Of a stretch of DNA of 34,271 bases, positions 1 to 34,271 are shown piece by piece. The stretch covers positions 1 to 34,271 of the forward strand of contig JAMDDD010000007.1 in NCBI GenBank assembly GCA_023489275.1. The letters run 5' to 3'. The stretch is from Actinomycetota bacterium. GTDB lineage: Bacteria; Actinomycetota; Thermoleophilia; BMS3ABIN01. Positions within the stretch are counted from its first letter, which is position 1, and each line of letters opens with the position of its first letter. The notes beneath the pieces are model-generated. The model was not told the DNA's origin. It searched no databases and was given only the letters and a program-made list of their open reading frames with translations. Both the position numbers and the translations under genes were made by a program.

Positions 1-239
1 ACCGCCATGATCGTGTCAATCACGTTCGGGACCAGCTCGTCCCTGACGACGATCTTCAGCTCCAGTTTGGGGTTGAGGAAGATGTTCAGTTTGCTCCCCC
101 GCCACTGCTCGGTGTAGCCCTTCTGCTTCCCGGCGCCCTTGACATCGGTGATGGTCATCCCTTTGATGCCAATTTCGTCCAGGGCTGCCTTGACTTCATC
201 GAGCTTGATATGCCTGATGATTGCTTCTACTTTCTTCAT
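1..239 (-). CDS. glnK: Nitrogen regulatory protein P-II (GlnB/GlnK), C-terminus cut by window edge
   Basis: Minus-strand translation begins MKKVEAIIRHIKLDEVKAALDEIGIKGMTITDVKGAGKQKGYTEQWRG...; characteristic PII N-terminus. ATG overlaps the amtB stop (ATGA). Confidence 0.93.
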   Translation of the reverse strand, partial: MKKVEAIIRHIKLDEVKAALDEIGIKGMTITDVKGAGKQKGYTEQWRGSKLNIFLNPKLELKIVVRDELVPNVIDTIMA

Positions 240-1882
240 GCCCCCGCTCCTTCATCCAGGGAAACGGAAGTTATCGCGGGCGCGGTCTTTCCCGGAGGTG
301 CGCCCAGGCCCGAGGGGTGCGGCGTTACCCAATCGGGAGCCGACCCGGAGAAATCAGGATAGGCAAGTGTTCCCATTTGTGGCAGGTCGAGCCCCTGGAT
401 CTCTTCTTCTGCCGTGACGCGCAGACCCATGATCCTGTCCAGCACCCTGAAACAGACGTAGCCGCCGCCAAGCGCTACGACGACCACCGTGACGGCGCCG
501 ATCGCCTGGGCGGCGAACTGGCCGGTGCCGCCGTAAATAAGGCCCTTGACCGCATGGGCGACGCCGTTGTCCCCGGCCCCGTAAGTACCGTCGGCAAAGA
601 TGCCCAGCGCCAGCACGCCCCAGAGTCCGTTGAAGCCGTGCACTGCGACCGCGCCGACGGGATCGTCGACCTTGAGCACGCGCTCGACAAAAAACACGCC
701 TGCGATCACCAGTGCACCGGCGATCACACCGATCAGCAGCGCCGCCCACGGAGCCACGAAGGCGCAGGGCGCCGTGATGGCAACCAGGCCGGCCAGGGCG
801 CCGTTGCAGGTCATGGAGAGATCGGGCTTCCCGTAAAGCTTCCACATGATGAACATGGAGGTAAGTCCACCGGTGGCGGCCGCCAGGAACGTATTGGCGA
901 TGATAACCGCCAGGCGGAAGTCGCCGCCGGTAAGGGTGCTGGCGCCGTTAAAGCCGATCCAGCCAAAGGCAAGGAACAGCGTGCCCAGCACCGCCATCGG
1001 GATATGATGGCCCGGAATGGCGTTCGGGCTGCCGTCCTTGTTAAACTTGCCGATCCGGGCGCCGAGGACGATCGCTCCTGCCAGGGCCACAAGGCCGCCC
1101 ATGGCATGAACGACCGTTGAGCCGGCAAAGTCGAGGTAGCCGTTCCCCAGCCCCAGGTTGGCGCCGAGCTGGGACAGCCAGCCGCCGCCCCAGACCCAGT
1201 TGCCGAACAGCGGGTAAAGAAACATCGAGATGAAGAATCCAAAAATAACGAACGCGGAGAACTTGAACCGCTCGGCCATGGCGCCGGTGGGGATCGTCGC
1301 TGCCGTGTCCATGAACACCAGTTGGAACAGGAAGAAGGCGAGAATGCCCACGTCATAAAGGCCGGCGCCGCCAAAACCCTTGGTGCCGAGGATGCCCCAC
1401 CCCTTGGCGATCTGGAGCATGCCATCAAGATTGGCGATGCCGCCCAGGGTGGTCAGATGGCCAACTCCGCCAAACATCAGCGGAAAGCCAACAAGGTAAA
1501 AACCGACCACGCCGATGAAAAAGATGACGATGTTCATCCCCATCGTGTGGACGGCGTTCTTGGCGCGGGTGAAGCCGGTTTCCAGCAGCGCAAAGCCGGC
1601 CTGCATGAAAAAGACAAGCGCGAAACCAGTCATCAGCCAGATAAACCCGGTGGCGATCTTGTTGTGGCCGACCTCATTGGCCAGGCTCTGCAGGGTGAGA
1701 TTGCTTCCCTGCGCCGAGGGCGACAGATCCGAGGCGCTGCCGGTGGCGCTGCCGGTGGGGTCGGTGGCCGGCGCCGAGGTAGCCGCCTGCGCCGTGGCGG
1801 TGATGGCCCCGCTGAGGCCGGCGAGTGAAACCAGCGCCACCAGCATCGCCAATATTAGTAATATTCTGGTACTTCGTCCCAT
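236..1882 (-). CDS. amtB: Ammonium transporter (Amt/Mep/Rh family) with N-terminal signal-like segment
   Basis: 548 aa multi-TM ORF with Amt motifs (FALLETGFTRAKNAVHTMGMNI, DFAGSTVVHAMGG, NGALAGLVAITAPCAFV, VHGFNGLWGVLALGIFADG); overlaps glnK by 4 nt. Confidence 0.96.
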   Translation of the reverse strand: MGRSTRILLILAMLVALVSLAGLSGAITATAQAATSAPATDPTGSATGSASDLSPSAQGSNLTLQSLANEVGHNKIATGFIWLMTGFALVFFMQAGFALLETGFTRAKNAVHTMGMNIVIFFIGVVGFYLVGFPLMFGGVGHLTTLGGIANLDGMLQIAKGWGILGTKGFGGAGLYDVGILAFFLFQLVFMDTAATIPTGAMAERFKFSAFVIFGFFISMFLYPLFGNWVWGGGWLSQLGANLGLGNGYLDFAGSTVVHAMGGLVALAGAIVLGARIGKFNKDGSPNAIPGHHIPMAVLGTLFLAFGWIGFNGASTLTGGDFRLAVIIANTFLAAATGGLTSMFIMWKLYGKPDLSMTCNGALAGLVAITAPCAFVAPWAALLIGVIAGALVIAGVFFVERVLKVDDPVGAVAVHGFNGLWGVLALGIFADGTYGAGDNGVAHAVKGLIYGGTGQFAAQAIGAVTVVVVALGGGYVCFRVLDRIMGLRVTAEEEIQGLDLPQMGTLAYPDFSGSAPDWVTPHPSGLGAPPGKTAPAITSVSLDEGAGA

Positions 1883-2186
1883 TTTTCCTCCTTAATTTTT
1901 GCCGTTATTCCTGGAAAGCCGCTTGCAGCCTATAGTCCATGATAGCCACGCGAGCCGCCGCAAATGCCGTCCCTGAGGACAAAATTGCCGGGTTTTGGTT
2001 GTCCTTGCGAATCATTCGTTGATAATTCGCCTGTTTCTTTATCCGGCCGGAGGAAGGACCGGCGCGCCGTTTGTCCGGCGGGACAAGAAACGGCAGCGGA
2101 GCCAGATACAACGAGGATGAGGCGAAGACCGGCCCAGAAAACGGAATCAATATTGACTTTGAACCCCGGCCGTTCCATAATATTGG

Positions 2187-2205
2187 AGCTACATTTGTAG
2201 CTACA
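2187..2205. promoter_or_regulatory. Overlapping palindromes AGCTACA-TT-TGTAGCT and TGTAGCTACA, candidate operator of the downstream antitoxin gene
   Basis: Read directly: AGCTACATTTGTAGCTACA, about 60-80 bp upstream of the antitoxin ATG. Confidence 0.55.
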
Positions 2206-2266
2206 ATTAAGGCCGGGCAAAACTGGCCGCATTACGAAAATTTACAGAACCGCGAGCGGAAGCTGC

Positions 2267-2500
2267 ATGCCGATCATCGGAATCCGCGAGTTCAAGAACC
2301 GGGCCAGCGAGATCGTCCGCAAGGTACGGGACGGCGATGGCCTCTACATCATTACCCTCCACGGAAAACCCTCGGCGATGATAATCCCGCTCGATGAGGA
2401 CGAGGTGGAAAAGCTCATCAGCGAGCATCATCCTTTTATGATCATGCGGCGCACTCAAAGAGCCGGGCGCCGGATCCGAAACAGAGCAAAACGGGATTAA
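2267..2500 (+). CDS. Type II toxin-antitoxin system antitoxin, Phd/YefM family
   Basis: 77 aa MPIIGIREFKNRASEIVRKVRDGDGLYIITLHGKPSAMIIPLDEDEVEKL...; Phd/YefM N-terminal DNA-binding fold signature (FKNRASEIVRKV...ITLHGKPSAMIIP). Confidence 0.85.
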   Translation: MPIIGIREFKNRASEIVRKVRDGDGLYIITLHGKPSAMIIPLDEDEVEKLISEHHPFMIMRRTQRAGRRIRNRAKRD

Positions 2501-2543
2501 CCCCGCATGTATCAGGCATCCACAGCTTCGCCTTCGCGGCAGG

Positions 2544-3644
2544 ATGGATCTGATGAAAGTGAAGCAACCCAAAGCCAATGTCTTGGAGCCAACCAGGCGT
2601 GAGGCAACTTGCGCCTTAATCTCACCCGTCGCGCAGACGGCCGCATCCGCGGCTCCTGCCTCCGGCCCGCGTCCGGCTGACAGCAACCGTGAATCTGCCG
2701 AAGCCGGGGCTTTCGACGCCTACTCGCGCGCGGTTATCGGAGCCGTCGAGAAGACCGGTCCCGCTGTCGTCCATATTGGCGTCCGCCACGGGCAAAAACG
2801 CGGCCGCCGTCAGGCGGAAGGCGCCGGCTCCGGCGTCATCATCGCTTCCGATGGTTACGTTGTTACAAACAGTCACGTTGTCAATGGAGCGCGCTCGATC
2901 AAGGTGAGCCTGCCCGACGGCACCAGTTACCCCGCCGGGCTGCAGGGCCATGATCCGGCCACCGACCTGGCGCTCATCCGTGTTCCCGCTTCGGGGCTGG
3001 CCAGCGCCGAGCTGGGCGATTCCGGCAACCTCAAAGTGGGCCAGATGGCAATCGCCATCGGCAATCCATTTGGATTTCAGAGCACCGTCACCTCCGGCGT
3101 TATCAGCGCCGTGGGCCGGTCGCTGCGCAGTTACTCCGGCCGCCTGATCGAGAATGTGATCCAGACCGACGCGGCGTTAAATCCGGGCAACAGCGGCGGC
3201 CCGCTGGTTGACTCCAGCGGCATGGTGATCGGGATCAACACCGCCATTATTCAATTCGCCCAGGGCATCTGTTTCGCCATTCCGGTAAATACGATGCGGT
3301 GGGTCGTGACCGTGCTGATGCGAGAGGGGAAGGTTACCCGCGGCTTCCTTGGATTTGGCGGCCAGGCGGTGAAGCTGCCGGTAAAGATCGTCAGGCATTT
3401 CCGGCTGGCGGGCGATTCGGGGGTGCTGATCGCCGACGTGATGAAAGACAGCCCCGCGGAGACTGCCGGGCTCAGGGAGGATGACGTCATTATCGCCCTG
3501 GACGGCAAAGATGTCGCCGATGTTGATGACATCCACCGGATGCTGACCGCGGACGTCATCGGCAAGCCGCTGCAGATGACGGTTCTCAGACGTTGGCGCA
3601 ATCGACGCCAGGTGATGATCGTGCCGTCTGTGAGCCCGGAGTAA
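2544..3644 (+). CDS. HtrA/DegP-like S1C serine protease with C-terminal PDZ domain
   Basis: Catalytic triad context: TNSHVV (His), DPATDLAL (Asp), NPGNSGGPLV (Ser); PDZ-like SGVLIADVMKDSPAETAGLREDDVIIALDGKDV. Confidence 0.95.
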   Translation: MDLMKVKQPKANVLEPTRREATCALISPVAQTAASAAPASGPRPADSNRESAEAGAFDAYSRAVIGAVEKTGPAVVHIGVRHGQKRGRRQAEGAGSGVIIASDGYVVTNSHVVNGARSIKVSLPDGTSYPAGLQGHDPATDLALIRVPASGLASAELGDSGNLKVGQMAIAIGNPFGFQSTVTSGVISAVGRSLRSYSGRLIENVIQTDAALNPGNSGGPLVDSSGMVIGINTAIIQFAQGICFAIPVNTMRWVVTVLMREGKVTRGFLGFGGQAVKLPVKIVRHFRLAGDSGVLIADVMKDSPAETAGLREDDVIIALDGKDVADVDDIHRMLTADVIGKPLQMTVLRRWRNRRQVMIVPSVSPE

Positions 3645-3708
3645 CCCGCTGGCAATGCTGGAGCTCCGCTGAACCGGCAGCCAGTAGACATGGAACCGGA
3701 TTTTGATC

Positions 3709-4335
3709 CTAATCGAACGCCGCCGGCCGGTTTTCATCCTCCAGATGCGCTTTTACCTCGGCCAGATGCTTCTCATTGGTCCGCTGCCATGACAGTTCGG
3801 GCAGTTCATCAAAACTGAAGAAGCGGGCGTCCATGGTCTCGTCGCTGGGCCGCGCCGCGCCGCCGGTAATCTCGCACAGCCAGATGATCTTGTACGCGTG
3901 GAAGAACTCCAGCGGCCGGCCGCCGCGGTTGGCGTCAAAGACGGCGACGAGCTTGCGCGGGACCACCTCGAAGCCGCTCTCTTCCCAGACTTCGCGCGCC
4001 ACCATCGCGGAGGGGACGTCGCCGACGTCGGCCCATCCCCCCGGCATGCACCAGCACTGGTCGCGGCGCTCCTGCACCAGGAGGATCTTTCCCTCCCGGA
4101 CCACGGCGCCGCGCACATCGATCTTGGCGGTGGCGTAACCCGGCTGCGCCGAAAAATTGGCGGTCAGCTCCGCAGGCGGCAGCCCCGTACGGGCGGCGAC
4201 CATCTCGACGGCGATCTCGTTCAGGCGCCGGTAGCGCTCCTTCTCATAATTGGTTTCGGCAAACGCGAGACCCGTCTGGCAGAGCCCCTGGATCTCCCGC
4301 GCCCACTTCAGCCATTCAGGCATCTTTTCCGGCAT
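3709..4335 (-). CDS. Nudix hydrolase with N-terminal Nudix-associated domain
   Basis: Nudix box GGWADVGDVPSAMVAREVWEESGFEV; start set at MPEKMPEWLKWARE with upstream AGGAGA. Confidence 0.93.
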   Translation of the reverse strand: MPEKMPEWLKWAREIQGLCQTGLAFAETNYEKERYRRLNEIAVEMVAARTGLPPAELTANFSAQPGYATAKIDVRGAVVREGKILLVQERRDQCWCMPGGWADVGDVPSAMVAREVWEESGFEVVPRKLVAVFDANRGGRPLEFFHAYKIIWLCEITGGAARPSDETMDARFFSFDELPELSWQRTNEKHLAEVKAHLEDENRPAAFD

Positions 4336-4520
4336 GGCAATCTCCTGGCAAACATTTGCGCTTTCCCAGAAGTATCCCATATTTTGCGGGCCATGAGGAT
4401 TTACAAACCGGCACGTACTGCGAGGCGTAAACCTCGTAAACCTGTTCTTCCCGGAATGATCCCGCAACCGGCCTCTTAAGTCGGCTTGATTTTACAGACC
4501 TGTGGATATAATCCAGGAAG

Positions 4521-5225
4521 ATGATCCGCTCCGTACCGACAGCCGATCTGAAACGGGCCGCCGATGAGCTTGGCCGGCGCACCGGTTTTCTCCTTGCTCC
4601 GACAGCATTTTATTTCGCGCAAGAGGCTCCTGCGGGCGCCGTCACCCCCAAAGCGGGTGCGTGGACCTGCCTGTTCGCTCTGATGCGGCGGGTGCAGGCG
4701 GGCCGTCCATCGTCTTTTTCCGCGCGGGAACCGGGCTGCATCGGCGCTTCCTGCTATCTCGGGTTTAACGGCGTGCCGGTCGGTCCCGCCGCTTTTTACC
4801 TTTCCAAAATCGAACATTTAAAGAAAGACCTGGGGCTGGCGGCCGCCTTTTACAAGGGGATCGAGCCGGTGCCCGCGAGGAAGGATCATCTGGTCTTTAC
4901 TCTGCTTGACAATGTCCCCGGCGATGAAGAGGTTGAGGTTGTCAACCTGTGGCTGGAGGCCGCCTCCCTGTCTTCGCTGCACACACTGGCAAATTACGAC
5001 AGATCGGCCAACGATAACGTCATCATGCCGTTTGCCTCCGGATGCCAGAGCTTGTGGACGCTCCCCTACAAGGAGAAATCAAGCCGCCAGCCAAAAGCCG
5101 TCGCTGGCTCGATGGATCCGACGGTCAGGCCCTATCTTCCTCCAGGGGCAATTTCGTTTTCCGTTCCGGCGGGCCGCTTGCTGGAGATGGCCGGCAATGT
5201 CGCGGGAAGCTTTCTGGGGCCATAA
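4521..5225 (+). CDS. DUF169 family protein
   Basis: 234 aa with DUF169-like features (GCIGASCYLGF, GIEPVPARKDHLVFTLLD, MPFASGCQSLWTLPY, ISFSVPAGRLLEMAGNVAGSF). Confidence 0.82.
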   Translation: MIRSVPTADLKRAADELGRRTGFLLAPTAFYFAQEAPAGAVTPKAGAWTCLFALMRRVQAGRPSSFSAREPGCIGASCYLGFNGVPVGPAAFYLSKIEHLKKDLGLAAAFYKGIEPVPARKDHLVFTLLDNVPGDEEVEVVNLWLEAASLSSLHTLANYDRSANDNVIMPFASGCQSLWTLPYKEKSSRQPKAVAGSMDPTVRPYLPPGAISFSVPAGRLLEMAGNVAGSFLGP

Positions 5226-5402
5226 TTTTTTAGGGATTCGCGGCGCAGCCGCCGGGAACGCACGGGGCTGGATCAACATGCTGCCAGGCGCCTGGCATTC
5301 CTTAATCTTGCGTAACATTGATTTCACCTGAACTTCATGTCGTTCAGTTATAGTTTCTTTAACAGAAATGAGACCCTTCACCTCATCCTTCTGCATCACT
5401 TG

Positions 5403-5436
5403 AAAACGGCGCCTCCCCCGCGCCGTTTTCGTTTTT
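5403..5436 (+). terminator. Intrinsic terminator
   Basis: AAAACGGCGC-CTCCCCC-GCGCCGTTTT followed by CGTTTTT. Confidence 0.8.
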
Positions 5437-5516
5437 CCGGTGGATTGCCGCGGGCGCCGCCTCGAGCATCCAGTCCAGCATATGAGATTTTGGTTTTCGT
5501 AACCGGTTACTGCCCG

Positions 5517-5660
5517 CTATTCGTATTTGATGAACGAGATGATTGCTCCCTGGGGATCTTGAATCGTTGCGAAGCGGCCGGTGCCGGGAATGTCCATCGG
5601 CTCGACAATAACCGCCGCGCCCAGATCCTGCGCCTTCTTCATCGTTTCATGATTGATGGC
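5517..5660 (-). pseudogene. Truncated VOC/glyoxalase-family C-terminal fragment
   Basis: Minus-strand frame reads ...NCAINHETMKKAQDLGAAVIVEPMDIPGTGRFATIQDPQGAIISFIKYE*, typical of the VOC C-terminal half; the N-terminal half is absent because the adjacent flavin reductase gene ends at 5669. Confidence 0.7.
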
Positions 5661-5668
5661 GCAATTTG

Positions 5669-6238
5669 TTAGGATTCTATCTGTTTGCCAACAGAAAACG
5701 CCCTGGCGACGACGGCTCCCAGGGCCCGGTATTCATGCGTCTCCGGGGCGTAGGCAAACGGGGCCAGCGCGTCCACGCTCACCTTGCCGCCATCCAGCAC
5801 CGCTTCGTCAGCCTTGACATCCATAATCTCGCCGATAAACTGCGTATGGATGCCGATCCTGACCGTTTTGAGCACGCGGCACTCCAGCACCAGCGGAAAC
5901 TCCTCGATTACCGGCGCGTCCACCAGCTCGCTTTTGACGGCGGTCAATCCGGTAGCGGCAAACTTGTCAACCCTGGCGCCGGACCGGATGCCCAGATAGT
6001 CCAGTTCTTTCACCTGCGCCGTCGAAGCGATGTTGACGGTGAATGCCTGCCGCTCCACGATGGCAGCGTAAGTGTAGCGCTCCTCGCGCAGGGAAACGGC
6101 CACGCAGGGAGGCTTCGAGCAGCAGATGCCCGCCCAGGCCGCCACCATTGCGTTTGCCTTGCCTTCGCTGTCATAAGCGGCAATGGCCCAGGCAGGGGTG
6201 GGGTACGCGATGGTCTTGGCTCCTAATGACTTTTTCAT
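5669..6238 (-). CDS. Flavin reductase family protein (flavoredoxin-like)
   Basis: 189 aa with flavin-reductase-like pattern (AIAAYDSEGKANAMVAAWAGICCSKPPCVAVSLREERYTYAAI, AFTVNIASTAQVKELDYLGIRSG). Confidence 0.9.
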   Translation of the reverse strand: MKKSLGAKTIAYPTPAWAIAAYDSEGKANAMVAAWAGICCSKPPCVAVSLREERYTYAAIVERQAFTVNIASTAQVKELDYLGIRSGARVDKFAATGLTAVKSELVDAPVIEEFPLVLECRVLKTVRIGIHTQFIGEIMDVKADEAVLDGGKVSVDALAPFAYAPETHEYRALGAVVARAFSVGKQIES

Positions 6239-6457
6239 GTTTCTCCTTTGGGTTAATTGCGTCCGGCTGCAAAAGCGCAGCCGCGTCCACAGGGGCGGCC
6301 TTTCACCCGGTGATTGCTGCGGGACATCTTCCTGCCGCTGGAACGCTCCAGGAAAACATCCCGCAGCACCCTTAAAAAAGCCGCAAATTTGGCCAAGACC
6401 TTTTCGCTCGGTCTCGCATCATTGCATGCTGGAAATAAAGCTAAAATTTCGCAGTGG

Positions 6458-7270
6458 CTAGAGCGTCGGGCCCTTCTCCAGCGGTGTGGCCTGCCGCAAC
6501 TCGCTGGTAATAAATTCAAACGCTTCATCAACAGCGTCGGTCATGATGAATATCTTCAGATCCTCCCGGTCGATCGTTCCGTGACGGACAAGCGCTTCGA
6601 AGTTGATTACTTCCCGCCAGTATTCCCGGCCGAAGAGCACTACCGGCAGATGTTTGGTGATCTTTCCCGTCTTCAGGAGCGTCAGCAGCTCAAACATCTC
6701 ATCCAGCGTGCCGAAGCCCCCCGGGAAAAAAATTACCGCCTTGGCCAGGTACGCCAGCCAGAACTTGCGCATAAAAAAATAATGGAAGTGGAAGACCAGC
6801 TCTCTGGTAATGTACTGGTTGAAAGTCTGCTCGCTGGGGATGGAGATCGCCATGCCGATGTTCATCCCCCGGGCCTGCGAGGCCCCCCGGTTGGCGCCCT
6901 CCATGATCCCCGGCCCGCCGCCGGTGCAGACCACATAGCGGTGCTCCTCGTCATTGAGCTCCTTGGACCAGATCGTCAGGCGCTCGGCCAGGTCGCGGGC
7001 GGCTTCGTAGTAAAACGATGTCTCCAGCTTCGTTTGCGCCAGGCGGGCGTCAGCATCGGAGTCCGCCGCCGCCAGCTCGCGCTCGGCTTCCTCCCGGGCC
7101 ACGAACCGGGCCGAGCCCATGAATACTATCGTGTCCACGATGTCGTGATGATCGAACCGGCTCTGCGGCTCCAGATATTCCGAAAGAATTCTCAGCGGCC
7201 TCCCATCCCGCTCATTGAGAAACTTCCGGTTTTCGTACGCCATCAGCGGCGGCCGCCGTTTGTCTGTCAT
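6458..7270 (-). CDS. LOG family protein (Rossmann-fold nucleotide phosphoribohydrolase-like)
   Basis: LOG motifs VVCTGGGPGIMEGANRGA and FFPGGFGTLDEMFELLTLLKTGK; start set at MTDKRRPP. Confidence 0.93.
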   Translation of the reverse strand: MTDKRRPPLMAYENRKFLNERDGRPLRILSEYLEPQSRFDHHDIVDTIVFMGSARFVAREEAERELAAADSDADARLAQTKLETSFYYEAARDLAERLTIWSKELNDEEHRYVVCTGGGPGIMEGANRGASQARGMNIGMAISIPSEQTFNQYITRELVFHFHYFFMRKFWLAYLAKAVIFFPGGFGTLDEMFELLTLLKTGKITKHLPVVLFGREYWREVINFEALVRHGTIDREDLKIFIMTDAVDEAFEFITSELRQATPLEKGPTL

Positions 7271-7477
7271 GATTGCTTCCTTTGACTCGAAGGTACACGT
7301 AACGAGCGCCCGGGTTAAGTGAGATTGCAACCTGGGGATCTTGCGGAAAAATCCGGGTACCGGGCCTTCAGCAGTGAGTAATTCTTACATATCGCACGAA
7401 CCAGGGAAAGCGGCATCAAGCGCCGGTTTGGCCCACCCGGCTGCCTGGCCTGCCCGGGTTCGGCTGCCGGCCGGCGA

Positions 7478-8269
7478 TCAGGTATGGCATAACTGCGACA
7501 GGTACCCGTCCAGCTTGCCAACATCGACCGGCGATTTTTTCAGGAAGCGGTCGCGGTTATCAACAATGGCGAAAAGCTCGTCGCAGTATTTTTTCAGAAA
7601 GCGCCATGTTATCTGCTGTTTGCGCCCCCAGGTGACACATACCGGGCCGGCATCCGTGTATCCGGAAAGGTACACGTAATGGCCGCCCCATGAACCCGGC
7701 CTGGCGTCCGGCCCCCAGCTGACATCCCAGGGTTTGCCCGCCGCTATCTGAGCCTGCGCCGACCGGGGGAGCAGCAGGCCGCAGCCGGCCCCCGTGAGGA
7801 GATAGACGGCCGTTCGCACTTCCGCTTCATCCGCGGCATCAACCTGGGCAAAAGCGTAAATGTTATATTTGCGGCCGGCCGCGCGCCAGCCGGCGCTTCG
7901 CCACCGCTTCAGCGAATCGAGCACCACCAGGCCGCGGTCATAAGAAGGGCCTTTGCCGCCTTCTTCCTTCCAGTACTCCCGCAGGACGTCGCCATCGGTG
8001 ATTTGAAGCGCTTTTTTCTGCTCCAGCGCCTCAAACCGGAGCGTCTGATGGGCGCGCCCGGCCATGACGCAATCGCCATGGACATCATTGCCAAACATTG
8101 GCATCCGCACCGCCGGCCGGGGATGGGCAACGTCAAAATCCCATTCTCCGGGAATCGGCGGCAGCGCTTTCAGAAACGATGCCAGCTTCAGATTGCGGCG
8201 GTCCTTTCGGGCCGGCGCCTTGCCCAGCTTGAAAAAATCATGCGCCTGGATACCCTTTGCTCTGGCCAA
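7478..8269 (-). CDS. Hypothetical protein, candidate papain-like cysteine peptidase fold
   Basis: 263 aa; GNDVHGDCVMAGRAHQTLRF (Cys context), SWGGHYVYLSGY (His context), VTWGRKQQITWRFLKKYCDELFAIVD. Confidence 0.75.
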   Translation of the reverse strand: MARAKGIQAHDFFKLGKAPARKDRRNLKLASFLKALPPIPGEWDFDVAHPRPAVRMPMFGNDVHGDCVMAGRAHQTLRFEALEQKKALQITDGDVLREYWKEEGGKGPSYDRGLVVLDSLKRWRSAGWRAAGRKYNIYAFAQVDAADEAEVRTAVYLLTGAGCGLLLPRSAQAQIAAGKPWDVSWGPDARPGSWGGHYVYLSGYTDAGPVCVTWGRKQQITWRFLKKYCDELFAIVDNRDRFLKKSPVDVGKLDGYLSQLCHT

Positions 8270-8404
8270 CTGAGCTCCTTCTTGTCAATTGGATGCTTAA
8301 GCTGTGTCTGGCCATTAACTTATATGCTCAGGGTGCGAGCGTAAAGAGGGGGTGCGGCCAGTCTGAGGGGCAATTGAGGCCAAAAACGAGACGCTCATGA
8401 TTCT

Positions 8405-9313
8405 TCAGATCTGCGCCTGCGCCAGCCAGCCGGGATTCCAGTAAGTGCCGTCGTAGCCATGCGTGGTCTTGTATCCCTCGAATCGTCCGCCGATCGCAAG
8501 AGGGGCGGCCCGCTTTTCGAGCCTTTTCATCTCCGCCGGACCGAACGGGACAAAATCTACCGCCGCCTGCAGCGCCTGGTCAAGATCGGCGGGCGACTCC
8601 ATCCCGTTGATAACGGTATCCACCGGCAGGCTCATCACATACCTGAGCGCCGCCACCCCGTCAGTCCAACCGGCGGTAAAAAATTCTCCGGCGGCCAGGG
8701 GCTTCATCGCCAGCACCCCGATGCCGCGTTGCCGAAGCACCGGCAGCACCTGTTTCTGAAAGCTGTTGAAACGGGCGTCGAGCAGGTTGAGCGGCATCTG
8801 CACCGCATCCCAGGCAAAGCCCTGGTCCAGCATCCGCAAATGGATGCGCGGATCCTTGTGGCCGGTGAATCCGATATGCCTGATCTTGCCTTCCCGGCGC
8901 GCCTCTTCCAGGGCTTCGATGGCGCCCCCCGGAGCAAATATCCGCTCCGGATCGTCCGGGTGGATTACCTCATGTATCTGCATCAAGTCAACATGATCCG
9001 TCCGGAGCCTCCGCAGGCTCTGATCGATCTGAGCGGCTGCCGCCCGGCGGGTGCGGCCGTCGATTTTTGTCATCAGAAAGACCCTGGACCGGTAGCCGCC
9101 GGCAAGGGCTTCCCCCATCCACTCTTCGCTGCGGCCGCCGTGATAATCCCAGCAGTTGTCCAGAAATGTAATACCTCGGTCAATGGCCGCGCGGATCAGC
9201 CTAACCGCCGCCCGCCGGCTCCCCGGCCCGACGAGATGGGCTCCGCCCATGCCAATGATGGAAATATCCCGCCCCGTGCTCCCGAGACTTCTTTTCGGAA
9301 TTTCGCCATCCAT
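8405..9313 (-). CDS. Aldo/keto reductase
   Basis: MDGEIPKRSLGSTGRDISIIGMGGAHLVG..., FLDNCWDYHGGRSEEWMGEAL, DHVDLMQIHEV, IRHIGFTGHKDP. Confidence 0.95.
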   Translation of the reverse strand: MDGEIPKRSLGSTGRDISIIGMGGAHLVGPGSRRAAVRLIRAAIDRGITFLDNCWDYHGGRSEEWMGEALAGGYRSRVFLMTKIDGRTRRAAAAQIDQSLRRLRTDHVDLMQIHEVIHPDDPERIFAPGGAIEALEEARREGKIRHIGFTGHKDPRIHLRMLDQGFAWDAVQMPLNLLDARFNSFQKQVLPVLRQRGIGVLAMKPLAAGEFFTAGWTDGVAALRYVMSLPVDTVINGMESPADLDQALQAAVDFVPFGPAEMKRLEKRAAPLAIGGRFEGYKTTHGYDGTYWNPGWLAQAQI

Positions 9314-9350
9314 GGTTTTCTTTGCATCTACCCGATTGTTTTTTAATTTT

Positions 9351-9378
9351 ATCCAGAATCCGGCATCCGCAATCCAGC
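9351..9378. repeat. Heptad array A: ATCCAGA ATCCGGC ATCCGCA ATCCAGC
   Basis: Four in-phase heptamers sharing ATCC, immediately upstream of the aldo/keto reductase gene. Confidence 0.75.
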
Positions 9379-9446
9379 CTTCGATTGCCCGCGTTATTTT
9401 CCGGGCAAAGGGGGCATAGTATTCGAAAGCGGCACGGACCAATTAA

Positions 9447-9746
9447 ATGCGCATGTTTGCGAGAAACATTATTTCCGGAGATCCGGTAAACGCCGGCGGG
9501 AAGACCTTGATCCCTGAAGCAAAAAGGATTACGGTGCGTCTTCCCCGCCGGAACCCGCGCGCCGCCCGTGGCATGGTGCGGGCGAGGCCGGCGGCGATTC
9601 TGGCCGTAGAGCCCGGGCTCCCGGTTTCACGGATTCGGATCAATGATGCCACTCGCAGGGCGCAGGTCCTCATTGTCCTGGCAACAGCCGGGGTGGCGCT
9701 GCTGCTGAGGACACCGCGCCGGCAGCACGACCGGCTGATCGGTTGA
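9447..9746 (+). CDS. Small membrane protein resembling a divergent, Gly-rich-less GerW/YtfJ-like protein
   Basis: MRMFARNIISGDPVNAGGKTLIPEAKRITVRLP...RPAAILAVEPGLPVSRIRINDATRRAQVLIVLATAGVALLLR parallels the order of blocks in the next gene (GKPVEAGDTKIIPAAQV...RPVAAVVASPQGVRVEPVIDKTRIAMTAMIAGAFIL). No strong RBS seen. Confidence 0.6.
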   Translation: MRMFARNIISGDPVNAGGKTLIPEAKRITVRLPRRNPRAARGMVRARPAAILAVEPGLPVSRIRINDATRRAQVLIVLATAGVALLLRTPRRQHDRLIG

Positions 9747-9804
9747 AAGCCAGTGAGCGACTATGTGTCTCAGAAATAAAGATATATCAGGAAGGAAGGG
9801 TTCC

Positions 9805-10212
9805 ATGAATGAAGAATCTTCATCAATAGCAACTGAAGAAAACCAGAGCAAAACCCTGGAGATGACAGAAGAGACTCTCGACAAATTTCTGAAAACCGTC
9901 AGCGTCGATTCCGTTTACGGGAAGCCGGTCGAGGCAGGTGACACCAAGATCATTCCAGCGGCTCAAGTGATGGGCGGCCTGGGATTCGGCTCCGGTTTTG
10001 GTTACGGGCGGCATGGAAACAGCCATGAGGCGGGTGAGGGCGGCGGCAGCGGCGGCGGGGGCCGCTCCATGTCCCGGCCGGTGGCGGCAGTGGTTGCCTC
10101 ACCGCAGGGCGTTCGAGTAGAGCCGGTAATTGACAAGACGAGAATCGCGATGACGGCGATGATTGCCGGCGCTTTTATACTGTTCACCACCATCAGAAAG
10201 ATTCTGTCCTAG
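9805..10212 (+). CDS. GerW/YtfJ family (spore germination protein GerW-like)
   Basis: VYGKPVEAGDTKIIPAAQVMGGLGFGSGFGYG...GGGSGGGGRSMSRPVAAVVASPQGVRVEPVID + C-terminal TM; RBS AGGAAGG before ATG at 9805. Confidence 0.85.
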   Translation: MNEESSSIATEENQSKTLEMTEETLDKFLKTVSVDSVYGKPVEAGDTKIIPAAQVMGGLGFGSGFGYGRHGNSHEAGEGGGSGGGGRSMSRPVAAVVASPQGVRVEPVIDKTRIAMTAMIAGAFILFTTIRKILS

Positions 10213-10265
10213 GCCGGCAGCGCGGCCTGACTGATGAATTTCAAAAACCGTTAAGGAGACTGGCT

Positions 10266-10820
10266 ATGGAAGGAACCAGCACTGAGAGCAACCGGCAAAA
10301 GGTGATCGACGCGCTTAATACTGCCCGGAGCCTTGAGTTGAACGCGATCGCGCAGTACATGAACCATCATTACAACCTGGCCAACATGGATTACGGCGAC
10401 ATGGCAATGAACATCAAGCTGATCGCCATTGACGAGATGCGTCACGCGGAATTGTTCGCCGAGCGCATCAAGGAGCTCGGCGGCGAGCCCACGGTGTCAC
10501 CCGGCGGCAAGCCGGCCAAGGACGGCGAGGTCGCGTTCATGTTTGACTCCAATACCAGCCTTGAGAACGGCGCTATCGAAGCTTATAACAGCTTCGTTCA
10601 GGTCTGCCGCGCCAGCGGCGACCACGCCAGCGCCCGGCTGTTTGAGCAAATAATCGACGACGAACAGGCACATTTCAACTACTTTGACAGCGTCCGGGAC
10701 CATATCGCCAGCCTCGGCGATACCTTTCTGGCCCGTATCGCCGGGACGCCATCGGCGACCGGCATTGTCTACCAGGGTTTTGTCGACCGGTTAAACGCCG
10801 GCGGCGGGGGAGCCGCATAG
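10266..10820 (+). CDS. Ferritin-like / bacterioferritin-type protein
   Basis: 184 aa four-helix pattern with diiron ligands: ELNAIAQYMNHHY, IDEMRHAELFAERI, DDEQAHFNYFD. Confidence 0.88.
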   Translation: MEGTSTESNRQKVIDALNTARSLELNAIAQYMNHHYNLANMDYGDMAMNIKLIAIDEMRHAELFAERIKELGGEPTVSPGGKPAKDGEVAFMFDSNTSLENGAIEAYNSFVQVCRASGDHASARLFEQIIDDEQAHFNYFDSVRDHIASLGDTFLARIAGTPSATGIVYQGFVDRLNAGGGGAA

Positions 10821-10833
10821 ATCAACGGGTACC

Positions 10834-10875
10834 GGATCCTGGCTATCGGACTTTGGCTGTTGGACCTTGGCTGGA
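10834..10875. repeat. Heptad array B: GGATCCT GGCTATC GGACTTT GGCTGTT GGACCTT GGCTGGA
   Basis: Six consecutive heptamers each starting GG, directly after the ferritin-like gene. Confidence 0.8.
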
Positions 10876-11067
10876 ATCATTTTGATGCAGCTTCATTTTA
10901 ATCAAGGTCCGGGGCCTTGGGCCCGGAGCCCGATTTTTAAATCCTCTTCCATGCTCTTTTCGCAAGGCCTCGCAACGACCAACCTTTTTAGGTAGATTCT
11001 TAATGGTTTTCTGTCGCGAAGAATATCCCTACAACCTCCCGGGCGGCCGCGCCTGCGGGGCCGGAAC

Positions 11068-12084
11068 ATGAAAGCACTGGTTTTCAAGGACAACGAGCTG
11101 CGGCTGGAAAGTGATTATCCCCGTCCCCGGCGATCCCGGGGGGAGGCGCTGGTGCGCGTGACCGTGGCCGGAATCTGTGCCACAGATCTGGAAATCGTCA
11201 AAGGTTATATGGAATTTGAGGGCGTCCTCGGACACGAGTTCACCGGCGTGGTCGAAGAGGACACCAGCGGACGCTGGCTGGGGAAACGGGTCGCCGGCGA
11301 GATTAACGCCGGCTGCGGCGGGTGCGGGTGGTGTGAGGCCGGACTGGCCAACCACTGCCCGGGCCGGACCGTGCTCGGCATCGCCGGCCGCGATGGCGCT
11401 TTCGCAGAGTACCTGACGCTGCCCGAAGCCAATCTGCATGCGCTTCCGGATGGGATATCCGATCAGGAGGCTGTTTTTGTGGAGCCGCTGGCGGCGGCAT
11501 TTGAAATTCTTGAGCAGGTTGACATCAGCTCGAAGGATAGCGTGTGCGTCCTCGGCGACGGCCGGCTTGGCCTGCTGACGGCGCAAGTACTGGCCGGGCG
11601 GACCGAATCGCTGCTGGCGGCCGGCCGCCACCGGGAAAAGCTGGCGATCCTGCAGGCGAGGGGAATCAAAACCGCGCTTGGCGGCGCCAGACCGGTGGGA
11701 ATAGGGAGCAAGCAGAATGTCAGCCGGTTCAATGGCGAGACCGGCGAGCAGCTTCACGAGTTCGACTTCGTCGTTGACTGCACCGGTGATGCAGGCGGGC
11801 TGGAAGCAGCGCTGGATCTGGTCAGGCCCAGGGGAACGATTATTTTAAAGACCACCGCCGCCGGGCAGCGGCCGGCCGATCTCAATCGCGTGGTCGTTGA
11901 CGAGATCACCCTGATCGGCTCGCGTTGCGGACCCTTCCCGCCGGCCATCCAGGCGCTTGCCAAAAAAGAGATTGATGTCAAAAACATGATCAGCGCCGTC
12001 TTCCCCTTTGACGAAGCGCACCGGGCCATGCGCGCCGCCGCTCAGCAGGGCGCGCTCAAGGTGCTGCTGACCATGGCAAGGTAA
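11068..12084 (+). CDS. Zinc-binding (MDR) alcohol dehydrogenase family protein
   Basis: GICATDLEIVKGYMEFEGVLGHEFTGVV, structural zinc Cys cluster CGGCGWCEAGLANHC, VFVEPLAAAFE, Rossmann VLGDGRLGLL. Confidence 0.95.
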   Translation: MKALVFKDNELRLESDYPRPRRSRGEALVRVTVAGICATDLEIVKGYMEFEGVLGHEFTGVVEEDTSGRWLGKRVAGEINAGCGGCGWCEAGLANHCPGRTVLGIAGRDGAFAEYLTLPEANLHALPDGISDQEAVFVEPLAAAFEILEQVDISSKDSVCVLGDGRLGLLTAQVLAGRTESLLAAGRHREKLAILQARGIKTALGGARPVGIGSKQNVSRFNGETGEQLHEFDFVVDCTGDAGGLEAALDLVRPRGTIILKTTAAGQRPADLNRVVVDEITLIGSRCGPFPPAIQALAKKEIDVKNMISAVFPFDEAHRAMRAAAQQGALKVLLTMAR

Positions 12085-12113
12085 GAGTGAACCGGCGGCA
12101 GGAACCTGCAGCC

Positions 12114-12141
12114 GGAATCAGCGGTCAGGAATCAGTCGTTG
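12114..12141. repeat. Heptad array C: GGAATCA GCGGTCA GGAATCA GTCGTTG
   Basis: In-phase heptamers between convergent dehydrogenase and parvulin genes, running into the parvulin stop codon. Confidence 0.55.
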
Positions 12142-12425
12142 CGGCTGGTAACCTCAATCAGGTGATAGCCGAACTGGGTGCGGACCGGCCCCTGAACCGT
12201 TCCGACTTCGGCGCTGAAGACAACCTCATCGAATTCGCGCACCATCTGGCCGCGTCCGAACTCGCCCAGCTCGCCGCCCCGCTGCCCGGAGGGACAGGTG
12301 GAGTGCTGCCGGGCCAGCTCGGCGAAGTCAGCTCCGGCTTCGATCTCGCTCTTCAGTTGTTCACATTTTTCCTCGCTGTCAACCAAGATGTGTCTTGCGC
12401 TTGCTTTGGCCACCGGTACCTCCAT
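12132..12425 (-). CDS. Single-domain parvulin-type peptidylprolyl isomerase
   Basis: 97 aa VAKASARHILVDSEEKCEQLKSEIEAGADFAELARQHSTCPSGQRGGELGEFGRGQMVREFDEVVFSAEVGTVQGPVRTQFGYHLIEV. Confidence 0.95.
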   Translation of the reverse strand: MEVPVAKASARHILVDSEEKCEQLKSEIEAGADFAELARQHSTCPSGQRGGELGEFGRGQMVREFDEVVFSAEVGTVQGPVRTQFGYHLIEVTSRND

Positions 12426-12556
12426 TTAATTGGTTAAGTGATCCGGATTGTAGCGCAAAATCGGGGGCCAGGGCAGGGCCGCCGTCTTTTAGGAGCGGCA
12501 AATCCGCCTGAATCCGGCGGCGAATGAGGAACAAGTCGTTTGTTAACCCGCGGCGC

Positions 12557-13141
12557 TCAGGCCCCGGCGGATTCACGCCGGTAAATTGAGATGTATGCAT
12601 ACGGGCCGGCTTTAGCCCGGCTCAGGCCGGCAAAACCGGCAGGCTCGACAAGGCTGTCCAGCTCCTCGGGCGCCAGGCGGATGTGAAGCGGCGGGCCGGG
12701 GGTCCCCGCTTCTTTGTTAAACTCGACGATTACCAGACGGCCGCCGGGCTTAAGCACCCGGGCAGCCTCGCGCAGGGCGCCGTCGCCCTTGCCGTCCTCC
12801 ACCAGATCGTGCAGGACCGTTACCATCAGGAAAACATCGGCGGCGCCGTCATCCATGGGGATATTCCTGGAAACGTCGGCAACGGCGGCGGCAAGGTTGC
12901 GCAGCCCTCCGGTGTTGATGCGCTGCCGGAGCTGCTCGATGCCTTCCGGCCAGAGATCGAAGGCATGGATGTTGCTGCCGCTGCCGGCGGTGGTTGCCAG
13001 GGCGACGGCGTAGTTGCCGATGCCGCTGCCGGCGTCAATCACAGTCTCGCCACCCTTGAGCTGAAGCTGCGCGAAAACCGCTTCCTCGTCGATGATCTCA
13101 AAACTGCTTTTGCCGGCGGCAATCGGTTTCCGGTCCGTCAT
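12557..13141 (-). CDS. Class I SAM-dependent methyltransferase
   Basis: GGETVIDAGSGIGNYAVALA, DDGAADVFLMVTVLHDLVE, REAARVLKPGGRLVIVEF. Confidence 0.92.
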   Translation of the reverse strand: MTDRKPIAAGKSSFEIIDEEAVFAQLQLKGGETVIDAGSGIGNYAVALATTAGSGSNIHAFDLWPEGIEQLRQRINTGGLRNLAAAVADVSRNIPMDDGAADVFLMVTVLHDLVEDGKGDGALREAARVLKPGGRLVIVEFNKEAGTPGPPLHIRLAPEELDSLVEPAGFAGLSRAKAGPYAYISIYRRESAGA

Positions 13142-13150
13142 GGTTCCAGT

Positions 13151-13501
13151 TTATCTGACCAGCGACAGGTTCGCCATCTGCCAGCCAATAACCCCGCCCA
13201 TCAGGTTATAGACATTGGAGAAGCCGCTCTGATGGAGAAACCGGCAGGCCATCTCGGAGCGGCTGCCGGTGCGGCAGCTTAAGATGATCGGCCGGTCGCC
13301 GTGCTCTTTCAGGTTTTCCAGGTGCATGCCAATCTGCCGCAGGGGGATCAATACGGCGTCGGGGATGCGGCCGTCGGCATACTCGTGCGGCTCGCGCACA
13401 TCCACGACCAGTGCGTTCTTGTCCTGCATCAGTTCATGCGCCTGCTTGGAATCTATCTGCCGGCAGCCTCCGGGCGCCGGACCAAAACCGCCAAATCTCA
13501 T
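13151..13501 (-). CDS. Rhodanese-like domain protein
   Basis: ALVVDVREPHEYADGRIPDAVLIPLRQIG and active-site loop ILSCRTGSRSEMACRFL. Confidence 0.93.
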   Translation of the reverse strand: MRFGGFGPAPGGCRQIDSKQAHELMQDKNALVVDVREPHEYADGRIPDAVLIPLRQIGMHLENLKEHGDRPIILSCRTGSRSEMACRFLHQSGFSNVYNLMGGVIGWQMANLSLVR

Positions 13502-13792
13502 ACTTTCATCTCCTTATCCAACCTAATTTCAAGTTTGTCGCACGTTTAGAAATTACCGCCGCGGTGCTTCTTCATCTGGGAGCAGTGCGAAAACGCGCAA
13601 TATGAAACTTTTCGACTCAGAAAAGGGGAAAAAGATTCACGGCGGCGCTGCCGGCTGTTTTTTCGATGCCCGCGTCCTGACCGGTGGCGCCGCATCGCCG
13701 CTTCGGCAGCCTGACTCCGGAAAGCGGAAAAAAGGAGAAAATGACCGATCCGGATCATTGCTTTTCCCGTAATTTCATTTTCAGACATTTGA

Positions 13793-13815
13793 CGTTATAA
13801 TAAAGACAAATAACG
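13793..13815. promoter_or_regulatory. Dyad CGTTAT-N11-ATAACG overlapping a TATAAT -10-like element
   Basis: Read directly upstream of the Xre-type antitoxin gene. Confidence 0.45.
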
Positions 13816-13840
13816 CAGCCGGCGAGCATGGAGAGCTCCA

Positions 13841-14272
13841 ATGCATTACAGTCACGTTGAGGAAATTCTTGGCGGCAGGAAGGTGCTCGGGCGCAGCCTC
13901 AACAGTAAAATGGATTTCATCGAGCTGGGCGGCGCCGGGATCAGTAAGGATGCTGCCTCCCATCTGGCCAGGTATCTGTCGCTTTCAATTGCCGGCATGG
14001 CGAAGATGCTGCCGGTTACCGCTCGCACCCTGCAGAGGTACGGAGCCAGGAAGCGTCTGAGTCAGGCTGTCAGCGAGCAGGTGCTGCAGCTTGCCGAGGT
14101 TGTCGCGGAGGGAGAGGAAATCTTCGGCGACCGGGAAAATTTCCTGGCCTGGTTGTCGTTGCCAAACAGGGCGCTCGGCAGCAGGAAGCCCATCGACCTG
14201 CTGTCTTCGCGGTTTGGCGCCGAGCTGGTCAGCGACGAGCTGGGACGCATCGCCCATGGCATTCCTGCCTAG
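13841..14272 (+). CDS. Antitoxin, Xre/MbcA/ParS (DUF2384) type, of RES-Xre TA module
   Basis: 143 aa ...LARYLSLSIAGMAKMLPVTARTLQRYGARKRLSQAVSEQVLQLAEVVAEGEEIFGDRENFLAWLSLPNRALGSRKPIDLLSSRFGAELVSDELGRIAHGI. Confidence 0.93.
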   Translation: MHYSHVEEILGGRKVLGRSLNSKMDFIELGGAGISKDAASHLARYLSLSIAGMAKMLPVTARTLQRYGARKRLSQAVSEQVLQLAEVVAEGEEIFGDRENFLAWLSLPNRALGSRKPIDLLSSRFGAELVSDELGRIAHGIPA

Positions 14273-14733
14273 TGAAGCTCTACCGTATTGCCAAATCCCT
14301 CTATATCCGGGATTTTAGCGGCGCCGGCGCGCGCCTTTACGGCGGGCGATGGAACGAAAAGGGGATGCCGGTTATCTATGCTTCCGAAAGCATTTCCCTG
14401 GCCGCGCTTGAGTTCCTGGTCCATGTGCCCCTGGTGCTGGCTCCCAACGATCTGAGCATCTGCACCTTTGACTTGCCGGACGAGGCTTCAATTAACCGCT
14501 TGAGGAATTCGGCTCTTCCCAACAACTGGAAAGCAAGCCCTCCACTGCCGGAAACAATCCAAATTGGCGCAAAATGGCTGGCGGCAGGCAGAACGCTGCT
14601 GCTGGCGGTCCCCTCGGTTGTGGTCCCGGATGAGACCAATTATCTGATCAACCCTCAACACCGGGAGTTCGGGAAGGTCAGGAAGAAGATCAAACCGTTT
14701 CAGTTCGATTCAAGATTGATAAACAAGCCGTGA
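14272..14733 (+). CDS. RES domain toxin
   Basis: 153 aa KLYRIAKSLYIRDFSGAGARLYGGRWNEKGMPVIYASESISLAALEFLVHV; GTG start overlaps the antitoxin TAG (TAGTG). Confidence 0.93.
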   Translation: MKLYRIAKSLYIRDFSGAGARLYGGRWNEKGMPVIYASESISLAALEFLVHVPLVLAPNDLSICTFDLPDEASINRLRNSALPNNWKASPPLPETIQIGAKWLAAGRTLLLAVPSVVVPDETNYLINPQHREFGKVRKKIKPFQFDSRLINKP

Positions 14734-14751
14734 CGGCCGGCTAAAAAATTT

Positions 14752-15566
14752 TTACTGACCATTCAACTCGCTCAGAAAGCCACCAACTGAGCATATGTCG
14801 CGGGCTTGGTATAACGCACGCACCGGTTTAGAACCCGGCGGAGGAGATCGGTCCGTTCGCTGCGCCGGTTGAAACGATAGCAGAACTCATCGAGATAGGA
14901 TTGCAAATGCTTGGCACTGACGCCGTGAAAGACATCAAGGAGCCAGCGCTTGAGGTTGGAGATGATGATATGCACCCAGGAAAGCAGTTCCGCAGGATTT
15001 TCGACGCCGTCGGCGACCAGGGGTTGATGGTCAAATCCGCTACCCAGCGGCTGGTAGGAGGGGAGGCCGTCCGTGACCAGAACGCTTCCCGGCGTAATAT
15101 AACTTGTAGCCGCGCCCTTCAGACTGAGACCGCCGATGTCTTTGACCACCAGCATGTGAGCCAGGTTGCAACCGCCGCTTTCGTTCTGCTGGGCCATGAC
15201 GGCCACCGGGGTTTTGCCCAGGGCGCCGCGGCCCCGAATGCCTTTGCCAGCGCCGCCGGCATAGGCTTCATCCATCTCCACCACCCCGGCAAGCATCAGT
15301 TCTCCTTCCCCTCTGACCATGGCGCGGGAGCGGCCGCTTCTTATGTGCATGGGCGCGGCCGTGGCCGCAGCGCGGACAGCGAAATCCATCCGGCCAGCGG
15401 TGCTCAAAAAGCGCTTGGCGGCAATCTTCCCGGTTTTGAACATTTCCATGAATTCAATCAATGTCTGGGGGTCGTTCACGGTGCACCTCCTGCCTGAAGC
15501 GTTAACTTCCAAACAGAAGATAGCAGCCGGCTCAGATGGAATCTGAGCAAGTTGAATGGTCAGTAA
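14752..15566 (-). mobile_element. IS1595-family (ISXO2-like) insertion sequence, about 815 bp, degenerate
   Basis: 24-bp TIRs: left TTACTGACCATTCAACTCGCTCAG (14752-14775), right reverse complement TTACTGACCATTCAACTTGCTCAG (15543-15566), one mismatch; contains the ISXO2-like transposase. Target-site duplication not convincingly identified. Confidence 0.88.
14772..15479 (-). pseudogene. IS1595/ISXO2-like transposase, frameshifted and internally deleted
   Basis: C-terminal catalytic part intact (AGVVEMDEAYAGGAGKGIRGRGALGKTPVAV, VTDGLPSY, WVHIIISNLKRWLLDVFHGVSAKHLQSYLDEFCYRFNRR). The zinc ribbon EDCRQALFEHRWPDGFRCPRCGHGRAHAHKKRPLPRH is in a different frame, and the expected segment between zinc ribbon and catalytic domain is missing. 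GTG at 15479 preceded by AGGAGG. Confidence 0.85.
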
Positions 15567-15637
15567 TGGAAAAATACAGGTCGAGAAACAAAATCATCGA
15601 CCTTGCTTTCAGTCTGGCCTGGCCTGGATTGCCGCGA

Positions 15638-15662
15638 GAAAAAGGCCGTCGTGGCGGCCTTT
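15638..15662 (-). terminator. Intrinsic terminator for the Asp-box repeat gene
   Basis: Stem AAAGGCCG / CGGCCTTT with 6-nt loop; on the minus strand followed by a T run. Confidence 0.75.
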
Positions 15663-15724
15663 AATTAATGATTGGCGGAAGCCGGCCTGAATCGGCACGA
15701 CAGATCTTGGCCGATCCTGATCGA

Positions 15725-17269
15725 TCACCTGGGCGGTGGATAATTATAGACATCACCACAGGCGTCCTGGGCGGTAGCCGATATCGTGGTCTTGAAGCTG
15801 GTGACGCCAGCCGGAACCTGATACTTGAGCGTGAACGGGACGGACTGGCCGGCGAAGAGCACGCCAAAATTGACCGGTCCCCAACTCACGGGTGTCAAAG
15901 TCTGCAAATTGACGTTGTCGGTGGAGATAGAGCCCGTGAACTGCGTATCATAAGCGAGATCGCTGCCGTCGTTGGCGATGGTAAAGTCGATACTGAGACT
16001 TCTCGCGTTGAAGTCGTCCAGACTGGCCCAGTAGACCCGGTTCTCCGACAGGGAAAGTGACGGAGCCGAGCAGACCGGGTTGCTGTCGGTGGTGTAGCTG
16101 AAGATGCCTGCGCCGTTGTGGAATGGATCGATCGGATAGCTGCTGTAACCGGCAAGGACGGTGCGATCGGCGGCGAAGTCGGGTGAGACCGCCACGGCGT
16201 CGGCGCTCTTGCAATCATTATTTTGGCTGGTGCAGGCAAGCGAATCGCCCTGGTCGTCGACAAACCCCGCATTCAGTTCGTTCCAGGTGTTGCCGCCGTC
16301 GGTGGACTTGTAGACGTCGCCGGGATAATAACCAGAGCCGGGCGCGTAATCAGTTGTTGACACGAAGAGGGTCTGGTCCTGGTCGAAGTTGGGCGAAATA
16401 GACACATCCGTGATACTTTGGTTGTTGAGCCCCGTGGGATTGGTGCAGCCGTCTCCGACGCTGCAGTTGCCGCCAACCCGGTTCCAGGTGCCGCCGCCAT
16501 CGACAGACTTGTAGATGCCGCCGCCGGTGTTGTAGGCAAACACGGTCTGGTCCTGGGCGTAATCCGGGGAGACGGCAAAATTATGACTGTTGCAACAGAA
16601 GGGGAAACTGACCCCAAACTGAACCCAGGTATTGCCGCCGTCAGTCGATTTGTAGTCATCTCTGAAGAGAGTGTTGTCATTAGCATAGTTCGGCGAGAAA
16701 TAAACCTTGCCGGCGTAACTGGGGTTGTCGCTGTTTTGCGTCCAGTTGGCGCCCCCGTCGGTTGATTTCCAGAGGCCGCTGCCGCCGGTGCTGATAAAAA
16801 CCGTGTGGTCGTTGGCGTAATTCGGAGAGACGGACACGTTGTTGGGCGAACCCCACAGACTGGAAATCTGAGTCAGTTCGCTGAAGGTATTGCCACCGTC
16901 GGTTGATTTTTCGGCCTGGCCGTTGGACCAGTTGGTGATGAAAACAGTCTGATCGTGGTCATAATCAGGAGATACCGCCAGACTTGAAATACGGCTTGTC
17001 CCCAGCCCGCCCATAGCCGCCCAGGTATTGCCGCCGTCAACTGACTTGAACACGCCGCCGTTTCCCGTTGGCACAAAGACAGTGTGGTCGGTGGCGAAGC
17101 CAGGTGAAAAAACGATATCGTTGGCCCAGCCGGGGTTATCCAGATCTAATTGCTTTGTCCACTTGTTCACCCCCGCCGAAGCTGCCGGGACAAGCACCAG
17201 GCCGGCCAGCAACAGGGAAAGAACAAATAACGCTGATATTGTGCCTGATTTGTAGCTTTTTCTCTTCAT
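15725..17269 (-). CDS. Secreted Asp-box (BNR) repeat / beta-propeller-like protein
   Basis: Signal peptide MKRKSYKSGTISALFVLSLLLAGLVLVPAASA; repeated VSPDYAxDxTVF...KSTDGGNTW modules. Confidence 0.88.
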   Translation of the reverse strand: MKRKSYKSGTISALFVLSLLLAGLVLVPAASAGVNKWTKQLDLDNPGWANDIVFSPGFATDHTVFVPTGNGGVFKSVDGGNTWAAMGGLGTSRISSLAVSPDYDHDQTVFITNWSNGQAEKSTDGGNTFSELTQISSLWGSPNNVSVSPNYANDHTVFISTGGSGLWKSTDGGANWTQNSDNPSYAGKVYFSPNYANDNTLFRDDYKSTDGGNTWVQFGVSFPFCCNSHNFAVSPDYAQDQTVFAYNTGGGIYKSVDGGGTWNRVGGNCSVGDGCTNPTGLNNQSITDVSISPNFDQDQTLFVSTTDYAPGSGYYPGDVYKSTDGGNTWNELNAGFVDDQGDSLACTSQNNDCKSADAVAVSPDFAADRTVLAGYSSYPIDPFHNGAGIFSYTTDSNPVCSAPSLSLSENRVYWASLDDFNARSLSIDFTIANDGSDLAYDTQFTGSISTDNVNLQTLTPVSWGPVNFGVLFAGQSVPFTLKYQVPAGVTSFKTTISATAQDACGDVYNYPPPR

Positions 17270-17490
17270 CCCTGGGCCTACTTCTGTCTGAATACAAGTC
17301 ACATTCTGCACATGGTGGTTCAAAATGAAACTTTATTTTACACTTAGGCTTTTTGACTGTCAATAAGTAATCTGCTCCTTTTTTTAACCAGAAATATCAC
17401 TTTACTCAGAAGACCAAGGAAAAAGTAAAATGTAAAATCTCCCCCTCAAGGTAAAAAGACCTGATTTGGATACGGATGCAGAATCGGCAC

Positions 17491-17511
17491 AAAAAAAGCG
17501 GCCCGGGCCGC
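17491..17511 (-). terminator. Intrinsic terminator of glutamate synthase cluster
   Basis: Minus-strand GCGGCCCGGGCCGC followed by TTTTTTT, 30 bp after the stop at 17541. Confidence 0.75.
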
Positions 17512-17540
17512 CCGCAACTGCAGATTGTCAATCACCGGGT

Positions 17541-20018
17541 TTAAACATTTTCCACCATCTCCCAGACGCCGCAGGGGCAGGTGCCGGCGCAGAAGCCGCA
17601 GCCGATGCACTTGTCATCGTCGACGACATATTCCCAGTCGTTTCCTTTCTGGACGCGGCTGATGGCGCCGTAGTAGCAGACCGCCTGGCACATGCCGCAG
17701 TCGCGGCACAGCCCGCAGGACATGCAGGTCTGGGCCTCTTCTTCCGGGATGACAGCGGCAACGGGTGCCGCCGCCCCGGCGTTCAGGCTTTCCTTCGCCA
17801 GCCCCCCTCCGGGCAAATCCTCTGGTTCCAGGTCGGTCGCCCCCTCAACCCTGACGCCCGGCTCGGGAACATCGGTGGCTCTCATGTCGGCGGTGAGCTC
17901 CGGGGTTGCGATGATATCCGGCGAGCCGCCCTCGTAGTACACAGTCTTGATCTTCTCATACGGAATCATTTGTTTCATTTCAGGGACAATGTCAACATCC
18001 ATCAGCAGGTTGTGCACGGCTTCGGCGGTCAGACGCCCCTGTCCGATGGCGTTAGTGATCAGTCCCGGCCCGGTAGCGTCGCCGACGGCAAACACCTTTG
18101 GATCCGAAGTCTGGCCCGTGTCGCTGGTCACCAGGTAGCCCCGCTCGATATCGATACCGGCCGGCAGAAAGTCAAGCACGGGAGCCTCGCCGATTGAGAT
18201 GATGACTTTGTCGGCATCCATGCTGCTGCCGTCCTGGAAATAAATCTTCTTCTTTTTGGCGTCATAGCGCTCCGTCACCTTGGGCCAGGCAATCTGCGCG
18301 CCGCGCGCCTCGGCCAACTGGCGCTCCTTGCCAAAGCTGGCCGGCGGCTGGATGTCCACGGCCGTCACCGCCGCCGCCCCCAGGTTAAATGCCTGGCAGG
18401 CGATATCCATGCCGACGTTGCCGGCGCCGACAATGACAACTTTCTGGCCGCTCAGGTCCTCGGCCCCGCCAAAGTTGACCGCTTTGAGGAATTCAATGCC
18501 GGGCGTCACATCTTCCCAGCCGGGGAACTTGATCACACGCGCTTCGTGGGCGCCGCTGGCCAGGACAACAATGTCATGCTCCCGATAAATTCTGTCGAAT
18601 AGCTTGCGATTGACTTTCCGGTTTAGATGTACGTCGACGCCTATCTCGGCAAAGCGCGCCAGCTCTTTCTCAAGCACTTCCTGCGGCAGGCGCTCGCGGG
18701 GAATGGCCAGCTCCATCTTGCCGCCCAGCTTGCCGGCGGCTTCATACAGGTCAATCCGGTGGCCGCGCAGGCCCAGTTGCCAGGCAACCGAGAGGCCGCC
18801 GGGGCCGCCGCCGATAACGGCGACATGCTTTCCGGTCGAGCGCGCCCGCCTGGGCGCCGGCACCTCGAGGCTTAAGCGGCCCATTTCCCTGATGTCATGC
18901 GGTTTGTCAACGAAAAGGCCGCGGGTGCAGGCATCCATGCAAAGATTTGGGCAGACCTGGCCGCAGACGCTGGCCGGGAAGGGGCTGTACTCGAGCACCA
19001 GCGCCAGCGCCTCCTCCAGCCGCCCCTGGCGGATGAGCGAAGCGCGCTTGTGCGACGGAATCCGCGACGGGCAGGCATAGGCGCATGGGGGCAGGTACTT
19101 CTCGTTGTACCAGACCGGCTTGAACCGGCGGTCCTCACCGGTGGTGATATATGGCAGGATTGTCCGGGGATGATCGATGTACTCGCCAAAGATGCCACCC
19201 TCCCCCACCTCCGGCTCCCAGACCTGCTCGCGGAACCGGGTGGTTGACATTTTAAAACCGCGGCGCTCTTCCTTCTCCGCCGGCGTCAGGGCGATCAGCT
19301 TCTGCCAGGCAGACCGGTCGCCGGTCAGCTCCGCCAGATAATCAGTGCGTTCGATCGCTTTGAGATATGGTTTGATGTTGGTAGTCAGCCACTGCCAATC
19401 CTGATCCGATAGTTCCGTCAGCTTGACATCATTCTCGCTGTAGCCCCGGATCGGCCCCCGGAAATAAATAACGCCGCCGACCATGCCGACGCAGGGGCGG
19501 TAGCCGAGGATGTTGGCCGGGTTGCGGGGATTGACGCCGCAAACTACCGCGATGCCGCCGGCCTTGAACTCGGCGAAGGAGTCGCCGACATCACGGAAGT
19601 ACCACGATTGCAAAGGACCGAAGCGCGGGTTGAACTTGGTCATTGTCTCGCAGCGGGCGCCGCCGCCGCCCTGGACGTAGAGGATGCCCTGGGCGCCGGC
19701 GTTATGGGCGCCATTGGTGACGTCGCCGAGCACGGTGAGCCTGGCGCCGCAGTTGATCCAGCCGGCATCGTCGGAAACGCTTCCCTTAACCACGATCTCG
19801 GTGCCCGGCATGCCCATGCTGCCGAGGCGCTGGCCCACCGGCCCGTCAACCGTGATCTTCACCCTTTTTTCGCGCGGCCAGATGCGGCCGCCAATGCCGT
19901 GCTGGCCATCGGCATGGATCATCAGGGAGCGTCCGCCTTTCTCTACGGCAGCCTGAATCTGCTCCTCCAGCTCCCGGGAAGAAACGCGCTGTCCATCTAT
20001 GTTGCCTTTAATGATCAC
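17541..20018 (-). CDS. Glutamate synthase GXGXG (GltB C-terminal-like) domain fused to GltD-like FAD/NAD(P) oxidoreductase with ferredoxin-type Fe-S motifs
   Basis: N-terminus MIIKGNIDGQRVSSRELEEQIQAAVEKGGRSLMI... with GXGXG-type repeats; then CGQVCPNLCMDACTRG, VIGGGPGGLSVAWQLGLRGHRIDLYE, VIVGAGNVGMDIACQAFNLGA, FAVGDATGPGLITNAIGQGR; C-terminal CMSCGLCRDCGMCQAVC and CIGCGFCAGTCPCG. Confidence 0.93.
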   Translation of the reverse strand: MIIKGNIDGQRVSSRELEEQIQAAVEKGGRSLMIHADGQHGIGGRIWPREKRVKITVDGPVGQRLGSMGMPGTEIVVKGSVSDDAGWINCGARLTVLGDVTNGAHNAGAQGILYVQGGGGARCETMTKFNPRFGPLQSWYFRDVGDSFAEFKAGGIAVVCGVNPRNPANILGYRPCVGMVGGVIYFRGPIRGYSENDVKLTELSDQDWQWLTTNIKPYLKAIERTDYLAELTGDRSAWQKLIALTPAEKEERRGFKMSTTRFREQVWEPEVGEGGIFGEYIDHPRTILPYITTGEDRRFKPVWYNEKYLPPCAYACPSRIPSHKRASLIRQGRLEEALALVLEYSPFPASVCGQVCPNLCMDACTRGLFVDKPHDIREMGRLSLEVPAPRRARSTGKHVAVIGGGPGGLSVAWQLGLRGHRIDLYEAAGKLGGKMELAIPRERLPQEVLEKELARFAEIGVDVHLNRKVNRKLFDRIYREHDIVVLASGAHEARVIKFPGWEDVTPGIEFLKAVNFGGAEDLSGQKVVIVGAGNVGMDIACQAFNLGAAAVTAVDIQPPASFGKERQLAEARGAQIAWPKVTERYDAKKKKIYFQDGSSMDADKVIISIGEAPVLDFLPAGIDIERGYLVTSDTGQTSDPKVFAVGDATGPGLITNAIGQGRLTAEAVHNLLMDVDIVPEMKQMIPYEKIKTVYYEGGSPDIIATPELTADMRATDVPEPGVRVEGATDLEPEDLPGGGLAKESLNAGAAAPVAAVIPEEEAQTCMSCGLCRDCGMCQAVCYYGAISRVQKGNDWEYVVDDDKCIGCGFCAGTCPCGVWEMVENV

Positions 20019-20076
20019 AGGTTCAAAGTCGCTTCTTTGTCATCCCCAGCGGCAGGCGAAGGGCCTCATCCTTCAT

Positions 20077-21744
20077 TTAGACTACGTAACTTATCTGCAG
20101 TCTGTCGGCGATTTCCTTATCCGCCACGCCCAGCGCGTCCGACATGCCGATCGGCAGCTCGGTGCTCCGGCCCAGCGGGGCGAAAATCTTCCTCAGCTCG
20201 ACGTCCGCGCTCTTGAATACTTCCACCACGCGCTCGGCCACCTTGTCCGGATCGAGCCGCCGGTAAAGCTTCGGGTCCTGCGTGGTAATGCCGCGCGGGC
20301 AGCGGCCGGTGTTGCACAGGTTGCAGCGGTTGTACTCGTCGCCGAAACACCAGGCGGCCGCCTGCATGATGTGCTTGCCGGTATCCACCGCCGAGGCGCC
20401 GAGCATAATCATGGCGGCGGCGTTGGCCGCCAGGTTGCCGGTCTTGCCCATGCCGCCGGCGGCGATCAGTGGCAGCTCGTTCTGCTTGCCCTGCGCCACC
20501 AGGTCCAGGTAGCAGTCGCGGATGTTGGAAGCGATCGGATGCCCCATCTTGTCCATGGAAACGTTGTAGGCCGCGCCGGTGCCGCCGTCCTCGCCGTCGA
20601 TGCACAGCGCGCCCGCATAAGGATTGCGCGCCAGGTTATTCAGCACCGCCATCGCTGTCTTCGTCCCGGAGATCTTGGGATAGACCGGCACGCGGAATCC
20701 CCAGGCCATCGACATTGACTGGATCATCTTGGCCACCGCTTCCTCGATGGAATATTTTGTCTGATGCGTCGGCGGCGAGGCCAGGTCAACAAACTCGGGC
20801 ACGCCGCGGATCTGGGCGATTAGCTTCAGCACCTTGTAGGCCATCAGCAGGCCACCGTCGCCCGGCTTGGCGCCCTGGCCGTACTTGATCTCGATGGCGG
20901 CCGGGTCTTCGGTCATCTCCGGGATGGCGTGCACGATCTCGTCCCAGCCAAAGTAGCCGGAGGCGATCTGGAGGATGAAATACCTGGCAAAACGGCTCTT
21001 TAAGAGGCGCGGCGGGATGCCGCCCTCGCCGGTAGCCATCACCACGGGCATGCCTTCTACTTCATTTAAGTAGGCAACCCCCATCGCCAGGCCTTCCCAC
21101 ATATGAGGCGACAGCGCGCCGATGCTCATGCTGCCGATGCGGATCGGATAGATCTCCCGCACCGGCGGAATGAAACCGTCCCCGCCGGCGGCCGGATCAA
21201 CCGCCAGCCTGCCGCCGCGCTTTTTTAGCGGCAGCTTTTCCGGCGGCAGGTTGCGACCCAGGAGCGTGCGGATGCGGAATTCGTGCCGGCCGGCGTCCAG
21301 AGCCGGATCAGTGAGCATCGAGATGCGCGTAAACTTCAGTTGATCAACCGTTGAAGGCGTGGGGTCGTTGCGCCGGCCGCCGCGGCGGAACGGCACGCCG
21401 CCCTTGTTCTTGTATGTGAGAAACTTGTGGCGCGGATTGTACTCCGGCTCAATTGCTTCATTCGGGCAGACCAGCGTGCAGGCGCCGCAGCCGGTGCAGT
21501 AGCGGTCGATGTCGGTCACCTGCTTGACCACATGAACGATCTCGCGCTGGGCCTTGGGATTGGGCGTGCCGCCTTCGGAAAACACCCGCCGGTGTACGTG
21601 CGGCGCCGCCTCGATGGCATTAACCGGGCATACGGCCGTGCAGCGCCCGCAGCGGGTGCAGCGGCCGTCGCGCCAGCGGACGATATATGGGAACTCCCGT
21701 AATGAGAGCTCGTGGTTTTGGTCTAGTCTGGTGGCCGGTTCCAT
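20077..21744 (-). CDS. Glutamate synthase FMN-binding (GltB central-like) subunit with N-terminal 2x[4Fe-4S]
   Basis: CTRCGRCTAVCPVNAIE, CTGCGACTLVCPNEAIE, IGSMSIGALSPHMWEGLAMG, IKYGQGAKPGDGGLLMAYKV, CIDGEDGGTGAAYN, CNLCNTGRCPRGITTQDP. Confidence 0.94.
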   Translation of the reverse strand: MEPATRLDQNHELSLREFPYIVRWRDGRCTRCGRCTAVCPVNAIEAAPHVHRRVFSEGGTPNPKAQREIVHVVKQVTDIDRYCTGCGACTLVCPNEAIEPEYNPRHKFLTYKNKGGVPFRRGGRRNDPTPSTVDQLKFTRISMLTDPALDAGRHEFRIRTLLGRNLPPEKLPLKKRGGRLAVDPAAGGDGFIPPVREIYPIRIGSMSIGALSPHMWEGLAMGVAYLNEVEGMPVVMATGEGGIPPRLLKSRFARYFILQIASGYFGWDEIVHAIPEMTEDPAAIEIKYGQGAKPGDGGLLMAYKVLKLIAQIRGVPEFVDLASPPTHQTKYSIEEAVAKMIQSMSMAWGFRVPVYPKISGTKTAMAVLNNLARNPYAGALCIDGEDGGTGAAYNVSMDKMGHPIASNIRDCYLDLVAQGKQNELPLIAAGGMGKTGNLAANAAAMIMLGASAVDTGKHIMQAAAWCFGDEYNRCNLCNTGRCPRGITTQDPKLYRRLDPDKVAERVVEVFKSADVELRKIFAPLGRSTELPIGMSDALGVADKEIADRLQISYVV

Positions 21745-21778
21745 TTTTTGGGTTCCAAATTCAAAGTTCCAGGTCGCT
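21723..21778. repeat. Heptad array D: CTAGTCT GGTGGCC GGTTCCA TTTTTTG GGTTCCA AATTCAA AGTTCCA GGTCGCT
   Basis: Eight in-phase heptamers; contains the annotated start codon of the FMN subunit. Confidence 0.7.
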
Positions 21779-21814
21779 CCGCTCCCTCAGAGTGACAGCC
21801 TCTCAACCATTTCT

Positions 21815-22936
21815 TCATTTCGCATCCAGCTGGTTCCACTGCTTCAGCTCCCGGGCGCCGGGCGTGACGATCGCCATGTCATATTTCATCGGCGAGAAAT
21901 CCTCCGCCTTGTCCCGGCCGGGAACGGCTTCATCCAGACCGCATTCCTCGCTCATCAGGGCGAACTTTCCGGGGGCGCCGCCGACGACGCCGGGGCGAAG
22001 CTTCTTGGCGTCCTGCACCATGAAAACGCTTCCGTCCGGCGTAAAACCGATGACGCAGTTGGGGCCGTCGATGCAGAGCGGCCGGAGCGACCGGCGGATC
22101 AGCCTCAGCGCCGCCGCATCCTTGCGGGTGTCAATTTCCCGTTCCGACAGAGGTGTTATCACATCCTTGTAATAAGTCAAAGGATAACCAAGCTGGCGCT
22201 GCGTGTAGTGCAGGATGTGCGCAAACACTTCCGAATCGGAGTTGTATCCCATATAACCGGGGAAACCCCGGCTGGCGAGGAATTCCATGATCGGCACAAA
22301 GGCGGTGTTCTCGCCGTTGGTCATCGTGCAAAAGCCCTGCAGAAAGAAGGGATGGCAGGCATACAGGTAGATATCATAATTGGTATTTTGCCTGCCCTGG
22401 GCCAGAATGATCTTCGCCTGAAGCGAGCCGTCGCCGAGGCGGAAAAAAGCGCCCAGCTCCAGGGGATCGCCCACGTCTTTCAGGGTGACAATGTCGGGAA
22501 AGAAGGAAAAGGCAAAGATCGACTCATCCGCCTCTCCCATCTCCCGGAGCGCCAGCCGGGTGGCGAGCAGCAGATCCTCCTGCACGGCGCGGGGACGGTC
22601 ACGGTAAAGCTGCGGATAATCGTAAACCTTGGCAAAATAATGGTCCCGGCGGCCCGTTTCCGGCTCCGGCGCTGATTCATCGATGTCGGGCTGCCACATG
22701 TGGACCTCTTCAAACCCTTCCGCATACATAAAATTGTCAAGGTCGCGCAGCCCCTTGGATGACGCGATCCCGGACAGAATCGGCATGTTCTTGAACTTTG
22801 CAAATTCGCCGCCAAGGTCCTTCAGCACCAGGCCCAGGCCAGAACCGTCATGCCCCTCTTTCATCGTATTGAGGGCCATGACGTTCTCCATCGGCGAAAA
22901 ATATTCGGCTGATGTGATCGCACTTAAACGGCACAT
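21815..22936 (-). CDS. Class II glutamine amidotransferase subunit of split glutamate synthase
   Basis: MCRLSAITSAEYFSPMENVMALNTMKEGHDGSGLGLVLKDLGG... (Cys2 nucleophile, class II GATase), TNGENTAFVPIMEFLASRGFPGYMGYNSDSEVFAHIL. Confidence 0.9.
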   Translation of the reverse strand: MCRLSAITSAEYFSPMENVMALNTMKEGHDGSGLGLVLKDLGGEFAKFKNMPILSGIASSKGLRDLDNFMYAEGFEEVHMWQPDIDESAPEPETGRRDHYFAKVYDYPQLYRDRPRAVQEDLLLATRLALREMGEADESIFAFSFFPDIVTLKDVGDPLELGAFFRLGDGSLQAKIILAQGRQNTNYDIYLYACHPFFLQGFCTMTNGENTAFVPIMEFLASRGFPGYMGYNSDSEVFAHILHYTQRQLGYPLTYYKDVITPLSEREIDTRKDAAALRLIRRSLRPLCIDGPNCVIGFTPDGSVFMVQDAKKLRPGVVGGAPGKFALMSEECGLDEAVPGRDKAEDFSPMKYDMAIVTPGARELKQWNQLDAK

Positions 22937-22942
22937 TTTATT

Positions 22943-22977
22943 AGTTCAAGGTTCCAGGTTCAAAATTCAAAGTCAAA
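22943..22977. repeat. Heptad array E: AGTTCAA GGTTCCA GGTTCAA AATTCAA AGTCAAA
   Basis: Five in-phase heptamers abutting the start codon of the amidotransferase gene. Confidence 0.75.
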
Positions 22978-23257
22978 AAAACTGTCAGAGGCGGTCTCTC
23001 TCCGGGCGCGGCAGCGGGCAATGATCTTTTCTGCTGCGATACGCGGATTTCCTGAAGGAAGAATTCCTCCCCGGACACCGGGACGGCGCCCCTCCATATT
23101 ATACATGAAGACAACATTGGCCAGACAGGGTGGCTCGCTCGGGCGGCATATTATTGCATAAAGGCGCGACAGCAGCAGGGAATCTGTCCAACTGGAGTAT
23201 AAACCAGCGGCGAAGGGATATTTTTGGCCGCTGGAGCCGATTTGGCCGGGTGTTAAT

Positions 23258-23271
23258 TATACAGCTGTATA
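23258..23271. promoter_or_regulatory. Palindrome TATACAGCTGTATA, candidate regulator-binding site
   Basis: Perfect 14-bp palindrome between the PucR-like gene and the glutamate synthase cluster. Confidence 0.45.
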
Positions 23272-23283
23272 GAAATGGCCGCT

Positions 23284-24951
23284 TTATCGCCTGAGCAGCC
23301 GCATCGCTTTCAGCCCGAAGCCGAGCTTTTCCTGATCCTCGCTCTTGTGGACGTCCAGGCCGGTCAGGTCATTTATCCGGCCGAGCCGGTAACGGATAGT
23401 GTGCCGGTGGGTAAAGAGCACCTCGGCGGTGGCGGCGACGCTGCGATCGTTGGCCAGGTAGGCTTCCAGGGTGCCAACCAGGTCCGTGTGATGGCGCCCG
23501 TCGTATTCCTCAACCCGGGCGATCGTTTCACCGTAGAAGTTGCGCACCTCTTCCGGGTCCTCCTCCAGGGCCCCCAACAGCAGCTTGTAGATGCCCATGT
23601 CATCGTAGGTGACGATTTCGCCCGTCTCGCCCAGCCTCTGGCTCACCTTGAGCGCGGATTCAGCCTCGCGGTAGGCGCGGCGGGTCTCGGCGGGATCGAT
23701 ATGAAGGCGGCCGATGCCGACGGAGACGGTCAGGTCCGGCAGCAACTCCTTGCAAGCCTGAAGGATCTGGCCGGCAGTTGATTTGGCGACAGACATTAAT
23801 TTAGATCCGTTGCCCAGCGGCGGCAGAAAGGCGATGACATTGTCACTTTTTGGTGTTAGCAAGGCGTTCTGGTGATAGGAGCGGATTACCTGCTTGACCC
23901 CGCTAAAGAAACGGTTCTTGATTTGCTGGACTTCCTGCTCCTTGAGAGCGTATCTGGTCACATATTCGCCGAAAGAATCAATGTCGGTTATCAGCACCAG
24001 GCAGCCGCGGCTTAAGTCGCCGCCGAGATAGCTGGCCCGTTGCAACATCGCCGGCCCGGCGTCAAACTCGCCGGCGAGCAGGTCGTCAACAAAATCGCCC
24101 CGGAGCCTGGTCTCAGCCTCCAGCCTGGCCAGTTCCCGGCCCATCGCCACCGCGGCCACGGTGGCGGCGCTCTCCAGCGCCACCAGGTCCATATCATTGA
24201 AGGGGGCATCAGTCTCGAAGCTGGAAACGTATCCCTGGACGTCGCGGCTAACAGTCACCGGCACGGTAATAACCGCGGGATAATCCTCATTTTCCTGAAG
24301 CAGTGAGCGCTGGTAACGACCGCGGACCGCCGGCGCGCCGGCGCCGGTCGAATGCCTGAAAGCAACATATTTGTCAACAAGGCCAAACTGGAACTCACCA
24401 TTTGCCGAGCGCGCCAGCATCTCATGGAACGAGTCTTCCAGGATCACCGGCCGGCCCAGCAGTTCCGCGGTGGTGTCGGCGATCGACTGCCACCCGCCGC
24501 CGTCGATGACCACTTCCAGCAGCCGGGCATGGATGTCCTGAGACCGCCTTAACAAAGAAACATGCTCACCGACTATCATCTCGGAAATCTCGGCGATGAT
24601 GTGCGTCCACCGGACCGCGTCGGGAATTTCCACCACCGGAAACCGGTGGCGGTCTCCCAGCGATACCAGCTCCGGCGCCACCTGTTTAACAAATCGGCCG
24701 GGCTTGACAAGAAGTCCGGCGGCGCCGGATTTAATGATCTTGCGGCTGAATTCCACCTGCGCTTCAGGATTCTTGGCAGCGGCAAAAAAAGTTGACAGCA
24801 CCAGCTCGCCGCCGGAGAGCCAGTCCCCGATGTCGGGCACTTCGCCGACGGTTACCTGGGAAACCTCCCGCTCCAGGCCCTTGCTGCCGGCCAGAACCTT
24901 GGCGTCGGCCAGGATGGGAAGATTGAGAATCTCGGATACGCGCAGTCCCAC
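23284..24951 (-). CDS. PucR/CdaR-family transcriptional regulator
   Basis: N-terminal LRVSEILNLPILADAKVLAGSKGLEREVSQVTVGEVPDIGDWLSGGELVLSTFF (PucR domain); C-terminal HTH LVGTLEAYLANDRSVAATAEVLFTHRHTIRYRLGRINDLTGLDV. GTG start at 24951 preceded by AAAGGAG. Confidence 0.94.
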   Translation of the reverse strand: MGLRVSEILNLPILADAKVLAGSKGLEREVSQVTVGEVPDIGDWLSGGELVLSTFFAAAKNPEAQVEFSRKIIKSGAAGLLVKPGRFVKQVAPELVSLGDRHRFPVVEIPDAVRWTHIIAEISEMIVGEHVSLLRRSQDIHARLLEVVIDGGGWQSIADTTAELLGRPVILEDSFHEMLARSANGEFQFGLVDKYVAFRHSTGAGAPAVRGRYQRSLLQENEDYPAVITVPVTVSRDVQGYVSSFETDAPFNDMDLVALESAATVAAVAMGRELARLEAETRLRGDFVDDLLAGEFDAGPAMLQRASYLGGDLSRGCLVLITDIDSFGEYVTRYALKEQEVQQIKNRFFSGVKQVIRSYHQNALLTPKSDNVIAFLPPLGNGSKLMSVAKSTAGQILQACKELLPDLTVSVGIGRLHIDPAETRRAYREAESALKVSQRLGETGEIVTYDDMGIYKLLLGALEEDPEEVRNFYGETIARVEEYDGRHHTDLVGTLEAYLANDRSVAATAEVLFTHRHTIRYRLGRINDLTGLDVHKSEDQEKLGFGLKAMRLLRR

Positions 24952-25036
24952 GTACGCTCCTTTGTATCTTTGGCGAAAATATCCCCGCGCGCGGGCCTTT
25001 AATGACCTATCATAGGGAGATTCGAAGATATTGGCC

Positions 25037-25052
25037 TTGTACAATTGTACAA
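25037..25052. promoter_or_regulatory. Palindrome TTGTACAATTGTACAA, candidate autoregulatory site of the PucR-like gene
   Basis: Perfect 16-bp palindrome 86 bp upstream of the regulator start codon and 43 bp upstream of a divergent small ORF. Confidence 0.6.
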
Positions 25053-25094
25053 TAATACGGTTATTTAATTATACAATGTGCCAAAGGAGGAATA

Positions 25095-25331
25095 ATGGAT
25101 AAACCAGCGGGCCCTTCCGGCGCGCCGGCAAAGGGCGCCAAAGCCAGCACAATCTGCCTGCGCGTTAAACAGGATCGCGCCGGCTGGCTTTCCCACGCAA
25201 AACTTGAATTAAGTCAGAAACCTGTCAGTCTTCCTCGAACGGGAACACCATCCGGATTGTCTTTACCTGCACGATGGTGCAATCAGTCTTTACCGGCATC
25301 GACGCCGCCGAGCCGCGGCTGGTGCAGGTAG
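25095..25331 (+). other. Short ORF with strong RBS (AAAGGAGG), possibly a 5' gene remnant
   Basis: gccaaaggaggaataATGGATAAACCAGCGGGC; the later part overlaps the opposite-strand 25225-25494 gene and has no recognisable domain. Confidence 0.3.
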
Positions 25332-25494
25332 CCTGGGTCACCGGGATGAATTCCACCTCGGGAGCGTTGAGGATGTCGGACACGCGCCCATGGCGGTTGC
25401 CCGGCTTCAAGTGCACGTTGCCCTCGATCTCATACTCGTCGGTGAGGATTTTCGCCCTGACGGGTTGCGTCTTGATTCTGACCTGAGTAGCCAC
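25225..25494 (-). CDS. Conserved hypothetical protein (DUF6812-like)
   Basis: 89 aa VRIKTQPVRAKILTDEYEIEGNVHLKPGNRHGRVSDILNAPEVEFIPVTQAT...; pattern recalled from short actinobacterial-type hypotheticals, family assignment tentative; AGGTGACC-type RBS upstream. Confidence 0.65.
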   Translation of the reverse strand: MATQVRIKTQPVRAKILTDEYEIEGNVHLKPGNRHGRVSDILNAPEVEFIPVTQATCTSRGSAASMPVKTDCTIVQVKTIRMVFPFEED

Positions 25495-25634
25495 TTGCGG
25501 TCACCTCCCCTCCAGGTGAGCTTAGCCTCAAACTTGCATTATCTATCGGGCAGAACCGGGTGCGGCTTTATGGTTTATTTGAAGATGGTGACCATCCCGG
25601 CGCCGGGACGGCAGAGTTATGCCGCTGCTGGCTC

Positions 25635-27683
25635 TTATCCAAACAAGCGGAACATCTGGTTGGCAAGACCGCCGACCAGGACGGCGAGGCCGATGGTAAA
25701 GCCGGAGATAAGCGCCGTGCGCGACCATCCCAACTCCTTGCCCAGCGCCGTGATCGTGGCCGCGCAGGGGATGTAGATCGCCGTTACCAGCGCAAAGACA
25801 AACAGCTGCGAATTGGTCATGATGAGGTTAAGGTTATGTTCAACCCCTTTGGAGGCCCCCATGCCTATCGCCAGGAGGACCAGCATCTGCAGCGTCAGCT
25901 CTTTGCGGAGAATGCCCATCACCAGCGCCAGCCCGGCCACCGCCGGCAGGCCCATCCAGTCCTCCATTACCGGCGACAGCGGCCGGACCAGGTCGAACAG
26001 GTAACCGCTCGCGTACAGGGCGCCGAGCGCCAGGCTGCCAATGATCAGGATCGGCGCCGCCATTAAGACAAATCCCTTAAACCGGAACCAGGTCTTCTTG
26101 ACCACTGTTTTAAAATGCGGCCTGCGGAAGGAAAACATCTCCATCACCAGCCCCGTCGACTTGCCCGGCATGATCCGGTTAAGACCAAGCCCGGCCAGCA
26201 CCCACAACGCCAGGACAATGGCATAGAGCCCGAGCGCCGCCTCCCAGCCGGCATAAAAGGCAACGGCGCCAAAGATGACCGCCGTGCGGGCGCTGCAGGG
26301 AACCATCACGATCAGCGTTCCCGCGATTACCCGCTCCCGCAGCGTCGTCAGCACGCGCGTGCCCATGATCGCCGGCACGTTGCAGCCGGCGCCGGCGACG
26401 ATCGGGATCATGGCGCGCCCGTGGAGACCAAACCGGTGCATCACGGCGTCGGTGAGAAACGCCACCGAGTTGAGGTAGCCGCTGTCCTCCAGAAACGCCA
26501 GCACGAAGTAAAAGACAAGGACAAACGGAACGCCAACGGTAAGCGCCGCCTCGAAGCCGTCCGGAATCCACATCAGCGACTGGCTGACTGCATTCTTGCC
26601 GATGACGGCGAAGAGGCCGCTCTGGACCGGCGGCAGCACGTAGCCTTCCCAGGCGTTGCTGAGCAGATCGGCGAGGCCGTTGCCGGCAAAGTACATCAGC
26701 ACGAAGATAATGCCAAGCACCCCCAGCAGGACAGGGACGCCGGTGACCGGTCCGGTAGTGTACCGCCACAGGCGCTCGCCCCAGCTGATCTGCCGATCAG
26801 TCTCGGCCGTCTCCACCTCGGAAGCGATAATGCCCGCGAGTCCATGCCGCTCGCCGGCGATGCGGATCGACGCCGGCTGGCCGTGCTCGGCCTCAATCTG
26901 CCGGCGCAGCCCGGCCGCCAGCTCAAGGATTGGCTCCCAGCCCGGCATCGCCTTCGTCAACCCGATATACTCCTGGTCGTTTTCCAGCAGCAGGAGCGCC
27001 ATGGCGCGGTAGGGCAGATCATGAGGATCCTTGAGCCCGGCGGCGGCGATAGCGGCGGTCAGCTCCTGGACCCGCCGCTCCACATCCTGGCCAAAGCGGG
27101 TGTCCGGCGGCTCCGGCCGGCGGCCGCTGCCGGCGGCGCGGACAGCGGCGGCGATCAGTTCTTTGAGCCCCTCGCCGCGGTTTGCCACCGTCGGCACCAC
27201 CGGCGCGTCCAGGAGGCGGGAAAGTTTTTTGACATCAATGTCGCGCCCTTCCCTCTTGGCCACATCGTAGACATTCAGGGCAACGACAACAGGATAGCCG
27301 AGCTCCATGAACTGCAGCGCCAGGTAAAGGTTGCGGGCGAGGTTGGTGGCGTCCAGAACGATGACCACCACGTCGGGGTTTCCCTCCAGCACACCCGTGC
27401 GGGCCACCCACTGATCCTCGGAAACGGCGCCCAGCGCGTAGGTTCCCGGCAGGTCGAAGATGCCGATGCGGGTGCCGTTCAGGGCGGTGGTGGCCACATG
27501 CACATCAACCGAGGTGCCGGGATAGTTGGCGGTCTCGACCCCCATGCCTGTGAGGCTGTTAAAGATGCTCGACTTGCCCACGTTGGGGTTTCCCGCCAGA
27601 GCGATGGTTACATCCGTGTCCTCACGAAGCTTGTTAAAGGTTTTATGACAGGACACTGGCACTATTTTGAACTCTGGTTTCAT
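25635..27683 (-). CDS. feoB: Ferrous iron transport protein B
   Basis: G1 ALAGNPNVGKSSIFNSLTG, DLPGTYALG, VLDATNLARNLYLALQ, nucleoside-recognition/gate domains. Start uncertain (ATG at 27681-27683 lies inside a heptad repeat). Confidence 0.96.
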   Translation of the reverse strand: MKPEFKIVPVSCHKTFNKLREDTDVTIALAGNPNVGKSSIFNSLTGMGVETANYPGTSVDVHVATTALNGTRIGIFDLPGTYALGAVSEDQWVARTGVLEGNPDVVVIVLDATNLARNLYLALQFMELGYPVVVALNVYDVAKREGRDIDVKKLSRLLDAPVVPTVANRGEGLKELIAAAVRAAGSGRRPEPPDTRFGQDVERRVQELTAAIAAAGLKDPHDLPYRAMALLLLENDQEYIGLTKAMPGWEPILELAAGLRRQIEAEHGQPASIRIAGERHGLAGIIASEVETAETDRQISWGERLWRYTTGPVTGVPVLLGVLGIIFVLMYFAGNGLADLLSNAWEGYVLPPVQSGLFAVIGKNAVSQSLMWIPDGFEAALTVGVPFVLVFYFVLAFLEDSGYLNSVAFLTDAVMHRFGLHGRAMIPIVAGAGCNVPAIMGTRVLTTLRERVIAGTLIVMVPCSARTAVIFGAVAFYAGWEAALGLYAIVLALWVLAGLGLNRIMPGKSTGLVMEMFSFRRPHFKTVVKKTWFRFKGFVLMAAPILIIGSLALGALYASGYLFDLVRPLSPVMEDWMGLPAVAGLALVMGILRKELTLQMLVLLAIGMGASKGVEHNLNLIMTNSQLFVFALVTAIYIPCAATITALGKELGWSRTALISGFTIGLAVLVGGLANQMFRLFG

Positions 27684-27722
27684 GTCTCTGGTTTCTGGTT
27701 TCCAGTGTCCGGCAACTAGACG
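27674..27722. repeat. Heptad array F: CTGGTTT CATGTCT CTGGTTT CTGGTTT CCAGTGT CCGGCAA CTAGACG
   Basis: In-phase heptamers covering the annotated feoB start codon. Confidence 0.8.
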
Positions 27723-27783
27723 GTGTTTGACATGTGTCTGACAAGTTATGATAGTTCAAGAAGAAAAATCTCGGGATCTTTTT

Positions 27784-27804
27784 TTGAACTTGAAACTGGA
27801 AACT
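27784..27804. repeat. Heptad array G: TTGAACT TGAAACT GGAAACT (inverted relative to array F)
   Basis: Runs into the stop codon of the DtxR-type gene. Confidence 0.75.
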
Positions 27805-28465
27805 ATTTTCCTTTCACCATGATCTTGGAGGCCACTTCCTGGCCGAGGGCATACTGGCTGCCGGCCACCCGGACCAGCATCGGCCCCCTGAAGGGAGCGA
27901 TCTCCTTTACCTGAATGCGGGCGTCGGGGAACAGCCCCAGCGTCGCCAGATATTGCAGAAGCTTCGGCTCCTCCTCGGCGACGCGCTCGATGACGCCCTC
28001 GTCGCCGACACAGAGGTTGGAAAGCGGGACGGCTTCCCGCTCCCTTTTCCGGGCGCCCTTGGTCCCCGGAATCGGAAAACCGTGCGGGCACGTATCCGGA
28101 TGGCCGAGGATGTCGGCGAGCTTTTCCTCCACTTGCGGGCTCATGGCGTGCTCCAGCTTGCAGGCCTCCTCGTGCACTTCGTCCCAGTCAAGGCCAAGGA
28201 CATCGGTAAGAAACCGCTCCCAGAGCCGGTGGCGCCGCACCAGCGTCTCGGCAGCCTGCTGCCCTTGCCTGGTCAGGTGGACGCCGTGGCGGCGGCTCAC
28301 CTGCACCAGCCCGTTCTCGGTCAGCCGGCGCAGCATGTCGGCCACCGTCGGCGGCGAGACCTTCATTCTCTCCGCCAGCCGTGCAGCGATCACGGGCCCC
28401 TCCAGGGACATTTTGTAGATCGCTTCCAGATATTCTTCTACGGCCTGTGTAATCACTTTGGGCAT
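27803..28465 (-). CDS. DtxR/MntR-family metal-dependent transcriptional regulator with C-terminal FeoA/SH3-like domain
   Basis: MPKVITQAVEEYLEAIYKMSLEGPVIAARLAERMKVSPPTVADMLRRLTENGLVQVSRRHGVHLTRQGQ; CKLEHAMSPQVEEKL; C-term LLQYLATLGLFPDARIQVKEIAPFRGPMLVRVAGSQYALGQEVASKIMV. Confidence 0.95.
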   Translation of the reverse strand: MPKVITQAVEEYLEAIYKMSLEGPVIAARLAERMKVSPPTVADMLRRLTENGLVQVSRRHGVHLTRQGQQAAETLVRRHRLWERFLTDVLGLDWDEVHEEACKLEHAMSPQVEEKLADILGHPDTCPHGFPIPGTKGARKREREAVPLSNLCVGDEGVIERVAEEEPKLLQYLATLGLFPDARIQVKEIAPFRGPMLVRVAGSQYALGQEVASKIMVKGK

Positions 28466-28509
28466 ATCAAACCCTCCGATAATCTTAAATGCGTCATCTA
28501 GGATTTATT

Positions 28510-28519
28510 AGACGCGTCT
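28510..28519. promoter_or_regulatory. Palindrome AGACGCGTCT in TTAGACGCGTCTTA, with a related GCGTC half-site about 20 bp away
   Basis: Upstream of the DtxR-type gene: AAATGCGTCATCTAGGATTTATTAGACGCGTCTTATTTTA. Confidence 0.4.
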
Positions 28520-28560
28520 TATTTTACATTAGTGGGCCGGCTATTACAAGGAAAAAGTCT

Positions 28561-28595
28561 CGAGTTCCCAGTCTCGAGTTTCTAGTTACGAATGA
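28561..28595. repeat. Heptad array H: CGAGTTC CCAGTCT CGAGTTT CTAGTTA CGAATGA
   Basis: In-phase heptamers between divergent DtxR-type and PHP genes. Confidence 0.75.
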
Positions 28596-28662
28596 CGCTG
28601 GTGGGATATGATAATTGCTAACTAATAATAACTAATAAATTCCTGCTTCCATCAAAGAACAA

Positions 28663-28676
28663 CCGGAAACCGGAAA
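28663..28676. repeat. Heptad array I: CCGGAAA CCGGAAA (inverted relative to array H)
   Basis: Ends two bases before the ATG of the PHP gene. Confidence 0.65.
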
Positions 28677-28678
28677 CT

Positions 28679-29473
28679 ATGATTTTACCTGACTACCATA
28701 TCCATACCCCGTTCTGCGGGCATGCCTCCGGCGACATGAAGGAGTATGTGGCGGCGGCCCGAAAGCTGGGGATGCCGGAGATGGGATTTGCCGACCATCT
28801 GCCGCTGTTTCATATCGACGACCGGACCCTGGCGATGAGCCATGAGGATCTGCCGCGGTACGTGGACCGCGTCCAGGCACTGAGGGAAGCCAACCCGGGA
28901 TTTACCATCCGCCTGGGCATCGAGGCCGACTACATCGCCCGGCATCTGGAAGACGTTGCCCGGGATCTGGCCCTTTACCCGTTCGATTATGTCTACGGCT
29001 CGGTGCATTTCATTGGCGACTGGGGCATCGACCAGTCCCGCTTTAAATTCGAGTTCGAGCGCCGCGACATCGACGAGGTCTACCAGATCTACTTCGAGCA
29101 TGTGATGGCGGCGGCGCGTACCGGCCTGTTTGATGTCATGACCCATCTTGATGTAGTCAAAAAATACGGCCACCGCCCCGCAGCCGATATCAGCAACCTC
29201 TACCATGAGGTGGGCGAGACGCTGTCAAAAAGCGACGTCGCCATCGAGCTGAACTCTTCGGGTTTGCGGAAACCCGTGGCGGAGATCTATCCGGGCCTGG
29301 AACTGCTCAAGATTATGCGGTCACACGGCGTGCCGATCACTTTTGGCTCAGACGCCCACAAGCCGTCGCAAGTTGGCAAGGATTTTGACAAACTGCGGGG
29401 ACATGCTCGCGCCGCCGGATATGAGGATTACGTCGGCTTCCAGGGTCGGGAGCGGGTGCCGAGGCCGCTCTAA
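28679..29473 (+). CDS. PHP-domain histidinol-phosphatase family protein
   Basis: DYHIHTPFCGHASGDMKEYVAAARKLGMPEMGFADHLPL, DYVYGSVHFIGDWGID, DVMTHLDVVKKYG, PITFGSDAHKPSQVGKDF. Confidence 0.93.
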   Translation: MILPDYHIHTPFCGHASGDMKEYVAAARKLGMPEMGFADHLPLFHIDDRTLAMSHEDLPRYVDRVQALREANPGFTIRLGIEADYIARHLEDVARDLALYPFDYVYGSVHFIGDWGIDQSRFKFEFERRDIDEVYQIYFEHVMAAARTGLFDVMTHLDVVKKYGHRPAADISNLYHEVGETLSKSDVAIELNSSGLRKPVAEIYPGLELLKIMRSHGVPITFGSDAHKPSQVGKDFDKLRGHARAAGYEDYVGFQGRERVPRPL

Positions 29474-29482
29474 AACAGTTTT

Positions 29483-29549
29483 CGGTTTCGAGTTTCCGGT
29501 TTCTGGTTTTGCGTCATGGACCTGGTAACCTGAAACTGGAAACCTGAAG
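29483..29549. repeat. Heptad arrays J1/J2: CGGTTTC GAGTTTC CGGTTTC TGGTTTT ... CTGGTAA CCTGAAA CTGGAAA CCTGAAG (inverted pair)
   Basis: Starts about 9 bp after the PHP gene stop. Confidence 0.8.
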
Positions 29550-29595
29550 AGCGATCACGAAAAATCCGTTTTATCCGGGATCTGCCTTTAATTTT

Positions 29596-30486
29596 ATGAA
29601 CCAGACTTTACCCTTGATTTTTAATCCCATCGCCGGCGGTAGCGGCCAGCGGAAGCTGCGACAGGCTCTCCAGGCGCTGGAAAATGAAGGCGCCAGCGTC
29701 GAGGTGCTGTCCACTTCCCGTGCCGGCTCCGCCACCAGCCTGGCTCGCCAGGCGGCCGCGAAAGGCGTCCGCCGCCTGCTGGTCGCCGGCGGCGACGGCA
29801 CCATCAATGAAGTCATCAACGGGCTGGCCGGCAGCGAGACGGAGCTGGCGATCATTCCCACCGGCACCGCCAACGTGCTGGCCCTGGAGCTGGGGGTGCC
29901 CTCTGAAATCGCCGCCGCCTGCCGCCTCGCCCGCGAATCGGCCAGCACCCGCATCGACCTGGGCCGCGCCGGCCGCCGTTATTTTACGCTAATGGCCGGC
30001 GTCGGTTTTGACGCACTGGTAATCAATAATGTCAACCCGGCGCTCAAAAGGTCCATCCACCGGGCCGCCTTTCCGGTCATGGGGCTGCTCACCTTTCTCC
30101 AGGCAGACCTGCCGCTCTTGACAGTCCGCTGCCGGGAATACGAATCCGAAGGTTATTTTGTCATCGTGGCCAATTCACGTTATTACGGCGGCAAGTTCGG
30201 GCCGACGCCAGAGGCAAGCATGATCGACGGGCGCCTGGATGTGTGCGTGCTAAAAGGCAAGAGCCTGCAGGAGATGCTTAACTTCTGGCTGGCGGCTCTC
30301 AGAAAAAACCAGGTGGACACGGCCCGGGCGGATTATTTCCAGGCTGATGAGGTCGAGATCATCTGTCCGGCCGGCCAGCCCGTGCCGGTGCAGACCGATG
30401 GCGAGATCATCGGCGAGCTGCCGCTCAAAGTCACCGTTGTTCCCTCAGCCCTCCGCGTCTGCGCGGGCCGGGAGCTAAATAATTGA
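29596..30486 (+). CDS. Diacylglycerol kinase family / YegS-like lipid kinase
   Basis: LIFNPIAGGSGQRKLRQALQAL, LLVAGGDGTINEVINGLAGSETELAIIPTGTANVLALELGVP, MAGVGFDALVINNV. Confidence 0.95.
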   Translation: MNQTLPLIFNPIAGGSGQRKLRQALQALENEGASVEVLSTSRAGSATSLARQAAAKGVRRLLVAGGDGTINEVINGLAGSETELAIIPTGTANVLALELGVPSEIAAACRLARESASTRIDLGRAGRRYFTLMAGVGFDALVINNVNPALKRSIHRAAFPVMGLLTFLQADLPLLTVRCREYESEGYFVIVANSRYYGGKFGPTPEASMIDGRLDVCVLKGKSLQEMLNFWLAALRKNQVDTARADYFQADEVEIICPAGQPVPVQTDGEIIGELPLKVTVVPSALRVCAGRELNN

Positions 30487-31166
30487 TCACGCCGGCGCGG
30501 CTTGTGGCCATTATTACGCAGCTCGAGCACGGGTACGGACGTCCCGAGTGGCGGCCGCGGTTTTCTCCGCTGGAGGAACTGGTGTTCACCATCCTTTCTC
30601 AAAACACAACCGATGCCAACGCGGACCGGGCGCTGACGGGGTTAAGGAAAAGATTTCCCTCGTGGGAGAAAGTCGCCGCGGCTCCCCCGGGGAAGATCGC
30701 CGCTGCCATCAGAACGGGCGGACTCGCCGACACCAAGGCACGGTACATCCGTGAGACCCTGGCGGGAATTCTGCGGGAAAAAGGCGACCTCTCCCTGAAC
30801 TTCCTGAAGCAGATGGGTGACGGTGACGCGATGGCCTACCTGACTTCCTTTACCGGCGTCGGCGTCAAGACGGCCGCCTGCGTGCTGCTGTTTGCCTTCG
30901 GCCGGCCGGTGATGCCTGTTGACACGCACGTTTTCCGTGTCACAAAGCGGCTGGCTTTTCTCGGTCCCCGCGCCACCCGCCTCAGCGCTCACCGGATCCT
31001 TGCCGCCATCACGCCGCCTCCGGATGTTTACAGTTTTCACATCAACCTGGTCAAACACGGCCGCCAGGTCTGCAGGGCCGGCCGGCCGCTGTGCGGCCGC
31101 TGCGTCATTGAGCCTCTCTGCCCATCCAGCATCGCGAAGGAGCCGCCGCTTCGGCCTGAACCTTAA
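30483..31166 (+). CDS. Endonuclease III-like DNA glycosylase (HhH-GPD, [4Fe-4S])
   Basis: LVFTILSQNTTDANADRAL, LTSFTGVGVKTAACVLLFAFGRPVMPVDTHVFRVTKRL, C-x6-C-x2-C-x5-C cluster; TTG start overlaps previous TGA. Confidence 0.93.
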   Translation: MITPARLVAIITQLEHGYGRPEWRPRFSPLEELVFTILSQNTTDANADRALTGLRKRFPSWEKVAAAPPGKIAAAIRTGGLADTKARYIRETLAGILREKGDLSLNFLKQMGDGDAMAYLTSFTGVGVKTAACVLLFAFGRPVMPVDTHVFRVTKRLAFLGPRATRLSAHRILAAITPPPDVYSFHINLVKHGRQVCRAGRPLCGRCVIEPLCPSSIAKEPPLRPEP

Positions 31167-31362
31167 GACTGCCGGAGGAGCGCGAATCGCCGATTTTTCC
31201 TCCTTGCCTGCCGCCGCCGGAAAAGTCCCGTTTGCTTTTCGAGGGATAAATGGCTGAAAATGTTGCGTTGCGGGCCATCCGGGAGACCGCTAAAATTTTG
31301 CTTCACCACTAATATAATGATGCCGGCAGGGGGCGCGGCAGAAATAGCAAGGAGACACTTCC

Positions 31363-31794
31363 ATGATGCTCGTTCCCCATGCCTGCGTGAACGCGGCCGC
31401 CGGCCGTCTGATAAAAAGGCCACTTGCGGCCTTCACCATCGGTGTCGCCGCTCATGCTCTCCTTGACATGACCCCGCACAAGGACATTTCCGCGCATAAG
31501 GCCGAGGGGCTGGCCGTCCTGCTGATACTGGGGCTGGTGGGGAGCAGTTGCGGCTGGTCCTCCCCGTCTTTTTGGTGCGCCATGGGGGGCGTGCTTCCCG
31601 ACGTGGAACAGGTGCTGCCCTGGACCGACCCGAAGCGCGGACGCCACCGCTGGTTCCCCACGCACAACCCAAGATTTCACTCTTTCGCGGCAAACCGGTG
31701 GCGGGCGCCACTGCTGCTGCAATCAGCGGCGTCCCTGGCGGCCCTGGGCGCCGCCGTGGCGCGTTGCCAAAAAACCAGTGTTTCGAGTTGCTAG
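31363..31794 (+). CDS. Hypothetical membrane-associated protein (possible metal-dependent hydrolase-like)
   Basis: 143 aa with HALLDMTPHKD and hydrophobic segments; GGAGA-type RBS; C-terminal residues KTSVSSC encoded by heptad repeat DNA. Confidence 0.7.
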   Translation: MMLVPHACVNAAAGRLIKRPLAAFTIGVAAHALLDMTPHKDISAHKAEGLAVLLILGLVGSSCGWSSPSFWCAMGGVLPDVEQVLPWTDPKRGRHRWFPTHNPRFHSFAANRWRAPLLLQSAASLAALGAAVARCQKTSVSSC

Positions 31795-31851
31795 TTCCTG
31801 GTTGACCCAATTGAATGTTTTAGCTAGAAACTCGAAACTGTAAACTCGAAA
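31776..31851. repeat. Heptad arrays K1/K2: CAGTGTT TCGAGTT GCTAGTT CCTGGTT ... CTAGAAA CTCGAAA CTGTAAA CTCGAAA (inverted pair)
   Basis: GTTTCGAGTTGCTAGT versus reverse complement of GCTAGAAACTCGAAAC (GTTTCGAGTTTCTAGC): 14 of 16 match. Confidence 0.8.
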
Positions 31852-31878
31852 TCTTATTATTAAACGACCGGAGGAAAA

Positions 31879-32961
31879 TTGGATATCCTGAATTCAACTA
31901 TTTCATCAGTCAAGCCTCTCGATGAGACCGCCATCCAGGCGGCCCGCGAGCGGCAGGACCAGCTCACCAAACCCCAGGGAAGCCTGGGCGTTCTGGAGTC
32001 CCTGTCGGTGCAGCTGGCCGGGATTCAGGGCCGCGCGCTGCCGGTGATCGGCAAAAAAGTGATCATCGTCATGGCGGGCGACCACGGCGTTGTGGCTGAG
32101 GGCGTCAGCGCCTTTCCCCAGGAGGTGACGCCGCAGATGGTGGCAAACTTCGCCGCCGGCGGCGCCGGCATCAACGTGCTGGCCCGGCACTCCGGGTGCG
32201 AGGTCAGGGTGGTTGACGTGGGCGTCGCCGCGCCCGTCGAAATCGACGGCGTGCTTTCCCGGAAGGTGCGTCCCGGTACTGCCAACATCGCCGCCGGTCC
32301 GGCGATGAGCCGCGAGGAAGCAGTTGCCTGCCTCGAGGCCGGCATCGAGGCAGCCGCAGCGGAGATTGCCGCCGGTGCCGACTTGATCGGCACCGGCGAC
32401 ATGGGCATTGGCAACACGACTCCCAGCAGCGCCATCCTCGCCGTGCTCTCCGGGGTCCAGCTTCAGCATGCCGTGGGCCGTGGCACCGGCATCGGCGCCG
32501 AAGCGCTGGCCCACAAACGGGAAGTCATCCGGAGGGCTATTGAAATCAACTCCCCCGATCCCGGCGACGGCCTCGACGTGCTCGCCAAAGTTGGCGGCCT
32601 GGAGATTGGCGGCCTGGCGGGGGTCATACTGGGCGCCGCCGCCGGCCGGGCGCCGGTTGTCATCGACGGATTCATTTCCACCGCCGCCGCGATGGTCGCG
32701 GCGAACCTCTGCCCTGCCAGCAAGCAATACATGATCGCCTCCCATGCCAGCGTCGAGCCGGGCCACCAGCTGATGCTGGATGAACTGGGCCTGAAGCCGA
32801 TGCTGTTTATGGACATGCGCCTGGGCGAGGGCACCGGCGCGGCCCTGGCCGCCAGCCTGGTGGAAGCCGCCGCCAAGGTGCTGACGCAGATGGCCACGTT
32901 TGCCGAAGCCGGCGTTGCGGAAAAGAACGGAGAAGCGCCCGCAAAAGAGGCCGGAGCCTAG
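31879..32961 (+). CDS. cobT: Nicotinate-nucleotide--dimethylbenzimidazole phosphoribosyltransferase
   Basis: DQLTKPQGSLGVLESLSVQLAGIQG, MAGDHGVVAEGVSAFPQEVTPQMVANFAAGGAGINVLAR, GTGDMGIGNTTPSSAI; TTG start with GGAGG upstream. Confidence 0.96.
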   Translation: MDILNSTISSVKPLDETAIQAARERQDQLTKPQGSLGVLESLSVQLAGIQGRALPVIGKKVIIVMAGDHGVVAEGVSAFPQEVTPQMVANFAAGGAGINVLARHSGCEVRVVDVGVAAPVEIDGVLSRKVRPGTANIAAGPAMSREEAVACLEAGIEAAAAEIAAGADLIGTGDMGIGNTTPSSAILAVLSGVQLQHAVGRGTGIGAEALAHKREVIRRAIEINSPDPGDGLDVLAKVGGLEIGGLAGVILGAAAGRAPVVIDGFISTAAAMVAANLCPASKQYMIASHASVEPGHQLMLDELGLKPMLFMDMRLGEGTGAALAASLVEAAAKVLTQMATFAEAGVAEKNGEAPAKEAGA

Positions 32962-32997
32962 AAAAAGGCATGGAGTCGGAGGGACCGGGGTGCGCCC

Positions 32998-33939
32998 GTG
33001 AAAATATTCCTTACGGGGGGATCGGGATTTGTCGGCAGGCACCTGGCCACGGAGCTGGCCAGTCGCGGCTACGAGCTGGCCTGTATCGTCCGCGCCGGTG
33101 ACGGCAGCGGCGCCGCATTCCTGCGGGGTCTCGGCGCCAGCGTTACATCCGGCAGCGTCACCGACCCGGCTTCGCTGGAAGGCGCCGCCGAGGGAGCGGA
33201 GGCGGTTATCCACCTGGTGGGAATCATCCTGGAGGGGCCGGGCGCCAGTTTTAGCCAGGTTCACGTGGAAGGGACCCGCAACGTGCTGGCGGAGGCAAAG
33301 CGCGCCGGCGCCGGCCGGTTTATCCATATGAGCGCCGCGGGCGCGGCGCCGGCCGCGGTCAGCCGCTACCTGGGAACAAAATGGACGGCGGAAGAAGAGG
33401 TCCGGGCCAGCGGTCTGAGCTCAACGATTTTCCGGCCCTCGATCATTTACGGCCCCCGCGGCGAATTTATCCGCATGCTGATCCGCCAGGTGCGCCTCCT
33501 GCCGGTAGTGCCGGTGATCGGGGACGGACGTTACCGGCTCCAGCCCGTCTCCGTCTTCGATATCGCCCGGATCTTTGCCGACTCCCTAACAAATCCGAAA
33601 ACTATCAACAAGGTTTACGCGGCCGGCGGGCCGCGCTCTCTTTCCTATAACGAGATGGTGGACGCTATCGCTGCGGCCATGGGCAAGCACCGGCTGAAAC
33701 TGCACCTGCCGGCGGCGATGATGAAGCCGGTGGCCGCCGTCGCGGAAAAGGTCATGCGCAGGCCTTTCGTTACGCGGGACCAGATCAACATGCTGCTTGC
33801 GGGAAACACCGTTGACATCCAGGCCATGAGGACAGATTTCGGCTTTGAGCCGGTCGAATTCAAGGATGGCATCAGGCCGCTGATCGAGACCTGGCGGCGT
33901 CCCGGACCACGGACGAGGCCGGGGCTCTATTTGTTATAA
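32998..33939 (+). CDS. NAD(P)-binding epimerase, complex I NDUFA9-subunit-like
   Basis: [86 protein letters not shown]. Confidence 0.93.
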
Positions 33940-33949
33940 TATGCGCCAC

Positions 33950-34271
33950 ATGGATACAATCCTCGTTCTTGACTTTGGCGCCCAATACAGCCAGCTGATC
34001 GCCCGGCGGGTCCGCGAATGCCGGGTTTACTCCGAGCTGATCCCTTTCGATACTCCTGTCGATGAGATCGCGGCGCGAGAACCGAAGGGCATTATCCTCT
34101 CCGGCGGCCCCGCCAGCGTCTACGCCGACGACGCGCTCTCGATCGATCCGGCGCTGTTCGAGCTGGGCATCCCTGTTCTCGGGATCTGCTACGGGATGCA
34201 GCTGATGGCGCACACCCTGGGCGGCACGGTCACCCGCACCGGCTTGAGCGAGTTCGGCAAGACGGCGCTGA
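33950..34271 (+). CDS. guaA: GMP synthase (glutamine-hydrolysing), N-terminal fragment at window edge
   Basis: [40 protein letters not shown]...[16 protein letters not shown]...[19 protein letters not shown]. Confidence 0.95.

Follow-up and report, generated by a model that had tools for sequence, protein, structure and literature searches.

Inverted heptamer arrays of several motif classes at gene junctions of a Thermoleophilia genome and its relatives

Why should short runs of 7-nt repeats, paired in opposite orientation, recur between successive genes of an actinobacterial genome? The window considered here, the whole stretch of 34,271 nt analyzed from contig JAMDDD010000007.1 (GCA_023489275.1), raises the question at four places, where a preliminary description had reported arrays of GTTTC-type heptamers followed by GAAAC-type heptamers. 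The arrays are located where that description put them, and all of them belong to what we call class A below. F (27674..27722, clear over 27677-27711), H (28561..28595, degenerate), J1 (29478..29517, clear over 29483-29517), and K1 (31776..31803, clear over 31781-31803) have the GTTTC sense on the plus strand and are clear, as are J2 (29522..29549) and K2 (31824..31851), the inward arms with that sense on the minus strand. G (27784..27804, minus strand), the partner of F, has about 2.5 units, and I (28663..28677, minus strand) has only two, directed inward near the PHP ATG; G is weak on its own and I is too short for significance alone. The flanking genes need their strands added, in that feoB and the DtxR-type gene both lie on the minus strand, so the pair F/G separates tandem genes and H/I falls between the divergent DtxR-type and PHP genes. 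Read on the minus strand, F is a GAAAC-type arm directly before the feoB start, and G begins within, and overlaps, the TAG stop codon of the DtxR-type gene (TAGTTTCCAGTTTC). J1 starts 4 nt past the PHP stop codon, and K2 lies before cobT. K1, described like the others as intergenic, is not purely so: it overlaps the 3' end of gene 31363-31794 and supplies its TAG stop and last residues. The same set has a member that had been passed over, a class B-type array at 22937..22978 (plus strand; GTTCAAGGTTCCAGGTTC), and a probable member in a class C-type array at 9334..9375 (plus strand; ATCCAGAATCCGGCATCCGCAATCC; 20/35 lag-7 matches). In the window alone, the top lag-7 stretches are J1, H, F, and the site at 22937, each with 23/35 matches; maxima at other lags reach 22 to 25, so this periodicity, taken by itself, is suggestive to moderate.

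The genome-wide evidence comes from 179 kb of intergenic DNA within 904 kb (about 57%) of the source genome (1.577 Mb, 45 contigs, 92% complete), with genes called by a simple codon model. This DNA holds 73 strong lag-7 arrays, against 0.4 in dinucleotide shuffles. There are 38 arrays at lag 14 and 0 to 6 at non-harmonic lags, and the coding DNA has 5 at lag 7. Moreover, the pattern GTTTCNNGTTTCNNGTTTC, with at most two mismatches, matches the source genome 228 times (119 + 109), against 57 (26 + 31) for the reversed pattern, some of whose matches are class B arrays. The preliminary description held that its loci would be chance if intergenic DNA showed no lag-7 excess over shuffled sequence; the excess is there, and the dispersed intergenic family with inverted pairing that it proposed is far beyond chance genome-wide. 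Heptamer arrays are confirmed as a real, genome-wide feature. Since the portions read of this genome and of the congener G004 (29% of its genome) were partly picked for class A matches, the counts are not unbiased densities; shuffle and permutation tests were run within the same DNA, where the picking bias is smaller.

The arrays fall into four motif classes, defined after inspection of the data: A (GTTTCNR), B (GTTCMAR), C (GGATNYT, which is ATCC-type on the opposite strand), and D (GTTTMAY, first noticed in relatives). The GTTTC motif is thus present as first described, but as one of at least four classes rather than the sole type. No consensus of classes A to D contains a G-tract of at least 3. 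Conservation of the class A core ranges from 71 to 94% by position and is 90-94% at positions 1-3; position 6 is near random. Between species the class A core differs at 4/108 and the spacer at 14/44 (pooled p 0.02), a comparison biased by the requirement that both copies fit the motif. The left arm of a full element has about 3-6 heptamers and is followed by a short centre and an inverted right arm of the same class. Outside class A arrays the left flank is rich in A and the right flank in T; AAAA occurs within 12 nt in 60/156 and TTTT in 7/156, the A-run being partly stop-codon context. Among 144 regions there were no pairs of at least 50 nt at 85% identity or more, and no recent copies of elements were found.

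Arm order and class matching are the most regular features of the elements. In the source genome, 33 class A pairs have the GTTTC-type arm first and none is reversed, as the preliminary description had it for its four; class B pairs run 6:0, class C pairs run in mirror order at 0:2, and over all classes the ratios are 57:9 and 46:5 in two species. Both arms belong to the same class in 46 of 57 elements of the source genome (24.3 expected, p<1e-4) and in 39 of 46 of the second species (15.7 expected, p<1e-4). The potential to form a hairpin, ascribed earlier to every pair, is borne out for class A as a group, with a mean z for predicted folding of -3.3 against shuffles over 16 elements and values below -2 in 14 of them. 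It also holds for J (z -3.0), where J1 and J2 give a predicted hairpin of -31.1 kcal/mol, and for K (-2.15), but not for F/G (-1.5) or H/I (-0.29), the latter folding no better than shuffled sequence. The pairing does not depend on particular partners: within class A, own arms pair at -23.6 kcal/mol and exchanged arms at -24.9 (permutation p 0.97). Since swapped arms pair equally well, a hairpin conserved base by base is unsupported. The combination of class-matched arms with absent covariation within a class indicates that it is the motif class, not the single base, at which complementarity is kept or arises. The evidence for a folded RNA is mixed.

The arrays are placed with reference to stop codons. 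The left arm starts 0-7 nt past a stop codon in 38/47 and 33/41 cases, about four fifths; distances to gene starts are affected by the uncertainty of starts in our own gene model. Arrays occupy 114/379 (30%) of tandem intergenic regions and 14/74 convergent and 16/80 divergent ones (19-20%), and the tandem regions divide into 46 with both arms, 25 with the left only, and 43 with the right only. They occur between essential ribosomal-protein genes of the S10-spc operon, and gene pairs that are closely coupled or overlapping carry none. A weaker Shine-Dalgarno sequence behind arrays was considered and dropped, the difference being small (34% vs 45% with at least 4 matches).

Comparison by synteny with relatives, the named ones being metagenome-assembled Thermoleophilia or Actinomycetes, revealed that sites persist while motifs change. 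At 161 junctions syntenic between the source genome and G004 (94.7% median protein identity), arrays stand in both genomes at 33, in one only at 8 and 11, and in neither at 109 (odds ratio 41, p 1.6e-17), an agreement that may in part arise because not every junction offers space for an array. Of the 33 shared sites, 16 have the same class, 15 have switched, and 2 are unclassified. At several sites both arms have switched together, among them C36:341 (from A to D) and two that went from A to B, C29:1592 and C25:29966. At the F/G and H/I sites of G004 it is class B that scores highest, and a class B array stands at I; J is missing there, the PHP stop and DAGK start overlapping as TAATG. At S10-spc junctions shared among congeners the array may be of class A, B, C, or D depending on the species: rpmD-rplO has A, B, D, and D in the four species compared there, and at rpsQ-rplN three species have A, B, and D. 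Five congeners have arrays in the ribosomal-protein operon and a sixth is nearly free. Congener G005 has compact junctions and is without arrays over the 40 kb analyzed and over 5.3 kb of intergenic DNA, so that any function of the arrays would be dispensable. Kept sites with swapped motifs suggest that the precise sequence is less important than its mirrored layout.

We favor, tentatively and with slightly less than even confidence, the reading that these are intercistronic inverted heptamer elements acting as a hairpin-forming spacer in mRNA, for which any motif class suffices. The left arm begins at the upstream stop codon and the right arm, a reverse complement of the same class, runs towards the next start. 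On a polycistronic mRNA the arms would fold back into an imperfect stem of about 5 bp per 7 nt, and this stem would separate neighboring cistrons without terminating transcription. It might shield the upstream 3' end, guide cleavage, or limit coupling. Any class would do because two complementary periodic arms count, not their letters. What keeps this reading ahead is that occupancy persists through class switching and that arms are class-matched; counted against it are the equal pairing of swapped arms, the many one-armed regions, and the absence of arrays from G005.

A selfish or neutral origin, in which elements are repeatedly inserted or rewritten at the only sites that tolerate them and are useless to the cell, is a serious possibility, to which we give about one chance in three. 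The lack of arm covariation within a class and the array-poor congener keep it strong; the empty, compact junctions of G005 and of J in G004, the K array that has replaced an original stop codon, and the patchy occurrence of the exact class A pattern in the phylum (14 of 397 sampled genomes) all point the same way. It leaves the fixed order and the class matching to be explained, and it sits poorly with sites that stay occupied through class switching. Nor is there a sign of a mobile agent. Beyond the lack of near-identical copies, the Y1 transposase PF01797 was not found in the 92% complete source genome, with positive controls matched, and no reverse transcriptase was found in six congeners. 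These negatives led us to reject both a REP/REPIN system with its RAYT, which should show that transposase and near-identical dispersed copies, and repeats templated by a reverse transcriptase. The five array-bearing congeners and the one nearly free of arrays offer a natural comparison between function and neutral turnover.

We think it unlikely that the arrays are rows of binding sites on mRNA or DNA in which each heptamer takes one domain of a protein. Cold-shock domains bind about 6-7 nt, and the constant 7-nt spacing with a strongly conserved core and a nearly random spacer speaks for such sites; the spacers of consecutive units are barely more alike than those of random units (17.5% vs 12.7% agreement). 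However, since four motifs can replace one another at a given site, several proteins would be required, and a binder of single strands needs no inverted, class-matched arms. PF05635 (23S rRNA IVP/four-helix bundle), which we take to be a neighbor of such arrays, gave no match, but neither did its control, so this does not show its absence.

Slightly less likely again is a machinery that starts at either side of a junction and writes heptamers of one class towards the middle, junctions staying filled while the letters are interchangeable. Both ends of a break, for example, might be extended by a process that is error-prone in the spacer, and each such event would leave two arms of the same class in fixed order that are not copies of each other. 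If true, inward writing would account at once for the order, the class matching, the lack of base-level complementarity, and the class switching. End joining by Ku was rejected as a candidate, Ku being present in four congeners and not found in two that bear arrays.

Transcription terminators or pause signals, a hairpin followed by a T-run, are very improbable. The A-rich left and T-rich right flanks do resemble a bidirectional terminator, but the A-run is in part stop-codon context, and arrays separate genes within the ribosomal-protein operon and are rarer at convergent than at tandem gene pairs. In a terminator scan J and K were unmatched and H overlapped a short 6-pair match. We accordingly do not count the arrays among intrinsic terminators, and the punctuation raised in the preliminary description is unsupported if taken to mean transcription termination. 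Equally improbable, and already disfavored, are ordinary microsatellites made by polymerase slippage: heptameric repeats are over-represented among bacterial simple repeats, for which slippage has been suggested (PMC4692102), and perfect arrays exist in some relatives (GTTTCGA in G002, GTTTCAG in G292), but slippage would give identical neighbors, whereas the spacers here are almost random with the core kept, and it explains neither the inversion nor the order nor the class matching.

Intergenic heptamer repeats are known from several bacteria, and no explanation of them has won acceptance. The closest are those of Xanthomonas, where Rehm et al. (2015) described degenerate, mostly intergenic GGGAATC arrays, alongside GGGGAYT arrays of Nostoc (PMC4692102). 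Many of the Xanthomonas arrays face each other as inverted pairs (70 cases among 186 patterns and 75 among 183). They lie close behind the upstream ORF, favor tandem genes and are depleted between divergent ones, and in two species recur at matching gene pairs while varying widely in sequence and length (PMC4692102). Our arrays are likewise degenerate, intergenic, and tandem-biased, with opposed pairs beside the upstream ORF. The Xanthomonas repeats have one G-rich motif, GGGAATC, discussed as a G-quadruplex, the shared feature proposed there (PMC4692102). In contrast, the present arrays have four motifs, without G-tracts and without the GGGNATC signature of a quadruplex. As these four motifs replace one another at shared positions, the 7-nt period and the inverted arrangement, rather than any one motif, should hold the explanation. 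Particular to the present arrays are the class-matched arms, the class switching at orthologous sites, and, within the ribosomal-protein operon, arrays that directly abut stop codons. We read them as a multi-class kind of heptameric intergenic inverted repeat, nearest to that of Xanthomonas, with other motifs and with class switching. The TAACTGA repeats of Beggiatoaceae, cyanobacteria, and Bacteroidetes (MacGregor 2015; PMC4679880) are also intergenic heptamers, found in ribosomal-protein operons as well. They have one exact motif in mostly perfect units, with one inverted set among 170, lie mostly upstream of starts, and have been proposed to act at the RNA level (PMC4679880). They are exact direct repeats; ours have other motifs and inverted arms. 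The preliminary description named the cyanobacterial STRR as nearest analogue, and STRR heptanucleotides of Calothrix are cited in the Xanthomonas study (PMC4692102); the inverted Xanthomonas heptamers are closer.

The STRR of cyanobacteria are short tandemly repeated heptanucleotides, dispersed in the genome, and in this they resemble our arrays. We know of no description of inverted class-matched arms or stop-codon anchoring for STRR. REP, BIME, and REPIN sequences are likewise dispersed, palindromic, and intergenic, operons included, but they have no heptamer periodicity, and REPINs accompany a RAYT (Y1) transposase. The window had no Rfam match at the gathering threshold, and a literature search on the array sequences gave nothing on bacteria.

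Several observations concern the genes around the window arrays. The DtxR-type regulator (27803-28465), which adjoins feoB, has a C-terminal FeoA domain and is likely an iron regulator of the feoB locus. Gene 31363-31794 encodes a conserved 143-aa protein without a Pfam match, with orthologs in four related genomes. The G004 ortholog likewise ends within its array (...KKTSF, then stop), and those in L104 (G005) and L108 end without one. Over 29596-33939, protein identity to G004 falls from the 95% of PHP to 72% for DAGK and HhH-GPD and 85% for cobT and the epimerase-like gene, then recovers to 96%; the small gene 31363-31794, within this low-identity block, is 94% identical. This makes a mosaic block, which suggests allele replacement. 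Although identity falls from 95% (PHP) to 72% (DAGK) across J, we discarded the idea that arrays mark gene replacements, identity jumps genome-wide being no larger at arrays.

Beyond the genus, a distant actinobacterial genome has at L192 (G292:C16) a long, near-perfect (GTTTCAG)n of about a dozen units. A longer class A pattern was found in 119 stretches of viral contigs, where 20 inverted pairs run one way and 14 the other. Class A as a whole thus has no fixed order, and arm order is specific to lineage. In the viral collection, class A inverted arrays at L209, L247, L269, and L283 flank a similar central stem of the CCAAGCC ... GGCTTTG type, and are apparently a separate dispersed hairpin family.
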